Part shown: positions 1 through 64,000 of the stretch, one piece after another | How the letters are laid out: every line of letters begins with the position of its first letter | Numbering within the stretch: the stretch's first letter is position 1 | Assembly: GCF_016464385.1 (NCBI RefSeq) | Contig: NZ_JADMLH010000004.1 | Coordinates: forward strand, 310,001 to 374,000 | DNA length: 64,000 bases | Reading direction: 5' to 3' | DNA from: Nucisporomicrobium flavum | GTDB lineage: Bacteria > Actinomycetota > Actinomycetes > Mycobacteriales > Micromonosporaceae | Program-made: the position numbers and the translations under genes | The notes under the pieces: generated by a model | What the model saw: only the letters and a program-made list of their open reading frames with translations | Database searches by the model: none | What the model was told of the DNA's origin: nothing

Positions 1-362
1 GCGCTGATCGCCGTCGGGTCGTCGATCAGCGCCTCCGTACGCTGCTGGTCCAGCGAACCCAGGTTGACCTTGAGGTGGATGGGGCCGTCGTGGCTGTCGA
101 GGTGCAGCGAGCCCAGCGGCGGGATGTCCACCTCCGTGCCGCCTTCGACCGACGGGCTGATCGACATGTCGGCGCGGAACGGTCCCACCGGGATGTCCGA
201 CTGGGCGAGCAGCATCGTGCCGACGACGACGCCGGTGAGGCTCACCAGCAGGACGGCCGCCCAGATGCGCAGGCGGTGCGCCCAGTGATGGCGCCAGGCG
301 CGGCCCAGGGCACCGGTCACCCGGTGCGTCGCACGCAGCACCGGCGAGAGTCTGTTTTCCAT
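1..362 (-). CDS. Membrane-anchored protein, N-terminal part only (possibly a metallophosphoesterase)
   Basis: The gene runs off the left edge, so only about 120 N-terminal residues are visible, starting at an ATG. A basic N-terminus is followed by one hydrophobic segment at about residues 31-50 and then a presumably extracytoplasmic stretch containing PPLGSLHLDSHDGPIHL. From memory, that kind of segment precedes the catalytic domain in actinobacterial membrane metallophosphoesterases, but no catalytic motif lies inside the window, so the name is a guess. It is transcribed in the same direction as the sugar dehydrogenase that follows on its downstream-numbered side, with a 62-base gap. The reading frame is open to the edge with no sign of damage. 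Confidence 0.5.
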   Translation of the reverse strand, partial: MENRLSPVLRATHRVTGALGRAWRHHWAHRLRIWAAVLLVSLTGVVVGTMLLAQSDIPVGPFRADMSISPSVEGGTEVDIPPLGSLHLDSHDGPIHLKVNLGSLDQQRTEALIDDPTAIS

Positions 363-424
363 GGTCAACGGCTCACCTGCCCCCGTGCGCCGGTCCTCAA
401 ACGGTTCGTCGGTCAGGTCCCTGC

Positions 425-1597
425 TCAGCTGCGGCCCGCGCCCCCGTCCGAGAAGACCAGCCGGATGATCCGGTCGTCGTCGGGACCCGGCTCACCGCCG
501 TCCTCCTGGTTGGAGGTGGTCACCCAGAGCGAACCGTCCGGGGCGGCGGTCACGGCCCGCAACCGGCCGTACTCGCCGGTCAGGAGTTCGCGGGGCCGCC
601 CGATCAGGGTGCCGTTGCCGGTCACCTCGACGATCCACAGGCGTTGCCCGCCCGGGCAGGCGGTCGCGATCGTGCGTTCCAGCACCGCCACGCCGGAACA
701 GTTGGACTCCTGGGCGGGCCAGCTCACGAGGGGGTTCGTGAACTTGGCGTCGGAGCCGGCGCCGTCGGCCGCCGGCCAACCGTAGTTCTTGCCCTTCGCG
801 ATCACGTTGAGCTCGCCGGAGGTGCGCTGGTCGGACTCGCTCGCGTACAGGCGCTTGCCGGCGTCCCAGGCGAGGCCCTGCACGTTGCGGTGCCCGGAGG
901 ACCAGACCGGCGAGTTCTTGACCGGGTTTCCCGGTGCGGGGTTGCCGGACGCGGTGATCCGCAGGATCTTGCCGCCGAGGCTCTTGGCGTTCTGTGCCTG
1001 GGTGCCGGCGGTCGAGCCGTCGCCGGTGGAGACGTAGAGCTGCCCGTCCGGCCCGAACTTGAGCTGGCCGCCGTTGTCGTTGCGTGAGCGCGGGATGCCG
1101 GTCAGGATCGGCTGCGGCTTGCCCTTGAGCTTCAGCTTCGCGACGCGGTTGTCCTTGTCCGTCGAGTAGTACACGTAGACGGTCTGGTCGGTCGCATACT
1201 TCGGCGAGACCGCGATGCCGAGCAGGCCACCGTCGCCGCCCGCCGAGACCTCGGAGAGCCGCTGCACCTCGGTGACCTTGAGGCCCTTCGCGTCCGACTC
1301 CGGGCCGACCTTGAGAATGCGGGCCGTGTCGCGCTCGGTGACCAGCGCGGACCCGTCGGGCAGGAACGCCATCCCCCACGGAACCTCCAGGCCCGAGGCG
1401 AGCACGGTGGCGGCCACCTCGCGCTCGCCGCCGCCCGCCGCGCTGGCAGAAGCCGACGGCGTGGGAAGGTTCGGCGGGGCGCCGGCCACGTCCGGGTCCG
1501 GCGGGCCGAAGCTGCACCCGGCGGTCAGGGACAGCACGGCACCGAGCGTCACCGCACCGGCGCGGGTGCTGCGCTTGATCACACGGCCCTTCGTCAC
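425..1597 (-). CDS. PQQ-dependent sugar dehydrogenase (glucose/sorbosone dehydrogenase family), lipoprotein
   Basis: This is a six-bladed beta-propeller oxidoreductase of the soluble glucose/sorbosone dehydrogenase family, expected to oxidise aldose sugars at the outer face of the membrane. The N-terminus has a basic stretch, a hydrophobic core and a lipobox (LTAGC, Cys at about 28), so it should be a lipoprotein; a Ser/Ala-rich linker follows. Propeller motifs are present in order: VPWGMAFLPDG, GGDGGLLGIAVSP, RNDNGGQLKFGPDGQ, YVSTGDG, SSGHRNVQGLAWD and KNYGWP. Length is about 390 residues, normal for the family. GTG codons at 1597, 1600 and 1582 are all possible starts; only the last two leave a short signal peptide. 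The open frame continues much further upstream, but that part is antisense to the hydroxyacid dehydrogenase gene. Confidence 0.85.
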   Translation of the reverse strand: MTKGRVIKRSTRAGAVTLGAVLSLTAGCSFGPPDPDVAGAPPNLPTPSASASAAGGGEREVAATVLASGLEVPWGMAFLPDGSALVTERDTARILKVGPESDAKGLKVTEVQRLSEVSAGGDGGLLGIAVSPKYATDQTVYVYYSTDKDNRVAKLKLKGKPQPILTGIPRSRNDNGGQLKFGPDGQLYVSTGDGSTAGTQAQNAKSLGGKILRITASGNPAPGNPVKNSPVWSSGHRNVQGLAWDAGKRLYASESDQRTSGELNVIAKGKNYGWPAADGAGSDAKFTNPLVSWPAQESNCSGVAVLERTIATACPGGQRLWIVEVTGNGTLIGRPRELLTGEYGRLRAVTAAPDGSLWVTTSNQEDGGEPGPDDDRIIRLVFSDGGAGRS

Positions 1598-1620
1598 CAC
1601 ACCAGGGTAGCCGCGCCTTC

Positions 1621-1776
1621 CGGGCGGGCTTCGGTTGTCCACAGGACCGTCCCCGGAGGGGCCGGGCGTCGCGGTCCGGGCGGGCCTCGGTTGTCCACAG
1701 GGCCGGGCCGGGCGTCGCGGTCCGGGCGGGCTTCGGTTGTCCACAGGGCCGGGCCGGGCGTCGCGGTCCGGGCGGG
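1621..1776. repeat. Three tandem units each carrying a DnaA-box-like TTGTCCACA
   Basis: Three consecutive units of 56, 46 and 46 bases begin with CGGGCGGGCTTCGG or a close variant. Each carries TTGTCCACA (at 1635, 1691 and 1737) and ends in GGGCGTCGCGGTC. TTGTCCACA is the DnaA-box consensus in GC-rich actinobacteria. The array fills the divergent gap between the sugar dehydrogenase and the hydroxyacid dehydrogenase. Whether DnaA binds here, or this is a dispersed intergenic repeat, cannot be told from sequence. Confidence 0.75.
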
Positions 1777-1795
1777 AGATGGCTAGGTTGGGCGG

Positions 1796-2722
1796 GTGTT
1801 GGTCTGGATCGCCCACGAGGCGGGTCGTGCGTTGCTCGGCGAGGTGCCGGCCGGTGTCGAGGTCGAGGTCTGCGAGGACGCCGCGAGCTGGCCGTCCGAC
1901 CCGGCGAAGGTCGACTTCTGGGTGCCGCCGTTTCTCGCGACCGTACGGGCCGCCGAGCAGGTGTCCCACCTCACCGGCGTACGGGTGGTGCAGCTGCTCT
2001 CCGCGGGCGCCGACGCCTGGGTGGGTCTGGTGCCGCCGGGTGTCCAGCTGTGCGACGCGCGGGGTGTGCACGACAAGCCCGTGGCCGAGTGGGTGCTCGG
2101 CGCGGCTATCGGTGCGATGCGGCAGTTCCCCGCGTTCGTACGCGCCCAGCAGCGCGAGGACTGGGCGCTCAAGGCGTACACGCCGACCCAGGAGCTCACC
2201 GGGAAGCGGGTGCTGATCGTGGGCGCCGGGTCGATCGGCCGGGCCATCGAGGAGCACATGGCGCCCTTCGGTGTCACGGTCACCCGGGTGGCGCGTACGG
2301 CCCGGCCCGACCAGGACGTGCACGGCGTCGAGGCGCTGCCGGAGCTGCTGCCGCACGCCGAGGTGGTCGTGCTCGTCGTACCGCTGACCGACCAGACCCG
2401 CGGCATGGTCGACGCCGCCTTCCTCGCCGCGATGCCGGACGGCGCGCTGCTGGTCAACGCCGCTCGGGGGCCCGTGGTGGACACCGATGCCCTGGTCGCG
2501 GCGCTGACTCCCGGTCGCATCTCGGCGGCGCTCGACGTCACCGAGCCGGAACCGCTGCCGCCCGGCCACCCGCTCTGGCACCTGCCCAACGTGTTCCTCA
2601 CCCCGCACAGCGCCGGGTCGGTGGTGGGGCTGCTGCCACGGGCGTACGGGCTGGCCGGCGACCAGATACGGCGGTTCGCGGCCGGCGAGCCATTGATCAA
2701 CCAGGTGTCGAACGGCTACTGA
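1796..2722 (+). CDS. D-isomer specific 2-hydroxyacid dehydrogenase family protein
   Basis: This is an NAD(P)-dependent dehydrogenase of the D-2-hydroxyacid family (phosphoglycerate/formate/glyoxylate reductase fold). The nucleotide-binding motif is VGAGSIGRAI at about residue 141. The catalytic Arg lies in NAARGPVVD, the Glu in the TEPEPLPPGHPLW segment and the His in TPHSAG, so all three catalytic residues are present. At 308 residues it is short, like the glyoxylate/hydroxypyruvate reductase branch, and lacks the ACT domain of SerA. It starts with GTG shortly after the DnaA-box repeat. The substrate cannot be inferred from the sequence; it stands alone, convergent with the PH-domain gene. 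Confidence 0.85.
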   Translation: MLVWIAHEAGRALLGEVPAGVEVEVCEDAASWPSDPAKVDFWVPPFLATVRAAEQVSHLTGVRVVQLLSAGADAWVGLVPPGVQLCDARGVHDKPVAEWVLGAAIGAMRQFPAFVRAQQREDWALKAYTPTQELTGKRVLIVGAGSIGRAIEEHMAPFGVTVTRVARTARPDQDVHGVEALPELLPHAEVVVLVVPLTDQTRGMVDAAFLAAMPDGALLVNAARGPVVDTDALVAALTPGRISAALDVTEPEPLPPGHPLWHLPNVFLTPHSAGSVVGLLPRAYGLAGDQIRRFAAGEPLINQVSNGY

Positions 2723-2745
2723 GCGCGCCCACCAGGAGCCGCCGG

Positions 2746-3174
2746 CTATTCAACGTCTTCCGGCTCGTTGACCGTCTGGCCGCCCGCGGCGGCGTCTTCG
2801 GGCTCGTTGACCGTCTGGCCGCCCGCGGCCAGGACTGCCGGCAGGTTGCCCGTGGTCACGCCGGTCAGCCGCAGCGCACCGCCGTCGTTGAGCAGCGCCG
2901 AGATCCGCTTGCGAGGGTCCGGTGCAAGCTCCACGATCCGCGACCACGGCACGAAGGTCGATCCGAAGAGCGCGCGGACCCGCAGCCCGTCCGGGTGCAC
3001 GTCCGTGCCGGCCCGCAACGCCCAGACCAGGACCGCCAGCGGGATCAACAGCACGGGGGCCAGATGCCAGCGCGCGCCCGCGAAGGGCACGGTGCCCACG
3101 AACGCGGTCAAGGCGGCGACGACGAGGGCGCCGGACTTGCGGACGCGCAGGACGGGTCGGCTCACGAGCGTCAT
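2746..3174 (-). CDS. Small membrane protein with PH-like domain
   Basis: The protein has 142 residues, with two hydrophobic helices at about residues 14-32 and 37-53. A soluble C-terminal part, with segments such as VHPDGLRVRALFG and STFVPWSRIVELA, matches the bacterial PH-domain (DUF2581-like) membrane proteins of actinobacteria. Its role is unknown. The C-terminus is odd: a 13-residue unit containing AAGGQTVNEPED is repeated twice in tandem, the second copy ending at the stop. The DNA repeat is almost perfect, which suggests a recent tail duplication. It is transcribed divergently from the BNR-repeat gene. Confidence 0.75.
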   Translation of the reverse strand: MTLVSRPVLRVRKSGALVVAALTAFVGTVPFAGARWHLAPVLLIPLAVLVWALRAGTDVHPDGLRVRALFGSTFVPWSRIVELAPDPRKRISALLNDGGALRLTGVTTGNLPAVLAAGGQTVNEPEDAAAGGQTVNEPEDVE

Positions 3175-3230
3175 CCTTCCACCCGTACGGCGGGCGGTTT
3201 TTGTCGGACCCGGCGCGAATACTGCATCTC

Positions 3231-4313
3231 ATGACACACATGCTCGCCATCGGCACCCAGAAAGGCCTGTTCCTGGCCACCAGTGACGACCGGCGGAGCT
3301 GGCGAGTCAGCTCCGCGCACTTCCCCGGCCACGCGATCTACGCCGTCGCGTTCGACACCCGCGGGCCGGTCCCGCGCGTGCTCGCCGGGGTCGACAGTTC
3401 CCACTTCGGACCCAGTGTGCTCATCAGCGAAGACCTCGGCGAGACCTGGCAGGAGCCGGAGGCAGCGCCGCTCGCCTTCCCGGCCGGCACGGACGCGGCG
3501 GTCGAGCGGGTGTGGCAGATCGCGCCCGCCGGCCCGCTCGAGCCCGGCGTCGTCTATGCCGGCACCCAGCCGTCCGCCCTGTGGCGCTCGAGCGACGGCG
3601 GCCGGACGTACGAGTTGATCCGGGCCCTGTGGGACCACCCGCACCGGCCCGAGTGGGGCGCCGGCTACGGCGGCCAGGCGATCCACACGATCCTGCCGCA
3701 CCCGGCCGACCCGGATCGGATCCTCGTGGCCATGTCGGCCGGCGGTGTCTACCGCACGGCCGACGGCGGCGAGACCTGGGCCGCCGCCAACCGGGGGATC
3801 AAGGCGTATTTCCTTCCCGACCCGTGGCCGGAGTTCGGTCAGTGCGTGCACAAGGTCGCGCGCGACGCCGCCGATCCCGACCGCTACTACGCGCAGAACC
3901 ATCACGGGGTCTACCGCTCCACCGATGGTGGCGACTCGTGGGAGTCGATCGCCGGCGGCCTGCCGTCCGATTTCGGTTTCCCGATGGCCGCGCATCCGTC
4001 GCGCGGCGGCACGATCTGGAATTTTCCGCTGGTCAGCGACGGTGAACGGCAGCCGGTCGATCTGGAGTGCCGGGTGTTCCGCTCGGACGACGGCGGCGAG
4101 ACCTGGCAGCCGCAGCACAAGGGCCTGCCGGACGGCCCGTACTACCCGGTCGTGCTGCGCGACGCGTTGTGCACCGACGACGGCGCGCCCGCCGGGGTCT
4201 ACTTCGGCACGCGCGCCGGAGAGGTGTTCGCGAGCGCCGACGAAGGTGAGACGTGGTCCACGGTGGCCGCCCACCTGCCCGACGTGCTCTGCGTCCGAGC
4301 GGCCGGCGTCTGA
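3231..4313 (+). CDS. BNR/sialidase-like beta-propeller protein
   Basis: This 360-residue protein is built of repeated beta-propeller blades with Asp-box (BNR) signatures: SEDLGETW, SSDGGRTY, TADGGETW, STDGGDSW, SDDGGETW and SADEGETW. It has no signal peptide, so it is probably cytoplasmic. Despite the fold, nothing points to sialidase activity: no Arg triad is obvious. The ATG at 3231 opens the frame directly at the conserved-looking THMLAIGTQKGLF. The stop codon overlaps the start of the MoaD-like gene by one base (TGATG), implying translational coupling and a shared function. Confidence 0.8.
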   Translation: MTHMLAIGTQKGLFLATSDDRRSWRVSSAHFPGHAIYAVAFDTRGPVPRVLAGVDSSHFGPSVLISEDLGETWQEPEAAPLAFPAGTDAAVERVWQIAPAGPLEPGVVYAGTQPSALWRSSDGGRTYELIRALWDHPHRPEWGAGYGGQAIHTILPHPADPDRILVAMSAGGVYRTADGGETWAAANRGIKAYFLPDPWPEFGQCVHKVARDAADPDRYYAQNHHGVYRSTDGGDSWESIAGGLPSDFGFPMAAHPSRGGTIWNFPLVSDGERQPVDLECRVFRSDDGGETWQPQHKGLPDGPYYPVVLRDALCTDDGAPAGVYFGTRAGEVFASADEGETWSTVAAHLPDVLCVRAAGV

Positions 4314-4588
4314 TGCCGAGCGTGCTGATTCCGGGGGTGCTCCGCGCGGAGGCCGGCGGGGTGTCGCGCCTGGAGGTGTCCGCGGACGGTTCGCTGCGGG
4401 CTGTGCTGGACGAGCTGGGGGAGCGCTGGCCCCGGCTGGAGCGGCGGATCCGCGACGAGAGCGGCGCCCTGCGGCGCTACGTCAACGTGTACGTGGACGG
4501 TGAGGACTGCCGGCGCTCCGGAGGGTTGGACGCGCCGGTCCCCTCGGCTGCGGAGATCCAAGTCCTCCCGTCAATAGCAGGGGGATGA
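4313..4588 (+). CDS. MoaD/ThiS-family ubiquitin-like protein
   Basis: The protein has 91 residues with a beta-grasp pattern and a C-terminal Gly-Gly (ending PSIAGG), the hallmark of MoaD/ThiS sulfur carriers and of ubiquitin-like small modifiers, which are activated at the terminal glycine. The motif RYVNVYVDGEDCRR is typical of the family. The start is taken at the ATG that overlaps the BNR-protein stop codon, because an upstream start would lie inside that gene. No MoeB/ThiF-type activating enzyme or molybdopterin gene is nearby, so its partner enzyme is elsewhere. The fixed pairing with a BNR propeller suggests a dedicated but unknown role. Confidence 0.85.
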   Translation: MPSVLIPGVLRAEAGGVSRLEVSADGSLRAVLDELGERWPRLERRIRDESGALRRYVNVYVDGEDCRRSGGLDAPVPSAAEIQVLPSIAGG

Positions 4589-4681
4589 CGACACGGAGCA
4601 GGATGACGACACGGTGGCGGCCTCGCGAGCGCGGTCGTCCATAGCCGACTTTCCGCACGTGCGGAGGATGATGGCCCACAC

Positions 4682-4708
4682 GTAACCTGTCCGGGGGACA
4701 GTCGTTAC
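4682..4708 (+). promoter_or_regulatory. Hairpin in the leader of the GGDEF-EAL gene
   Basis: An inverted repeat GTAAC...GTTAC encloses a second one, CTGTCC-GGG-GGACAG, and ends six bases before the GTG start of the diguanylate cyclase/phosphodiesterase gene. Because it would sequester the initiation region, it may control translation or be an operator. No known riboswitch consensus was recognised. Confidence 0.4.
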
Positions 4709-4713
4709 CCGAT

Positions 4714-7419
4714 GTGGGAGCAGCGTCCCCTGCGCCGCTCCTGGCTTCCGCGGAGCACCAGACAACCCCGACAACGTCCGTAGAGGATCCCGCCGACGTG
4801 GCTGTGCCGCCCCCCGCACGCCTCGCCACCCGGGTCAGCGCCCGGGTGGCGTTCCTTGCCGTCCCCGTGATCGGGGCGCTCGCCCTGCTCGCCGGAGTGG
4901 CCGGCCTGATGCCGCCGATGGCATCGCTCGTCGCCGGTGTCGGCGTGGCCGCGATCTTCGCCACCGCCGTGCTCTGGCGGACGGCGCTGGCCATCCACCA
5001 CGCCGAGGCCGCCTTCGCCGCCTGCCGGGGCGCCGGCCTGATCGGCATGGCATCTCTGTGCGCAGCCGTGACCTGCGGCGTTCTGCTGCTCGGGCCGCCC
5101 GCCGTCGGGGTGTGGGCAGCGCTGGGTGTGGGCGCCACGGCCGCGTTCTTCGTGGTCGGGACGATGCTGCTGCCCGGCGCGGCCACCTCGGTCGCGGTGC
5201 GGCTGCGGCGGGCGTTCGACGGGCTGGGGCTGGGCGTCAGCCTGGGCTTCGCGGCGTACCTGGTGACGCCGATGCACCGAGCCCCGCCTTCGGCGCTGGC
5301 CGGCACATTGCTGGCCGCGGCCGGCGTCTCGATCGTCACGGTCATCGTGCTGCGGGCGCGGCTGCACCGGCCGGCGGCCCTGCGGTGCGGGTTCGGCGCG
5401 ATCATCGTGCTGCTGGCCCTGTCCGCCGTCGTCACCGTCGTGCTGTCCGGCGTGACCGGCCGGCTCGTACCGGCCCTCGGCCTGATCGTCGTGGCCGGGT
5501 TGACGCTGGCCGCGGAGGGCGGGTCGCGGCGCAACCTGCCGGCGGACCTGAAGCCCAAGGAGCCCGACCACTACCTGTCCAGCTATCCGCTGCTTGCCGT
5601 ACCGGCCGGGGTGGGTGTCGTGGCGGCGCTGGTCCACCTGATCGCGGTGGGCGGGTTCGACAACACCGCGATCGCGCTGGGCATTTCCATGGTCGCCGTG
5701 CTGACCATGCGGGAGCTGCTCGTCGTCAGCGACATCCGGCGGTACACCGCGCAGCTGCGCACCAAGGAGGCGCATTTCCGGTCGCTGGTCGCCGGTGCCA
5801 CCGACCTCACGCTGGTGCTCGACGAGCGGCTGACGATCCGGTGGCAGTCGCCGGCCGCCGCGCGCCTGTTCGGGCTGGCGGAGGCCGAGGTCGTGGGCCG
5901 CACGTTCCTGGAGCTGATCCACCCCGACGACGTTCCCGGCGCCCGGGCCGGGCTCGAGTCGCTCATCGCCGGCGAGCACGCCGACGGGCCTCCCGCCCTG
6001 CTCACCGCGCGGCTGCGCGACGGGCACGGCATCTGGCGCGACACCGAGTCCACCGTGGCCGACCAGCGCGCGGTGCCCGAGGTGGCCGCGCTCGTGGTGC
6101 ACGTGCGTGACGTCGGCGAGCGGCGCCACCTCGAACGCGCCCTGCACCGTCTGTCCTACACCGACCAGCTGACCGGCCTGGCCAACCGCCGCGCGCTGAT
6201 GCGCGACCTCCTCGAGTTCCGGCGCCGCCCCGGCCAGCAGGGCACGCTGCTCGTCATCGACCTGCACGGGCTGGCCGAGATCAACGACAGCCGCGGCCGG
6301 GAGACCGGCGACGCCGTGCTCATCGAGGTCGGCCGGCGCATCCGCAGCCTGCTCGCCGACGAGGACGTAGCGGCGCGGCTGGGCGGCGACGAGTTCGCGG
6401 TGCTCACGCCGGACGGGGCGGTGCTCGCGTACGCGCTGGCCACCCGCATCGTGACCGCGCTGATGGAGCCGTACGAGCTGCCCGGCATGATCGTCGAGCT
6501 GCACACCAGCGTGGGCCTCGCCGAGCTCACCGGCGGCAAGGACTCCGAGGAGGTGCTGCGCCACGCCGACCTGGCCCGCAGCCGCGCCCGCCAGCTCGGA
6601 AAGGACCGCGTCGAGTGGTACGACACCGACGTCGAGATCCAGCTGCACCGCCGCATGGACCTGGAACGCGAGCTGCTGGGCGCGGCCGACCGCGGCGAGC
6701 TCGACCTGGTCTTCCAGCCGGTCGTCTCGCTGCGCGACACCCAGCCGGTCGGCGTCGAGGCGCTGCTGCGCTGGCGGCACCCCAAGCTCGGCACGATCCT
6801 GCCCGCCGAACTGCTCCCGATCGCCCGCGCGGTCGGTTGCGCCGCGGAGCTGGACGAATGGGTGCTCGACGCGGCCTGCCGCCGGCTGGCGAGCTGGACC
6901 GCGGGCGGCAACGACTTCTGGCTCTCCGTCAACGTCGCCCCCCGCGAACTGCTCACGGCCCGTTTCCCGGAACGCGTCGCGGAGCTGCTGGACCGCCACG
7001 ACATCGCCCCGGAACGCCTGGTCGTCGAGGTGCAGGAGACCTGGATCGCCGAGGACCTGCCGGCGATCGTCGCGTCGCTCACCGGCCTGCGCAAGCTCGG
7101 CGTCCGCGCGGCCCTCGACGACTTCGGCGCAGGCCACGCGTCCCTCGCCCACCTGCGCCGCCTCCCGGTCGACATGCTCAAGCTCGACCAGGCCCTGATC
7201 AACCAGCCGGCCGAAACCGGCACCACGCCCGCGGTGATCGACGTCGTGGTCAGCCTCGGCCGCCGGCTCGGCCTGGAGATCGTCGCCAAGGGCCTCGAAT
7301 CGCAGGACCAGGTCGACCGCGCCCGCCAGGCGGGCTGCCACTACGGCCAGGGCTTCGTGCTCGCCCGCCCCGCCCCCGCGGAGCGCATGGAGGCCTACCT
7401 CGAGAGCCATCGGTCGTAG
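4714..7419 (+). CDS. Membrane PAS-GGDEF-EAL protein (cyclic di-GMP turnover)
   Basis: This 901-residue membrane-bound bifunctional c-di-GMP protein has about eight hydrophobic segments in residues 30-340, a PAS domain at about 350-470, a GGDEF domain at about 475-635 and an EAL domain at about 645-895. The cyclase signature [10 protein letters not shown] is intact. The EAL signature (EALLRW), the Asn of SVNVAP, the Glu of VEVQE, the DDFG motif, the Lys of DMLKLD, and the Glu and Gln of AKGLES and GQGF are all present, so both activities are possible. The start is uncertain: GTG at 4714, or a later GTG at 4798 just before the first conserved basic/hydrophobic segment. A second gene of similar design lies at 24-26 kb. 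Confidence 0.88.
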   Translation: MGAASPAPLLASAEHQTTPTTSVEDPADVAVPPPARLATRVSARVAFLAVPVIGALALLAGVAGLMPPMASLVAGVGVAAIFATAVLWRTALAIHHAEAAFAACRGAGLIGMASLCAAVTCGVLLLGPPAVGVWAALGVGATAAFFVVGTMLLPGAATSVAVRLRRAFDGLGLGVSLGFAAYLVTPMHRAPPSALAGTLLAAAGVSIVTVIVLRARLHRPAALRCGFGAIIVLLALSAVVTVVLSGVTGRLVPALGLIVVAGLTLAAEGGSRRNLPADLKPKEPDHYLSSYPLLAVPAGVGVVAALVHLIAVGGFDNTAIALGISMVAVLTMRELLVVSDIRRYTAQLRTKEAHFRSLVAGATDLTLVLDERLTIRWQSPAAARLFGLAEAEVVGRTFLELIHPDDVPGARAGLESLIAGEHADGPPALLTARLRDGHGIWRDTESTVADQRAVPEVAALVVHVRDVGERRHLERALHRLSYTDQLTGLANRRALMRDLLEFRRRPGQQGTLLVIDLHGLAEINDSRGRETGDAVLIEVGRRIRSLLADEDVAARLGGDEFAVLTPDGAVLAYALATRIVTALMEPYELPGMIVELHTSVGLAELTGGKDSEEVLRHADLARSRARQLGKDRVEWYDTDVEIQLHRRMDLERELLGAADRGELDLVFQPVVSLRDTQPVGVEALLRWRHPKLGTILPAELLPIARAVGCAAELDEWVLDAACRRLASWTAGGNDFWLSVNVAPRELLTARFPERVAELLDRHDIAPERLVVEVQETWIAEDLPAIVASLTGLRKLGVRAALDDFGAGHASLAHLRRLPVDMLKLDQALINQPAETGTTPAVIDVVVSLGRRLGLEIVAKGLESQDQVDRARQAGCHYGQGFVLARPAPAERMEAYLESHRS

Positions 7420-7566
7420 ATTCTCACGGTCCGGACAATTCATAAGTACGGGCACAGAAAGGCGCCGGCTCCCACGGACGAAGGTCCGTGCGGCGCAAGC
7501 TGGTCGAGCGACCGCCGGGCTCAGAAACGGATCCGGGCCACCCGCCCCCGACGCTTACACTCCTGT

Positions 7567-8331
7567 GTGGACGATCTCATCGATGGGCGTACGGCGGGGG
7601 CGATGACACCGGACCAGCGCGACTTCGGACCACCTGGCGACCCGCGGGCCGCTCAGCAGCGCCGGCCTGATCACACGCGGCTCAACATCTGGCTGACGTT
7701 CGCCGGCACCATTCTCGCCGCGTTGATCGCCGGGGTGTTCGCGCTGCTCACGGCCGGTGGGGGCGGGTCCGGCGACGCCGGCACCGAGCATCCGGCGGCC
7801 ACCCGGCGGACCGATCCCGCCGACCCGGCGACCACCCGTACTCCGGCGGACAGCGGGGACGGCGCGGACGGGGCCACGCCTGCGACGACCGGCGACGTCG
7901 GCGCTCCGCGGGAGACGGGTGCCGTCGACGGGGGCGTGCCGGTGCGGTGGTCCGGGTCGGTCGTCGCCTCGACCGGTGGGCTGAGCGACGCCGTCGATCT
8001 CGACGCGCGGCCGCCGCGGTCCCTCGATGACACCGCGATCGACGGTGATCTGAGCATCCGGCGCATCGGCTCCGGCGAAGTGAACCTCAGCGATGCCGCC
8101 CTCGGCCGGCCGGCGTTCATCGCGCCGTGGGCCGGTCGTGGCACTCCCGGGTTCGCGCAGTGTCAGGAGGCCGCGTTCGCTCAGGGCGTGGACGAGGTCG
8201 CCGACATCGAGCTCGGGGCGGTGCTGTGCATGCGGACGAACAAGGACCGCATCGCCCGGCTCACCGTACGGAAGATCAGCGCCCGGCAGGGGACGGTCAC
8301 GTTCGACTCGGTGGTCTGGGACAACTCCTGA
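7567..8331 (+). CDS. Single-pass membrane protein of unknown function
   Basis: The protein has 254 residues: a short cytoplasmic N-terminus, one transmembrane helix (about residues 40-62, IWLTFAGTILAALIAGVFAL), a Thr/Pro/Asp/Ala-rich linker to about residue 120, and a compact C-terminal domain with two Cys (FAQCQEA and VLCMRTN) that could form a disulfide outside the cell. I do not recognise the family with certainty; similar C-terminal segments occur in extracellular parts of actinobacterial membrane proteins. It starts with GTG about 150 bases after the GGDEF-EAL gene and converges with the LacI regulator. Confidence 0.65.
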   Translation: MDDLIDGRTAGAMTPDQRDFGPPGDPRAAQQRRPDHTRLNIWLTFAGTILAALIAGVFALLTAGGGGSGDAGTEHPAATRRTDPADPATTRTPADSGDGADGATPATTGDVGAPRETGAVDGGVPVRWSGSVVASTGGLSDAVDLDARPPRSLDDTAIDGDLSIRRIGSGEVNLSDAALGRPAFIAPWAGRGTPGFAQCQEAAFAQGVDEVADIELGAVLCMRTNKDRIARLTVRKISARQGTVTFDSVVWDNS

Positions 8332-8343
8332 CGGGCGGCGGTC

Positions 8344-9363
8344 TCAGCTCTCCCGGGGCGGTGCCGTGCTGCCCCGCGGCGTCAGGTGGGCGGTGCCCTC
8401 CTCCTCGTCCTTGACCGGCTCGCCCGCGATGGCCGCGAGCAGCTGGCGGGCCGCGTGCGCGCCGTACGCCGCGATGTCCCGGCTCAGTGCGGTCAGCGGC
8501 GGGTGGACGAGCGAGCACAGCGGGGAGTCGTCCCAGGCGACGATGGAGAGGTCGCCGGGCACCGACAGGCCCATCTCCTGGGCCACCGACAGGCCGGCCA
8601 CCGCCATCACGTCGTTGTCGTAGATGATCGCCGTGGGGCGTTCCGCCTCGATGAGCAGCCGGCGGGTGGCGCGGCCGCCCTCCTCGCCGGTGTAGTCCGA
8701 CGGTACGGTCACCGCCTCGTTGAGCCCGAGCGACGCGCAGACCTCGGTGAACGCCTTGGTCCGGACGCGGGTGTGCAGCAGGTCCGGCAGGCCGCCGACG
8801 CGGGCGATCCGGCGGTGGCCGAGGGCCATCAGGTAGCGGACCGCCTCGGTGATCGCGCCGGCGTCGTCGGACCAGAGCTGGGTCAGGTTGCCGGTGTCGC
8901 CGGGCCCGCCGATCACCACCGCGGGCAGCTGCAGCTCGTTGAGCACCGGGATGCGGATGTCGTGCTCGCGCAGGTCGGTGACGAAGACGCCGTCGACGCG
9001 GCGCTCACCCCACCAGCGGCGGTAGACCTCGGTCTCGTTCTGCGGGGTGGCCACGACCTGGAGGGTGAGTGCGTACGAGCGGGCCGCCAGCTCCTGCTCG
9101 AAGCCGCTGATCAGGCCCATGAAGAACGGCTCGATGCTGAGGATGCGGGCGGGCCGGCACAGGGTGAGCCCGACGGCCCGGGCGCGCGCGCCGGACAGGG
9201 CTCGCGCGGCGCTGTTCGGGTTGAAGCCGATCTCCTGCGCGATGGCGACGATCCGTTGCCGGGTCGCCTCGGAGACGCCGGGTTGCCCGTTCAGTGCGTA
9301 GGACACCGCCCCTTTGGACACGCCGGCCCGCCGTGCGATGTCGGCGATCGTCGGCCGCTTCAC
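8344..9363 (-). CDS. LacI-family transcriptional regulator
   Basis: This 339-residue LacI/GalR repressor has an N-terminal helix-turn-helix and hinge (TIADIARRAGVSKGAVSYALN, then the hinge at about residue 48-58) followed by a periplasmic-binding-protein-like effector domain. The GTG at 9363 puts the HTH at residue 4, as is normal; the open frame extends upstream but with non-coding character. It is divergent from the sugar ABC operon and should regulate it, with a sugar or sugar derivative as inducer. Candidate operators lie in the intergenic region. Confidence 0.92.
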   Translation of the reverse strand: MKRPTIADIARRAGVSKGAVSYALNGQPGVSEATRQRIVAIAQEIGFNPNSAARALSGARARAVGLTLCRPARILSIEPFFMGLISGFEQELAARSYALTLQVVATPQNETEVYRRWWGERRVDGVFVTDLREHDIRIPVLNELQLPAVVIGGPGDTGNLTQLWSDDAGAITEAVRYLMALGHRRIARVGGLPDLLHTRVRTKAFTEVCASLGLNEAVTVPSDYTGEEGGRATRRLLIEAERPTAIIYDNDVMAVAGLSVAQEMGLSVPGDLSIVAWDDSPLCSLVHPPLTALSRDIAAYGAHAARQLLAAIAGEPVKDEEEGTAHLTPRGSTAPPRES

Positions 9364-9472
9364 TTGCCCGCCCTCTCCCTGCCCGAATCGGACCTGCACT
9401 GCCCACAGCAAACCCTGGTGGAGCGCTCTCACGCTACCTGGCCCCGGCATGGCCGCAGCGACCGCTGACCGC

Positions 9473-9484
9473 TTGATCGGTTAA
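9473..9484. promoter_or_regulatory. Candidate LacI-type operator, site 1
   Basis: TTGATCGGTTAA is an imperfect palindrome centred on CG, in the style of LacI-family sites (AACCGGTT core). It lies between the regulator gene and the ABC operon. Confidence 0.4.
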
Positions 9485-9591
9485 GTGTTACAGGCCACAA
9501 GCAAGCAGCAACAGCCCCTGACCGTTTTATGGGCTTTAGTACGGCTCGTAGGGGTTGAAGACGCCGTTGGACACGGACACGTAACACAGTA

Positions 9592-9640
9592 TTGACAGTC
9601 GATGTGACGCGTCATACGGTCACGTCACTTATCCGGTTCA
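9592..9640 (+). promoter_or_regulatory. Promoter of the sugar ABC operon with overlapping LacI-type operator
   Basis: TTGACA (9592-9597) is followed after 17 bases by TACGGT (9615-9620), a near-ideal housekeeping promoter. An operator-like TTATCCGGTTCA (9629-9640) covers the expected transcription start. A repressor bound there would block initiation, which fits control by the divergent LacI protein. Confidence 0.6.
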
Positions 9641-9680
9641 GTAAGTTCTCTCGACATTTTCCCCTCGGGTGGAGGAAGAC

Positions 9681-10964
9681 ATGACACGGTTCGGCAGGCG
9701 GGGCTGGGCGCTGGTCGCCGCGGGTCTCGCGGGCGCCCTGACGATCTCGGGCTGCAGCGGGCAGAGCCTGGAGGGCGGCAACGACAAGGCCGCCGAGGGC
9801 CAGATCACCCTGAAGGTCAACTTCTGGGGCGACATGGGCCTGGACAAGCTCAAGGCCGCGTACGAGAAGGACCACCCCAACATCAAGATCGTGCTCAACT
9901 CGGGCGAGTACAACGCCCAGCACGAGGACCTGCAGAAGAAGCTCGTCGCGGGCAGCGGCGCGCCGGACATCTCCGCGGTCGACGAGGGCTTCATCGTCCA
10001 GTTCCGAGGCCAGTCCGACAAGTTCGTCAACCTCCTGGACAAGGGCGCCGGCTCGTACGAGTCGAAGTACCTGCCGTGGAAGTGGCAGCAGTCGCTGTCG
10101 AAGGACGGCCAGCAGATCGGTCTCGGCACCGACGTCGGCGGCCTGGCGATGTGCTACCGCACCGACCTGTTCAAGGCGGCCGGCCTGCCCACGGACCGCG
10201 ACCAGGTCTCCAAGCTCTGGACGACCTGGGACGACTTCATCAACGTCGGCAAGCAGTACGTGCAGAAGACGAAGAAGAAGTTCGTCGACTCCGGCACCAA
10301 CATGTTCAACCCCGTGCTCGCGCAGCAGCCGCAGGGCTTCTACAACGAGCAGGAGCAGCTGCAGATGGAGGGCGGCCCCAAGGTCGCGTTCGACGTCAGC
10401 ATGAAGGCGATCCAGGCCGGGCTCTCGGCCAACCTCGCCAGCTTCCAGCCGAACTGGGACCAGGGCTTCAAGAAGGACCAGTTCGCCGTGCTGGCCTGCC
10501 CGGCGTGGATGCTCGGCCACATCCAGGACACCGCGCCCGAGCAGAAGGGCAAGTGGGACATCGCCACGATCCCCGGCGGCGGCGGTAACTGGGGCGGCTC
10601 CTGGTGGACGATCCCCAAGCAGGGCAAGAACGCCGACGAGGCGTACAAGTTCGTCGAGTGGATGATCCAGCCGCAGCAGCAGATCGAGGTCTTCAAGACC
10701 GTCGGCAACCTGCCCTCGCAGCCGGCCCTGTACAAGGACCCCGCGGTGCTGGACTACAAGAAGGAGTTCATGAGCAACGCGCCGACCGGGCAGATCTTCG
10801 CCTCCACGGCCGAGAACCTCAAGCCGCAGTACCTGGGCAAGAAGAACGGCCCGACCCGCGTCGCGGTGGAGAACGTGATCACCCGCGTGCAGCAGGGCTC
10901 GCTGTCTCCCGACAAGGCCTGGCCGGAGGCGGTCAAGCAGGCCGAGAAGGCCGCCAACTCCTGA
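9681..10964 (+). CDS. Sugar ABC transporter substrate-binding lipoprotein
   Basis: This 427-residue extracellular solute-binding protein of family 1 (maltose/oligosaccharide type) has a signal peptide with lipobox (LTISGC), so it is tethered to the membrane outside the cell. It delivers sugar to the two permeases encoded next. Family landmarks include VNFWGDMGLDKLKAAYEK near the N-terminus and the WWTIPKQGKNADEAYKFVEW segment near residue 310. The ATG at 9681 is preceded by GGAGGA at proper spacing. No ATPase gene is in the operon, as usual for actinobacterial carbohydrate importers that share an MsiK-like ATPase. Confidence 0.93.
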   Translation: MTRFGRRGWALVAAGLAGALTISGCSGQSLEGGNDKAAEGQITLKVNFWGDMGLDKLKAAYEKDHPNIKIVLNSGEYNAQHEDLQKKLVAGSGAPDISAVDEGFIVQFRGQSDKFVNLLDKGAGSYESKYLPWKWQQSLSKDGQQIGLGTDVGGLAMCYRTDLFKAAGLPTDRDQVSKLWTTWDDFINVGKQYVQKTKKKFVDSGTNMFNPVLAQQPQGFYNEQEQLQMEGGPKVAFDVSMKAIQAGLSANLASFQPNWDQGFKKDQFAVLACPAWMLGHIQDTAPEQKGKWDIATIPGGGGNWGGSWWTIPKQGKNADEAYKFVEWMIQPQQQIEVFKTVGNLPSQPALYKDPAVLDYKKEFMSNAPTGQIFASTAENLKPQYLGKKNGPTRVAVENVITRVQQGSLSPDKAWPEAVKQAEKAANS

Positions 10965-10980
10965 CGGAACCTCGCTAACG

Positions 10981-11004
10981 GGGGCGGCCCGCACGGGCCG
11001 CCCC
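10981..11004 (+). promoter_or_regulatory. Strong intergenic hairpin after the binding-protein gene
   Basis: A perfect 10-base stem, GGGGCGGCCC / GGGCCGCCCC with a GCAC loop, lies between the binding-protein stop and the first permease, without a T-run. Such hairpins usually stabilise the upstream transcript or cut read-through, giving more binding protein than permease. Confidence 0.7.
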
Positions 11005-11023
11005 CTCGCCGGAAGGAGTGGCT

Positions 11024-12019
11024 GTGTCCCTCACCCGCAACGCCCCGCCGGTGCTCGACATCCCGGAACCCCGCCCGCCGGCGACCCCGCCGAAGCACAA
11101 GCTGTGGTTCTACCGGTTCGACACCAAGCGCACCCCGTACGTCTTCATCTCGCCGTTCTTCCTGCTCTTCGCGGTCTTCGGGCTGTTCCCGATCATCTTC
11201 AACGGGGTCGTGGCGCTGCGGAACTGGCGCCTCGACGACCCCGACCTGGACGGCTGGGCCGGGTTCGCGAACTTCGAGCGCCTGGTGCACGACGAGGACT
11301 TCTGGAACGCGCTCGGCAACACGTTCGGCATCTTCATCCTCTCCACGGTGCCGCAGCTGCTGATCGCCCTGATGGTCGCGAACCTGCTCAACCGCAAACT
11401 GCGCGGCACCACGTTCTGGCGGGTCGGCGTGCTGCTGCCGTACGTGACCCCGGTGGCCGCGTCGACGCTGGTCTTCGCCGTGTTCTTCTCCCGTGACAAC
11501 GGCATGGCCAACTGGCTGCTGTCGCTTGTCGGCTTCAACGACATGAGCAACCCGCTCGACTGGCGCGCGTACAAGTGGAGCTCCTGGATCGCCATCGCCA
11601 CGATGGTCAACTGGAAGTGGATCGGCTACAACGCGCTGCTCTACCTGTCGGCGATGCAGTCGATCCCCAAGGACGTCTACGAGGCGGCGGCCGTCGACGG
11701 CGCCGGGCCGTGGCGTCAGCTGTGGCGGATCACCGTACCGATGATCCAGCCGGTCCTGGTCTTCACGGTCGTGCTGTCCAGCATCGGCGGGCTGCAGCTC
11801 TTCAACGAGCCCATGCTCTTCGAGGAGAACCCGGCCGCCGCGACCGGCGGCTCGGACAGCCAGTGGCAGACCATCGCGCAGCTCATCTACAAGGTCGGCT
11901 GGAAGGACCTCGACCTCGGGTACGCGGCCGCGATGTCCTGGGCGCTCTTCCTGATCATCCTGATCGTCGCCGGCATCAACGCTTTCCTCACCAACCGTCT
12001 CGGAGGAGGCCGGCGATGA
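11024..12019 (+). CDS. Sugar ABC transporter permease (MalF-like)
   Basis: This 331-residue inner-membrane permease of the binding-protein-dependent type has six predicted transmembrane helices and the cytoplasmic EAA loop (EAAAVDGAGPWRQLWRITVP, about residue 223), which contacts the ATPase. GTG at 11024 is preferred over GTG at 11018 because the GGAAGGAG ribosome site ends at 11018 and needs the spacing. The stop overlaps the next permease start (ATGA). With the binding protein, second permease and beta-mannosidase it forms one operon. Confidence 0.92.
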   Translation: MSLTRNAPPVLDIPEPRPPATPPKHKLWFYRFDTKRTPYVFISPFFLLFAVFGLFPIIFNGVVALRNWRLDDPDLDGWAGFANFERLVHDEDFWNALGNTFGIFILSTVPQLLIALMVANLLNRKLRGTTFWRVGVLLPYVTPVAASTLVFAVFFSRDNGMANWLLSLVGFNDMSNPLDWRAYKWSSWIAIATMVNWKWIGYNALLYLSAMQSIPKDVYEAAAVDGAGPWRQLWRITVPMIQPVLVFTVVLSSIGGLQLFNEPMLFEENPAAATGGSDSQWQTIAQLIYKVGWKDLDLGYAAAMSWALFLIILIVAGINAFLTNRLGGGRR

Positions 12020-12906
12020 CCACCGTTTCCGCACCCGCGCCCGGCAAGCGACGCCCCCGGGAGATCGGCCGCGCGCCGCAGGACACCCGCGGCAACTGGC
12101 GCACGTACCTCGCGCTGACCGCGTTCCTGCTGCTCTCGGCGTTCCCGCTGTACTGGATGTTCGTGATCGCCACGAGCACCGACGAGGCGGTCTCGCAGAC
12201 GCCGCCGTCCGTCGTCCCGGGCAACCAGCTGATGACGAACCTGCGCGAAGTCTTCACGATGCAGGACGTCTACTTCACCGCGTCGCTGATCAACAGCTTC
12301 ATCGTCGCGGCCGTCGTGACCGTATCGACGCTGTTCTTCTGTTCGCTGGCCGGGTTCGCCTTCGCCAAGCTGCGCTTCAAGGGCCGCGACCCGCTCATGA
12401 TCGTCGTGATCCTCACCCTGACCGTGCCCAACCAGCTCGGCGTGGTGGCGCTCTACATCCTCATGGGTAAGCTCGGCTGGAACGGCACGCTGCTCGCGGT
12501 CATCGCGCCGTTCCTGGTCAGCGCGTTCGGCGTGTTCTACATGCGCCAGTTCATCCTGCACGCCGTACCCGACGAACTGGTCGAATCGGCCCGGATGGAC
12601 GGGGCGCTGACGCTGCGCGTCTACTGGAGCATCATCGTGCCGGCGATCCGGCCGGCGCTGGCGGTGCTCGGGCTGCTGACGTTCGTGGCGACGTGGAACG
12701 AGTTCCAGTGGCCGCTGATCACGCTGAACGGCACCGAGTTCCCGACCTCGATGGTCGCCCTCTCCGACCTCGCGAGCGGCAACTACGTCATCTACCGGCG
12801 GGTGCTCGCGGGCGCGTTCATGGCCACCCTTCCGCTGCTGGTTCTGCTCGTCATGGGCGGACGGCAGATCGTCCGGGGAATCATGGAAGGCGCCGTCAAG
12901 TCTTGA
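12016..12906 (+). CDS. Sugar ABC transporter permease (MalG-like)
   Basis: This 296-residue permease partner of the preceding gene has a cytoplasmic N-terminus, six transmembrane helices and the EAA-type loop (ESARMDGALTLRVYWSIIVP, about residue 195). The ATG overlaps the previous stop as ATGA with GGAGGAGG upstream, so translation is coupled. It should form the heterodimeric channel of the importer. The beta-mannosidase gene follows after nine bases, behind a GAGGAG ribosome site. Confidence 0.92.
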   Translation: MTTVSAPAPGKRRPREIGRAPQDTRGNWRTYLALTAFLLLSAFPLYWMFVIATSTDEAVSQTPPSVVPGNQLMTNLREVFTMQDVYFTASLINSFIVAAVVTVSTLFFCSLAGFAFAKLRFKGRDPLMIVVILTLTVPNQLGVVALYILMGKLGWNGTLLAVIAPFLVSAFGVFYMRQFILHAVPDELVESARMDGALTLRVYWSIIVPAIRPALAVLGLLTFVATWNEFQWPLITLNGTEFPTSMVALSDLASGNYVIYRRVLAGAFMATLPLLVLLVMGGRQIVRGIMEGAVKS

Positions 12907-12914
12907 GGAGCGAT

Positions 12915-15308
12915 GTGACCTCGTACCTTCCCCTGCACGAAGGCTGGACCCTCAGCGGCGGCGACGTCTCCGGCGTCGCCGCCGCCGTGCCCGGCTGCGT
13001 GCACACCGACCTGCTCGCCGCCGGCCGCATCGAGGACCCGTACCTCGACGAGAACGAGAAGAAGCTCGCCTGGATCGGCCGCACCGACTGGGAGTACCGG
13101 ACCACCTTCCGGTACGAGCCCGGCGACGGCCGCGCCGACCTGGTCTGCGAAGGCCTCGACACGGTCGCCACGGTCACGCTCAACGGCGTCGAGCTGGGCC
13201 GCACGTACAACATGCACCGCGGATACCGCTTCGATGTCCGTGAGCTGCTGCGCGCCGGCGACAACGAGCTGAGCATCCGGTTCGAATCCGCGTACTCGTA
13301 CGCCGAGGCGCAGCGGGACCGGCTCGGCGACCGGCCGAACGCGTACCCGGAGCCGTTCAACTTCATCCGCAAGACGGCCTGCAACTTCGGCTGGGACTGG
13401 GGACCGACGCTGGTCACCGCCGGCATCTGGCAGCCGATCGGCCTGCACCGCTGGTCGACGGCCCGGCTCGCCGAGGTCCGCCCGCAGGTCACGGTCGCGG
13501 ACGGCACCGGCACGGCCGAGGTCCGGGTCCGCGTCGAGCGCGAAACCCCCGGCCCGGTCACGGTCGCCGCCACGATCGCCGGCGAGCGGGTGGAGGTCAC
13601 CACCGAGGACGACGAGGCCGTTGTGACGGTCACGGTCGCCGACCCCGCGCTCTGGTGGCCCATCGGGTACGGCGACCAGCACCGTTACGACCTCGACGTG
13701 ACCCTGAGCGGCGCGGGCGGCGAACCGCTGGACTCGTGGAGCCGCAAGGTCGGCTTCCGCTCGGCCCGTGTCGACACCACGGACGGCGCCTTCACCGTGG
13801 TCGTCAACGACGTACCGATCTTCGTCCGCGGGGTCAACTGGATCCCCGACGACGTGTTCGCGAACCGGGTCACCCGCGAGCGGCTCGAGACCCGCTTCCG
13901 GCAGGCGCTCGACGCGAACGTCAACTACCTGCGCGTGTGGGGCGGCGGCCGGTACGAGTCCGAGGACTTCTACGACCTCGCCGACTCGCTCGGCCTGATG
14001 GTGGGGCAGGACTTCCTGTTCGCCTGCGCGGCGTACCCGGAGGAGGAGCCGTTCGCCACCGAGGTCGCAGCCGAGGCGCGGGAGAACGTCGTGCGGCTCG
14101 CCTCGCACCCGAGCCTGATGATGTGGACCGGCAACAACGAGAACATCTGGGGTCACGAGGACTGGGGCTGGAAGCAGGACCTCGACGGCCGTACGTGGGG
14201 CGCCGGCTACTACTTCGACGTGCTCGCCGGCATCTGCGCCGAGGAGGACCCGAGCCGGTTCTACTGGCCCGGCAGCCCCTGGTCCGGGCGCGAGGACAAG
14301 CACCCCAACGATCCCGCGTACGGCACCACGCACATCTGGGACGTGTGGAACACCGACGACTACGCCAAGTACCGCGAATACCGGCCGCGCTTCGTGGCGG
14401 AGTTCGGCTACCAGGCGCCGCCCGCGTACGCCACCCTGCGCCGGGCCCTGTCCGACGACCCGCTCGCCCACGACTCGCCCGGCATGCGCGCACACCAGAA
14501 GGCCGGCAATGGTGACGCGAAGCTGCAGCGAGGGCTCGACGCCCACCTGCCGCAGCCCCGCGACTTCGACGACTGGCACTACCTGACGCAGCTCAACCAG
14601 GCCCGCGCGCTGTCGCTGGGCATCGAGCACTTCCGGTCGCTGCGGCCGTCCTGCATGGGCGCGATCATGTGGCAGCTCAACGACTGCTGGCCGGTCACCT
14701 CGTGGGCGGCGGTCGACGGCGACGGCCGCAAGAAGCCCCTCTGGTACGCGCTGCGCCGCTCCTTCGCCCCCCGCCTCCTCACGGTGCAGCCGCGCGACGG
14801 CGGGCTCGCGCTGGTGGCGGTCAACGACTCCGCGCAGCCGTGGGTGCTGTCGGCGACGGTGTCCCGCCGTACCCTCGCGGGGGTCGTCGAGGCCGAGGTG
14901 GCGCTCGGCGCAACCGTCGCACCGGGCGCGGCCACGACGCTGCCCCTGCCGGCCGAGCTCGCGACCGCCGGCGACCCGACGGCCGAGGTGTTGGTCGCGG
15001 AGGCGGGCGAGCAGCGCACCTGGTGGTTCTTCGCCGAGGACCGCGACGTCGCCTGGCCGCCGGCCAAGTACGACACGACGGTCACCGCGGCGGGCACCGA
15101 AACGCACGTGACGGTCACGGCACAGACGATCCTGCGGGACGTCACCCTGCAGGCCGACCGCCTCGACCCGGCCGCGGAGGCCGACGAGGCGGGGGTCACG
15201 CTGCTGCCGGGGGAATCGGCGACCTTCCGGGTACGAGGTGCGGCCGCGCTGGACCCGGCCGCACTGACCGCCCGGCCGGTCCTGCGCTGCGTCAACGACC
15301 TGGCGTAA
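12915..15308 (+). CDS. Beta-mannosidase, glycoside hydrolase family 2
   Basis: This 797-residue enzyme removes terminal beta-D-mannose from manno-oligosaccharides. It has an N-terminal jelly-roll sugar-binding domain, an immunoglobulin-like domain (about 190-290), a TIM-barrel catalytic domain (about 290-600) and C-terminal Ig-like domains. The acid/base Glu is in WTGNNEN and the nucleophile Glu in RFVAEFGY. WDWGP and MHRGYRFDVR in the N-terminal domain are typical of the mannosidase branch rather than of beta-galactosidase. There is no signal peptide, so it acts in the cytoplasm on imported sugar. GTG at 12915 follows GAGGAG; the ATG two bases earlier is out of frame and meets a stop immediately. 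It identifies the upstream importer as probably a manno-oligosaccharide system. Its 3' end overlaps the convergent MetRS gene by 17 bases. Confidence 0.92.
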   Translation: MTSYLPLHEGWTLSGGDVSGVAAAVPGCVHTDLLAAGRIEDPYLDENEKKLAWIGRTDWEYRTTFRYEPGDGRADLVCEGLDTVATVTLNGVELGRTYNMHRGYRFDVRELLRAGDNELSIRFESAYSYAEAQRDRLGDRPNAYPEPFNFIRKTACNFGWDWGPTLVTAGIWQPIGLHRWSTARLAEVRPQVTVADGTGTAEVRVRVERETPGPVTVAATIAGERVEVTTEDDEAVVTVTVADPALWWPIGYGDQHRYDLDVTLSGAGGEPLDSWSRKVGFRSARVDTTDGAFTVVVNDVPIFVRGVNWIPDDVFANRVTRERLETRFRQALDANVNYLRVWGGGRYESEDFYDLADSLGLMVGQDFLFACAAYPEEEPFATEVAAEARENVVRLASHPSLMMWTGNNENIWGHEDWGWKQDLDGRTWGAGYYFDVLAGICAEEDPSRFYWPGSPWSGREDKHPNDPAYGTTHIWDVWNTDDYAKYREYRPRFVAEFGYQAPPAYATLRRALSDDPLAHDSPGMRAHQKAGNGDAKLQRGLDAHLPQPRDFDDWHYLTQLNQARALSLGIEHFRSLRPSCMGAIMWQLNDCWPVTSWAAVDGDGRKKPLWYALRRSFAPRLLTVQPRDGGLALVAVNDSAQPWVLSATVSRRTLAGVVEAEVALGATVAPGAATTLPLPAELATAGDPTAEVLVAEAGEQRTWWFFAEDRDVAWPPAKYDTTVTAAGTETHVTVTAQTILRDVTLQADRLDPAAEADEAGVTLLPGESATFRVRGAAALDPAALTARPVLRCVNDLA

Positions 15309-16704
15309 CGGAAACCGCCGCGCCCAGCCTTCCGAAGGCCGGGCGCGGCGGCCCGTCCAGTGCCAGCTGTGCCCGGAGCCGCTCGGCGGCCGACGGCAGG
15401 AACGGTTCCAGCTCGTCCACAATGGCCAGGCAACGGCCGAGCAGCTCGCCCACCACCTCGGCGCGGCGGGCTCCGGTCAGCCGCCAGGGTCGCTCGATCT
15501 CCACTACCCGGTTGCCGTTGGCCACCTCGTCCGTGATGGCCTCGGCCGCCGCGCGGAAGTCGCCGACGCGCAGCGCCCGGTCCACCCGTTCCGGCAGGTC
15601 GCTGCGGTACGGGACCGGCCGGATCCCGTCGCGGTACGCCAGGCTCGCCGTACGGTTCACCAGGTTGCCGATGCCGTTGGCCAGGTCGAGGTCGTGTCGG
15701 CGGACCAGGCGCTCGGCGGTGAAGTCCGTGTCGCCCAGCGGTGCCACCTCGCGCAGCAGCCACCAGCGCAGCGCGTCCAGCCCGAAGCGGCCTACCAGGT
15801 CGATGGGGTCGACCGCGTTGCCGGCGCTCTTCGACAGTTTGGCGCCGTCGACGGTGAGGTAGTCGTGGACGAGGATGGTGGTCGGCAGCGGCTCACCGGC
15901 GGAGAGCAGCAGCGCCAGCCAGTAGACGGCGTGGAACCGGACGATGCCCTTGCCGATGACGTGCACCCGCTCACCGTTTCCGGCCCACCATTTCCGGTAC
16001 GCCTCCCCGCGGCCGAGCGAGGTCACGTAGTTGGCGAGCGCGTCCCACCACACGTACACGACCTGATCCGGGTCGCCGGGTACGGCGATGCCCCACCCCC
16101 CGGCGCGGGCGGCCGACCGGGAGACGCTGATGTCCCGCAGCCCGGCGCGGACGAACGCGAGCACCTCGTTGCGCCGCGCCGGCGGTTCGATGTGGACGGT
16201 GCCGTCCTCGAGGATCCGCCGGATCTGATCCTGGTAGCTCGACAGGCGGAAGAACCAGTTCTCCTCGCTGACCCGCTCCGGTGGCGCGTCGTGCTCCGCG
16301 CACGTGTCCGTGTCGAGGAACTGCTCGCAGCCCCCGCAATACAGGCCGGTGTACCCGCGTCGGTAGAAGTCCTTGCGCGACCGCTCCCACAGCGTCACGA
16401 CCCCGGATGCATGGCGCGGTTCGGACGTACGGATGAAGTCGTCGAACGAGAGCTCGAGCGGCTCCCGCAGGGCGGCGAAGCGTTCGGCGTTGGCGGCGAC
16501 GAAGTCCCGTACGGGCACACCCGCCGCGCGGGCGGCCGTCACGTTCTTCAGGGCGTTGTCGTCGGTGCCGGTGAGGAATCGGACGTCCTCGCCCCGCGCG
16601 CGCCGATGCCGGGCGAGGACGTCGGCCTGCACGAGCTCCAGCGCGTGGCCCAGGTGCGGCGCGGCGTTGACGTACGGAATGGCGGTGGTGACGTAGTAGG
16701 TCAT
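15292..16704 (-). CDS. Methionyl-tRNA synthetase, short paralogue
   Basis: This class I synthetase charges tRNA with methionine. It has the HIGH-type motif APHLGHA (about residue 15), the catalytic loop KLSKS (about residue 297), one zinc-knuckle half (CGGCEQFLDTDTC) and an anticodon-binding alpha-helical domain after about residue 320. At 470 residues it is shorter than the usual 510-680-residue housekeeping enzyme and lacks the C-terminal dimerisation domain, so it is probably a second MetRS, like the accessory copies sometimes associated with inhibitor resistance. The start at 16704 places TYYVTTAIPYVNAAPH at the N-terminus as in known MetRS. Two inverted repeats lie in its upstream region. 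Confidence 0.85.
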   Translation of the reverse strand: MTYYVTTAIPYVNAAPHLGHALELVQADVLARHRRARGEDVRFLTGTDDNALKNVTAARAAGVPVRDFVAANAERFAALREPLELSFDDFIRTSEPRHASGVVTLWERSRKDFYRRGYTGLYCGGCEQFLDTDTCAEHDAPPERVSEENWFFRLSSYQDQIRRILEDGTVHIEPPARRNEVLAFVRAGLRDISVSRSAARAGGWGIAVPGDPDQVVYVWWDALANYVTSLGRGEAYRKWWAGNGERVHVIGKGIVRFHAVYWLALLLSAGEPLPTTILVHDYLTVDGAKLSKSAGNAVDPIDLVGRFGLDALRWWLLREVAPLGDTDFTAERLVRRHDLDLANGIGNLVNRTASLAYRDGIRPVPYRSDLPERVDRALRVGDFRAAAEAITDEVANGNRVVEIERPWRLTGARRAEVVGELLGRCLAIVDELEPFLPSAAERLRAQLALDGPPRPAFGRLGAAVSVTPGR

Positions 16705-16733
16705 GGCCCTTCTTCCGCCCCGCCCGCAGCACA

Positions 16734-16756
16734 AGTCCCCGCCACAGGCGGGGACT
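16734..16756 (-). promoter_or_regulatory. Hairpin in the MetRS leader
   Basis: A perfect 10-base stem, AGTCCCCGCC / GGCGGGGACT with a 3-base loop, lies about 30 bases upstream of the synthetase start. It has no T-run and no T-box sequence nearby, so it may be a translational or mRNA-stability element. Confidence 0.4.
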
Positions 16757-16840
16757 GATCGGTCTCAGAGCACGCCGACAGACCCCGCGAACGGGCCCAT
16801 CATGACGGCGTGGCTCGGCTGCACGGGCCCAGGATGCCGC

Positions 16841-16872
16841 CCGCGGAAAAATCCCGCCAAGAATTTCCGCGG
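16841..16872. promoter_or_regulatory. 9-bp inverted repeat in the MetRS/DUF6069 divergent region
   Basis: CCGCGGAAA and TTTCCGCGG are separated by 14 bases, centred between the two divergent genes. This is operator-like in size and symmetry, though it could also form a leader stem-loop. Confidence 0.45.
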
Positions 16873-16956
16873 ACGTGTCGATCGGGGGCCGGCCGTTTCG
16901 TAGCCCTGATGAGAGGCCGGCACGGCGCCGGTCGGAGAACCGCACCGGAGGGCACC

Positions 16957-17367
16957 ATGACCACCGTCGCCACCACCACGGAGAACACCTCGAACCTCGG
17001 CGCGTCGGCGCTGACGGGCGCGGTCGCCATCGCGGCCGCGAGCGTCGCCACCATGGCCGTCGCCGCCGGCGGTCACGCGGTGGGGATTTCCCTCGACGTG
17101 GCCGGTGCGCCGATCCCCGTCGCGGGCTTCGGCACGCTGACGGCGCTCTTCTCGGTGGTCGGGCTGATCCTCGCCGCCGTGCTGTCGCGGACGGCCCGGC
17201 ACCCGCGGCGCGCGTTCGTCCGGACGACCGTGGTGCTGACCGTCCTGTCCTTCGTGCCGGACGTGATCGTGGACGCCGCCCCGGCCACCAAGGCGCTGCT
17301 GATGCTCACGCACCTCGTGGCCGCCGCGATCGTGATCCCGGCCGTGGCTCGCCGCCTCGCCGCCTGA
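16957..17367 (+). CDS. Four-helix membrane protein, DUF6069-like
   Basis: The protein has 136 residues and four hydrophobic helices (about residues 17-40, 52-75, 88-105 and 112-130), with short polar loops and no large soluble domain. The pattern and the VAGAPIPVAGFGTLTALFS segment match the actinobacterial DUF6069 family, whose function is unknown. It starts at an ATG with GGAGGG upstream. It sits just upstream of a YciI-like protein and an ECF sigma factor on the same strand and may belong to their regulon. Confidence 0.65.
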   Translation: MTTVATTTENTSNLGASALTGAVAIAAASVATMAVAAGGHAVGISLDVAGAPIPVAGFGTLTALFSVVGLILAAVLSRTARHPRRAFVRTTVVLTVLSFVPDVIVDAAPATKALLMLTHLVAAAIVIPAVARRLAA

Positions 17368-17421
17368 GAAGCACCCGTGTCACCTGTCACCATGTCACCG
17401 TCTAGTCACTGGAGGACTCCC

Positions 17422-17778
17422 ATGAAGCAGTACCTGCTCGCCGTACACATGGTCGAAGGCAGCCCGATGCCGGAGCCGGACGTGATGCAGAAGATGTTCG
17501 ACCAGGTCGAACGCGTCAACGAGGAGATCAGGACCGCCGGCGCCTGGGTCTTCGCGGGCGGGCTCCAGCCGGCGGACACCGCCACCGTCGTCCGCTCCGA
17601 GGGCGGCAGCACCACGATGACCGACGGACCGTTCGCCGAGACGAAGGAGCAGCTCGGCGGGTTCTGGGTGCTGCGGTGCGCCGATCTGGACGAGGCGCTC
17701 GCCTGGGCCGCGAAGTGCTCGGAGGCCTGCATGGGCCCGGTCGAGGTGCGGCCCTTCGAGGACGAGCCGCCCGTCTGA
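17422..17778 (+). CDS. YciI/DGPF-domain protein
   Basis: The protein has 118 residues with the DGPF signature (MTDGPFAETKEQLGGFWVL) in a ferredoxin-like alpha/beta fold. Members of this family are habitually encoded beside ECF42-type sigma factors, and the sigma gene indeed follows after 16 bases, suggesting that this is a regulator or partner of the sigma factor or the product of its regulon. A GGAGG ribosome site sits eight bases before the ATG. Enzymatic activity is unproven for this branch. Confidence 0.88.
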   Translation: MKQYLLAVHMVEGSPMPEPDVMQKMFDQVERVNEEIRTAGAWVFAGGLQPADTATVVRSEGGSTTMTDGPFAETKEQLGGFWVLRCADLDEALAWAAKCSEACMGPVEVRPFEDEPPV

Positions 17779-17794
17779 GCGACGACGCACCGAC

Positions 17795-18979
17795 ATGGAT
17801 CTGGACAGCGTCTACCGGGCCGAGTACGGCCGCTGCGTCGCCACCCTGGTACGCCTCCTCGGCGACATCAACCTCGCCGAGGAGGCGGTCCAGGACGCTT
17901 TCGCGGTGGCCCTGGAGAAGTGGGACTCCCTGCCGCCGAACCCGGGGGCCTGGATCGTCACCACCGCCCGCAACCGGGCCATCGACCGGCTCCGGCGCGA
18001 GTCGACACGCGAGGCCCGGCACGCCCAGGCGCTGCTGCTGCACCACCGCGACGAACCCGAGGAGGTGGGACCGGTGCGCGACGACCAGCTACGGCTCATC
18101 TTCACCTGCTGCCACCCGGCGCTGTCGCCCGACGCGCGGACCGCCCTCACCCTGCGCCTGCTCGCCGGGCTGGAGGTGCCGGAGATAGCCCGGGCGTACC
18201 TGGTGCCGGAGCCCACCATCGCCCAGCGCATCGTGCGCGCCAAGAAGAAGATCCGCGACGCGGGCATCCCGTACCGGGTGCCGGCCGCCGAGGAGCTGCC
18301 GGACCGGTTGGGGCCGGTGCTGACCGTGCTCTACCTGATGTTCAACGAGGGGTACGCCACCACGGCCGGCCCGCTGATCAGGACCGACCTGTGCGCCGAG
18401 GCGATCCGGCTCGCGCGCGAGCTGGCCGCGCTGATGCCCGACGAGCCGGAGGTGCTGGGTCTGCTGGCCCTCCTGTTGCTCACCGAGGCGCGCCGCCCGG
18501 CCCGGCTCGGACGGGACGGGGAGCTGGTGCTGCTCCCGGACCAGGACCGGTCGCTGTGGAACCGGGAGCTCATCGCCGAGGGGCACGCGCTGGTGCGCCG
18601 CTGCCTGCGGCGCAACCGCCCGGGCCCGTACCAGATCCAGGCGGCGATCAACGCCGTGCACACCGACGGGGACGCCACCGACTGGTCGCAGGTGCTGGCG
18701 CTCTACGACCAGCTCGAGGTCGTGCTGCCGACGCCGATCGTGGCGCTGAACCGGGCGGTCGCGGTCGCCGAGGTGCACGGGCCGGCGCTGGCCCTCGCCG
18801 CGCTCGAGAGCGTGGACCTGCCGGGCTATCACCTGCTCCCGGCGACGCGGGCGGACTTCCTCGCGCGGCTCGGCCGCGACGCCGAGGCGGCGGCCGCCTA
18901 CGACGAGGCGATCGCGTTGGCCGGCAACGAGACCGAGCGAGCCTTCCTGACGGTCCGCAGAGCCGCGCTCGAAACCTAG
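17795..18979 (+). CDS. ECF42-like RNA polymerase sigma factor with C-terminal TPR-like extension
   Basis: This 394-residue protein carries sigma region 2 (VYRAEYGRCVATLVRLLGD, about residues 5-70) and region 4 (PEIARAYLVPEPTIAQRIVRA, about residues 130-165). A long helical C-terminal domain follows (about residues 190-390), with segments such as YLMFNEGYA and LNRAVAVAEVHGP that mark the ECF42/DUF6596 type. In that group the extension is part of the control mechanism in place of a separate anti-sigma factor; none is encoded here. The adjacent DGPF gene confirms the usual context. It converges with the mpgS gene, the stop codons overlapping by four bases. Confidence 0.9.
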   Translation: MDLDSVYRAEYGRCVATLVRLLGDINLAEEAVQDAFAVALEKWDSLPPNPGAWIVTTARNRAIDRLRRESTREARHAQALLLHHRDEPEEVGPVRDDQLRLIFTCCHPALSPDARTALTLRLLAGLEVPEIARAYLVPEPTIAQRIVRAKKKIRDAGIPYRVPAAEELPDRLGPVLTVLYLMFNEGYATTAGPLIRTDLCAEAIRLARELAALMPDEPEVLGLLALLLLTEARRPARLGRDGELVLLPDQDRSLWNRELIAEGHALVRRCLRRNRPGPYQIQAAINAVHTDGDATDWSQVLALYDQLEVVLPTPIVALNRAVAVAEVHGPALALAALESVDLPGYHLLPATRADFLARLGRDAEAAAAYDEAIALAGNETERAFLTVRRAALET

Positions 18980-20238
18980 ACCGTGGGGCGCGGGATGGAG
19001 TGCCGCTCGATGGGCGGGTACGGCGGCAGCCCCGCCGACGCCCGCCCGTCGAACTGCCGGAACGTCAGCGCCTCCGCGTCCAGCCCGTCGTACAGCAGCT
19101 CGAAGTCGAGGCTTCCCACCGGCGGATAGACCCGCTCGCGCGGCGGTTCCTGGCCGACCTCGAGCGCGCCCTGCGACACCATGAAGTCGACGATGGCCTG
19201 GCGGACAGCGGGCAGCGTCACCGGCGAGTGGTAGATGACGTTCAACGCCTGCATGCGCATGCCCTGGACGTGTTCCTCGCCCTTGTTGTCGTGGAAGTGC
19301 GGGTTCCTCGTCTCGATCTGCAGGACCGGCACCGAGCCCGCCATGACGTCCGGGTCGTTGCTCTCCAGCACGCCGCCGAACTGCTCGAAGAGGTCCATGT
19401 ACTCGTACGGCTCGACCGCGAAGCCGCCCGCGAGCCGCAGCTTCAGCCCGAGGTCCAGGCTCATCGCGTGCTCGCCCGCGTTGCCGGTGGCGATCACCTC
19501 GGTACCGAAGTCCGAGTACTCGGCGAGGAAACGGTTCAGCCATTCGTTGGTGATCTGCGAGCTGCGACCCTTGCGGCTGAAGAAGAGCCGCCCGTCGCGC
19601 AGCTTCGGCTTGGAGTGCCACGAGATGCGCACCATCGAGTACGGGCTCTCGGCGAGGTGCAGGCCGGCCGCGTACACCTTGCAGTATTCGTGGACCGCGC
19701 CCGGCACGTAGTTGTCCGCGTCGACGTAACCGATGTAGCGCCGGCCGGTCATGGCCGCGATCGCCATGCCGATGAGCATGGCCTCGCCCTTGCCGTTGCG
19801 GACCAGCCCGTCGTCGCCGATCAGTTCCGCCATGCCCGCCGCCTTGAAGGCGGCCGCGACTCCGGGATCTTTCTGGTGTACGGCAATGGCGGAGCGCGCG
19901 GCGAGCCGGCAGAAATGCTCGAGGGTCTGCGCCTCGATCTCGTACCGGTCGACAGGCAGCTTGTCGCTGTTGGAGACCAGCACGATGAGGCAGTCATGAG
20001 GAATGCCGGAGAGCACGCCTTCGATGACGCTTCGTGTCTCATTCATGCACGGCACAATGATGACCATCTGCGACTCGACAGCGCGCAATGCTTCCGGCGG
20101 CACGACCCGGCTACCAGCCGAAAGCGCCGGCCGGCCGGTATCGTGCACGGCGCCCGAGTCGAGCTCGATCACCCTCTGCAGCTCGTGGATCCGGACCGCG
20201 CCGAAGCGCTCACTCCGGAAAGAATCAGCCAGTCGCAT
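18976..20238 (-). CDS. mpgS: Mannosyl-3-phosphoglycerate synthase
   Basis: This GT55 glycosyltransferase moves mannose from GDP-mannose to 3-phosphoglycerate, the first step of the two-step route to mannosylglycerate, a compatible solute. Its 420 residues contain the GT-A entry segment VIIVPCMNETRSVIEGVLSG, the metal-binding DADN motif (about residue 174) and the family segments SKPKLRDGRLFFSRKGRSSQ and ETRNPHFHDNKGEEH. The length is slightly above that of the archaeal and Thermus enzymes. The phosphatase that would finish the pathway (MpgP) is not adjacent, so it may be elsewhere or replaced by another phosphatase. It stands alone between the sigma factor and the ilvBNC terminator. Confidence 0.88.
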   Translation of the reverse strand: MRLADSFRSERFGAVRIHELQRVIELDSGAVHDTGRPALSAGSRVVPPEALRAVESQMVIIVPCMNETRSVIEGVLSGIPHDCLIVLVSNSDKLPVDRYEIEAQTLEHFCRLAARSAIAVHQKDPGVAAAFKAAGMAELIGDDGLVRNGKGEAMLIGMAIAAMTGRRYIGYVDADNYVPGAVHEYCKVYAAGLHLAESPYSMVRISWHSKPKLRDGRLFFSRKGRSSQITNEWLNRFLAEYSDFGTEVIATGNAGEHAMSLDLGLKLRLAGGFAVEPYEYMDLFEQFGGVLESNDPDVMAGSVPVLQIETRNPHFHDNKGEEHVQGMRMQALNVIYHSPVTLPAVRQAIVDFMVSQGALEVGQEPPRERVYPPVGSLDFELLYDGLDAEALTFRQFDGRASAGLPPYPPIERHSIPRPTV

Positions 20239-20358
20239 GCGGCGAGGCTACCTGTTGCACACCACCGAAAGGCCCCTCATCAACACACAATTCGATGACG
20301 ACGCCAATGAGGTAAGCGGGACGTAACACCCACGTTTCAGGTAATCGAAAGGTGACGC

Positions 20359-20401
20359 AAAACGCCGGATCAGGCGGCCTGCGGAAGGCCCCTGACCCGG
20401 C
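20359..20401 (-). terminator. Intrinsic terminator of the ilvBNC operon
   Basis: Read on the minus strand, a long stem GCCGGGTCAGG / CCTGATCCGGC encloses an inner stem GGCCT / AGGCC and is followed by GTTTT. It begins 17 bases after the ilvC stop codon. Confidence 0.8.
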
Positions 20402-20417
20402 GTCGGGAAGCGATGAA

Positions 20418-21977
<1,560 letters not shown>

Positions 21978-21981
<4 letters not shown>

Positions 21982-23810
21982 AGGTCGTCCTCGTCGAAGG
22001 TGGGGCGCACGTCCCGGGCGAACATGATCTCGTCGTTGCTGGTGCCGGCGGCGACCATGGGCCACACCATGGCGTCCTTACCGACCGTGAAGTCGATGAC
22101 GACGGGCCGGTCGTTGATCTCCATCGCCGCCTTGATCGTCGCGTCCACGTCCGCCTTCGACTCGCAGCGCAGGCCGACGCAGCCCAGCGCCTCGGCCAGC
22201 TTCACGAAGTCGGGGATGCGGTGCTTGTGGGTACCCAGCTCGGTGTTGGAGTAGCGGCCCTCGTAGAACAGGGTCTGCCACTGCCGGACCATGCCCAGGT
22301 TGCCGTTGTTGATCACGGCGATCTTCACCGGGATGCCCTCCAGGGCACAGGTGGCCAGCTCCTGGTTGGTCATCTGGAAGCAGCCGTCGCCGTCGATGCC
22401 CCAGACCGGGGTGTCCGGCAGGCCGACCTTCGCGCCCATCGCGGCGGGCACGGCGTAGCCCATCGTGCCGGCGCCGCCCGAGTTGAGCCAGGTGCCGGGC
22501 TTCTCGTACTTGATGAACTGCGACGCCCACATCTGGTGCTGGCCGACGCCCGCGACGTAGACCGCGTCCGGGCCGACCAGCTCGCCGATGCGCTCGATCA
22601 CGTACTGCGGTGCCAGCGTGCCGTCGGTCGGTTCGTCGTAGCCCAGCGGGTAGCGCTGCCGCAGGTCGTTGAGCTGCGCCCACCACGGCTCGTACGCCGC
22701 CGCGCCGGTCGCCGTGCCGGACACCGCCGCGATCAGCTCGTCGATGACGTGCCGCGCGTCGCCGACGATCGGGACGTCCGCGTGCCGGTTCTTGCCGATC
22801 TCCGCCGGATCGATGTCGGCGTGCACGACCTTGGCGTCCGGTGCGAACGAGTCGAGCTTGCCGGTGACCCGGTCGTCGAAGCGGGCGCCGAGGGTGACCA
22901 GCAGGTCGGCCTTCTGCAGCGCGTACACCGCGGGGACCGTGCCGTGCATGCCGGGCATGCCCAGGTGCTGCGGGTGCGAGTCGGGGAACGCGCCGAGCGC
23001 CATCAGCGTGGTGACGACCGGGATGCCGGTCACCTCGGCGAGCTTGCGCAGCCCGTCGGTGGCGCCGGCCTTGAGCACGCCGCCGCCGACGTACAGCACC
23101 GGGCGCTTGGCCGCGGCGATCAGCCGGGCCGCCTCGCGGATCTGCTTGCCGTGCGGGTGCAGGGTGGGCCGGTAGCCGGGCAGCTCCAGCGTCGGCGGCC
23201 AGGCGAACGTGGTCTGCGCCTGCAGCACGTCCTTCGGGATGTCGACGAGCACCGGGCCGGGCCGGCCGGTCGCCGCGAGGTGGAACGCCTCCGCGATGAC
23301 CTGCGGGATCTCCTCGGCCGACTGGATCAGGAAGTTGTGCTTGGTGATCGGCAGCGTGATGCCCTGGATGTCCGCCTCCTGGAAGGCGTCCGTGCCGATC
23401 GCCGGCCGCGCGACCTGACCGGTGATCGCGACGATCGGCACCGAGTCCATGTAGGCGTCGGCGATCGGCGTCACCAGGTTGGTCGCGCCCGGGCCGGAGG
23501 TGGCGATGCAGACGCCGACCTTGCCGGTGGCCTGCGCGTACCCGGTCGCCGCGTGGCCCGCGCCCTGCTCGTGGCGGACCAGGATGTGCCGCACCTTCGA
23601 GTCGTACAGCGGGTCGTACGCCGGCAGGATCGCCCCGCCGGGGATGCCGAAGGCGACCTCGACGCCGAGGGCCTCGAGCGACCGCACGAGCGATCCGGCC
23701 CCGGTGACCGGCACCGGGGAGATCGGGGCTACGGCCGAGGCGCCGGCAGCGGCCGCGACGGTGGCCGGGGTGGCACGGTTGGCGAGGGTCTCGGGCGTGG
23801 GTCTCGTCAT
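21978..23810 (-). CDS. ilvB: Acetolactate synthase large (catalytic) subunit
   Basis: This thiamine-diphosphate enzyme condenses two pyruvates, or pyruvate with 2-oxobutyrate, in the first common step of branched-chain synthesis. Its 610 residues cover the N-terminal Pyr domain with the catalytic Glu ([15 protein letters not shown]), the FAD-binding central domain, and the C-terminal ThDP/Mg motif starting GDGCFQMT and ending with INN. A Pro/Ala-rich N-terminal extension of about 35 residues is typical of actinobacterial IlvB. It is preceded by an attenuator-like leader. Confidence 0.97.
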
Positions 23811-23857
23811 GGCGATTCAGACCTTCGTTCGGGTTCGGGTGTCGATCTCCGCGCAAC

Positions 23858-23922
23858 AAAAAAGGCCCTCGTGCTTCCGCACGGGACCTAGCGCACTGCC
23901 CAGGAGCTCAGGGGCAGCGCGC
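23858..23922 (-). promoter_or_regulatory. ilvB leader: pause hairpin and attenuator terminator
   Basis: On the minus strand, directly after the leader-peptide stop, comes a hairpin AGCGCGCTGCCC / GGGCAGTGCGCT (about 23888-23922). A terminator follows, GGTCCCGTGC-GGAA-GCACGAGGGCC with six T residues (23858-23888). The order of peptide, pause stem and terminator is that of classical amino-acid attenuators. The terminator ends 48 bases before the ilvB start, so termination would spare the whole operon from transcription. Confidence 0.75.
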
Positions 23923-23952
23923 TCAACTAAGTACGAGGAACGACGAACACAT
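23923..23952 (-). CDS. ilvB leader peptide MCSSFLVLS
   Basis: This nine-residue open frame (ATG to TGA) ends in Phe-Leu-Val-Leu-Ser, so ribosome progress over its last codons would sense charged Leu and Val tRNAs. It begins four bases after the stop of the GGDEF-EAL gene, so the ilvB promoter must lie within that gene's 3' end, or the genes are co-transcribed. It is far too short to be found by coding statistics; the call rests on its position before the attenuator hairpins. Confidence 0.65.
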   Translation of the reverse strand: MCSSFLVLS

Positions 23953-23956
23953 GCGG

Positions 23957-26353
23957 CTAAGACTGCCCCATCTCACGAGGTGCGTCAACTGATCTCACAT
24001 CCTGGTCACCCGAAAAGGCGGGGTCGGTCGGGAGCACCGCCCGGACCTGCCGCATCCCGGGGCCCAGCATGACGATCTGGCTGCGCGCCGGGGCGCTGGG
24101 TGCGACCTTGGCGGGGCGGCTGCGCGGCGCCGGCACCGCGCGGGTGCCCGTGGGCCGGGCCGTGCGCAACTGGGTCTCCAGGTGCTCGGCCGGCACGCCC
24201 CAGCCGAACAGCGAACCCTGGCCCAGCCTGCAGCCCGCCTCCTCGACGACCTCGCGCTGGGCGGGTGTGCCGATGCCCTCGGCGAGCACCTCCAGGCCCA
24301 GCCGGTGCCCCAGCCGGACCACCACGTCGACAAGCGGCGCGGCGGTGCCGGTACGCGACTCCGGCTCGGCCACCAGCGCATGGTCGATCTTGAGAATGTC
24401 GACCGGCAGGTTGCGCAGCTGCCCGAGTGACGAGTACCCCGCGCCGAAGTCGTCCAGCGCGATCCGGACGCCGGTGGACCGCAGCTCGACGAGCCCGCGG
24501 ATCAGCTCGTCCATGTCGGTGGCGACGGCGTGCTCGGTCACCTCGAGCACCAGCCGCTGCGGCGGTACGCCGTATTTCTCGAGCACGGCCGCCACCTGAC
24601 CGGCGTAGTCGGCGGCGTGCAGCTCCTTGGGGGAGAGGTTCACCGACACCCACACGTCGTGCCCGGCTGTGAGCCACTGGGCCAGCTGCGCGCACGCCTG
24701 GTCGAGCACCCAGCTGCCCAGCATGTTGATGAGCCCGGACTCCTCGGCGACGGGGATGAACTCGTCCGGGCGGACGGCGCCGAGCTCCGGGTGGTGCCAC
24801 CGCAGCAGCGCCTCGGCGCCGACAGGGCGTACCGAAGGGAGCGCGACCACCGGTTGGAACACCAGGCGCAGCTGCTCCCGCTCGATGGCGTGGCGCAGCT
24901 CGTTCTCCAGCACGCTGTGCCGGCGCAGGAGCTCGTCGTAGCGCTTCTGGTAGCGCTCGACGCGGTTCTTGCCGCGCTGTTTCGCGTACCGGAGGGCGAG
25001 GTCGGCGTCACGCATGAGCTCGCCGGTGTCGCCGGGCGCGGGGGAGGCGGCGACGCCCACGCTGGCCGACAGGAACACCGAGCCCTCGTCGGTCTCGTAC
25101 GGCTCGCAGAGCACCGTGAGCAGCCGCTGCCCGGCGGCCATCGCCTCCTCCGGCGAGGCCCACATCAGCACCGCGAACTCGTCCCCGCCCAGCCGCGCGG
25201 CCACGTCGCCGGTACGCAGGTTGGCGCGCAGCCGGTTGCCGACCTCGGCCAGCACCGCGTCGCCCACGTCGTGCCCGCGCATGTCGTTGACGTTCTTGAA
25301 GCCGTCCAGATCCAGGCCGATCAGCGTGCGAGGCCGGTGCCGCGACGCCGGCTCGCGCAGAGCCCGCACCAGCCCGCGGCGGTTGGCCAGCCCGGTGAGC
25401 GGATCGGTGTGCGCCAGCTCGCGGAAGTGCGCCTCGCGCTGCCGCAGCTGAAGGGTGTAGCTCTTCACGTCGCCGAGAGCCAGATACTGCCGGCCGACCA
25501 GCGCGAACCCCTCGACGCTGGCCCCGATGAAGCCGAACCCGCCGAACTCCCCGCCGGCGAGCAGGTGGTACGTGCCGGCCAGCACCATGGCGGCCATCGG
25601 CACGAACGCGTACCCGGTGCCGCGCTGGATGACGTCCCGGGTGACCGTGATCGGCCGGTCCGCGACCTTCACCGCCCGGGCGACCACGACGAGGCCGGCG
25701 GGGAGCAGCACCGCGCCGACCAGGATCGCGGCCGCGCTGCCCTGGCAGATGCCGCCCGGCAGCGCGGTGGCCGCGACGGCCACGAGCGTGACCCCCGCGG
25801 ACGCCCGCACGGTGATGTGACGGGGGCGGTGGGCGTGCATGGCGAGGATCGTCGTGAGGCCGAACGCGATCGTGGCGACACCCGCCCCGAGCAGCGCCGA
25901 CAGGCAGCCCATGGGGGTGAGCCCGCCCAGGATGCGGGTGGGCTCGGCGACGAGGATCCAGCCCACGAACCAGACCGCCGCGGCGATGATGAGCCCGTCG
26001 AGCAGGTGCCGCAGGGCCGCCCGGCGGCTCTCCGCGGCCCCGGGGAGCATGAGTGTGCCGGTCAGCAGCGTCAGCGTGCCCAGCGCCATGGCCACCGCCA
26101 CGGCCTGACCGAGGGCGCGGGACGAGTGGTGGGTGAGGAAGAGGTCGCTGACCAGGCCGGCGAGGGCGGCCCCGGTCGCGACCGCGCCGGCCGCGGCGAG
26201 CAGCAGGTGGGCGCGCCGGGCGGCCCCGGTGTGCTTGCGGCCGGAGTTGCCCAGCAGGGCGACGGCCGGGACAGCGACGACGAGGCTCGCCAGCCCGGCC
26301 AGCTCCACGCCGGACGGTGAGTGCACGGAAACACTGTGCCGTACCGGGATCAT
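23957..26353 (-). CDS. Membrane GGDEF-EAL protein (cyclic di-GMP turnover)
   Basis: This protein of about 798 residues has roughly ten hydrophobic segments (residues 10-345), a GGDEF domain (about 360-520) and an EAL domain (about 535-785), without a clear PAS domain. The cyclase motif [10 protein letters not shown] is intact. On the phosphodiesterase side EALLRW, the Asn of VNLSPKEL, the Glu of [17 protein letters not shown] and DILKIDH are conserved. The usual AEGVE motif reads AEGIG, so one Glu often needed for metal binding is replaced by Gly and the EAL activity may be weak or lost. The start is ATG at 26353 or GTG at 26326, neither with a clear ribosome site. It is divergent from ilvD and directly upstream of the ilvB leader. 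Confidence 0.85.
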
Positions 26354-26356
26354 TTT

Positions 26357-26389
26357 CGGTATCCCGAAGCGTGGACATCCTGGATACCG
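26357..26389. promoter_or_regulatory. Inverted repeat in the ilvD / GGDEF-EAL divergent promoter region
   Basis: CGGTATCC and GGATACCG form a perfect 8-bp inverted repeat with a 17-base spacer. The site lies 40 bases before the ilvD start and directly at the start of the GGDEF-EAL gene, so a bound regulator could affect both. Confidence 0.5.
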
Positions 26390-26429
26390 GTTCGGGTCCG
26401 TACCGCACCGGCGGTGGCAGTATGTAGTA

Positions 26430-28277
26430 ATGCCTGAGCTGCGTTCCCGGACCTCGACCCACGGCCGGACGATGGCCGGCGCCCGCGCCCTCTGGCGCGC
26501 CACCGGCATGACCGACGACGACTTCGGCAAGCCCATCGTCGCGATCGCCAACAGCTTCACCCAGTTCGTACCCGGGCACGTGCACCTCAAGGACATGGGC
26601 GGCCTCGTCGCCGACGCGGTCGCCGAGGCGGGCGGCGTGGGCCGGGAGTTCAACACCATCGCGGTCGACGACGGCATCGCCATGGGCCACGGCGGCATGC
26701 TCTACTCGCTGCCCAGCCGCGAGCTCATCGCCGACGCGGTCGAGTACATGGTCAACGCGCACTGCGCCGACGCCCTGGTCTGCATCTCGAACTGCGACAA
26801 GATCACTCCGGGCATGCTGATCGCCGCGCTGCGGCTCAACATCCCCACGGTGTTCGTCTCCGGCGGCCCCATGGAGGCCGGCAAGACGGTCGCCATCGAG
26901 GGCATCGTGCACGAGAAGCTCGACCTGATCGACGCCATGTCGGCCAGCGCCAACGAGAACGTCACCGACGAGCAGCTGAGCACCATCGAGCGCTCGGCGT
27001 GCCCCACCTGCGGCTCCTGCTCCGGCATGTTCACCGCCAACTCGATGAACTGCCTCACCGAGGCCATCGGCCTGGCGCTGCCCGGCAACGGCTCGACGCT
27101 GGCCACGCACGCATCCCGCAAGGCCCTCTTCGAGAAGGCCGGCTCGCTCATCGTCGAGATCGCCAAGCAGTACTACGAGAACGACGACACCAGCGTGCTC
27201 CCCCGCAACATCGCCAACCGCGACGCCTTCGAGAACGCCGTGGCGCTCGACGTGGCGATGGGCGGCTCCACCAACACGGTCCTGCACCTGCTGGCCGCGG
27301 CCCGCGAGGCGGAGCTCGACTTCAGCGTCGCCGACATCGACGCGGTCTCCCGCCGGGTGCCCTGCCTCAGCAAGGTCGCCCCCAACAGCGTCAAGTACCA
27401 CATGGAGGACGTGCACCGCGCCGGCGGCATCCCCGCCCTCCTCGGAGAGCTGCACCGGGGCGGCGCGCTCAAGACGGACGTGCGCGCGGTCCACTCACCC
27501 GACCTGCAGAGCTGGCTCGACGCCTGGGACATCCGCGGCGGCTCGCCCAGCCCGGAAGCGCTCGAGCTCTTCCACGCGGCCCCGGGCGGCGTCCGCACCA
27601 CCCAGCCGTTCTCCACGACCAACCGCTGGGCCACCCTCGACACCGACGCGGCCGAGGGCTGCATCCGCTCGGTGGAGCACGCGTACACGGCCGACGGCGG
27701 CCTGGCCATCCTCTTCGGCAACCTCGCCCCGGACGGCTGCGTCGTGAAGACGGCGGGCGTCGACGAGTCGCTCTGGAAGTTCACCGGCCCGGCCCGGGTC
27801 TTCGAATCCCAGGACGCAGCGGTCGACGGCATCCTCGGCAAACAGGTCGTCGAGGGCGACGTGGTGGTCATCCGCTACGAGGGCCCGCGCGGCGGCCCTG
27901 GCATGCAGGAAATGCTCTATCCCACGAGCTTCCTCAAGGGCCGAGGCCTCGGCAAAGCCTGCGCCCTCATCACCGACGGCCGCTTCTCCGGCGGCACCTC
28001 CGGCCTGTCGATCGGCCACGTCTCCCCGGAAGCGGCGTCGGGCGGCCTCATCGCCCTGGTCCGCACCGGCGACGAGATCACCATCGACATCCCGGGCCGC
28101 AGCATCACCCTCAACGTCTCGGACGAGGACCTGGCCCAGCGCCGCCACGAGGAGGAAGGCCGCGCGAAGCCGTACACCCCCCTCGACCGCCAGCGCCCGG
28201 TCTCGGCAGCCCTCCGGGCCTACGCCTCCATGGCCACCAGCGCCAGCGACGGCGCCTACCGCCGAGTGCCGGAGTAA
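26430..28277 (+). CDS. ilvD: Dihydroxy-acid dehydratase
   Basis: This iron-sulfur enzyme dehydrates 2,3-dihydroxy acids to the 2-oxo acids of valine, leucine and isoleucine. It has 615 residues. The cluster-ligand cysteines sit in [11 protein letters not shown] (about residue 125) and [13 protein letters not shown] (about residue 195); the C-terminal segment [15 protein letters not shown] is typical. The ATG at 26430 is used because [20 protein letters not shown] is the conserved start; there is no Shine-Dalgarno sequence before it, so the message may be leaderless. It stands alone and is followed by a strong hairpin. Confidence 0.96.
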
Positions 28278-28321
28278 AAAACCGAATACAGGTACGCGCC
28301 CACCGGCGCGACAGAAGCAGC

Positions 28322-28369
28322 ACCGGCCGGCCCGGCCACACACGGATCTCCGTGCGTGGCCGGGCCGGT
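28322..28369 (+). terminator. Large hairpin after ilvD
   Basis: A near-perfect stem with arms ACCGGCCGGCCCGGCCAC and GTGGCCGGGCCGGT, with inner pairing ACGGA/CCGT, begins 45 bases after the stop codon. There is no T-run, which is common for actinobacterial terminators. Confidence 0.6.
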
Positions 28370-28603
28370 CCTGCGTCTGCCGGGCGGGCGACCGGGGAGA
28401 CCGGCGTTCGAGCGCGGTGGCTGAGAGGGTTGAGTCGAGCGCTTACCGAAGCGGGCTGCTCCGGCCAGATCTGCCGCCCGGGCGGACCGTCTTGCGCGGG
28501 ACGCGGGGCAGGCTGCGCCGGTTGCCCTCGGGGCGGCGCTCAGGCTCGCTGCACCTGCGTTCGGTGCTGTGTTCGGCACACGGGGGTCCTCCCACGTGGG
28601 CGG

Positions 28604-29011
28604 CGGGTGCTTCCAACAGGCTTGGGCGGCGCGTGCTTTCAACAGGCTTGGGCGGCGCGTGCTTTCAACAGGCTTGGGCGGCGCAAGCGGCGGGCGCGGG
28701 GCGAACGCCTGCGTTCAGCGCGTTCCGCGCGCGTGGGCGACGCGCGCGTCCAGCGCACTTGGCCCACACACACGGCGGGACACATGCGGCCGGACACGCG
28801 CGGCCGGACACGCGCGGCCGGGCGCACGCGGCCGGGTGCACGCGGCCGGGTGCACGCGGCCGGACGAAGCAGCGGGGCGCGTGCAGCGGGGCGCATGCAG
28901 CCGCGCGCACGCAGTTGGGCATCGCCACAAGGATGAGAACCGTGGCGCCTGGCCGGCGCTCCCGGCCGGGCATGCGCTCCCGGCCGGGCATGCGCTCCCG
29001 GCCGGGCATGC
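28604..29011. repeat. Repeat-rich intergenic DNA with three different tandem arrays
   Basis: About 870 bases between ilvD and the next gene hold no convincing gene. Three arrays are visible. The first has three 26-base units built on GCTTTCAACAGGCTTGGG (28604-28683). The second has about six 12-13-base units of the CGGCCGGACACGCG type (28783-28865). The third has three perfect 18-base units, GCTCCCGGCCGGGCATGC (28958-29011). Open frames across them encode only low-complexity Arg/Ala/Gly sequence on both strands. Confidence 0.75.
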
Positions 29012-29146
29012 GCGCCGGGGCGCACCCGGCGTGGGCGTCTGGCGTGCGCGCCTCGCGCATTCGGTCGGCGTGCGCGTTCAGCTCGCTCCGCCGATGTGAC
29101 GCCCGGCGTGCCCGGCCGTTCGGCGTTGGGAGCGCGCTGCCAGTGG

Positions 29147-30256
29147 TCAGCTCGGCGTAGGCGTGCCCGGCGTTTCGGTCGACGACGCGCTCGATGTGGG
29201 GAGCGGCGGCGGGGCGTTGTCGGTGCGGATGTGCTCGGTCGGCGCCTGCTGGGCGGCAGCGTGCGGTGGGCCGAAGTGCGGAACCTGGGGTGCCTCCGCC
29301 GACGGTGCCGAGGCGGGTGCGGTGGTGTACGGGACTGGCGGTGCCGAAGCGGGCGCTGCGGTGTACGGGACCGGCGGCGCCGAGGCGGGCGCAGCGGTGT
29401 ACGCGACCGGCGGCGCCGAGGCGGGTACGGCGGTCTGGGCAGGCGGCGCAGAGGCGGGCGGGGTCGGCGCGCCCACGGGGACCGGCGGTGGCGAGGCGGC
29501 GTCCGGGCCGGGCCAGGGCGGACCCGGCTGCGGCATGCCCTGATAGTCGAACGGGTGCGGCGACGTCCATCCTTGGCCCTGCTGGGGCTGCGGCTGCGGC
29601 GGGTACGACGGAACCGGCTGCCCCTGATGAGGACCCGGACCCGGCCACGGCTGCTGCTGGTGCGGCCATGCCTGCTGGTGCTGCGGTGCCGGGTACGGCG
29701 TCCACGGCTGACCCCACGGCTGGTGCGGCGCCACCGGAGGAGTGTCCGATGTGGCCAGTTCCTGCAGCCACTCCTGTTCGCCCTTGGCCCAGACCCGTCG
29801 CGCCGCCAGGTAGAGGGGGCCGTGGCCGGCCAGTGGGGGCAGGGTGATGCCGAGGCCGATGGCGAGCGCCACCACGCCCACCCGTACGCCCTCGGGGTCC
29901 GTGCCGCTCATGACGCCCTGGATGAGGCAGATGAGGCCCGCCACCATGGTCAGGCCGCCGACGACCGTGGACGCGATGGAGTTCCCGTTGCGCACGAAGG
30001 CCCATGCGGACGCGGCGACCAGGACGGCGCTTGCGGCGATGACGGCCGTGCCGAGGCCTTCGGCTGCCGCCTCGCCGACCGTGTCCCGATACAGGCCCGA
30101 GCTGGTCAGGGTGGCGACAGCGCCGATCAGGAGGAGAACGGTCAGCAGGCCGAGGAAGCCCGCGGCCACGGCCACGCCGAAGGGGACGCGCCGGGGCGGC
30201 TCCGGCACCGCCGGCGCGTGGTCCTCGTCGTGCTCTTCTTCGGGTGGCGTCGTCAT
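29147..30256 (-). CDS. Membrane protein with long Pro/Ala/Gln-rich tail
   Basis: The protein has 369 residues. The N-terminal third has an acidic start and four hydrophobic helices (about residues 25-47, 62-85, 90-112 and 120-140). The rest is low-complexity, Pro/Gln/Gly-rich and then an array of four units resembling PASAPPVPYTAA, likely an extended cytoplasmic or surface tail. I do not recognise a specific family; many actinobacterial membrane proteins share this architecture. The ATG at 30256 is taken because it precedes the acidic stretch TTPPEEEHDEDH. It is divergent from serA. Confidence 0.7.
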   Translation of the reverse strand: MTTPPEEEHDEDHAPAVPEPPRRVPFGVAVAAGFLGLLTVLLLIGAVATLTSSGLYRDTVGEAAAEGLGTAVIAASAVLVAASAWAFVRNGNSIASTVVGGLTMVAGLICLIQGVMSGTDPEGVRVGVVALAIGLGITLPPLAGHGPLYLAARRVWAKGEQEWLQELATSDTPPVAPHQPWGQPWTPYPAPQHQQAWPHQQQPWPGPGPHQGQPVPSYPPQPQPQQGQGWTSPHPFDYQGMPQPGPPWPGPDAASPPPVPVGAPTPPASAPPAQTAVPASAPPVAYTAAPASAPPVPYTAAPASAPPVPYTTAPASAPSAEAPQVPHFGPPHAAAQQAPTEHIRTDNAPPPLPTSSASSTETPGTPTPS

Positions 30257-30308
30257 GCTGCGCAGGTTATCGGTCCCGGCCCGGGCCGTGCTCGCCCGGC
30301 TCGGCGGC

Positions 30309-30396
30309 CTGTGGACAACCGCGTGCCCCAACCCCATACCTGTGGATAACCGCGTGCCCCAACCGCCGGCCCGGAGACAATCGGATGCCTCAACCA
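30309..30396. repeat. DnaA-box-like tandem repeat upstream of serA
   Basis: Units of 31-33 bases begin with CTGTGGACAACCGCGTGCC (box TGTGGACAA at 30310) and CTGTGGATAACCGCGTGCC (box TGTGGATAA at 30341). A degenerate third copy, CGGAGACAATCGGATGCC, follows. The boxes are reverse-complement DnaA consensus sites, as in the array at 1.6-1.8 kb. The repeat fills the divergent gap between the membrane protein and serA. Confidence 0.7.
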
Positions 30397-30558
30397 CCGG
30401 ACTGGGAACGACCGGCCGCCGGGCACGGGAAGCCATTGCGGTGACGGGCGCCGTGCGGCAGGGTTTCCGCTGTGTGACGGCGAACACGACGGAGAGACAT
30501 TATGGGCCGGTCTCCCGCCAGCCTACGATCGCGCAAAGGGCCTGCGAGATGGAGACAC

Positions 30559-32160
30559 ATGACTCCTGTCGTACTGATCGCCGAGGAACTCGCTCCTGCC
30601 GCGCTCGACGTGCTGGCCTGCGACTTCGACGTACGCCACGTCGACGGCGCCGACCGCGCGGCGCTGCTGGCCGAGCTGGCCGACGCCGACGCGATCATCG
30701 TGCGCAGCGCGACGCGCGTCGATGCTGAGGCGGTCGCGGCCGCGCCCCGGTTGAAGGTCATCGCCCGAGCCGGCGTCGGACTGGACAATGTGGACGTGCC
30801 GGCGGCGACGGCCCGCGGTGTCATGGTGGTCAACGCGCCCACCTCGAACATCGTCTCGGCCGCCGAGCAGGCCATCGCGCTGCTGCTCGCGGTCGCGCGC
30901 AACACCGCCAGCGCCAGCGCCTCCCTCAAGCGCGGCGAGTGGAAGCGGTCCGGTTACACCGGCGTGGAGCTGCAGGGCAAGACCGTCGGGGTGGTCGGGC
31001 TGGGTCGCATCGGCGTGCTCTTCGCGCAACGCATGGCGGCCTTCGGTACGCGGCTTATCGCGTACGACCCCTACGTTCAGCCGGCCCGTGCGGCGCACCT
31101 GGGCGTACGCCTCGTGGGGCTCGACGAGCTGCTGCGGGAGAGCGACTTCATCTCGGTGCACTTGCCGCGTACCCCCGAGACCTTGAATTTGATCGGTGAG
31201 AAGGAGCTGGCGACTGTCAAGCCGGGCGTACGCATCGTCAATGCCGCCCGGGGCGGCCTCATCGACGAGCGCGCGCTTGCCGACGCGCTGGCGGACGGCC
31301 GGGTCGCGGGCGCCGGGCTGGACGTGTTCGTGACCGAGCCGACGACGTCGTCACCGCTGTTCGCGTTCGACAACGTCGTGGTCACGCCGCACCTCGGCGC
31401 GTCGACGGTCGAGGCCCAGGACAAGGCGGGCCTGGCCGTGGCGCGCAGCGTCAAGCTGGCTCTGCAGGGTGAGTTCGTGCCGGACGCGGTGAACGTGCAG
31501 GCCGGTGGTGTCGTCGACGAGGACGTACGGCCGCTGCTCGGGCTGGCGGAACGGCTCGGCAAGGTCTTCACGGCTGTGGCGGGCGGCATCGCGGCGAGCG
31601 TCACCGTGGAGGTGCTCGGCGAGATCGTGTCGCACGACGTCACCGTGCTCAAACTGGCCGCCACCAAGGGGCTCTTCACCTCGGTCGTGGAGGAGCAGGT
31701 CACCTACGTCAACGCCCCGCAGCTCGCCGCGGACCGCGGCGTGGAGGTCGAGCTGGTCGTCGATCGCGAGGTCTCGGACCATCACAACCTCGTCACCGTA
31801 CGCGGTGAGCTGCCTGACGGTCGCACAGTGAGCGTCGCGGGCACGGTGACCACGACGGGGAGCCGGGAGTCCCGCAAGCTGACCCGCGTGGACGAGTTCG
31901 ACCTGGAGCTCGACGCGGGCGGCGTGCTGCTCTTCTTCCGGTACGCGGACCGCCCGGGCGTGGTGGGTGCCCTGGGCTCGGTGCTCGGGGAGGCCGGCGT
32001 GAACATCGCGGCGATGCAGGTGGCACGCCGGGAGGCCGGCGGCGAGGCCCTGATGGCGCTGACCGTGGACTCGTCGGTCGACGCGGAGCTGCTGTCCACG
32101 GTGGCCGAGGCGATCGGCTCGTCGCGCGGCAGCATCGTGGACCTCCGCGACGAGGACTGA
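30559..32160 (+). CDS. serA: D-3-phosphoglycerate dehydrogenase
   Basis: This enzyme makes the first committed step of serine synthesis by oxidising 3-phosphoglycerate with NAD+. Its 533 residues are the long bacterial form: catalytic and NAD-binding domains (VVGLGRIGVLFAQRM at about 146; NAARGGLIDERAL; TPHLGAST with the catalytic His), then the intervening domain (about 315-450) and a C-terminal ACT domain (about 455-530), which normally mediates serine feedback. The ATG at 30559 follows GGAGACAC. It is a single gene, not part of the branched-chain set despite lying among it. Confidence 0.96.
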   Translation: MTPVVLIAEELAPAALDVLACDFDVRHVDGADRAALLAELADADAIIVRSATRVDAEAVAAAPRLKVIARAGVGLDNVDVPAATARGVMVVNAPTSNIVSAAEQAIALLLAVARNTASASASLKRGEWKRSGYTGVELQGKTVGVVGLGRIGVLFAQRMAAFGTRLIAYDPYVQPARAAHLGVRLVGLDELLRESDFISVHLPRTPETLNLIGEKELATVKPGVRIVNAARGGLIDERALADALADGRVAGAGLDVFVTEPTTSSPLFAFDNVVVTPHLGASTVEAQDKAGLAVARSVKLALQGEFVPDAVNVQAGGVVDEDVRPLLGLAERLGKVFTAVAGGIAASVTVEVLGEIVSHDVTVLKLAATKGLFTSVVEEQVTYVNAPQLAADRGVEVELVVDREVSDHHNLVTVRGELPDGRTVSVAGTVTTTGSRESRKLTRVDEFDLELDAGGVLLFFRYADRPGVVGALGSVLGEAGVNIAAMQVARREAGGEALMALTVDSSVDAELLSTVAEAIGSSRGSIVDLRDED

Positions 32161-32201
32161 GCCGGCCCGTCGACTGCACGCCCCGGGCCGTGCTGTACGG
32201 G

Positions 32202-32254
32202 GGGCGGGACGAGGCCGGACGGGGCCGTACAGGGCGGGACGAGGCCGGACGGGG
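32202..32254. repeat. Short direct repeat downstream of serA
   Basis: Two copies of GGGCGGGACGAGGCCGGACG lie 30 bases apart in the gap between serA and the next gene. No terminator with a T-run is evident there. Confidence 0.6.
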
Positions 32255-32289
32255 CGGGGCTGGGCTGGGCCGGGCGAGGCCGGTGTGGC

Positions 32290-32652
32290 TCAGCGCGCCT
32301 TGACGGGCGGTGGGTAGACGGTGCCGTCCTGCAGGTCGAGCAGGTCGAGGTTGAGCTCGCCGGCGAGGCGTTCGATGGTCTCGAGGACCTCGTCGGCGCA
32401 GTTCTCGTCCAGCCGCATCTTGATGTGGTCGGCGGCGGCGTGCAGCGGCGCGCTCGCCCACGGCGAACCGTCCAATGTGGCGCGCGGGCCGCGATCCGGG
32501 TAGGTGCTGGTCAGAGCGTCATAGAAGGCGACAACGCGGGGGTCGGCGGGGCGGTGCGGGTGCTCGCCGCGCGCACACCGCTCGTTGGCGGCACGCACGT
32601 CGTCCGGCATGTCCGCGTTGTCCATGGCCCACACCACGAGGTCGAAACTCAC
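32290..32652 (-). CDS. Hypothetical protein, about 120 residues
   Basis: This soluble protein begins VSFDLVVWAMDNADMP from a GTG start and ends YPPPVKAR. It is acidic in its middle, with a predicted helical C-terminal half (LETIERLAGELNLDLLDLQ). I do not recognise it beyond a loose resemblance to actinobacterial proteins that open with a SFDLVVW-type strand. The frame is open for another 430 bases upstream, but that part is low-complexity repeat DNA, so the GTG at 32652 is chosen; an in-frame ATG upstream cannot be excluded. Confidence 0.6.
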   Translation of the reverse strand: MSFDLVVWAMDNADMPDDVRAANERCARGEHPHRPADPRVVAFYDALTSTYPDRGPRATLDGSPWASAPLHAAADHIKMRLDENCADEVLETIERLAGELNLDLLDLQDGTVYPPPVKAR

Positions 32653-32909
32653 CGGCGCATGGTGCCATACCCGTGGCCGTTCGATCCCATTGTCGCGCCG
32701 ACACGCGGGGGATGCGTCTTGCGCGACATTAGTCCGCATCGCTAGCGTTGGTCCTTGCCGCGCGGGCATTGCGGGCGTGTCTTCGGGTGACATCTCCGCA
32801 GCCGTTCCGCGCGGTTGTGCACCCCCGGCGGGCGCGAGCCAGCGTTTTCGTCGTGACAGCCCCCGCGATCGTTGCCGCGATCCGCGGGGGTTGTTCGCGT
32901 CCGGACCAG

Positions 32910-32999
32910 GTCGCCGCCACCGCGGCCGTCGCCGCCACCGCGGCCGTCGCCGCCACCGCGGCCGTCGCCGCCACCGCGGCCGTCGCCGCCACCGCGGCC
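32910..32999. repeat. Five perfect 18-bp tandem repeats
   Basis: Five identical copies of GTCGCCGCCACCGCGGCC lie in the 600-base gap upstream of leuB. Because the unit is a multiple of three it stays open in all frames, so the apparent frames here carry no weight as genes. Confidence 0.9.
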
Positions 33000-33000
33000 G

Positions 33001-33084
33001 CGCGGGCACTGCTTCCGCGCGGACCCTGCCACCGCCACCGCCGACGCGCGGGCACTGCTTCCGCGCGGACCCTGCCACCGCCAC
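33001..33084. repeat. Two 45-bp direct repeats
   Basis: A unit with CGCGGGCACTGCTTCCGCG and GGACCCTGCCACCGCCACC occurs twice back to back, immediately after the 18-bp array. Confidence 0.75.
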
Positions 33085-33250
33085 CACGCGGCCGTCACCG
33101 CCACCGCGTGGCCGCCACCGTCGCGGCGGCCGCCGCTGCGGCCCCTTCCGCAGTCACCTGAACGATGGCTAACCACACTTTGAGACCGCCGTACCGGAGG
33201 TCGGGACGGCCCGCTACGCTCGACCGGTCGGACCGAGTGAGGGAGTGGAC

Positions 33251-34288
33251 GTGACGGTGGCGCGGATCGCGGTGGTGGCCGGTGACGGCATCGGGACCGA
33301 GGTGACCGCGCAGGCCCGCAAGGTGATCGAGGCCGTGCTCCCCGGCGCCGACTACAACGAGTACGACCTGGGCGCGCGCCTCTACAACCGGACCGGTGAA
33401 GTCCTCCCGCAGTCCGTGCAAGAGGAGCTGGCCGGCCACGATGCGATCCTGCTCGGCGCGATCGGCGACCCCAGCGTCCCGCCGGGTGTGCTGGAGCGCG
33501 GCCTGCTGCTCAAGCTCCGCTTCGACTTCGACCAGTACGTGAACCTGCGCCCGTCCCGGCTCTGGCCCGGCACCGTGAGCCCACTCGCCGGCCTCAAGCC
33601 CGGCGAGATCGACATGGTCGTGGTCCGCGAGGGCACCGAGGGCCTGTACGTCGGCGCCGGCGGCGTCCTGCACCGGGACACCCCCGCCGAGATCGCGACC
33701 GAGGAGAGCCTGAACACCCGGCACGGCGTCGAGCGGGTGGTCCGGGACGCGTTCGCCCGGGCGCAGCGCCGCGAGCGCCGGCATCTCACGCTGGTGCACA
33801 AGACGAATGTGCTCACCCACGCTGGGGGGCTCTGGTCGCGGACGTTCAACGCCGTCGCCGCCGAGTTCCCCGAGGTCACGACCGAATACCAGCACGTCGA
33901 CGCGGCGAGCATGTTCATGGTGAGCAACCCGCAGCGCTACGACGTCATCGTCACCGACAACCTGTTCGGCGACATCATCACCGACATCGCCGCTGCCGTC
34001 ACCGGCGGCATCGGCATGGCCGCCAGCGGCTCCGTGAACCCGGAGCGCAAGTACCCGTCGACGTTCGAGCCGGTGCACGGATCCGCGCCCGACATCGCCG
34101 GCCAGGGCATCGCCGACCCGGCTGCCGCGATCCTCTCCGCCGCCCTGCTGCTGGAGCACCTCGGTCACCCCGAGGAGGCCCGGCGAGTATCCGAGGCGGT
34201 CGCGGCCGAGGTCGCCTCCCGCGTGCCGGGGGCGCCGCTGCGTACCGCCGAGGTCGGGGACCGGGTCGCCGCCACCGCGGCCGCCTGA
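33251..34288 (+). CDS. leuB: 3-Isopropylmalate dehydrogenase
   Basis: This enzyme oxidatively decarboxylates 3-isopropylmalate in leucine synthesis, and the related beta-methylmalate in the citramalate route to isoleucine, using NAD+. Its 345 residues open with the conserved [13 protein letters not shown]; the substrate-binding arginines lie in the [11 protein letters not shown] region and the metal-binding aspartates in [23 protein letters not shown] at 33251 is preferred to GTG at 33245 because the latter falls inside the GGGAG ribosome site. It is a single gene; leuCD is 25 kb away. Confidence 0.95.
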
Positions 34289-34437
34289 TCCCACCCCGCC
34301 GCCGCCCTCGGCGTTGTGCGGGCCTCCTCACCCGAGCCGGCCGCCAAGCCGGAGGGACCGCCGCCGAGCGGGCCTGAAGCCGGCCGGCGTCCCAGAACCG
34401 ACCGCCACCCACCGGGACAAGACCGGCCGGGGTAAGG

Positions 34438-34600
34438 CCGACGGGCGGGACAACCGCCCGGGCGAACAACCGCCCAGGCGGGACAACCGACCGGACGAAC
34501 AACCGCCCGGGCGGAACAGCCGACCGGGCGAACAACCGCCCGGCGGAACGGTCGACGGGCGGAACAGCTGCCGGCGGAACAGCCGACCGGCGGCCGCGCG
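34438..34600. repeat. Degenerate 15-16-bp repeats between leuB and ilvE
   Basis: About ten imperfect copies of the CGGGCGAACAACCGCC / CGGGACAACCGACC type fill part of the 540-base gap. The frame reading through them gives only Arg/Pro/Asn/Gly repeats and is not considered a gene. Nothing else is recognisable in the gap apart from the ilvE start region. Confidence 0.65.
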
Positions 34601-34829
34601 CCGGCGTGCGGAGGCAAACCCTGTGCCCGCGCGTCTCCGGCACAGCCGACACCGACATCGCAGGTGGAACGCTGTCGGAGGACCTACTGCGCGAACCCCT
34701 GCGAACCGCCTTCGCCGCACCCTCGCGCGGTCGGCTTTGAACGACCGTTCGGGGTAAGTTCATGGGGCACTGCGGGTGCTCCCTCATGCTCAAATCCGTT
34801 TCTTCGCGAGAGAAAGCAGGTCAGCTGCC

Positions 34830-35927
34830 ATGAGTGGTGGTGACAACCTCGACTTCGAGATCCGTCCGAACCCGGCGCCCGTCAGCGACGCGGACCGCGC
34901 GACGTTGCTGGCCAACCCCGGTTTCGGCCGCATCTTCACCGACCACATGGTCACCGTGCGGTACGCCGAGGGCAAAGGCTGGTACGAGCCCCGCGTGGAG
35001 GCCCGCGCGCCGATCCCGATGGACCCCGCCTCCGCGGTGCTGCACTACGCCCAGGAGATCTTCGAGGGGCTGAAGGCGTACACGATGCCCGACGGCGGCG
35101 TGGCGATGTTCCGGCCCGATGCCAACGCCGCGCGGTTCGTCCAGTCCGCTCAGCGGATGGCGATGCCGGCGCTGCCGCCGGCGGCGTTCCTGGAGTCCCT
35201 GCGGCAGATCATCACGGTCGATCGGAACTGGATCCCGGAGACCGACGAGGGCAGCCTCTACCTGCGCCCGTTCGCGTACGCGAGCGAGGTCTTCCTCGGG
35301 GTGCGCCCGTCGATGGAATACCTGTACCTGGTCGTCGCGTCCCCGGTCGGCGCGTACTTCAGCGGCGGCGTCAAGCCGGTGACGGTGTGGGTGACGCCCG
35401 ACTTCACCCGGGCGGCTCCCGGCGGCACGGGCGCGGCGAAGTGTGGCGGCAACTACGCGGCCGGCCTCTCCGCGCAGGCCGAGGCGATCGAGCACGGCTG
35501 CGACCAGGTCGTCTACCTGGACGCCGTGGAGCGCAAGTACGTCGACGAGCTGGGCGGCATGAACGTCGTCTTCGTGATGGACGACGGCGCCCTGGTGACG
35601 CCGCCGCTGGGTGGCACGATCCTGCCCGGCATCACCCGCGACTCGATCATCAAGCTGGCGCAGCGGGCCGGGCGCCGGGTCGAGGAGCGCCCGGTGAGCA
35701 TCGACGAGTGGCGCGACGGCGTGAAGTCGGGTCGCATCCGCGAGGCGTTCGCGTGCGGCACCGCCGCGGTCATCACCCCGATCGGCATGGTGCGCTCCCC
35801 GGAGGGCGAGTTCACGGTGGCCGACGGGGGCCCGGGCGAGGTCACGATGGCGCTGCGCCAGGAGCTGTCCGACATCCAGCGCGGCCGCACCGAGGACCCG
35901 TTCGGCTGGGTGCACCGAGTTCTTTAG
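34830..35927 (+). CDS. ilvE: Branched-chain amino acid aminotransferase
   Basis: This PLP enzyme makes the last step of valine, leucine and isoleucine synthesis with glutamate as amino donor. Its 365 residues are of the BCAT type, with the PLP-lysine segment TGAAKCGGNYAAGL, then VDELGGMNVVFV and TPPLGGTILPGITRDSI. The ATG at 34830 overlaps the stop (TGA) of a 15-codon upstream frame that begins at 34786, so translation may be coupled to it. The convergent tyrosine phosphatase gene overlaps its stop. Confidence 0.95.
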   Translation: MSGGDNLDFEIRPNPAPVSDADRATLLANPGFGRIFTDHMVTVRYAEGKGWYEPRVEARAPIPMDPASAVLHYAQEIFEGLKAYTMPDGGVAMFRPDANAARFVQSAQRMAMPALPPAAFLESLRQIITVDRNWIPETDEGSLYLRPFAYASEVFLGVRPSMEYLYLVVASPVGAYFSGGVKPVTVWVTPDFTRAAPGGTGAAKCGGNYAAGLSAQAEAIEHGCDQVVYLDAVERKYVDELGGMNVVFVMDDGALVTPPLGGTILPGITRDSIIKLAQRAGRRVEERPVSIDEWRDGVKSGRIREAFACGTAAVITPIGMVRSPEGEFTVADGGPGEVTMALRQELSDIQRGRTEDPFGWVHRVL

Positions 35928-36670
35928 GCGGGTGCGAGCAGGTGGTCTCGCATCGTGGCCACCTGCTCCGCGGTCACGCCGATCTCGCGGACGTACTTCT
36001 CCACCGAGCCGTAGCGTTCGCGCAGGTCGGCGAGGAGGTACAGCATCGCGTTCTGCGGGCACTCGTACATGTGGTACTTGTCCTGCACCATGTCGGGGTT
36101 GGTGCGCTGCAGGTACTCCGTGAGCGACGTCATGGCTTGCTCGGTCAGCGCGTAGTCGTCGGCGATGTCCTGGTCCGAGACGCCGAGCAACGCGAGCGTC
36201 AGGGCGCAGACCACGCCCGTACGGTCCTTGCCGGCCATGCAGTGCACCACCACCGGCGCGGCCTCCGGGTCGGCGATCAGGGCGAGCGCCGCGGCCAGGC
36301 CCTCACGGCCGTCCTCGATGAAGTTGAGGTAGCGGTCGGCGAGCCAGCGGTCGTGCGGAAGGTCCGCGGCGAACGGGATGGTCTCCCAGTCCACGTGGTG
36401 CACGACCGGGTTGTGGTACGCCAGCCCGTCCGCGTCCGGCACCCGGCCGTGCCGCTCGATCTCGAAAACCCGCCGCAGGTCGATGACCGTACGCACGCCG
36501 AGCTGCTGGAACGTCTCGAGGTCGGCGCCGCGGAGGCGATGCAGGGCGTCGGAGCGGAACAGCCGGCGCCACCGCACCGGGCGGCCGTCGAGGCCGGCGT
36601 ACCCGCCGACGTCTCGGAAGTTGTAGCTGGAGGAGAAGGACAAGGTCCGGGGGTACGGGTCGGCAGCCAC
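35924..36670 (-). CDS. Tyrosine/serine protein phosphatase (IphP type)
   Basis: This 248-residue phosphatase has the Cys-based P-loop signature HCMAGKDRTG (about residue 143), in which the Lys and Asp mark the dual-specificity or lipid-phosphatase-like IphP/PtpB branch. The N-terminal NFRDVGGYAGLDGRPVRWRR is also typical of that branch. There is no signal peptide or membrane helix. Start is GTG at 36670. A small acidic protein is encoded 25 bases upstream and may be co-transcribed. Confidence 0.88.
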   Translation of the reverse strand: MAADPYPRTLSFSSSYNFRDVGGYAGLDGRPVRWRRLFRSDALHRLRGADLETFQQLGVRTVIDLRRVFEIERHGRVPDADGLAYHNPVVHHVDWETIPFAADLPHDRWLADRYLNFIEDGREGLAAALALIADPEAAPVVVHCMAGKDRTGVVCALTLALLGVSDQDIADDYALTEQAMTSLTEYLQRTNPDMVQDKYHMYECPQNAMLYLLADLRERYGSVEKYVREIGVTAEQVATMRDHLLAPA

Positions 36671-36695
36671 CCGTCCAACCTAACCGCCCGGGGCG

Positions 36696-36938
36696 CTACC
36701 GGGCTTTGTCGATCTCCTCACCCGGTCCGACCATGCGCTCGCCGTCCATGGGCGGCCCGGCGGTTGCATCCGGCTCCGGGCGGGCCGGGTCGGTGGAGTC
36801 CTCGGAGCCCGAGGAGCCGGAGGAGCGGAAGGCCCGCGGGTCGAACGCGCCGCCGGACTCCTGCTCGACGAACTCACCCTGGGCATCGGCGACGAGGCCG
36901 CCCGCGCGGTCCGGGTCGTTCTGCAGATGATCGGCCAT
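36696..36938 (-). CDS. Small acidic hypothetical protein
   Basis: The protein has 80 residues, is rich in Asp, Glu, Gly, Pro and Ser and probably disordered, with no hydrophobic helix. It starts at an ATG and reads ADHLQNDPDRAGGLVADAQG at the N-terminus. Codon use is GC3-rich like real genes here. It lies 25 bases upstream of the phosphatase on the same strand. Function unknown. Confidence 0.55.
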   Translation of the reverse strand: MADHLQNDPDRAGGLVADAQGEFVEQESGGAFDPRAFRSSGSSGSEDSTDPARPEPDATAGPPMDGERMVGPGEEIDKAR

Positions 36939-37038
36939 GCCCTGGTGGTACCCCGTGCGGGCGACACCACACGAAACCCGGCGTCTCGGATGATGGACTT
37001 CTTTCCCACGGACCGGCGGTCGGTGGCATGCTGCCTAC

Positions 37039-37071
37039 GTGACCCACTCCGTGCTGATTATTCGCACCTAG
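37039..37071 (+). CDS. cimA leader peptide (V/M)THSVLIIRT
   Basis: This ten-residue open frame runs from a GTG to TAG and carries consecutive Val-Leu-Ile-Ile codons (GTG CTG ATT ATT). ATT is rare in this GC-rich DNA, so the pair would make a good sensor of isoleucyl-tRNA. It is placed directly before a hairpin and a terminator, as expected for a regulatory leader peptide. Confidence 0.7.
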   Translation: MTHSVLIIRT

Positions 37072-37130
37072 CGCGCCGGCTGACGATTTCGCCGACGCGC
37101 AGACCTCCCGCATCCGCGGGAGGTCTTTTT
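37071..37130 (+). promoter_or_regulatory. cimA attenuator: pause hairpin and terminator
   Basis: A stem GCGCGCCGGC / GCCGACGCGC begins at the stop codon of the leader peptide. It is followed by a perfect terminator AGACCTCCCGC-ATCC-GCGGGAGGTCT that runs into TTTTT (37101-37130). The terminator ends 35 bases before the cimA ATG. The design matches the ilvB leader. Confidence 0.8.
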
Positions 37131-37165
37131 GTTGGGTCAACAAGTCTGCCGAAAGGACGCTCCCC

Positions 37166-38752
37166 ATGACCTACCAGGTGTTCGACACGACGTTGCGCGA
37201 CGGCGGGCAACGCGAGGGCATCAGCTACTCGGTCGTCGACAAGCTCGCGGTCGCGCGGCTGCTGGACGAGTTCGGGGTCGGTTTCATCGAGGGCGGCTGG
37301 CCGGGCGCGATGCCCAAGGACACGGAGTTCTTCCGCCGGGCGAAGACGGAGCTGGACCTCAAGCACGCCGTGCTGGTGGCGTTCGGCGCGACCCGCAAGG
37401 CCGGCGTGGACGTGGCCACGGATCCGCAGGTGCAGGCCCTGCTGGACGCCGAGACCCCGGTCGTGTGCGTGGTCGCCAAGTCGGACATCCGGCACGTGGA
37501 GCGGGCGCTGCGCACCACCGGCGACGAGAACCTGGCGATGGTCCGGGACACCGTCGCGCACCTGGTCGCGAACGGCCGTCGCGCGTTCGTCGACTGCGAG
37601 CACTTCTTCGACGGCTTCCGCCACGACCCGGACTACACCGCCTCGGTGGTCCGGGCGGCGTTCGAGGCCGGCGCGGAACGGGTCGTCATGTGCGACACCA
37701 ACGGCGGCATGCTGCCCTCGATGATCACCGCGGCGATCCAGGACGTCGTCGCCCGCACCGGGGTCAGCGCCGACCGGCTCGGCATCCACTGCCAGAACGA
37801 CACGTCCTGCGCGGTGGCCAACACCGTCGCCGCCGTCGAGGCGGGCGTCAAGCACTTCCAGTGCACGGCCAACGGCTACGGGGAACGGCCCGGCAACGCC
37901 GACCTGTTCGCCGTCGTCAGCAACCTGCAACTCAAGCTCGGGCTGAAGGTCCTACCGGACGGATGCCTCGAGAAGGCGACGCGGGTGTCCACCGCGCTCG
38001 CCGAGATCGCCAACATCGCCCCCGACACCCACCAGGCCTACGTCGGGGCCGCGGCATTCGCCCACAAGGCGGGGCTGCACGCGAGCGCGATCAAGGTGGA
38101 TCCGCTGCTCTACAACCACGTCGACCCGGCGGTTGTGGGCAACGACATGCGGATCCTGGTGACCGAGATGGCCGGCCGGGCCAGCATCGAGCTCAAGAGC
38201 CGTGAGCTCGGACTGGACCTGGCCGGTCATCCGGACACCCTGACCGAGGTGACCCGCAAGGTCAAGGAGCTGGAGGCCGGCGGCTGGTCGTTCGAGGCCG
38301 CGGACGCGTCCTTCGAGCTGCTCGTCCGCGACGTGCTGCCCGGTGCCGGCCTGGTGCGGCCGTTCAGCCTGGAGTCGTACCGGGTGCTGGTCGAGCACCG
38401 CGAGGACGGCGCGGTCGTGTCGGAAGCCACGGTCAAGGTCCGGGTACGCGGCGAGCGCGTGATCGCCACCGCGGAGGGCAACGGCCCGGTCAACGCCCTC
38501 GACGAGGCGCTGCGTACGGCGCTGTCGAAGCACTACCCGGAGCTCAAGGACTTCGAGCTGGCCGACTACAAGGTCCGCATCCTCGAGGGCTCCCACGGCA
38601 CCAACGCGATCACCCGCGTCCTGGTGGAGACCAGCGACGGCGCCCGCGACTGGACCACGGTCGGCGTGCACGAGAACGTCGTCGAGGCGAGCTGGAAGGC
38701 GCTGACGGACGCGCTCACGTACGGCCTCGCCCGCACGAACGCCCCGGCCTGA
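37166..38752 (+). CDS. cimA: (R)-Citramalate synthase
   Basis: This enzyme condenses pyruvate and acetyl-CoA to citramalate, opening the threonine-independent route to isoleucine. Its 528 residues comprise a TIM-barrel HMG-CoA-lyase-like domain with the catalytic/metal motif FDTTLRDGGQREG at the N-terminus, the HxH metal site in the GIHCQND region, HKAGLHASAI of the linker, and a C-terminal LeuA-type allosteric domain (about 390-520), where isoleucine would bind. The barrel sequence (FIEGGWPGAMPKD) is of the CimA rather than the LeuA type. Downstream steps are supplied by leuCD and leuB in this window. Confidence 0.93.
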   Translation: MTYQVFDTTLRDGGQREGISYSVVDKLAVARLLDEFGVGFIEGGWPGAMPKDTEFFRRAKTELDLKHAVLVAFGATRKAGVDVATDPQVQALLDAETPVVCVVAKSDIRHVERALRTTGDENLAMVRDTVAHLVANGRRAFVDCEHFFDGFRHDPDYTASVVRAAFEAGAERVVMCDTNGGMLPSMITAAIQDVVARTGVSADRLGIHCQNDTSCAVANTVAAVEAGVKHFQCTANGYGERPGNADLFAVVSNLQLKLGLKVLPDGCLEKATRVSTALAEIANIAPDTHQAYVGAAAFAHKAGLHASAIKVDPLLYNHVDPAVVGNDMRILVTEMAGRASIELKSRELGLDLAGHPDTLTEVTRKVKELEAGGWSFEAADASFELLVRDVLPGAGLVRPFSLESYRVLVEHREDGAVVSEATVKVRVRGERVIATAEGNGPVNALDEALRTALSKHYPELKDFELADYKVRILEGSHGTNAITRVLVETSDGARDWTTVGVHENVVEASWKALTDALTYGLARTNAPA

Positions 38753-38757
38753 CCCTG

Positions 38758-39495
38758 TCATTCCCGCCTGGTCATCACCCGCAGCGTGATGACCAGGCCC
38801 GCGGTGGACCAGGCGGCGAGCACGGCGTACGGCAGCGCGGAGATCCCGCCGGGCGGTGACGTGAGCGCCTCCCGGACGACCTGTGCCATGGATTGGAACG
38901 GCAGCGCTTGGTGTACGTCTTCCAGCCAGCCCGGAAGCCGTTCCGCGGGGAACGTCACGGGGGAGAACATCAGCGCAATGAACACCAGTGCCTGGCTCAC
39001 GAGGCTGGTCACCGCCGGCGGCGCCGCGTACGCGATGGCGAATCCGACCGTGGTGGTGGTGAGCGCGACCAGCAGTATCGCCGGAACCACCAGCGGGCTG
39101 ACCCGCAGGTGCAGATCGAAGCGCAGGGTCGCGGTGAGCAGGCCCAGCACGAGCCCCGGTGCGCCGGTGCCGAGCCACGTCGTGAGGTCCGCGGCCAGCA
39201 CTGCCGTGCGGGGTACGGGCAGCGTGCGGTTGTAGGTGAAGGTGCCCTCGGTCTTGGACTGCGCGACCAGTTGGGGGGCCATCACCATGCCGATGGTGAT
39301 CAGGCCGAGGGTCGGGGCGCCGGTCGACAGGTAAAGCGCCGTCGCCGGGTCGACCGAGGGCATCAGGTACGCGAAGCCAATGACGACCCCGACCGCGAGA
39401 AACGTTTGGACGATCAGGACGAGCGGCAGCACGAACCGCAGGCGCAGCGCGGTCCACCGGATGAGCAGCAGGTAGCTACGCAGCCAGGTGCGCAC
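38758..39495 (-). CDS. ABC-2 type transporter permease
   Basis: This 245-residue membrane protein has six hydrophobic helices and the ABC-2 pattern: TEGTFTYNRTLPVPRTAVLAA before helix 3 and the MFSPVTFPAERLPGWL segment before the last helix. It pairs with the ATPase gene just upstream, whose 3' end it overlaps by 20 bases, to form an exporter. The GTG at 39495 is chosen to fit the overlap. The cargo is unknown; a TetR regulator divergent from the pair suggests drug or lipid export. Confidence 0.88.
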   Translation of the reverse strand: MRTWLRSYLLLIRWTALRLRFVLPLVLIVQTFLAVGVVIGFAYLMPSVDPATALYLSTGAPTLGLITIGMVMAPQLVAQSKTEGTFTYNRTLPVPRTAVLAADLTTWLGTGAPGLVLGLLTATLRFDLHLRVSPLVVPAILLVALTTTTVGFAIAYAAPPAVTSLVSQALVFIALMFSPVTFPAERLPGWLEDVHQALPFQSMAQVVREALTSPPGGISALPYAVLAAWSTAGLVITLRVMTRRE

Positions 39496-40378
39496 GGGAG
39501 CCTCCCCCGGTCAGGCCGACGTAGGCGTCCTCAAGGCTCGTCGGTTGGAGGGAGAAGGTGCTGGACCGGCTGCGGGCCCAGTCGACCGCCAGGCCGGCGT
39601 CGGCCTTCGCGAGGGTCACGGTGAGCCGGTCGCCCTGGCGGCGGGCAGCCCGCGCCCATCTCGGCAGCGAGTCCTCGCCGGGCGCCGTTATCTCGAGCTT
39701 CATCTCGCTTCCGGCGGCGAGCGTGGTGGGGGAGCCGGCGGCCACCACCCGCCCGTCGTCGAGCACGACGACATGGTCGATGGTGCGCTCGGCCTCGGAG
39801 ATGTTGTGGGTGACCAGAACGACCGCGTGGCCGTCTGCCGCGAGTGCGCGGATCCGGGTCCAGAGCAGGCGGCGGCGTACCGGATCGACGTCGTTCGTGG
39901 GCTCGTCGAGCATGACCAGCCGACCGGGTGCGACCGCCGCCATGCCGAAGGCGATCAGCCGGCGAACGCCCCCGGAGAGCCTCTCGGCCGGCGAGTCCGC
40001 CCATTTCTCGATGTCCAGGGCGGCGAGCAGGTCCGCGGTTCTGCGATCTATATCGACGCGGCTACCGCCACGGATGCGGCCGACCATCGCGATCGCCTGG
40101 CGTGGGGTCACGCCGGTGAGCGGCGCCTGCGCCTGCGGTTGGAACGAGCAGACCCGGCGGGCGTACGCGGGGTCCCCGACAGGGTCGCGGCCGAGCAGCG
40201 TGATCCGGCCGGCGGTGGGGCGGATCAGCCCGACCACCTGGCCGAGCAGCGTGGTCTTCCCCGCACCGTTGTGGCCCAGCAGGCCGACCACCTGCCCGGC
40301 GCGGACGTCCAGGTCGATGCCGTCGTTCGCCCGTACGCCGCGACGATAGACCTTGGTCAGCGATTCGATGTGTAGCAC
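39476..40378 (-). CDS. ABC transporter ATP-binding protein
   Basis: This 300-residue ATPase of the ABC-2 export class has Walker A GHNGAGKTT (about residue 37), the signature LSGGVRR, Walker B RLVMLDEP and the switch His in VTHNISEAE. A C-terminal extension of about 80 residues is typical of drug-export ATPases. GTG at 40378 leaves a proper GAGG spacing; GTG at 40384 is the alternative. It is expressed with the permease and divergent from the TetR gene, with operator-like palindromes between. Confidence 0.9.
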   Translation of the reverse strand: MLHIESLTKVYRRGVRANDGIDLDVRAGQVVGLLGHNGAGKTTLLGQVVGLIRPTAGRITLLGRDPVGDPAYARRVCSFQPQAQAPLTGVTPRQAIAMVGRIRGGSRVDIDRRTADLLAALDIEKWADSPAERLSGGVRRLIAFGMAAVAPGRLVMLDEPTNDVDPVRRRLLWTRIRALAADGHAVVLVTHNISEAERTIDHVVVLDDGRVVAAGSPTTLAAGSEMKLEITAPGEDSLPRWARAARRQGDRLTVTLAKADAGLAVDWARSRSSTFSLQPTSLEDAYVGLTGGGSRAHLAA

Positions 40379-40389
40379 GGCCACCTCAC

Positions 40390-40423
40390 ATACCGATCGG
40401 TATCCAGATACCACTTAGTATCT
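40390..40423. promoter_or_regulatory. Cluster of TetR-type operator palindromes
   Basis: ATACCGATCGGTAT (40390-40403) is a perfect 14-bp palindrome. GTATC-CA-GATAC (40400-40411) and AGATAC-N6-GTATCT (40406-40423) overlap with it, so GTATC half-sites recur through the region. The cluster lies between the ABC exporter and the divergent TetR gene. Confidence 0.7.
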
Positions 40424-40460
40424 AAATACTGTCTCGTATGTCAACCGGTACAGTGATGGC

Positions 40461-41066
40461 ATGACGGAGCGGCTGACCCGTGCGCAGCAGCAGGAGCGGA
40501 CCCGGCAGCGGTTGCTGGACAGCGCTGAAGCCTTGTTCGCCGATCGGGGCATCCACCAGACCTCGCTGGACCAGGTCGCCGCGGCGGCCGGGCTGACGAA
40601 GGGCGCGATCTACGCGAACTTCGGCGGCAAGAACGACCTCATCGCGGCCCTGCTGCAACGCAAGCTCGACACCGACGAGCCGGTGCGTCCGCGGGAATCC
40701 CTGCAGTCGTGGATTCGCGGGCTCGCCGAGGACTACGAGGCCAACGTGCCCAAGCCCGAGGTGCGGCGCTTCGCGATGGCGATCGTCGAATTGTGGCTGC
40801 ACGGCATGCGCGAAGAGGCGAACCGCGACGCGTTGCGACGATGGCTCGCCACCGTGCGGAGCTTGCACGCCCGGGACGCCGCGGCGTTCAGCGATCAGCT
40901 GCCGCTGAGCCCGGAGGAGTCCGCGGCGCTGCTGCTGGCCATCGACATCGGCATCGGGCTGCAGTACCTGGTCGATCCGGAGGCCGTCCCCGCGGCCACG
41001 TACGGGCGCGGCGTCGAGGCGGTGCTGGGCGGGGTCAGGCGGGCGGGAGGATCAGCTCCGCGATGA
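40461..41066 (+). CDS. TetR-family transcriptional regulator
   Basis: This 201-residue regulator has an N-terminal helix-turn-helix (TSLDQVAAAAGLTKGAIYANF, split at residues 32-52) and a helical ligand-binding domain. It is divergent from the ABC exporter genes, so it is the likely repressor of both itself and the exporter through the GTATC palindromes between them. Its 3' end overlaps the convergent phosphatase gene by 32 bases. Confidence 0.9.
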   Translation: MTERLTRAQQQERTRQRLLDSAEALFADRGIHQTSLDQVAAAAGLTKGAIYANFGGKNDLIAALLQRKLDTDEPVRPRESLQSWIRGLAEDYEANVPKPEVRRFAMAIVELWLHGMREEANRDALRRWLATVRSLHARDAAAFSDQLPLSPEESAALLLAIDIGIGLQYLVDPEAVPAATYGRGVEAVLGGVRRAGGSAPR

Positions 41067-42033
41067 CCGCGCGGTGGTCGCTGTCGCGGACCCGGTGCAC
41101 GTCGAGCGTGCTCACGCCGAGGCGGTTGTCGACCATGACGTGGTCGATGGTGACCGGGGGGATGCGGTCGCCGTCGTACGGGCCCCAGGTGCCGATCAGG
41201 CCCTTGCCCGTCGCGTCGGCCGCGTCGCGGTAGCCGCTGCTGATGAGGTCGCGCAGCGGCTGGTGGTCGAGGGTCGCGTTGAAGTCGCCGAGCAGGACGC
41301 GGGGGAGTTCCTTGGCGTCCGCGCGGGGCTCCGCCTGCAGGTCGGCGCGCCAGCGGTCGAGGACCGAGACCGCGAAGGGGGCGAGCGGGTGGGCCGATTC
41401 GACCGTGACGCGGCCCGCGCCGGGCGGCTGGATCGTGCCGTACGCCTGGTGGAAGCCGCCGCCGTTGCCGCGGACGCCCGGGTCGGTGAGCGGGAAGCGG
41501 GAGTAGAGGCCGGAGCCGCTCGCGCCGTATTCCGGTCCGAGTGACGAGTACGGCAGGAGCTGCCCGAGCCCCGCGTCGGCGAGCCGTTTCTGCGCGGCCG
41601 GGGTGAACTCCTGGACGGCCAGCACCGCCACGTCGTTGTCCCGCACGAGCTGGACGATCTGGGCCGCGTCGGCGTTGCCGAAGAGCATGTTCGAGGTCAT
41701 CACGTGCAGCTTGACGCCGGTCTGCGGGCCCCGGTCGCCGTCGGCGAACGCCCGCGGCAGCACCGCCGTGGCCAGCAGCGCCAGCGCCACGGTGGCCACA
41801 GCCGCCGTCAGCCAGCGCCTGGTTGTCAGCGCGGCGACCGCCGGCACGACCGACCACGCCGCCACGTACGGCGTGAACGCGAACAGCTGCACCAGCGGGC
41901 CGCGTTCCCAGCCGCCGAGGCGCAGCACCGCCCACGTCGCGCCGGGCAGCACAAGCAGCCAGAGCAGCACGAGCCAGGCGGCTCGGCGTACCCGGGCGGG
42001 CTTCGCGACGGGCGCGGACGTGGTGATCGTCAT
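41035..42033 (-). CDS. Membrane-anchored endonuclease/exonuclease/phosphatase family protein
   Basis: This 332-residue protein has three hydrophobic helices in residues 20-95 and an extracytoplasmic EEP domain. EEP catalytic residues are visible: Asn in MTSNMLFGN, Glu in AVQEF, Asp/Asn in LLGDFNAT and the Asp-His pair in SDHRAVIAE. Members hydrolyse phosphodiesters or phosphomonoesters of lipids, sugars or nucleic acid; the membrane location favours a lipid or envelope substrate. ATG start at 42033. Confidence 0.85.
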   Translation of the reverse strand: MTITTSAPVAKPARVRRAAWLVLLWLLVLPGATWAVLRLGGWERGPLVQLFAFTPYVAAWSVVPAVAALTTRRWLTAAVATVALALLATAVLPRAFADGDRGPQTGVKLHVMTSNMLFGNADAAQIVQLVRDNDVAVLAVQEFTPAAQKRLADAGLGQLLPYSSLGPEYGASGSGLYSRFPLTDPGVRGNGGGFHQAYGTIQPPGAGRVTVESAHPLAPFAVSVLDRWRADLQAEPRADAKELPRVLLGDFNATLDHQPLRDLISSGYRDAADATGKGLIGTWGPYDGDRIPPVTIDHVMVDNRLGVSTLDVHRVRDSDHRAVIAELILPPA

Positions 42034-42121
42034 GGCGGCGACGGTATCCGGCCGTCGCCAGCGGGGCCGAGCGATCCGGCGTACGTCACATTCGGCCCGT
42101 CCGGAAGGCTCTGACCAGGAT

Positions 42122-43561
42122 CTATGCGTACGGGTTGAAGTTCTGCGCCGCCATCAGGAACCACGACGTGGTGCCGACGTGCTGGCGGTCGAAGTAGCCG
42201 AAGCCGAAGCCGGTCTCGAAGGAGCTGGTCGCCGCGACGATGCCGGAGGCGGCCGGCAGCGGGGTGCCGGTCCACGTGCCGCCCTCGCCGGGGTTGGAGA
42301 GCCGGCCGTCCTGCGGGTCGCTGGTGCGCCCGACGGTCTGTCCGGCGCCGTGGGTCTCCTGGGCGGTCACCATCTCGTGCAGCAGCCCCTTGGCGCGGGC
42401 CGTGTCGCCGCGGTTGTCGCGTTTGAGCAGCGCGAGCGCGGTGTGCCCGTTGCCTTCGAGCCAGACCGCGTCCCGGTTGGTGGGCAGGGCGCTGCCCGAG
42501 ACGAGCCCGGTGAGGGTCTTGGCCTGGGTGCTGTACGTCACGCCGGACACTGCCCCGTCGGTGTTCCCCAGGGTCGCGGTGACCCAGTCCACGGCGCCGT
42601 CGTAGCGGTGGTCGCCGACGCCGAGCAGCGCCCACGTCTGCACGTCCTCGGGCACGTTGCTCACGTTGATGACCTCGGGATCCGCGGGGTCGCCGCCGAG
42701 GGTGCCGGTCCAGAAGTGCCCGCCGGAGCGGTTCCACATGGCGCGGACGAAGGTGCCGGCCACGGCCGCCCTGGCCGTCCAGGCACGGTCGCGGGTCAGC
42801 TTGGCCAGGAGCGTGAAGAGGGCGTACGCGTCGATGTTGTGCTCGGTGGAGGCCCACTGCTGGTCGGACTCCCCGTCGGCCTGCAGCCCGCCGTGGTAGC
42901 CGCCGTGGCGGTACGGCGACTGCCGCTCGGCGATCCAGAGCCCGAGCGCGACGGCGCCGTCGAGGTACTTGGCGATCCGGGTGTCGACGAAGAGCTGGGC
43001 GAGCGCCAGCGCCACCCAGGCCATGTCGCCCGTCGAGGAGCCGCCGAAGCCGAACGGCCACAGGAACGCCGCCTTGCCGTCCGCGCGGCGGAGGCCGGGG
43101 AACTCCGGGCCGCCACCGTAGAACTGCATCGGGCCCGCCGCGTACGCCTGCCGCACCCGCCCGTCGGCGTACGTCTCGTCGTTGGCCTGGATCCACAGCA
43201 GGGCGTCGCCGATGAGCCGGGCCCGGCGCACGTTCGCGACCGTCGGGGTGGCGAGGTACGCGAGCGCCGCGAGCGCGTTGTCGTAGACGAACGCGGTCGT
43301 CATCAGCTCGCTCTCGTTGTTGTAGCTCTGCAGCAGCCGCGGCTCGCCGCCCTTGACGTACGCGTCCTGCACGACGTCGAGGTAGTGGTACGCGCGGGCC
43401 ACGGGCTCGGCGAGCGCCCGGTCGACGAGGTGCCGGGGCGCGCAGGTGCCGGCGGCCGCGTCCTCGGGCGACGGGAGCGGGCCGGCGGCCCGGGTGGCCG
43501 GGATGGTCTGCCGGCTGCGGCGGCTGAACGGGGCGGACGACGCGGTGAGGTTGGTGGGCAT
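42122..43561 (-). CDS. (alpha/alpha)6-barrel glycosidase-like protein
   Basis: The 479-residue protein has the repeated helix-loop-helix layout of six-hairpin glycosidases. Aromatic and acidic barrel segments include YNNESELMTTAFVYDNALAA, STGDMAWVALALAQ, ASTEHNIDAYALF and DAVWLEGNGHTALAL. I cannot assign a GH family or a substrate, and the catalytic acids cannot be named. The N-terminal 40 residues are polar and show no obvious signal peptide, so location is uncertain. A perfect LacI/CelR-type operator precedes it, which supports a role in carbohydrate use. Confidence 0.7.
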   Translation of the reverse strand: MPTNLTASSAPFSRRSRQTIPATRAAGPLPSPEDAAAGTCAPRHLVDRALAEPVARAYHYLDVVQDAYVKGGEPRLLQSYNNESELMTTAFVYDNALAALAYLATPTVANVRRARLIGDALLWIQANDETYADGRVRQAYAAGPMQFYGGGPEFPGLRRADGKAAFLWPFGFGGSSTGDMAWVALALAQLFVDTRIAKYLDGAVALGLWIAERQSPYRHGGYHGGLQADGESDQQWASTEHNIDAYALFTLLAKLTRDRAWTARAAVAGTFVRAMWNRSGGHFWTGTLGGDPADPEVINVSNVPEDVQTWALLGVGDHRYDGAVDWVTATLGNTDGAVSGVTYSTQAKTLTGLVSGSALPTNRDAVWLEGNGHTALALLKRDNRGDTARAKGLLHEMVTAQETHGAGQTVGRTSDPQDGRLSNPGEGGTWTGTPLPAASGIVAATSSFETGFGFGYFDRQHVGTTSWFLMAAQNFNPYA

Positions 43562-43582
43562 GTCGGGGGTCCCAACGCTGGT

Positions 43583-43594
43583 GAGAGCGCTCTC
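43583..43594. promoter_or_regulatory. Perfect CelR/CebR-type LacI operator
   Basis: GAGAGCGCTCTC is a 12-bp palindrome with the AGCGCT core of actinobacterial cellobiose/cellulose LacI-family regulators (TGGGAGCGCTCCCA type). It lies 22 bases upstream of the glycosidase-like gene start. Confidence 0.65.
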
Positions 43595-43686
43595 GGGGAG
43601 GCGCTGTGGGTCATTGAAACCCGGTTGACACGGCGTGGCAATAGCAGGGCCGCCGACGCTCGGCGACGGCGGCCCGACATGCTACG

Positions 43687-45033
43687 TCACACCTCGGCGT
43701 CGACGATCTCCCCGATCGCGCTCACCGTGAGGTCGTCGCGGATCAACGCGCTGTCACCCTCGATCACCAGGGTGAGCCCCTCCGGATGCAGGTACTGCGC
43801 CGCGGCTGCCGACACCTCGTCGACCGTGGCCTCCAGCAGACGCTGCCGCAGCGTGGCGTAGTAGTCGTCCGGCAGGCCGTGCACCACCAGGGTGGCGAGC
43901 GCGGCGGCGATCGAGCCGGGCGTCTGCATGTCGACCGTCAGCGAACCGGCCCGCCACGTCCGGGCGACCTCCAGTTCCGCCTCGGTGACCCCGTACCGCC
44001 GCATCCGGTTGATCTCCCCGACCGTGTCGACCAGCGCCGGGGCGGTCACCGCGGTCTGCACCGACGAGCTCACCCCGAAACGGCCGAACCGGCGCGTCAT
44101 GGCGAAGTCCGCGCGGATGCCGTACGTGTAGCCCTTGACCTCGCGGATGAGGTGGTTGAGCCGGGACGTGAACGCCCCGCCCAGCACGGTCGCCACCAGC
44201 GTGATCGGCACGTAGTCCGGGTGGGCGCGCTCCGGGGCCCGATGCCCGAGCCGCAGCGTCGACTGCACCGAGCGGGGGCGGTCGACCAGCAGAACCCGGC
44301 GGGCCGGAGCGATCGGCACGGGCAGCGGACCCTCGGGCGTCAGCGCCGTGCCCGACGTGCCCGCGAACGCCGCCGCGCCGAGCTCCTTCAGGTCCAGCTT
44401 GTCGAGGTCACCCGCGACCAGCAGTACACCCGGCCGCTTCAGCCACGAGCCGTGGAAGTCGGTGACGTCCTCGACCGTCACGGCCGCCACCGAGGCGGGA
44501 TCGCCGTGCAGCGGCCGGCCGACCCGCTCGCCGGCGCCGAACAGATCCAGGCGCAGCGCCGCGTCCGCCCGCGGCCCCGGCTGCGCCCAATCCATCCGCA
44601 GGGCGGTCACCTCGTCGTCGCGGACCCGCGCCACGTCGGCCGGGTCGAGACGCGGCGTGCGCGCCGCCTCCGCCATCAGGGTCACGGCCCGGGACAGCAG
44701 CCCCACGGGTACGGACACCCCGACGCGGAACGAATCCCAGTCCACCGACGTGCTCAGCTCCGCGCCCAGGCCCTCGAGGGCGAGCGCGTACTGCGCGGAG
44801 TCGCGGGTCGTCGTGCCCTCCTCCAGGCACTTGGCGAGCACACCCGCGGTGCCCTCCCGCCCGGGAGCCTCCCGGGCGGCGCCGGCGTCGAGCAGCAGCG
44901 ACGCGGTGGCCAGCAGCTGACCGGGCAGGTGCGCGGCCACCACCTCACCGCCGGCGACCGAGACGCGGTGGATCGCGGGGAACGCGTACGGGCGGGCGTC
45001 TCCCGGCTCGGGGCGGGTCGCGACGAGGCTCAT
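43687..45033 (-). CDS. M16-family peptidase-like protein, non-catalytic partner
   Basis: This 448-residue protein has the duplicated M16 (insulinase/MPP) fold. The zinc motif HxxEH is absent: the corresponding helix reads GVLAKCLEEGTTT. It keeps the glycine-rich and C-terminal substrate-handling segments (LGGAFTSRLNHLIREVKGYTY). It is therefore probably the structural partner of the catalytic subunit encoded just upstream, as alpha-MPP is to beta-MPP. The ATG overlaps that gene's stop (ATGA). Confidence 0.88.
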   Translation of the reverse strand: MSLVATRPEPGDARPYAFPAIHRVSVAGGEVVAAHLPGQLLATASLLLDAGAAREAPGREGTAGVLAKCLEEGTTTRDSAQYALALEGLGAELSTSVDWDSFRVGVSVPVGLLSRAVTLMAEAARTPRLDPADVARVRDDEVTALRMDWAQPGPRADAALRLDLFGAGERVGRPLHGDPASVAAVTVEDVTDFHGSWLKRPGVLLVAGDLDKLDLKELGAAAFAGTSGTALTPEGPLPVPIAPARRVLLVDRPRSVQSTLRLGHRAPERAHPDYVPITLVATVLGGAFTSRLNHLIREVKGYTYGIRADFAMTRRFGRFGVSSSVQTAVTAPALVDTVGEINRMRRYGVTEAELEVARTWRAGSLTVDMQTPGSIAAALATLVVHGLPDDYYATLRQRLLEATVDEVSAAAAQYLHPEGLTLVIEGDSALIRDDLTVSAIGEIVDAEV

Positions 45034-46358
45034 GCTTCGGTCCCTTCGGGCGCGGTCTGCTCGGGCTCGTAGATCAGCGTGACCCGGGACTCCGGGGAGA
45101 GGGTACGGGCGGCGTCGGCGATGTCGTCCGCCGTGACCGCCTGCCACTGCGGCAACCGGTACGCCGCCGCGGACGGGTCGCCGAACTGGGTCGCGTACCG
45201 GCTCAGCGTGTCCGCCCGGCCGCCGACCGTGGACATCTGCCGCCACCACGAGGTCGTCAGCAGGGCCTTGCCGCGTTCCAGCTCCGCCTCGGTGACCGGC
45301 TCGGTGGCCATGGAGTCGACGACCTCGGCGACACCTGCCTCCAGCGTGGCGGCGTCCACCCCGTCCTTCGCGGTCGCGGTGACGATCAGCGGGGCGGGGG
45401 CGTGGGCCAGGTCGACGCCGTACGCGCCGATGTAGTCGGGCTGCGCGATCCGGGCGCCGTCGGCCAGCCGCTGGTACAGGCGGCTGCCGCGGCCGCTGCC
45501 CAGCACGGCGGCGAGCACGGTGATCGCGTCGTACCCGGCGGTGCCGAACGGGTGAGTGCGGTGCGAGAGGTAGACGCGCGGCGCGGGAACGGTCCCGGTG
45601 ACCGTCTGGCGGACCGGCTTGGTGGCCGGCCCGGGCAGGTGCCCGTGCGGCCCGGGGGCGACGTCCGGAACCGGCTCGATCGTCCCGAAGTACTTGTCCG
45701 CAAGGGCGAACACCTCCCCGGGCGTGACGTCGCCGGCGACCGTCAGCACGGCGTTGTTCGGCGCGTAGTACCGCGCGTGGAACGCCTGGAACGTCTCCAG
45801 CGACGCCGCGTTCAGGTCCTCCATCGAGCCGATCGTCGCGTGGTGGTACGGATGCCCGGCCGGGTACAGCAGCGGCAACAGGCGCAGCCACGCGTCCCCG
45901 TACGGCACGTTGTCGTACCGCTGGCGCCGCTCGTTCTTGACCACCTCGCGCTGGTTGTCCAGCGTCTCCTGGGTCAGCGCGGGAACCAGGCCGCCCATCC
46001 GGTCGGCCTCGAGCCAGAGCGCGAGCTCGAGATGCTCCACCGGCAGGGTCTCGAAGTAGTTGGTGCGGTCCGGGTTCGTCGTGGCGTTGAGCGAGCCGCC
46101 GGCGCCCTGGACGTACCGCATGTGCTCGGTCTTGCCGACGTGCAGCGAGCCCTCGAACATCAGGTGCTCGAAGAGGTGCGCGAACCCGGTCTGGCCCTCC
46201 GGCTCGTGCCGGGAACCGACGTCGTACCAGAGGTTCACGCACACCACGGGCGCGCTGTGATCCTCACTGACGATCACGCGCAGGCCGTTGTCCAGGCGCG
46301 TGGTTTCGATGGGCCATGGGTAGCCGGTCTCGGCGACCGGCGCGGGCTGAGCAGACAC
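45030..46358 (-). CDS. M16-family zinc metallopeptidase, catalytic subunit
   Basis: This 442-residue M16B peptidase has an intact inverted zinc motif, HLFEH (His61, Glu64, His65), with the downstream Glu ligand expected in the ETLDNQREVVKNERRQRYDN region. Such enzymes degrade peptides inside a clam-shell formed with a partner subunit; the next gene encodes that partner. There is no signal peptide, so it is cytoplasmic. Start is GTG at 46358. The two genes form an operon with translational coupling. Confidence 0.92.
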   Translation of the reverse strand: MSAQPAPVAETGYPWPIETTRLDNGLRVIVSEDHSAPVVCVNLWYDVGSRHEPEGQTGFAHLFEHLMFEGSLHVGKTEHMRYVQGAGGSLNATTNPDRTNYFETLPVEHLELALWLEADRMGGLVPALTQETLDNQREVVKNERRQRYDNVPYGDAWLRLLPLLYPAGHPYHHATIGSMEDLNAASLETFQAFHARYYAPNNAVLTVAGDVTPGEVFALADKYFGTIEPVPDVAPGPHGHLPGPATKPVRQTVTGTVPAPRVYLSHRTHPFGTAGYDAITVLAAVLGSGRGSRLYQRLADGARIAQPDYIGAYGVDLAHAPAPLIVTATAKDGVDAATLEAGVAEVVDSMATEPVTEAELERGKALLTTSWWRQMSTVGGRADTLSRYATQFGDPSAAAYRLPQWQAVTADDIADAARTLSPESRVTLIYEPEQTAPEGTEA

Positions 46359-46490
46359 GCAACCTCCCTGTATCGGCCTTCAGTATCCCGGTGGAAGCCC
46401 GTCCGGTCCGGTTCCGGTGGGCCAGGATGTCGCAGTCATGATCACAAACCGCGTGGCGGCCGCGCCCGGTGTGGTGCGATGCTGGGCCGC

Positions 46491-46637
46491 GTGCCCGACG
46501 ACCTCCAGGTGAACGAGCGGCTGACCATCCCGGCCGCCGAGCTGTCGTGGCGTTTCTCCCGCTCCGGCGGCCCGGGCGGCAACACCACCGACTCGCGGGT
46601 CCGGCTTTCCGCAAGGGGGACCTCATGGCGGAGGTAG
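46491..46637 (+). pseudogene. 5' fragment of an arfB-like gene
   Basis: From the GTG at 46491 the frame encodes 48 residues that match the start of the complete arfB copy just downstream. The shared core is PxAEL(S/N)WRFSRS-G-PGG...NTTDSRV. Where the family has GGQGV, this fragment reads GGN, so the catalytic Gln and two neighbours are missing. After SRVRLS the similarity stops and a TAG follows within 12 codons. Its GC-rich codon use is like the host genes, unlike the complete copy. It is best seen as the left remnant of the original arfB; the right remnant lies at about 52.2 kb. Confidence 0.8.
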
Positions 46638-47047
46638 TGATTCGGCCCGGTCTCGCCATCCCGGAGGCCGAACTGAACTGGCGTTTCTCCCGTTCCAGCG
46701 GGCCGGGTGGTCAGGGTGTCAATACGACCGACTCTCGGGTTGAGTTGTCCTGGAACCTGCTCGCCTCCAGCCTGCTCTCACCCGCGCTGAAGGAGCGGGC
46801 GGTTGAGCGGCTCGGCAGCCGGCTGATCGACGGCGTCATCACCATCACGGCGTCCGAGCACCGCTCCCAGCTCCGCAACCGCGAGGCCGCCGAGGCCCGC
46901 CTCGCCATGCGGGTCGGTGAGGCCATCGCTGCCCCGCCCCGCCAGCGCCGCGCGACAAAACCCACTCGTGGTTCAGTCGAGCGCCGCATCGGTGAGAAGA
47001 AGCGCCGAGCCCAGATCAAACGCAACCGCCGCAGCGACGAAGACTGA
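46625..47047 (+). CDS. arfB: Alternative ribosome-rescue factor / peptidyl-tRNA hydrolase ArfB-like
   Basis: This 140-residue protein hydrolyses peptidyl-tRNA on stalled ribosomes. It has the release-factor GGQ motif (SGPGGQGVNTTDSRVEL, about residue 27) and the Lys/Arg-rich C-terminal tail (RRIGEKKRRAQIKRNRR) that enters the empty mRNA channel. The ATG at 46625 overlaps the end of the arfB fragment. Its codons (GTT, GAG TTG, AAT ACG) are less GC-rich than those of the fragment and of neighbours, suggesting that this copy arrived with the accessory segment. Confidence 0.9.
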   Translation: MAEVVIRPGLAIPEAELNWRFSRSSGPGGQGVNTTDSRVELSWNLLASSLLSPALKERAVERLGSRLIDGVITITASEHRSQLRNREAAEARLAMRVGEAIAAPPRQRRATKPTRGSVERRIGEKKRRAQIKRNRRSDED

Positions 47048-47412
47048 AGCAATCTCTTATCCCGATCTTCGGGAGCGTGCAGAAGTATCGCGATACGGGC
47101 GGTGTTTAAGTGCGTTCGGGGTCTTGCGGGGATCAGTCGGAGTGAAGATGGACGGCCTAGGCGACAATAGAAGTCGATGAAGAGGTCGCGTCTGAAGCTG
47201 AGCTGGGTAGATCTGATCTTGTTCAGCGATTCGGCGGTGACGAGATCGTTTTGACGTTGCGCATCCTTTCACCGAGTTTCGCGCCATGCCAGACCTTGCG
47301 GCTTCCCATCCGCTGCGGAGGCCGGACCGCCCATTTGACGGGGTGCACCAGGAGCGGCGCTTGCTGCTCGCAGCGGCGGGGATAAGGCTGCAACCGATGC
47401 TCGTCCGGCGCG
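47048..47412. other. Gene-free segment after arfB, comparatively AT-rich
   Basis: No gene can be supported in these 365 bases. A perfect palindrome GTATCGCGATAC lies at about 47086-47097. Base composition is less GC-rich than in flanking core genes, which fits the accessory nature of the region. Confidence 0.5.
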
Positions 47413-48672
47413 CTACGCGCTGGCGCTGGCCTCGCCCTCGAATGCATCGACTTCTGGCACCCCGGGAAATTTGGCCAGCTTGGCGCGGAGAAGACGGAGG
47501 CGCTCGGAGACCCGCGAGCTTCCGGCCTTCCGCGAGAGGCGAAGCGCTCGCGTAGCCGCTTCCGCCGCGCGCTCGACTTCGTTCGCCTGAAGTAGGGACT
47601 CGGCAAGCCAGGTCATATAGAGCGCGGTCTCCCGCCCCGTCTCGTCGCTGTACCCGGCGGTCGCCCTCTCCAAGATGGGGACCGCTCGCAGCGGGCGTCG
47701 TAGCTGCGTCCAAACCCGTCCGGCCATGATGTCGATCTCGCCCTCGTCGAGCCAGTAGACCCAGATAGGATCGTCGGCCGGCTGGCGGTGTTCGTACTGC
47801 TCCTCGACTGTGCCGAGGGCGCGTTCGGCGGCGGTCACGTCACCTACCTGGGCCTCGGCCCAGGCCACTCGCTCCGCGAGGAGCGCCTTCGTGGTCGCGG
47901 TAGCCACACTGCGAGCGCCGGCGTAGGCCGACTTCGCGAGCGTCACGGCCTCTCGTGCGTCACCGACGTTCGCGACCTGGTAGGCGAGCGACGAGAGATT
48001 GTTCGCCGCACCCGCGACGTCTCCGCCCGCGTGAGCTGCCCGCATCCCAGCGAGGTAGTAGCGCTCGGCCTCGGCATGATGACCAGCGTCGCTGGTGACC
48101 CATCCGGCTACCTGGGCCAACTCGCCGACGGCGACGAGAAGCCGTTTGCCGATCTCCTCGGTGTAGGCGGCATCGCGGAGCAAAGCGGTTGTAGCCGCTA
48201 GCTCAGCGGTGACCATCGCGTGTGTGTCCTGCCCACCGACGTAGTCGTCGAGCTTGCGGAGCCGGTGAACACGCTTCTCGACCTCCTGGACCTGGGCCAC
48301 GCCGATACGGCGGCCTGCCCGAGTGGCGGTCACCTGCGGCGGCTCGGCGATCAACCATTGATGTGCCAGGGTGAGGGCGTTTTCCGCTGTAGGCGTCGTT
48401 GTGAGCACCGCGGCTGCCAGCAGCTCGGAGTCCTTCGGCCGCCACATCCCGTGGTGCAGCTCCCACGGCTCGCCGTTCGCTTCGACCAGCGAGACCAGTT
48501 TCCCGCCTGCTTCGTAGACATCGTCGAGCGCCTGAGCGATGAGAGGCGTGGGCGGACGCTTGTCCGCTTCGACTCGGGACAGATGCCCGGAATCGAGGTG
48601 TGCGCGCCGAGCAGCCTCGCGGAGTGACATGCCACCGCGCAGGCGCCGAGCAGCTTGCCCGAACGTTTCCAC
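47413..48672 (-). CDS. XRE-family regulator with TPR-like helical C-terminus
   Basis: This 419-residue protein has an N-terminal helix-turn-helix (QAARRLRGGMSLREAARRAH, then LDSGHLSRVEADKRPPT, residues about 6-45) and a long helical region (about 150-415) with TPR-like repeats, for example AGHHAEAERYYLAGMRAAH and AERALGTVEEQYEH. Such regulators often sense a peptide or partner protein. The GTG at 48672 has a strong GGAGGGGG ribosome site. It is divergent from the small-protein/JmjC/kinase genes and is their likely regulator. Confidence 0.85.
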   Translation of the reverse strand: METFGQAARRLRGGMSLREAARRAHLDSGHLSRVEADKRPPTPLIAQALDDVYEAGGKLVSLVEANGEPWELHHGMWRPKDSELLAAAVLTTTPTAENALTLAHQWLIAEPPQVTATRAGRRIGVAQVQEVEKRVHRLRKLDDYVGGQDTHAMVTAELAATTALLRDAAYTEEIGKRLLVAVGELAQVAGWVTSDAGHHAEAERYYLAGMRAAHAGGDVAGAANNLSSLAYQVANVGDAREAVTLAKSAYAGARSVATATTKALLAERVAWAEAQVGDVTAAERALGTVEEQYEHRQPADDPIWVYWLDEGEIDIMAGRVWTQLRRPLRAVPILERATAGYSDETGRETALYMTWLAESLLQANEVERAAEAATRALRLSRKAGSSRVSERLRLLRAKLAKFPGVPEVDAFEGEASASA

Positions 48673-48723
48673 GGTTTCCCCCTCCGTGCTGCCAGGGTGC
48701 TGCCAATGCTGCCAGGTGGCGCA

Positions 48724-48972
48724 ATGCAGCATCGGGAGGAAAAGCGCGCATGGTGGCGTCGCGTTTTGGTCTTGCGTCGGCGACGATGCACCTGCGGCCT
48801 GCCCTGGCCCTGCTTCGAGGCATGGATGGCCAAGGGCAAAGAAGGCGAGGAATTCCGCGCATTGACGGCCCTCAGCGACCCGGTAAGAGCGCCGATAACC
48901 ACCGCCCCAACGTCCCGAGCTGGCAGACAAACACCATGCCGTTGCTCCAGATCGGGCGCGCGGGCGCGCTGA
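48724..48972 (+). CDS. Small Cys/Trp-motif protein
   Basis: This 82-residue frame starts at an ATG. Its first half reads AWWRRVLVLRRRRCTCGLPW followed by PC, a CxCG...WPC pattern also found in the broken gene just downstream. The second half is low-complexity. The motif looks like a small metal-binding knuckle. I give it moderate weight because the motif recurs and the gene sits in the divergent promoter region of the cassette; the coding signal alone is weak. Confidence 0.4.
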   Translation: MQHREEKRAWWRRVLVLRRRRCTCGLPWPCFEAWMAKGKEGEEFRALTALSDPVRAPITTAPTSRAGRQTPCRCSRSGARAR

Positions 48973-49008
48973 CTCCGGCGCAGGAGCGGCGTTCGCGAGG
49001 GGCGCGTG

Positions 49009-49267
49009 ATGCTGATACCTCGTACGGAGCACCACGGCGAGCGCCCTACGTGGGGACTGCCGAGTCTGCGGCCAGCCGTGGCCGTGCGCTACCGCCAACG
49101 TCGAGCTGGCCGAGCAATACCAGCGATTTCCGCACGGCCTGTCGATCGTCGTCGGGTCCTTTCTGATCGAAGCTATCGACGACTGGACCGCCGGTCCGGG
49201 GATGCCGCCGCCCGATCTCTATTAGCGATTTCTTGGCTGGGCCGAACCGCCGGGGTTTGCGGCATGA
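49009..49267 (+). pseudogene. Broken small CxxC-xxxx-WPC protein gene (frameshift and in-frame TAG)
   Basis: Starting at the ATG, one frame gives MLIPRTEHHGERPTW. One base further on, in a GGGG run at about 49056, the frame changes to give DCRVCGQPWPC followed by ATANVELAEQYQRFPHGLSI, VVGSFLIEAIDDWTAG and ending DLY. A TAG (49223-49225) then interrupts RFLGWAEPPGFAA, whose TGA overlaps the ATG of the next gene as ATGA. The two lesions, joining sensible sequence on either side, indicate a decayed gene or a sequencing error in the G-run. From memory, similar C..C....PWPC proteins in actinomycetes are sometimes labelled flavin reductase, without good reason. Confidence 0.55.
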
Positions 49268-49521
49268 CAACCGAGGAACCGCCGAAAAGAACCCCCGGTC
49301 TGCTCGGCCTTCTGCTCGACGCGTTCGATGCGCCGCCCGTGGTGAGGGGCGGGACAACCCTGGACCGCGTTGCGTGGATTCACATGCAGGAGGGCCGAGC
49401 CGTCATCGAGCTGGAGGCCGATGACATGGCGGTTGCTGCTGAACAGCTCGTGCTCGACAGCGTCACGGCGGCGAAGGTGAGGGCCGCTCGATCGGAAGCA
49501 GGGCAGCCCGCCCGGACGTAA
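49264..49521 (+). CDS. Small hypothetical protein of the JmjC cassette
   Basis: This 85-residue soluble protein has the N-terminus MTTEEPPKRTPGLLGLLLDA and an acidic helical C-terminal half (EADDMAVAAEQLVLDSVTAA). Its ATG overlaps the stop of the preceding (broken) gene and it lies 27 bases upstream of the JmjC gene, so it is in the same operon. I do not recognise it. Size and position would allow a regulator, a chaperone or a substrate of the oxygenase. Confidence 0.6.
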   Translation: MTTEEPPKRTPGLLGLLLDAFDAPPVVRGGTTLDRVAWIHMQEGRAVIELEADDMAVAAEQLVLDSVTAAKVRAARSEAGQPART

Positions 49522-49548
49522 CCACTCCCTACACCCCCGGAGGTTGGA

Positions 49549-50496
49549 ATGTCCCTATCGATGTTGTTCGACGAGGCCACGGTCACCGAGATGATGACCG
49601 CTTGGCCGGCGAAGCCTGCGCTTCACACACCGTCTGACGGCAGCCGCCTGCCCGGCGTCGTCAACGTGGCTCTCATCAACGGTTACCTCGACACCGGTAC
49701 CGCGCCCGCAGAGCAGCTCCTCGTGATCAAAGACGGAGCGGCGCTGCACTCCCGGGCGTACACGACGGACGGCTATCTCGACCCCGGCAAGGTCGCGAAG
49801 TGGCGGGGCCGGGGCTACACGATCCAACTGCGCAACCTGCATCGCTGGTGCCCGGAGGTGCATGCGATCTGCGCGGCGATGCAGCACGAGACCGGATACG
49901 GCACGTACGCCACCGGCTTCGTCACCCCGGCCGGCGGCCAGGGTCTGCATCACCACTGGGACCAGAACATGGGCTTCATCAACCAGCTCGCCGGGCGCAA
50001 AACCTGGCAGATCTGGGAGCCCGGGGTCGAGGAACCGCACCGCGAGCAGTTCGCGTCCAACACCTCGCCGGGCAGCGACGTCCTCGACCGCATGAAGTCG
50101 ATGCGACCCGACTTCGAGTTCGACCTCGGTCCCGGCCAGATCCTGGTGCTGCCGCGCGGCTGGATGCACAACCCGCACGCGCGCAGCCAGACCGAGGAAA
50201 GCGTCCACGTGACGTTCGTGGCCCGCGAGCGCACCGGCTACTGGCTCGCCGGGAAGCTGGCTCAGGCTGCACTCGCCTCGACCCCACTGCGGCGCGTCAT
50301 CTCGCCCGCCAGCGTCGTCGACCCCGCCGCCTTCGCCGCACAGGTCACCGAAGCACGCGACCTGCTGACGGACTGGCTTACCGGCGCCGATACCGCGGCA
50401 CTGGCCACCGAGCTGCTTCAGGCGGCACGCACCGAACCGAACGTCGACTACGTCTCCCACGCGCCGAGTCAGATCGGCCACCAATCGACCCGTTGA
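49549..50496 (+). CDS. JmjC/cupin-fold Fe(II)/2-oxoglutarate-type oxygenase
   Basis: This 315-residue protein has the ribosomal-oxygenase-like JmjC signature: HHHWDQN supplies the iron-binding HxD (His136, Asp138), GRKTWQIWEP (about residue 149) the 2-oxoglutarate-binding Lys, and LPRGWMHNPH (about residue 201) the distal His. A C-terminal helical part follows. Members hydroxylate residues of proteins or peptides. An AGGTTGGAATG-type start with GGAGG spacing supports the ATG. Its neighbours, an 85-residue protein and a protein with a Cys-Cys-Pro tail, are plausible substrates. Confidence 0.88.
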   Translation: MSLSMLFDEATVTEMMTAWPAKPALHTPSDGSRLPGVVNVALINGYLDTGTAPAEQLLVIKDGAALHSRAYTTDGYLDPGKVAKWRGRGYTIQLRNLHRWCPEVHAICAAMQHETGYGTYATGFVTPAGGQGLHHHWDQNMGFINQLAGRKTWQIWEPGVEEPHREQFASNTSPGSDVLDRMKSMRPDFEFDLGPGQILVLPRGWMHNPHARSQTEESVHVTFVARERTGYWLAGKLAQAALASTPLRRVISPASVVDPAAFAAQVTEARDLLTDWLTGADTAALATELLQAARTEPNVDYVSHAPSQIGHQSTR

Positions 50497-50554
50497 TCCG
50501 GGATTTCACCGGCGCATCAGGCGTCGGCGATCCATACACCCCCAAGGAGGAGTC

Positions 50555-51031
50555 GTGACGCTCACGACCGCACTGCCGGTCCAGGCCGACAAGGACCCGC
50601 AAGCCCTCGTCGACCCCGAGACCTTCGACAAGCTCGCCGAGTTCTTCGCCGCCCGCCAGGAGGTCACCAAGATCTACGCCCGGCGGGCCGTCGGGCAGAT
50701 GCTGCTCATGCTCAAGGCCCACGCCGACTCGCAGCACGACCCCGACTTCGGCCGGCTGCTGCCCGACGGCCGCTCGTACCGCGTCGTCCCGACCGAACCG
50801 GTCGACGCGGCCTGGCACGCGTCGTTGCAACACACCGAGGCGTACGCCGCCGCCTGCGAGCAGATCGCGGGAGGCTTCGTGCACCACGTGCCGATCCTGA
50901 CCGAGGGCATGGCGGACGGCTCCTCGCTGGAGTACACCCGTCAGGCGCTCAAGGCGACCGGCTACTACATCGACCCCGAGTTCTGGGACGGCGAGGCGAA
51001 GTCCTGCTGCCCGCCGAACCCGGGCATCTGA
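50555..51031 (+). CDS. GRDP/DUF1399-like protein with Cys-Cys-Pro-Pro C-terminal tail
   Basis: The 158-residue protein contains a VDAAWHASLQHTEAYAAACE motif followed by GGFVHHVP, resembling the VDxxWHxxxxxTxxY...FxHH.P signature of glycine-rich-domain-like (DUF1399-type) proteins; the conserved His residues could bind metal. It ends with a distinctive SCCPPNPGI tail after a polar linker. It follows the JmjC gene by 58 bases with an AGGAGG ribosome site and is followed by the kinase after 15 bases. Function is unknown; the tail could be a modified peptide or a metal-binding end. Confidence 0.7.
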   Translation: MTLTTALPVQADKDPQALVDPETFDKLAEFFAARQEVTKIYARRAVGQMLLMLKAHADSQHDPDFGRLLPDGRSYRVVPTEPVDAAWHASLQHTEAYAAACEQIAGGFVHHVPILTEGMADGSSLEYTRQALKATGYYIDPEFWDGEAKSCCPPNPGI

Positions 51032-51046
51032 AAGGGCAACTGATCG

Positions 51047-51835
51047 ATGCGCACTGACTGGGCCACGTTGCCCGAGGCCGTCACGAAGGAAGTCGCCGAC
51101 CGAGTCGGCGGTTGCCGCATCTCGCCCGCCGCGACCGGTGACCACGCGGAGATCGCCGCAACCGTCACCGGGCCAGCCGGGAAGGTGTTCCTCAAGGCGG
51201 CTCATTCTGACTTCGGGGTTAGGTCGTTGCGCTTCGAGCTGCGGGTGAGTGAGGCCGTCAGTGGGTCTTACTCACCCGCGGTCCGATGGCACTTCGAGGC
51301 GGCCGGCTGGCTGGCCGTGGGGTTCGAGCACTGCGACGGCCCGCACGCCGACCTGTCGCCGGGCAGTCCCGATCTGAACCTTCTCGGGGAAGCGTTGACG
51401 GCGCTGGGCAAGACTCAGGCGCCGGACGTCGGGCTGTTCAGCCCGAAGGGGCGGCTCGGATTCGAGCACCCGGCGATGGAAGGCGACACCCTCGTGCACA
51501 CCGACCTCGGCCCGGCCAACCTCATCGTCACCCCGGACGGCCTGCGGATCGTCGACTGGGCGATGGCGACCAAGGCCGCACCGTGGGTCGAACTTGCCAT
51601 CCTCACCCAGTGGCTGATCGGCAGCGGCCACACACCCGAGCAGGCTGAACAATGGTTGGCACGGTATCCCGCATGGCGCGAGGTCGGCCCTGATGTCCTC
51701 GACGACTTCGCGGCGAAGAACGCCGCGAAGTGGGCATCTAAGGCCCAGCCGAACTCGCCGGCCTGGATGCACGATCTCGCGGACTGGACCGGCCAGTGGT
51801 CGGATCATCGATGCAAAGGCGACCGTAGGGTTTAA
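51047..51835 (+). CDS. Aminoglycoside-phosphotransferase-fold kinase
   Basis: This 262-residue APH/choline-kinase-fold protein has the catalytic loop HTDLGPANLIVTPDG (about residue 152; HxD....N) and the metal-binding IVDWAMAT (Asp at about 172). The N-terminal nucleotide loop is short. Members phosphorylate small molecules; nothing shows that this one modifies an antibiotic. It closes the cassette operon. Its C-terminal 40 codons recur, decayed, 280 bases downstream, so at least two related copies once existed here. Confidence 0.85.
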   Translation: MRTDWATLPEAVTKEVADRVGGCRISPAATGDHAEIAATVTGPAGKVFLKAAHSDFGVRSLRFELRVSEAVSGSYSPAVRWHFEAAGWLAVGFEHCDGPHADLSPGSPDLNLLGEALTALGKTQAPDVGLFSPKGRLGFEHPAMEGDTLVHTDLGPANLIVTPDGLRIVDWAMATKAAPWVELAILTQWLIGSGHTPEQAEQWLARYPAWREVGPDVLDDFAAKNAAKWASKAQPNSPAWMHDLADWTGQWSDHRCKGDRRV

Positions 51836-52009
51836 CTCTTGCAGGTCCGGTGGAAGCTCGGAGAAATGCTCTGCGGAGTCGGAAGCGCCATGCTGACGGC
51901 CACGGGCGAGGGGCAGCCTTTGCCCTTGCAAACGTAACGAGCGGGTCGGCGCGGATCGCTGGGTCGATGCGGGTAGAGGAGCGCGCCGCACGGGTCGCAG
52001 ATCGCGCTG
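51836..52009. other. Non-coding gap after the APH-fold kinase
   Basis: No gene is supported here. A minus-strand frame with several Cys pairs crosses this stretch, but it is partly antisense to the kinase remnant that follows. Confidence 0.4.
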
Positions 52010-52129
52010 CCGAACGCCGCCAAGAGGGCGCAGAAGGCGCAACCGGGCGCCCCGCCCTGGATGCATGATCTCGCCACCTGGACCGGCCAGTGGTCAGATG
52101 ACCGGCGCGAAGGTGGACGTAGGTCTTGA
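52010..52129 (+). pseudogene. C-terminal remnant of a second APH-fold kinase
   Basis: The frame reads PNAAKRAQKAQPGAP then PWMHDLATWTGQWSDDRR and ends GGRRS before TGA. It aligns without gaps with the end of the intact kinase (KNAAKWASKAQPNSP, AWMHDLADWTGQWSDHR, GDRRV). Only about 40 codons remain; upstream of them the similarity ends abruptly. This is a trace of gene loss or of recombination at the right edge of the accessory segment. Confidence 0.75.
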
Positions 52130-52151
52130 CTTGCGCGCCCGTTAGGGTGCG

Positions 52152-52227
52152 GCTCGGTGTAGCGCCGCATCGGCGAGAGGAAGCGTCGCTCCCCGTCAAG
52201 CGCAACCGCCTTGGAGAGATGGAGTGA
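52152..52227 (+). pseudogene. 3' remnant of the original arfB
   Basis: The sequence GCGCCGCATCGGCGAGAGG and what follows encode (G)SV-stop-RRIGERKRR and then, after a one-base shift, VKRNRLGEME-stop. This matches the end of the complete arfB copy, GSVERRIGEKKRRAQIKRNRR. It carries an in-frame TAG and a single-base deletion. Its terminal TGA overlaps the GTG of the next phosphotransferase gene as GTGA, preserving what looks like the original operon junction. Together with the 5' fragment at 46.5 kb it brackets the inserted cassette. Confidence 0.75.
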
Positions 52228-53198
52228 GCGGCGTGCCGGTCGTGGAGATGCTGTGGGAGCCGGACGACCCCTACGACGCGCTCGCCGGACGGTTCGGCTT
52301 CGATGATGGGCCGGCGGCCGGTCGCTGGGTCGCCGACATGGTGGAGAAGCACTGGGATCTCCGCCCGGACTCCTGCGAGCGGATCGTGATGAGCGGGGGC
52401 AACGCGCTGGCGTGGGTCGGCACCCCGTCCGGCCGGCTGCTCGCGAAGTGGTCGGTGGTGCCCGAGCGTTTCGCGCGGCTGGCCGAGGTGGCGCGGCTGA
52501 CGAGCTGGTTGGGCGGGCAAGGGCTGCCGGTCTCCGCACCGCTTCCCACGCGCGACGGCCGGCTCCAGGTGGAGACCGGCGGCGTCTCGATGGGGCTGCA
52601 GCGGGTGATCGGGGGCGACCTTCTCGACACCGGTGACCCCGGACAGGTGCGGGCTGCCGGAACGCTGCTGGCCCGCCTGCAGGATGCGCTGGCGGCGTAT
52701 CCGTACGCCGATCGGCTCTCCGGGCCAGCGGTCGGGTCCCGGCCGTTGACCGAGCAGATCACCGGCTGGCTCGACGCGCGCGCCGGACATCTGCCGGCGG
52801 CGGCCCGGGAGGGGTTGCGGGGGATGGTCGCCGCTGCGCCGCCCGACCGGCTGCCGCGGCAGCTGGTCCACTTCGACTTCCGCGCCGCCAACATCCTGTG
52901 TGCCGGCGGTGAGATCGTCGCGGTCCTCGACTTCGAGGAGGCCCGGCGCGAGCCCTCGCTCTTCGAGCTGGCCCGCGCGGCGGTCCTGCTCGGCACCCGC
53001 TACCACGACTGGGGGCCGGTGCCGGCCGAGGTTCGCGCGCAGTTCTTCGCCGGCTACCGGGCCGTACGCCCACTGACCCCGGCCGAGGCCTCCTGGCTGG
53101 AGCTGCTGGTGTTGTGGCAGGCCATGGAGATGGTGCCGCCCGGCGACGACCCGACCGGCTGGGCGGCGTCCGCGCTGAGCCTGCTGCGGCGCCCCTGA
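52224..53198 (+). CDS. Phosphotransferase family protein (APH fold)
   Basis: This 324-residue kinase-fold protein has the catalytic loop LVHFDFRAANILCAGG (about residue 213) and the metal-binding VLDFEEARREPSLFELAR (about residue 232). It is not closely similar to the APH-fold kinase of the cassette. The GTG at 52224 overlaps the stop of the arfB 3' remnant and has GGAGAGATGGAG upstream, so it was probably co-transcribed with arfB before the insertion and now depends on a new promoter or on read-through from the cassette. Substrate unknown. Confidence 0.85.
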   Translation: MSGVPVVEMLWEPDDPYDALAGRFGFDDGPAAGRWVADMVEKHWDLRPDSCERIVMSGGNALAWVGTPSGRLLAKWSVVPERFARLAEVARLTSWLGGQGLPVSAPLPTRDGRLQVETGGVSMGLQRVIGGDLLDTGDPGQVRAAGTLLARLQDALAAYPYADRLSGPAVGSRPLTEQITGWLDARAGHLPAAAREGLRGMVAAAPPDRLPRQLVHFDFRAANILCAGGEIVAVLDFEEARREPSLFELARAAVLLGTRYHDWGPVPAEVRAQFFAGYRAVRPLTPAEASWLELLVLWQAMEMVPPGDDPTGWAASALSLLRRP

Positions 53199-53209
53199 CT
53201 GCGTACCCG

Positions 53210-54193
53210 TCAGAGGTTGTGGGGTGCGACGGCCTCGCGGTTCTCCGCGGCCAGCGCCGGGCCGAGCAGCTCCTCGCAGACCCGGATCAGGCGTGCGCGC
53301 AGCGCCGCGGCCCGGCGGGCGAACTCGCGCTGGCGGGCCACGTACTCGGCCTTGCCCTCCGGGGTTTCGATCTTCACCGGGGGGTGGCCGTAGGAGCTGA
53401 GGTCGTAGGGGCTGGCCTGCATGTCCAGCAGGCGGATGTCGCCGGCCAGGGCGAAGCAGTCCAGGGCGAGGGCGCCCGGCACCGCGGGCCCGAGCTTGGT
53501 CGCCCACTTGTGGCAGTCCATCGCGGCGTGCAGGCAGCCGGGCTGGTCCAGGTCGACCTGCGTGGCCCGGGTCGGCTGCAGCCGGTTGAGCCCGACCGCC
53601 TCGGGGGTGAAGAACCGGAACGCGTCGAAGTGGGTGCAGCGGATCGGGTGCTCCTCCACGACCTTGTCGGTCTGCTCCTGGCCCAGGCGCAGCGGCAGCG
53701 GGTGGCGGCGGTGCTCCGGCTGGCGGTAGACCATCGCCCACTCGTGCAGCCCGAAGCAACCGGAGAACGCCGGCCGGGACGCGGTCGCGGTGAGCAGGCC
53801 GTGGATGTAGCGGACGCTCTCCCCGCGAGCCTGCATGTACGCCTCGACGTCGAGCGTCACCACGCCGTCGGGCCGGGTCGTGTAGAACTTCCACGCCGCC
53901 TGGTCGGCGAGCCCGTCGGGCGCCGGGGCGAGGCCTGTGCCGACCCCGGGGTGCCAGCGGCGCAGCTGGGCCGGCCGGGTGCCGTAATAGTCGTAGAGGA
54001 AATCCTCTATGGCGTGCTTCTCGCCGGCGGCCTTGCGCGCGCGGTGCCCCGCGGTCATCTCATCGGCGCGCTCCGCGTGGGCGCTCGCCAGCGGGATCCA
54101 GCTGACGCTGGGCAGCACGGTGGTCAGCGCGTGCCCGCCACCGGCGAGTTCCGCACCGGCGGCATGCCCTCCGGCGCGTCCGCTGATCCCCAT
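53210..54193 (-). CDS. Hypothetical protein, so-called 3-methyladenine DNA glycosylase-like family of actinobacteria
   Basis: This 327-residue soluble protein has the segments FLYDYYGTRPAQLRRWHPG, FSGCFGLHEWAMVYRQ, CTHFDAFRFFTPEAVG and AAMDCHKWATKLGPAVPG. I recognise this as a widespread actinobacterial family often labelled 3-methyladenine DNA glycosylase, but it has no visible HhH-GPD or AAG-type glycosylase motif, so the activity is doubtful. Conserved His and Cys residues could bind metal. ATG start at 54193; it converges with the phosphotransferase gene. Confidence 0.75.
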   Translation of the reverse strand: MGISGRAGGHAAGAELAGGGHALTTVLPSVSWIPLASAHAERADEMTAGHRARKAAGEKHAIEDFLYDYYGTRPAQLRRWHPGVGTGLAPAPDGLADQAAWKFYTTRPDGVVTLDVEAYMQARGESVRYIHGLLTATASRPAFSGCFGLHEWAMVYRQPEHRRHPLPLRLGQEQTDKVVEEHPIRCTHFDAFRFFTPEAVGLNRLQPTRATQVDLDQPGCLHAAMDCHKWATKLGPAVPGALALDCFALAGDIRLLDMQASPYDLSSYGHPPVKIETPEGKAEYVARQREFARRAAALRARLIRVCEELLGPALAAENREAVAPHNL

Positions 54194-54368
54194 CGCACCA
54201 GCGTATCCAGCAAGTCCAGTCCTATCGAGCCCCGGCGTCACCGGTTGTGAGGAACGTCCGAACGGGTTTCGCCGAGGTGGCCAGTTCCCCCGCCTCGGCA
54301 CGGATACGGTGCCGCGCAGCGCGTAGCCTCGACCCTGCCTGCAAGCTTTCGATGGATGGGGTTCGACC

Positions 54369-55163
54369 GTGCGTTTCGCTCGTTTTGTTCATGCCGGTGG
54401 CGTGTCCTTCGGCGTCGTCGAGGGCGAGGCCGCCTCAGGCCTGACGATCGCTGAGATCGACAGCATTCCGTTCCAGAACGTCCGCTTCACCGGCCAGCGC
54501 TGGGCCCTGGCCGATGTCCGGCTGCTCGCGCCGATCTTCTCCAGCAAGGTGATCGGCGTCGGCCGCAACTACGCCGACCACGCCGCCGAGCTGGGCAACG
54601 AGGTGCCCAAGGAGCCGCTGATCTTCATCAAGCCGTCCACCTCGGTGATCGGCCCGAACGACGCGATCCGGATCCCGCCGGTCACCCAGCAGGTGGAGCA
54701 CGAGGCCGAGCTGGCCGTCGTGATCGGCGCGTCCGGCGCCCGCCGCGTGGACCGCGCCGGCGCCCAGAAGGCCATCTTCGGCTACACCGTGGGCAACGAC
54801 GTGACGGCGCGCGACCTGCAGCGCAGCGACCCGCAGTGGACCCGGGCGAAGGGCTTCGACTCGTTCTGCCCGCTCGGCCCGTGGATCGAGACCGAGCTCG
54901 ACGTGAGCGACCTCGAGGTCCGCTGCGAGGTGGGCCGCAACCCCGACGAGATGGAGGTACGCCAGCTCGGCCGTACCAAGGACATGGTCTTCGACGTGCC
55001 GACGCTGGTCTCGTACGTGTCCCACGTGATGACGCTGCTGCCCGGCGACGTGATCCTCACCGGCACGCCGGCCGGGGTCAGCCCGATCGTGGCGGGGGAG
55101 ACGGTCTCGGTGAGCGTCCAGGGCATCGGGGAGCTGCGCAACCCGGTGGTGACGCTCGACTAG
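54369..55163 (+). CDS. Fumarylacetoacetate hydrolase family protein
   Basis: This 264-residue protein of the FAH superfamily, metal-dependent C-C hydrolases or isomerases acting on acylpyruvate-type compounds, has the metal-binding Glu residues in VEHEAELAVVIG (about residue 115), GVGRNYADHAAELGN and the C-terminal VILTGTPAGVSP. There is a short N-terminal beta-rich domain of about 55 residues. GTG start at 54369. No pathway neighbours are present, so the substrate is open. It converges with a TetR gene, the stop codons overlapping by four bases. Confidence 0.9.
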   Translation: MRFARFVHAGGVSFGVVEGEAASGLTIAEIDSIPFQNVRFTGQRWALADVRLLAPIFSSKVIGVGRNYADHAAELGNEVPKEPLIFIKPSTSVIGPNDAIRIPPVTQQVEHEAELAVVIGASGARRVDRAGAQKAIFGYTVGNDVTARDLQRSDPQWTRAKGFDSFCPLGPWIETELDVSDLEVRCEVGRNPDEMEVRQLGRTKDMVFDVPTLVSYVSHVMTLLPGDVILTGTPAGVSPIVAGETVSVSVQGIGELRNPVVTLD

Positions 55164-55924
55164 GGCGGGCCGGCGCCTTCGCGGGCGATGCCTTCCAGAA
55201 GGAGCCGCAGGCCGTAGGTGAACGCCGCCGCGGCCTGCTCCTCCGTACCGCCGCCGAACCCGTCGGCGTGCCACACCCGGGTCATCGTCGGGTGCTGTTC
55301 CTCGTCGAACCAGTCCTCCCAGAAGCCGCTGCGCTCGGCCCACCACGAGTCGTTCGACTGCCCGCTGGCCCTGCGCAGCAGTACGTTCTCGCCCTCCTGC
55401 CGCGCCGCGGAGGTGACGAGCATCGTGACGGCGAGCGCGGCCTCGTTGACCCGGCCGATCGGCAGGCCCGCCCCGGCCACCGTGGACAGCACGAACTCGC
55501 GTTCGGCGAACGTGCCCGGGCCGAGCGGCGGCCGTACGGTCGAGATCCGGCTCAGCCACGGATGCGCCCGGTACATGTCCAGCGTGCGTTGCGCGTACAG
55601 ATGGATCCGGTCTCGCCAGTCCGAAGGCGGGGAATCGCCGGGTCCGGGGAGGTCGCGGCTGCCCAGCACGTGATCGACCATCAGCTCGAGCAGCTCGGTG
55701 CGCGACGGCACGTACGTGTAGAGCGTCATCGTGCCCACGCCGAGCCGGGCGGCGACCTTCGCCATGGAGGCCGCCTCGAGCCCCTCGGCGTCCGCGATCG
55801 CGACGCCGGCCGCCACCACCGCGTCGACGCTGAGCCGCGGCCGCCGGCCCGTGCGGGCGCCCGGCGGCGGGTTGCGGTGCCGCCACAACAGCGCCAGCAC
55901 CCGGTCTGCATCGTTCTCCGCCAT
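55160..55924 (-). CDS. TetR/AcrR-family regulator
   Basis: This 254-residue regulator has a DNA-binding domain (LSVDAVVAAGVAIADAEGLE, AASMAKVAARLGVGTMTLYT, about residues 31-70) and a TetR C-terminal domain of the longer type with WWAERSGFWEDWFDEE. About 25 polar residues precede the HTH. It is divergent from an NmrA-like gene, and two inverted repeats between them are the probable operators. Confidence 0.9.
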   Translation of the reverse strand: MAENDADRVLALLWRHRNPPPGARTGRRPRLSVDAVVAAGVAIADAEGLEAASMAKVAARLGVGTMTLYTYVPSRTELLELMVDHVLGSRDLPGPGDSPPSDWRDRIHLYAQRTLDMYRAHPWLSRISTVRPPLGPGTFAEREFVLSTVAGAGLPIGRVNEAALAVTMLVTSAARQEGENVLLRRASGQSNDSWWAERSGFWEDWFDEEQHPTMTRVWHADGFGGGTEEQAAAAFTYGLRLLLEGIAREGAGPP

Positions 55925-55937
55925 CGCGCTCCCGTCC

Positions 55938-55984
55938 GTTCTCGTATAGCCTACGAGAACAGTTTCCGTAGGGCATACGAGAAC
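55938..55984. promoter_or_regulatory. Two TetR operators between regulator and NmrA-like gene
   Basis: GTTCTCGTA-TAGCC-TACGAGAAC (55938-55960) is a perfect inverted repeat with 9-base arms. GTTTCCGTA-GGGCA-TACGAGAAC (55962-55984) is a second copy with two mismatches. Together they fill the whole divergent gap. Confidence 0.85.
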
Positions 55985-55994
55985 GGGGTGCGCG

Positions 55995-56801
55995 ATGAAG
56001 ATCCTGGTCACCGGCGCGACCGGCAGCGTCGGCCGGCTCGTCGTGGACGAACTCCTGGCGCTCGGCGCGACCGGCGTGCGCGCCCTCACGGTGAACCCCG
56101 CGAAGGCGGCCCTGCCGGCCGAGGTGGAGGTGGTCAGGGGCTTCATCGGCCGGCCCTCGACCCTCGCGCCCGCCCTGGAGGGCGTCGACCGGATGTACCT
56201 CGCACCGGTGATCGAGACGAACGCCGAGGTGTGCCGGATGGCGGCTGCCGCGGGCGTACGGCGCATCGTCGACCTGGCCGGCGCCAAGGGGGACCACTGG
56301 CAGGCGATCGAGGACGGCGTGGAGGCCTGCGGGGTGCCGTACGTGCACCTCGAACCGGGCGAGTTCATGGCCAACGCGGAGCTGTGGGCCGCCCAGATCC
56401 GCGCCGGCGACGTGGTGCGCGACGGCTGCGGGTCGGCGGCGAACGCGCCCATCGCGCTCGAGGACATCGCCGCGGTGGCGGCCCGGTGCCTGGTCGAGGA
56501 AGGGCACGAGGGTCGCTCGTACGAGCTGACCGGCCCCGAGTCGCTCACGAGGCGCCGGCGGGTCGAGCTGATCGGGGAGGCGCTCGGCCGGCGGCTCACG
56601 TACGTCGACCTGCCCCACGACGAGTTCGTGCAGCAGCTCGAGCAGGCGATGGGCGAGTACGCGGCCTGGTACGCCGACGGCATGCGGCAGCTGGCGGCGA
56701 ACCCCCAGCGGGCCGTGCCGACCGTGGCGGAGCTCACCGGACGCCCGGCGACAACGTTCGCTCAATGGGCCCGTGACCACCGGGAACTCTTCACTCCGTA
56801 G
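55995..56801 (+). CDS. NmrA/SDR-like NAD(P)-binding protein
   Basis: This 268-residue atypical short-chain dehydrogenase of the NmrA/NAD(P)H:quinone oxidoreductase-like type has the nucleotide-binding motif MKILVTGATGSVGRLVV at the N-terminus. No catalytic Tyr-xxx-Lys is evident, so it may be a redox sensor or use a non-classical mechanism. It sits behind two TetR operators and is therefore probably induced by the ligand of the divergent regulator. Confidence 0.85.
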   Translation: MKILVTGATGSVGRLVVDELLALGATGVRALTVNPAKAALPAEVEVVRGFIGRPSTLAPALEGVDRMYLAPVIETNAEVCRMAAAAGVRRIVDLAGAKGDHWQAIEDGVEACGVPYVHLEPGEFMANAELWAAQIRAGDVVRDGCGSAANAPIALEDIAAVAARCLVEEGHEGRSYELTGPESLTRRRRVELIGEALGRRLTYVDLPHDEFVQQLEQAMGEYAAWYADGMRQLAANPQRAVPTVAELTGRPATTFAQWARDHRELFTP

Positions 56802-56854
56802 GTGGCTTCTCTGTGTGATCGCGGGATCACGGAAACGCAGGGTGTGGGCCCGAT

Positions 56855-56909
56855 TTGGAGGGCACCATGGGCTCGGGTAGAGTTTCCACTCGGTACGGCA
56901 AGCCGTACC
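56855..56909 (+). promoter_or_regulatory. Promoter and hairpin upstream of tRNA-Gln
   Basis: TTGGAG (56855) and TAGAGT (56878) are spaced by 17 bases. A palindrome GGTACGGC-AA-GCCGTACC (56892-56909) follows, two bases before the tRNA, and may mark the precursor's 5' processing region. Confidence 0.5.
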
Positions 56910-56911
56910 AA

Positions 56912-56983
56912 TGGGGTATGGGGTAATTGGCAGCCCGACTGATTCTGGTTCAGTTAGTCTAGGTTCGAGTCCTGGTACCCCAG
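56912..56983 (+). tRNA. tRNA-Gln (anticodon CTG)
   Basis: The acceptor stem TGGGGTA pairs with TACCCCA, discriminator G. The anticodon stem ACTGA/TCAGT encloses the loop TTCTGGT with anticodon CTG. The T-arm has GTTCGAGTC. CCA is not encoded. Confidence 0.93.
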
Positions 56984-57086
56984 CGCTACGGTCTCCCCGC
57001 GAGATCGGCGGCGCTGGACATCTGATAGTGTTCAGCACCGTTGCTGGAGCGGGAAAGCCCGGGCAAGAGCAACAAAGGCAAGGCCT

Positions 57087-57162
57087 GGTCCCGTCGTCTA
57101 GCGGCCTAGGACGCCGCCCTCTCAAGGCGGTAGCGAGGGTTCGAATCCCTTCGGGACTACCA
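57087..57162 (+). tRNA. tRNA-Glu (anticodon CTC)
   Basis: The acceptor GGTCCCG pairs with CGGGACT (first pair G-U). The anticodon stem CCGCC/GGCGG encloses CTCTCAA with anticodon CTC. The T-loop is TTCGAAT and CCA is encoded at the 3' end. Confidence 0.93.
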
Positions 57163-57204
57163 GCATCGATCGGCTCGTGTCAGCGGACACGGGCCGATTC
57201 GCTT

Positions 57205-57315
57205 TTCCGGCCCGGCTCGCCCGGGCGGCCCGGCTCCGGCTTCGGCTCCGGCTCCGGCGGCCCGTCTTCGGCGGCCCGGCCCGGCTCCGGCCCGGCTCCG
57301 GCTTCGGCGGTTTGG
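57205..57315. repeat. Low-complexity GGCTCCGGC / GGCCCG run after tRNA-Glu
   Basis: Short imperfect repeats of GGCTCCGGCTTC and GCGGCCCGGC fill the gap between tRNA-Glu and the MBL-fold gene. No gene is supported. Confidence 0.6.
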
Positions 57316-57384
57316 TCGCGGTCGGCGGCGCTGCTTCTGCGCTGGGCGTAACCGTCAGCCCGCTCGGCCGGGAACACTGTCAGT

Positions 57385-58077
57385 GTGAGCGATCCCTCCG
57401 TCCGCCGCGTCGACTTCGGTTATTTCGTCCGCCCGGCCACCGAGACCGGCACCGGATCCCCGCGCGTCGAGCCGTGCCTCGGATACCTGGTGGAACACCC
57501 CGACGGCCTGCTGCTCGTCGACACCGGCATGGGCTCGCATCCCGACGTGGACGCCCACTACCGGCCGCGCCGGGTCGCCCTGGCGGAGGCGTTGCGGGCC
57601 GTCGGCGTCGGGCTCACGGATATCCGGTACGTGGTCAACTGCCACCTGCACTTCGACCACAGCGGCGGCAATCCGGATCTCGCCGGCCGTCCCGTCTTCA
57701 CCCAGCGGGCGGAGCTGGAGGCCGCGCGGACCGTCGAGGACTACACGCTGCCGTGGCTGGTCGACGCGCCGGGCGTCCGCTACGTCGAGCTGGACGGGGA
57801 GGCGGAGGTGCTGCCCGGCGTCGTGATCGTTCCCACGCCCGGCCACACCGCCGGCCACCAGTCGGTCGTCGTACGCCGTGGCGACGGCACCGTGATCGTC
57901 GCCGGCCAGAGTCACGACCACGCGGCCGCTTTCACCGGTGACGTCCTGGCCTGGCGGGCCGGAAAGGACGGTGTGGAGGACCCGCTGCCGGTTGCTCCGG
58001 CCTGGATCGACCGGCTCCTCGAGTTCGACCCGGCCCGCGTCGTCTTCGCCCACGACAACGCCGTCTGGGAGCCGTGA
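57385..58077 (+). CDS. Metallo-beta-lactamase-fold hydrolase (lactonase-like)
   Basis: This 230-residue hydrolase has the dinuclear metal signature CHLHFDHSGG (HxHxDH, about residue 91), a downstream His in TPGHTAGHQSV, Asp/His in the GQSHDHAAAF region and His in FAHDNAVW. The arrangement is that of the N-acyl-homoserine-lactone lactonase-like branch, but the substrate is not known. GTG start. It stands between the tRNA genes and the leu regulator. Confidence 0.88.
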   Translation: MSDPSVRRVDFGYFVRPATETGTGSPRVEPCLGYLVEHPDGLLLVDTGMGSHPDVDAHYRPRRVALAEALRAVGVGLTDIRYVVNCHLHFDHSGGNPDLAGRPVFTQRAELEAARTVEDYTLPWLVDAPGVRYVELDGEAEVLPGVVIVPTPGHTAGHQSVVVRRGDGTVIVAGQSHDHAAAFTGDVLAWRAGKDGVEDPLPVAPAWIDRLLEFDPARVVFAHDNAVWEP

Positions 58078-58158
58078 CAGCGAGCCGTCGGAGAAGGCGG
58101 TGACAGCAAGCCGCCGGAAGGACCTATCGGCGAGCCGCGGCGAATCGGGAAGCGGGCC

Positions 58159-58845
58159 CTACAGGCCGCTCAGCCGCTGCCCGGCCCGCACCACGGCCAT
58201 CGCGTGCCGCTCGCCGGGCCGGCGGCCCAGCCGTTCGATCGGACCGCTTATCGAGATGGCGGCGATGACCCGGCCCGTGCGGTCGCGGATCGGGGCCGAG
58301 ACGCTCGCCACACCGGGCTCGCGTTCCGCGACGCTCTGGGCCCATCCGCGGCGGCGGACCTCCGCGAGGGTGCGGCCGGTGAACTTGCAGCGCGGCAGCA
58401 GCGGCATGACCGCTTCCGGCGGTTCCCAGGCGAGCAGGATCTGGGCCGCGGAGCCGGCCACCATCGGCAGGACCGAGCCCACCGGGACCGTGTCGCGCAG
58501 GCCGCTGGCGCGTTCCGCGGCGGCCACGCAGATGCGTTCGTCCGCGCGGCGCAGGTAGAGCTGGGCGCTCTCGCCCGTGGCGTCCCGCAGCGCCGACAGC
58601 AGCGGTTCCGCCGCGGTCAGCAGCACGTCGGGCGCCGCGTTGGCGAGCTCGCCGAGCCGGGGGCCGGGGCGCCAGCGGCCCTGGGTGTCCCGGACCAGCA
58701 TCCGGTGGATCTCCAGGGCCTGCGCCAGCCGGTGCGCGGTGGCCCGGGGCAGCTTGGTGCGGTCGACGAGTTCGGCCAGGCTGGCGCCGTCGACGCATGC
58801 CGCCAGGATGACGACCGCCTTGTCGAGAACGCCGACACCGCTCAT
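58159..58845 (-). CDS. IclR-family regulator of leucine synthesis (NdgR/LtbR type)
   Basis: The 228-residue regulator starts with the canonical MSGVGVLDKAVVILAACVDG followed by a winged helix (LAELVDRTKLPRATAHRLAQ) and an IclR effector domain. Its position divergent from leuCD and the conserved N-terminus identify the NdgR/LtbR group, which controls leuCD and related amino-acid genes in Streptomyces and Corynebacterium. The ATG at 58845 is chosen over an upstream in-frame ATG at 58869 because of this conserved start. The 49-base gap to leuC must hold the shared operator. Confidence 0.9.
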   Translation of the reverse strand: MSGVGVLDKAVVILAACVDGASLAELVDRTKLPRATAHRLAQALEIHRMLVRDTQGRWRPGPRLGELANAAPDVLLTAAEPLLSALRDATGESAQLYLRRADERICVAAAERASGLRDTVPVGSVLPMVAGSAAQILLAWEPPEAVMPLLPRCKFTGRTLAEVRRRGWAQSVAEREPGVASVSAPIRDRTGRVIAAISISGPIERLGRRPGERHAMAVVRAGQRLSGL

Positions 58846-58894
58846 ACTGTGTCCCACAAGCCGAAACATACCTCCCAGAATTTAGGATGTCCAG

Positions 58895-60337
<1,443 letters not shown>

Positions 60338-60352
60338 AGACGGAGACCAGCC

Positions 60353-60940
60353 ATGGACAAGTTCACCACCCACGCCGGCAAGGTCATGCCGCTGCGGCGC
60401 TCCGATGTGGACACCGACCAGATCATCCCGGCGGTCTACCTGAAGCGGGTCACCCGGACCGGCTTCGAGGACGGGCTGTTCAGCGCCTGGCGCGACGACC
60501 CGTCGTTCGTGCTCAACAACCCGGCCCACGCCGGGGCCACGATCCTGGTCGCCGGACCGAACTTCGGCACCGGCTCTTCCCGGCAGCACGCCGTCTGGGC
60601 CCTGCGGGACTGGGGTTTCAAGGTCGTCATCGCGGCCCGGTTCGGCGACATCTTCCGCGGCAACGCCCTCAAGGAGGGCCTGCTGCCGGTGCAGCTGGAC
60701 CAGAAGGCCGTCGAGGCGCTCTGGGACATGGCCGACAGCGAGCCGGACAAGCAGATCACCGTGGACCTGGGCGCCCGTCAGGTGCACGTGGACGACGCCG
60801 CGTGGAGCTTCCCGATCGACGATTTCAGCCGCTGGCGCCTCATGGAGGGCCTGGACGACATCGGACTGACGCTGCGACACGAGGACGCTGTCACCGCGTA
60901 CGAGAAGGATCGCCCGGCTTTCAAGCCGGTCGTTGTCTGA
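60353..60940 (+). CDS. leuD: 3-Isopropylmalate dehydratase small subunit
   Basis: This 195-residue swivel-domain partner of LeuC has the hallmark [14 protein letters not shown] (about residue 66) and the N-terminal [23 protein letters not shown] with GGAGACC upstream. It is the last gene of the leuCD operon, which ends in a double terminator. Confidence 0.97.
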
Positions 60941-60950
60941 GCCCGCAAAA

Positions 60951-60999
60951 CCCTGTCAGCACAGGCTTTTTCGCCCCCACCGGGTCGCCGGTGGGGGCG
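60951..60999 (+). terminator. Double terminator after leuD
   Basis: A short stem CCTGT-CAGC-ACAGG runs into CTTTTT (60952-60971). A 12-bp stem CGCCCCCACCGG-GTCG-CCGGTGGGGGCG follows directly (60972-60999). Confidence 0.8.
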
Positions 61000-61196
61000 A
61001 ATTCGTTGCGACACAACGGTTTTTTTTCGCGCGAATGTTTGTGTCTGCTGGTCAGAGGGCATACGGTGCGCGCAGAATGGCTCGCATTGGGCCAGTGAGG
61101 CATGTTCGGCGACAGCGGACCGCAGGTACGGCACCCGCGGCACGCACAGGATCCCGTCGTCAACGAGTCTCAGTTCTCACGTTCGGGAGGAAAACC

Positions 61197-62030
61197 GTGA
61201 ACAAGGCCGAGCTCATCGAGGCGCTCGCCGCCCGACTGGGGGACCGGAAGACGGCGACAGCGGCGCTGGATGCGGTCATCAGCGAGGTGCAGAACGCCGT
61301 CACCAAGGGCGACCGCGTTGCCATCACCGGCTTCGGCGTCTTCGAGAAGCGGGCGCGAAATGCGCGTACGGCTCGGAACCCACGCACCGGTGAACCAGTC
61401 AAGGTGAAGAAGACGTCCGTCCCCGCTTTCAAGCCCGGCACGGGTTTCCGGGAGATGGTCGCGAGCGGCAAGGTGGCCAAGGCCGCCGCCGCCAAGAAGA
61501 CCACCGCGGCGGCGAAGTCCACTGCCAGCAAGGCGGCTCCGGCGAAGGCCACCGCCACCAAGACGGCGGCGGCCAAGAAGACGACCGCCGCCACCGCCAC
61601 CAAGGCCACCGCCACGAAGGCCTCCGCTGCCAAGGCCACCCCGGCCAAGTCGGCGGCGACCAAGACGGCGGCGGCCAAGAAGACCACCGCCAGCAAGGCG
61701 GCTCCGGCGAAGGCCACGGCCACCAAGACGGCGGCGGCCAAGAAGACGACCGCCACCAAGGCGGCTCCGGCCAAGTCGGCGGCGACCAAGACGGCGGCGG
61801 CCAAGAAGACGACCGCCACCAAGGCGACGGCAACGAAGTCGACCGCCACCAAGGCCACCGCCACCAAGGCCACCGCGGCCAAGTCGACCGCGGCCAAGAA
61901 GACGGCGACCGCGGCCACCAAGTCGGCCCCGGCGAAGTCCGCCGCCCGCAAGACCACGGCAGCCACCAAGTCGACGCCGGCCACCAAGGCCACCACGGCG
62001 CGGACCTCGGCGGCCCGCAAGACCCGCTGA
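61197..62030 (+). CDS. hupB: HU-family DNA-binding protein with long Lys/Ala/Thr tail
   Basis: This is a nucleoid-associated protein, 277 residues. The N-terminal HU domain (about residues 1-90) includes [19 protein letters not shown] and the DNA-contact arm [15 protein letters not shown]. The C-terminal tail (about residues 95-277) is a histone-H1-like run of Lys/Ala/Thr units such as [13 protein letters not shown], at least four times repeated. HupB tails of about 110-120 residues are known in mycobacteria; this one is longer. GTG at 61197 follows GGGAGGA. The downstream hairpin ends the unit. Confidence 0.95.
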
Positions 62031-62060
62031 AGCACCCGCTCAGCGGCACGCTGACGAGAC

Positions 62061-62094
62061 AAAGGGCGTCCACCCGTACGGTGGACGCCCTTTG
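62061..62094 (+). terminator. Terminator after hupB
   Basis: The arms AAAGGGCGTCCACC and GGTGGACGCCCTTT form a perfect 14-bp stem with a CGTAC loop, so it can act on both strands. Confidence 0.8.
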
Positions 62095-62138
62095 CGTGTC
62101 CCGGCGCCACGGTGGCCGCTGAGCCTACGGTCCGCAGC

Positions 62139-62630
62139 ATGGACCGCAGATCCGCCCCGGACGGGAGCGCCGCCGCGCCCCGGGCCGCCGCCCGCCCCCG
62201 GGGACCCGTGAGCCGATCGCTCATCGCCGCCGGCATCTTCGCGGCGGCCGTCCTGCCGGCCTGGATGCTCGGCGACGCGGCGGAGAACTGGACCGGCCTG
62301 TCCCTGCTGGACTGGATCGTCACCTGCGTGCTCTCCGGCGCCGCCGTGTACGTGCTGGCGCCGCACGGCTCGTACCGCCGCCGCGACGCCGTCCTGGGCG
62401 TCGTCCCGTTCTACGGCTGGTACCTGATCAGCGTGCTCTCGTGGCGGATCGCGCTGCTGCCCCTGCGGGACTGGGAGCCCCGGCAGGACGAGCTGTGGCG
62501 GGCCCGCTGGCTCACCGGCGACCTGATCGGTTACTGGCGCACGGATCCGCTGCCACCGCCGTCGCCGCGCCGGGCGGGCGCGGCGGTCAGATCCGGCTCA
62601 GCGCCGCGAGCCGGTCGCCCGACCAGGTGA
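62139..62630 (+). CDS. Small membrane protein of unknown function
   Basis: The 163-residue protein has a polar Ala/Arg/Pro-rich N-terminus and three hydrophobic segments (about residues 27-45, 52-70 and 86-108), followed by GYWRTDP. It is found at this place between hupB and mutT1-like genes in related actinobacteria as far as I recall, but I cannot name a family. ATG at 62139 or GTG at 62112 could be the start. Its last 44 bases overlap the convergent NUDIX gene, and the Arg-rich end may be longer than in homologues. Confidence 0.6.
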   Translation: MDRRSAPDGSAAAPRAAARPRGPVSRSLIAAGIFAAAVLPAWMLGDAAENWTGLSLLDWIVTCVLSGAAVYVLAPHGSYRRRDAVLGVVPFYGWYLISVLSWRIALLPLRDWEPRQDELWRARWLTGDLIGYWRTDPLPPPSPRRAGAAVRSGSAPRAGRPTR

Positions 62631-63474
62631 GCACCCAGCCGCTGCCCTTGGGCGTCTTGTAGTCCGCCGGGTCGCCGTCGCCATCGCCGTCCAGGCTCGC
62701 CAGCAGCCCCGGGATCACCTTGCCCTGGCTGCAGATCGCCACCCGCTCGCCGTCGCGCAGCTCGGCCAGCCGGGCCGCGGCCACCTTCACCCGCGCCGGG
62801 ATCTCGTCCGCCTCACCCGGCTCGGCGAACGCCGCGTCCAGGACGATCGGCAGCCCCAGCCGCCGGGCGAGCGGGTCCAGCGTCTGCCGGCACCGCAGCG
62901 GTGTGGCCGACACGAGCCGCCGCGGCGAGAACAGCGCGGCCGCGACGCAGACCGTCTCGGCCTGCGCGCGCCCGCGGTCGTCGATCGGGCGCAGGGCGTC
63001 CGGGCCGTCGAAATCCTTGCGCTTGCCGGCGTGGGCGTGCCGGACGAGCACGGTCACCCCGGTCACCGGCGGCAGGGTCGTGGCGTGCTCGACCAGGCCG
63101 CGGTCGTCCGGGTACGTCAGCCGGTCGATCGCCTCGGCCGGCGACAGCCAGACCACCTCGTCGACCTCGGTCGGATCCTGCGGCTCCCCGGCCGGGCCGT
63201 CGCCGGCCCGCATCAACCAGAAGTCGACCGTCTTCGGTACGCCGTCCGGCATCGTGTACGCGATCCCCGGCAGCCGCAGCTGGGGCTCGGCCCGTACGCC
63301 GGTCTCCTCGAGGACCTCGCGGACGGCGGCGGCGAGCGAGTGCTCGGAACCGTCCAGCTTCCCCTTGGGCAGGCTCCAGTCGGACCGGTACGGCCGGTGC
63401 ACGACACAGATCTCGATGCCGTCCCCGGCAGGCCGCCAGAGCACTCCGCCCGCGGCGCGCACCGTTGCCGTCAC
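62587..63474 (-). CDS. mutT1: NUDIX hydrolase fused to histidine phosphatase (MutT1 type)
   Basis: This 295-residue two-domain protein has an N-terminal NUDIX domain with the box GKLDGSEHSLAAAVREVLEE plus TG (about residues 37-60) and a C-terminal histidine-phosphatase domain with LVRHAHAGKR (about residue 144). The fusion matches mycobacterial MutT1, which hydrolyses 8-oxo-dGTP and diadenosine polyphosphates. GTG at 63474 lies five bases after the ppk stop, so the two genes are co-transcribed. The pairing links oxidised-nucleotide clearance and polyphosphate metabolism. Confidence 0.92.
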   Translation of the reverse strand: MTATVRAAGGVLWRPAGDGIEICVVHRPYRSDWSLPKGKLDGSEHSLAAAVREVLEETGVRAEPQLRLPGIAYTMPDGVPKTVDFWLMRAGDGPAGEPQDPTEVDEVVWLSPAEAIDRLTYPDDRGLVEHATTLPPVTGVTVLVRHAHAGKRKDFDGPDALRPIDDRGRAQAETVCVAAALFSPRRLVSATPLRCRQTLDPLARRLGLPIVLDAAFAEPGEADEIPARVKVAAARLAELRDGERVAICSQGKVIPGLLASLDGDGDGDPADYKTPKGSGWVLTWSGDRLAALSRI

Positions 63475-63479
63475 GTCAG

Positions 63480-64000
63480 TCAGACCGCCTTGCCGATGAT
63501 CCGGCGCAGCAGCGCCTCCTGCAGATGGACGTGCGGGTCGGAGGGGGTGGAGGTGCGCCGGTGCCAGGTGCCGTCACCGGCGAGGTCCCAGCCCTCGCTC
63601 TCGTCGCTCATCGCCAATTCCAGCACGTTGCGCAGGTCGTCCTGCGCGGAGGGGAGCGTGACACGCACGAGCGCCTCGATCCGGCGGTCCAGGTTGCGGT
63701 GCATCAGATCGGCCGAGCCGATCCAGTACTCGGCGTCGTCGCCGGGACCGAACCGGAAGACCCGGGAGTGCTCCAGGAAGCGGCCGACGATCGAGCGGAC
63801 CCGGATGTTGTCCGACAGCCCGGGTACGCCCGGCCGCAGCGCGCACATGCCCCGGATGATCAGGTCGACCTTCACGCCGTCCTGGGAGGCGCGGTAGAGC
63901 GCGTCGATGGTCTCCTCGTCGACGAGCGAGTTCACCTTGAACTGCACCAGGGCGTCGCCGCCGGACCGGCCGATCCGAGCCTGCTCGTGGATCCGCTCGA
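63480..64000 (-). CDS. ppk: Polyphosphate kinase, C-terminal part
   Basis: The gene runs off the right edge; about 173 C-terminal residues are visible. They show the Ppk1 C2-domain motifs FKVNSLVDEETIDALYRAS, VDLIIRGMCALRPG, and YWIGSADLMHRNLDRRIEAL with the conserved Arg of the active site. The enzyme makes inorganic polyphosphate from ATP. It is directly upstream of the mutT1-like gene in the same operon. Nothing suggests truncation other than by the window. Confidence 0.95.
   Translation of the reverse strand, partial: ERIHEQARIGRSGGDALVQFKVNSLVDEETIDALYRASQDGVKVDLIIRGMCALRPGVPGLSDNIRVRSIVGRFLEHSRVFRFGPGDDAEYWIGSADLMHRNLDRRIEALVRVTLPSAQDDLRNVLELAMSDESEGWDLAGDGTWHRRTSTPSDPHVHLQEALLRRIIGKAV

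Follow-up and report, generated by a model that had tools for sequence, protein, structure and literature searches.

A probable degenerate integrative element in arfB of Nucisporomicrobium flavum, most likely of a family with a serine integrase

A native arfB split by foreign DNA

The stretch analyzed here (the window, G000 in comparisons; 64,000 nucleotides of Nucisporomicrobium flavum) contains a native arfB gene in two parts, which are separated by an intact arfB of foreign origin and ∼4.6 kb of cargo (Table 1). Its sister genome in the M16 tree, G054 (support 100/99), has the empty site: arfB is whole, and the kinase of 52224 is immediately 3′ of it. A sequence-only reading had held that an old arfB-kinase operon was cut and that a relative lacking the cassette should have arfB directly before this kinase, both of which G054 bears out, down to the GTGA in which the arfB stop overlaps the kinase GTG. 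Among the compared stretches, the host-side kinase occurs only in G000 and G054; conceivably, this kinase could have arrived as cargo with an earlier element.

Table 1. Features of the split arfB locus, in coordinates of the window
Feature	Position	Strand	Evidence or remark
ATGCT box, probable -10 element for native arfB	46479..46483	+	7 nt upstream of native GTG
Native arfB 5′ fragment, to codon 39/40	46491..46600 (end 46600/46601)	+	Closest to G054 native arfB
CGGGTC, presumed crossover core, left junction	46596..46601	+	Comparison of junctions across genomes
Element left end CGGCTTTCCGCAAGGGGGACCTC with Shine-Dalgarno (46613-46620)	46602..46624	+	Pattern search of genus genomes
Intact element-type arfB	46625..47047	+	NCBIfam ArfB NF006718, 2.8e-45
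Cargo module	47322..51887	.	blastn 92.6-94.5% with G040 (at arfB) and, to ~51803, G054 (different island)
NsdA-family TPR/HTH regulator	47413..48672	-	NCBIfam NF053720 1.8e-75
Small gene, broken by frameshift and stop	49005..49264	+	Open in G040 and G054
85-aa protein	49264..49521	+	No Pfam/NCBIfam match; PHROG matches weak (best E 0.028), function unknown
JmjC_2 oxygenase-like protein (NO66/MINA-like)	49549..50496	+	PF08007 1.2e-17; PDB NO66 4e-11
158-aa protein without family match	50555..51031	+	Relatives in 29/200 family genomes
APH-family kinase-like protein	51047..51835	+	PF01636 1.4e-11
Possible serine-integrase zinc ribbon remnant	51886..52038	-	PF13408 E=0.01, sub-threshold
Second APH 3′ end, divergent; left from a further cargo copy	52001..52131	+	75.8% over 120 bp; 68% aa over 41 residues
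Native arfB 3′ remnant	52149..52227	+	Contiguous with kinase in alignment to G054
Host-side APH-family kinase	52224..53198	+	88.9% aa to G054, where directly 3′ of arfB

A tblastn match (4.6e-10) confirms the 5′ arfB fragment. As first read, this fragment lacks the Gln of GGQ, which was lost with two further residues in a 9-nt in-frame deletion relative to the G054 native arfB. It had been drawn too long, to 46637: the native part stops at the junction, and the 23 nt that follow are not arfB but an element end carrying a Shine-Dalgarno sequence. The TAG and the one-base deletion described in the decayed 3′ end are both visible against G054, and native codons ∼40 to ∼115 are missing from the window. 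The weak zinc-ribbon-like remnant, the second APH 3′ end, and the broken small gene had been overlooked.

The intact copy is an ArfB, a rescue hydrolase with a GGQ domain (153.5 bits to NF006718; cut-off 100), and is 91 to 96% identical to the ArfB of seven other genomes. Its codon use differs from that of the fragment, as had been noted by eye (GC3 of 0.81 versus 0.95); GC3 is 0.75 to 0.96 in the cargo and 0.91 to 0.95 in the flanking genes. The fragment is nearest to G054 (107 of 118 aligned columns, with 9 of the remainder being the deletion), while the window's own intact arfB ranks only 57th of 60 in similarity to it. Together with the empty site, this upholds the proposal that foreign DNA bringing its own arfB split the native gene. 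It is tempting to read the two adjoining arfB starts as a tandem duplication that later decayed, with the cargo, which is found at other sites too, added afterward by chance. However, the intact copy is no duplicate of the native gene, given its rank, and it belongs to an ArfB clade common to 13 scattered genomes, so that the ArfB tree disfavors this explanation; we consider it very improbable.

One junction base in several lineages

The left junction, CGSGTC/CGGCTTTCYGC..ATG (slash at the junction), falls on the identical base in G000, G030, and G047. The 5′ fragments stranded there are three different native ones, each resembling its own genome's lineage. With the promoter included, the nearest relatives are G054 for the window, G029 for G030, and G015 for G047; with the coding part alone, the G030 fragment scores 185 with G053 versus 181 with G029, and the G047 fragment scores 200 with G031 versus 195 with G015. 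Because one junction base is combined with three different native 5′ fragments, the shared junction points to site-specific, independent insertions at one precise site. The presumed core reads CGGGTC in G000 and G047 and CGCGTC in G030, and CGGGTC is also found at the right junction of G020; it is thus a composite from different genomes, no genome having been seen with both junctions intact. The left-end pattern occurs in 6 of 67 genus genomes, always directly before arfB, and the backwards control gave 0. No left-end signature was found outside the genus, the 5 matches among 354 family genomes all lying within it.

Element-type arfB is present in 13 of 60 genus genomes, and the encoded proteins form a single clade in the ArfB tree (support 100/99). 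On the flanking-gene (M16) tree, this state requires 11 changes, at least 9 of them forced by supported branches. Shuffled labels give about as many (mean, 11.8; 171 of 500 as low), so the M16 tree shows scatter rather than an insertion count. The C-termini of element ArfB are mosaic (7 changes on the tree of codons 43 to 140), and later homologous recombination appears to have made chimeric arfB genes.

Beyond the genus, plasmid and phage collections returned 51 and 3 records for element ArfB, nearly all below 60% identity (one plasmid-collection record reached 63%), and viral_contigs contained one weak relative. A search for split arfB in other genera kept 80 named loci from 496 relatives, four of which had more than one match: two loci of Corynebacterium carry an additional, partial arfB; a third locus has what seems to be a single gene in two neighboring pieces; and in the fourth the gene is interrupted by a run of N.

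The promoter region also bears on how the element copy may be expressed. Of 47 native arfB genes, 43 have an AT[GC]CT box 5 to 7 nt upstream of the start codon, and host arfB looks leaderless. The element copy comes with its own Shine-Dalgarno sequence, and the box is found within 160 nt upstream of it in 12 of 13 cases (resampled mean, 2.4; maximum, 6 of 13 in 300 resamplings); G022 has an element-type arfB without the box.

Integrase traces and a traveling cargo

In G020, 60 amino acids of a serine integrase N-terminus (Resolvase, 2e-8) lie 46 bp inside the right junction, and G030 retains a 62-bp piece of the same integrase gene (88.7% DNA identity; tblastn 0.002). The possible zinc-ribbon remnant of the window is below the PF13408 cut-off; its place matches that of the integrase remnants of related elements, and it aligns weakly (E 0.12) with the corresponding region of an intact 546-aa serine recombinase (PF00239 4.5e-18) that lies beside the same cargo in G054, on an island unrelated to arfB. 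No intact integrase adjoining arfB was found by PF07508 in 22 genomes (a search that also missed the G054 recombinase), with the G020 N-terminus as query against 67 genomes (E <= 1e-8), or when the G054 recombinase was run by tblastn against the retrieved arfB stretches. The zinc-ribbon piece matched the window alone among 67 genomes (E <= 0.001) and nothing in phages or plasmids. The G020 N-terminus had no match in viral_contigs, and its matches among phages and plasmids (310 and 23 records) were all serine recombinases under 60% identity.

These traces bear on the idea that foreign DNA entered by homologous recombination at arfB, which the sequence-only reading had preferred for want of an integrase. 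The arfB pieces on either side of the cassette, the mosaic C-termini, and a window without an intact integrase gene all fit such exchange. However, beyond the junction the sequence (CGGCTTTC..) does not belong to arfB, and the integrase remnants, in G020, G030, and weakly in the window, lie toward right ends. The junction base repeated in three genomes with lineage-specific 5′ fragments leads us to reject homologous recombination as the entry route, and we regard this explanation of the locus as unlikely.

The same cargo lies at arfB in the window and in G040, at the unrelated island in G054, and at pirin in G047, where a pirin fragment is found, and, partly decayed, in G045. PADLOC on 7 proteins gave no match for a defense function, and the 158-aa protein matched no family in Pfam, NCBIfam, PHROGs, or PADLOC. 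As regards an AICE or ICE, no replication or conjugation genes were found among the cassette proteins in Pfam and NCBIfam or, for three proteins, PHROGs. Did the cargo arrive with the element, or did it enter an arfB locus that the element had already taken? G042, whose arfB is of the element type, lacks at this locus the cargo found in its sister G040, G047 has an arfB scar yet its cargo is at pirin, and the window holds the divergent APH relic, all of which would suit two events. Set against this, the cargo lies within arfB brackets in two lineages (window and G040), and loss of cargo by recombination accounts equally well for G042. Two events are a real but lesser possibility.

An element that may replace a host rescue factor

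The region from 46.5 to 52.2 kb is probably a degenerate integrative element. Its family most likely inserts into arfB by means of a large serine integrase and would put an arfB of its own in place of the host rescue gene. From the sequence comparisons, we infer both the integrase and the takeover of the rescue function. The target would be the Arg-Val codons immediately 3′ of the GGQ segment (codons 39/40 of the native gene and 38/39 of element ArfB), with CGGGTC as the core, and attP would have been flanked by the start of the integrase gene and the element arfB. A single crossover would then place the element arfB behind the host promoter, whose mRNA is probably leaderless, and leave the integrase and the native 3′ end at the far side. 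In replacing the host rescue factor, the element would spare its host while carrying the NsdA-like regulator, JmjC oxygenase, 158-aa protein, and APH-like kinase. In the window, later deletions would have removed the central part of the native arfB along with most of the integrase.

Known systems share parts of this arrangement. Actinomycete serine-integrase phages have a large serine integrase, an attB inside a conserved gene, and a short core; phiC31 has its attB in pirin, the gene at which the same cargo is found in G047 and G045. Unlike such phages, the window's cassette has no recognized phage structural genes among its proteins. SCC elements use a serine recombinase (ccr) at the 3′ end of rlmH, a conserved translation-related gene that is kept functional, and form composite, accreting arrays. 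The serine recombinase, the translation-related target kept functional, and the composite arrays would have counterparts here, but the insertion in the window splits its gene, arfB rather than rlmH, within the first third, and a complete copy comes with the element. SXT/R391 elements supply a replacement 5′ end of prfC, whereas the element end here bears a replacement for the entire gene. Two accounts of these ICEs (PMC3715440, PMC2791158) place their site-specific insertion close to the 5′ end of prfC, a translation-termination gene, much as the present element inserts near the 5′ end of a translation gene. SXT has a tyrosine integrase and is a conjugative element of ∼100 kb, whereas here the target is arfB and what remains of the integrase belongs to the serine type. 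Our literature search found no paper with arfB as an integration target.

The findings name arfB as a recurrent attachment gene in this genus, and a whole conserved translation gene would be replaced by the element, rather than patched at one end. More tentatively, an actinobacterial element family may take over a leaderless host arfB behind its promoter with a Shine-Dalgarno-led rescue factor of its own lineage, so that ribosome rescue would be performed by a mobile-element protein and recombination would spread element arfB segments into host genes. ArfB trees of this genus blend host and element histories and call for caution. The integrase/attB pair would be worth recovering for Actinoplanes-type bacteria.

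Architecture of the cassette and the empty site

The sequence-only reading had described a cassette with its own complete arfB, bracketed by two pieces of the host's gene, and both our reading of the window sequence and a scan of its proteins bear out this anatomy. A shift in codon usage is also present: GC3 is 0.81 in the intact arfB, below the 5' fragment (0.95) and the flanks (0.91-0.95). Most cargo genes, i.e., those between the intact arfB and the native 3' remnant, are likewise lower (0.75-0.87), with the exception of the 158-aa gene (0.96).

Features of the cassette in the window, in order
Feature	Position	Evidence or state
Native arfB 5' fragment	46491-46600	Sequence reading
Complete (element-type) arfB	Start 46625	ArfB model, 153.5 bits (cut-off 100)
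NsdA-family regulator		
Broken small gene	49005-49264	Frameshift and stop in window; open in genus genomes G040 and G054
85-aa protein		
JmjC_2 protein		
158-aa protein		No family assigned in scans of window proteins
APH-family kinase (cargo)		
Piece resembling a recombinase zinc ribbon, between cargo kinase and arfB 3' end	51886-52038, minus strand	E 0.01, sub-cut-off
Second 3' end of cargo kinase	52001-52131	Divergent (75.8%), as if from a further cargo copy
Decayed arfB 3' end		Overlaps start of host-side kinase
APH-family kinase (host side)	52224-53198	

We fetched 20 related arfB loci of 15 kb each. The closest to the window is that of G054 (98.4% in M16, the flanking gene used for the host tree), which is also the window's sister in the M16 tree of 54 genomes, with support of 100/99. 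As the sequence-only reading had predicted, its arfB is whole and runs directly into the kinase. When the two are aligned, the left match ends in CGGGT at 46600 and the right match restarts at 52149, and native arfB codons ~40 to ~115 are absent from the window. Of 60 genomes compared with the window's 5' fragment, G054 is the closest, while the intact copy in the window is only 57th in that ranking. The short 3' remnant, which is contiguous with the host kinase, has no clear placement (G046, G047, G049, and G054 score alike). Across the window and the fetched loci, this kinase is found only in G054 and the window's own genome, G000; it could itself descend from the cargo of an earlier element.

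Repeated insertion at one base and recombinase remnants

In two other genus genomes, G030 and G047, an arfB 5' fragment likewise lies just ahead of a complete arfB, and the sequence that joins the two is the same as in the window. Taken with 60 nt of promoter, the fragments are nearest to G054 (window), G029 (G030), and G015 (G047); the M16-tree neighbors of these hosts are G054, G029, and G015/G031, respectively. By its coding part alone, the G047 fragment is best matched by G031 (200, versus 195 for G015) and the G030 fragment by G053 (185, versus 181 for G029), a genome with no M16 in its fetched stretch and so absent from the neighbor comparison. Because the nearest genomes of the fragments, G053 aside, are the tree neighbors of their hosts, we count three or more independent insertions at the identical base. 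The left-end pattern occurs in 6 of the 67 genus genomes, always directly ahead of arfB (backwards control, 0), and a slightly altered pattern occurs in 5 of 354 family genomes, all five within the genus.

The right junction in G020 reads ...CCATGGC/CGGGTC/GAGCTG..., followed by native arfB from the same codon onward, and this native part is closest to the arfB 3' part of the sister genome G018. The N-terminus of a serine integrase lies 46 bp inside the junction, on the minus strand (Resolvase, 2e-8; 60 aa open). In G030, 62 bp of this gene remain (88.7%; tblastn E only 0.002). The zinc-ribbon-like piece in the window had no other matches in genus genomes, phages, or plasmids. Profile and sequence searches found no intact integrase beside arfB, one profile search being non-exhaustive (it omitted an intact recombinase in G054).

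Within the literature searched, we know of no report of arfB as an integration target, and the passages of two papers found for yaeJ do not give it as one. Passages of other sources describe the SXT element in prfC (PMC2791158, PMC3715440) and mainly TG1 and R4 sites (PMC6549336). Two Corynebacterium loci (L123:14293-14706 and L130:10697-11110) contain, ~4-5 kb away from an intact arfB, another copy that is truncated at its 3' end.

The cargo module at other sites

The cargo is mobile in its own right. Of 200 family genomes, 29 have its 158-aa protein (E <= 1e-10), and the module sits at arfB in the window and G040. In G054, it lies beside an intact 546-aa serine recombinase (L213:5672-12353), in a stretch of ~13.7 kb that corresponds to ~1.1 kb in G000. 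The module adjoins an intact pirin gene in G047 and, in partly decayed form, pirin in G045 (L214:7716-7860, 12701-13651; L226). On the opposite side of the G047 module lies a decayed 5' fragment of pirin, making this the second cassette that stands between a gene and a piece of that gene. In G022, ~0.9 kb separates pirin from what is left of the 158-aa gene. Pirin is the attachment gene of phiC31, and SCC elements are a further system for comparison. G017 has two module copies on two contigs (L219, L220), with identical match coordinates and scores.

Distribution of element-type arfB and its proposed expression

We surveyed arfB in 60 of the 67 genus genomes, the window's own included. By start type, 13 are element-type (MA[DE]V..RPG) and 47 native, and the 13 group together as one clade, supported at 100/99, in the ArfB DNA tree. 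The element/native label requires 11 changes on the M16 tree, from which six genomes without M16 in the fetched stretch are missing; at least nine of these changes are forced by well-supported branches. Shuffled labels gave values as low in 171 of 500 trials; therefore, the distribution of the label over the tree looks random. In a tree of codons 43-140, it needs seven changes: G030 falls with G029, its native-type sister (99/94), and native-start G027, G046, G052, G053, and G054 share one group with nine element genes. The simplest cause of this mixed grouping would be later homologous recombination inside arfB.

Of the 47 native arfB genes, 43 have an AT[GC]CT box only 5-7 nt ahead of the start codon, which suggests that the native mRNA is leaderless. 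The element arfB in the window has a Shine-Dalgarno sequence, AAGGGGGA. In 12 of the 13 element genomes (G022 has none within 160 nt), a box of this type is kept 27-150 nt ahead of the element arfB, and the useless 5' fragment that lies between is eroded to differing extents. In 300 resamplings, the number of genomes with a box within 160 nt averaged 2.4 and never exceeded 6, versus the 12 observed; for a longer form of the box, the resampled mean was 0.1-0.2, versus 11 of 13. We infer the crossover point, the identity of the integrase, and the promoter step from these sequence comparisons. Following insertion, the host promoter would drive the element's arfB.
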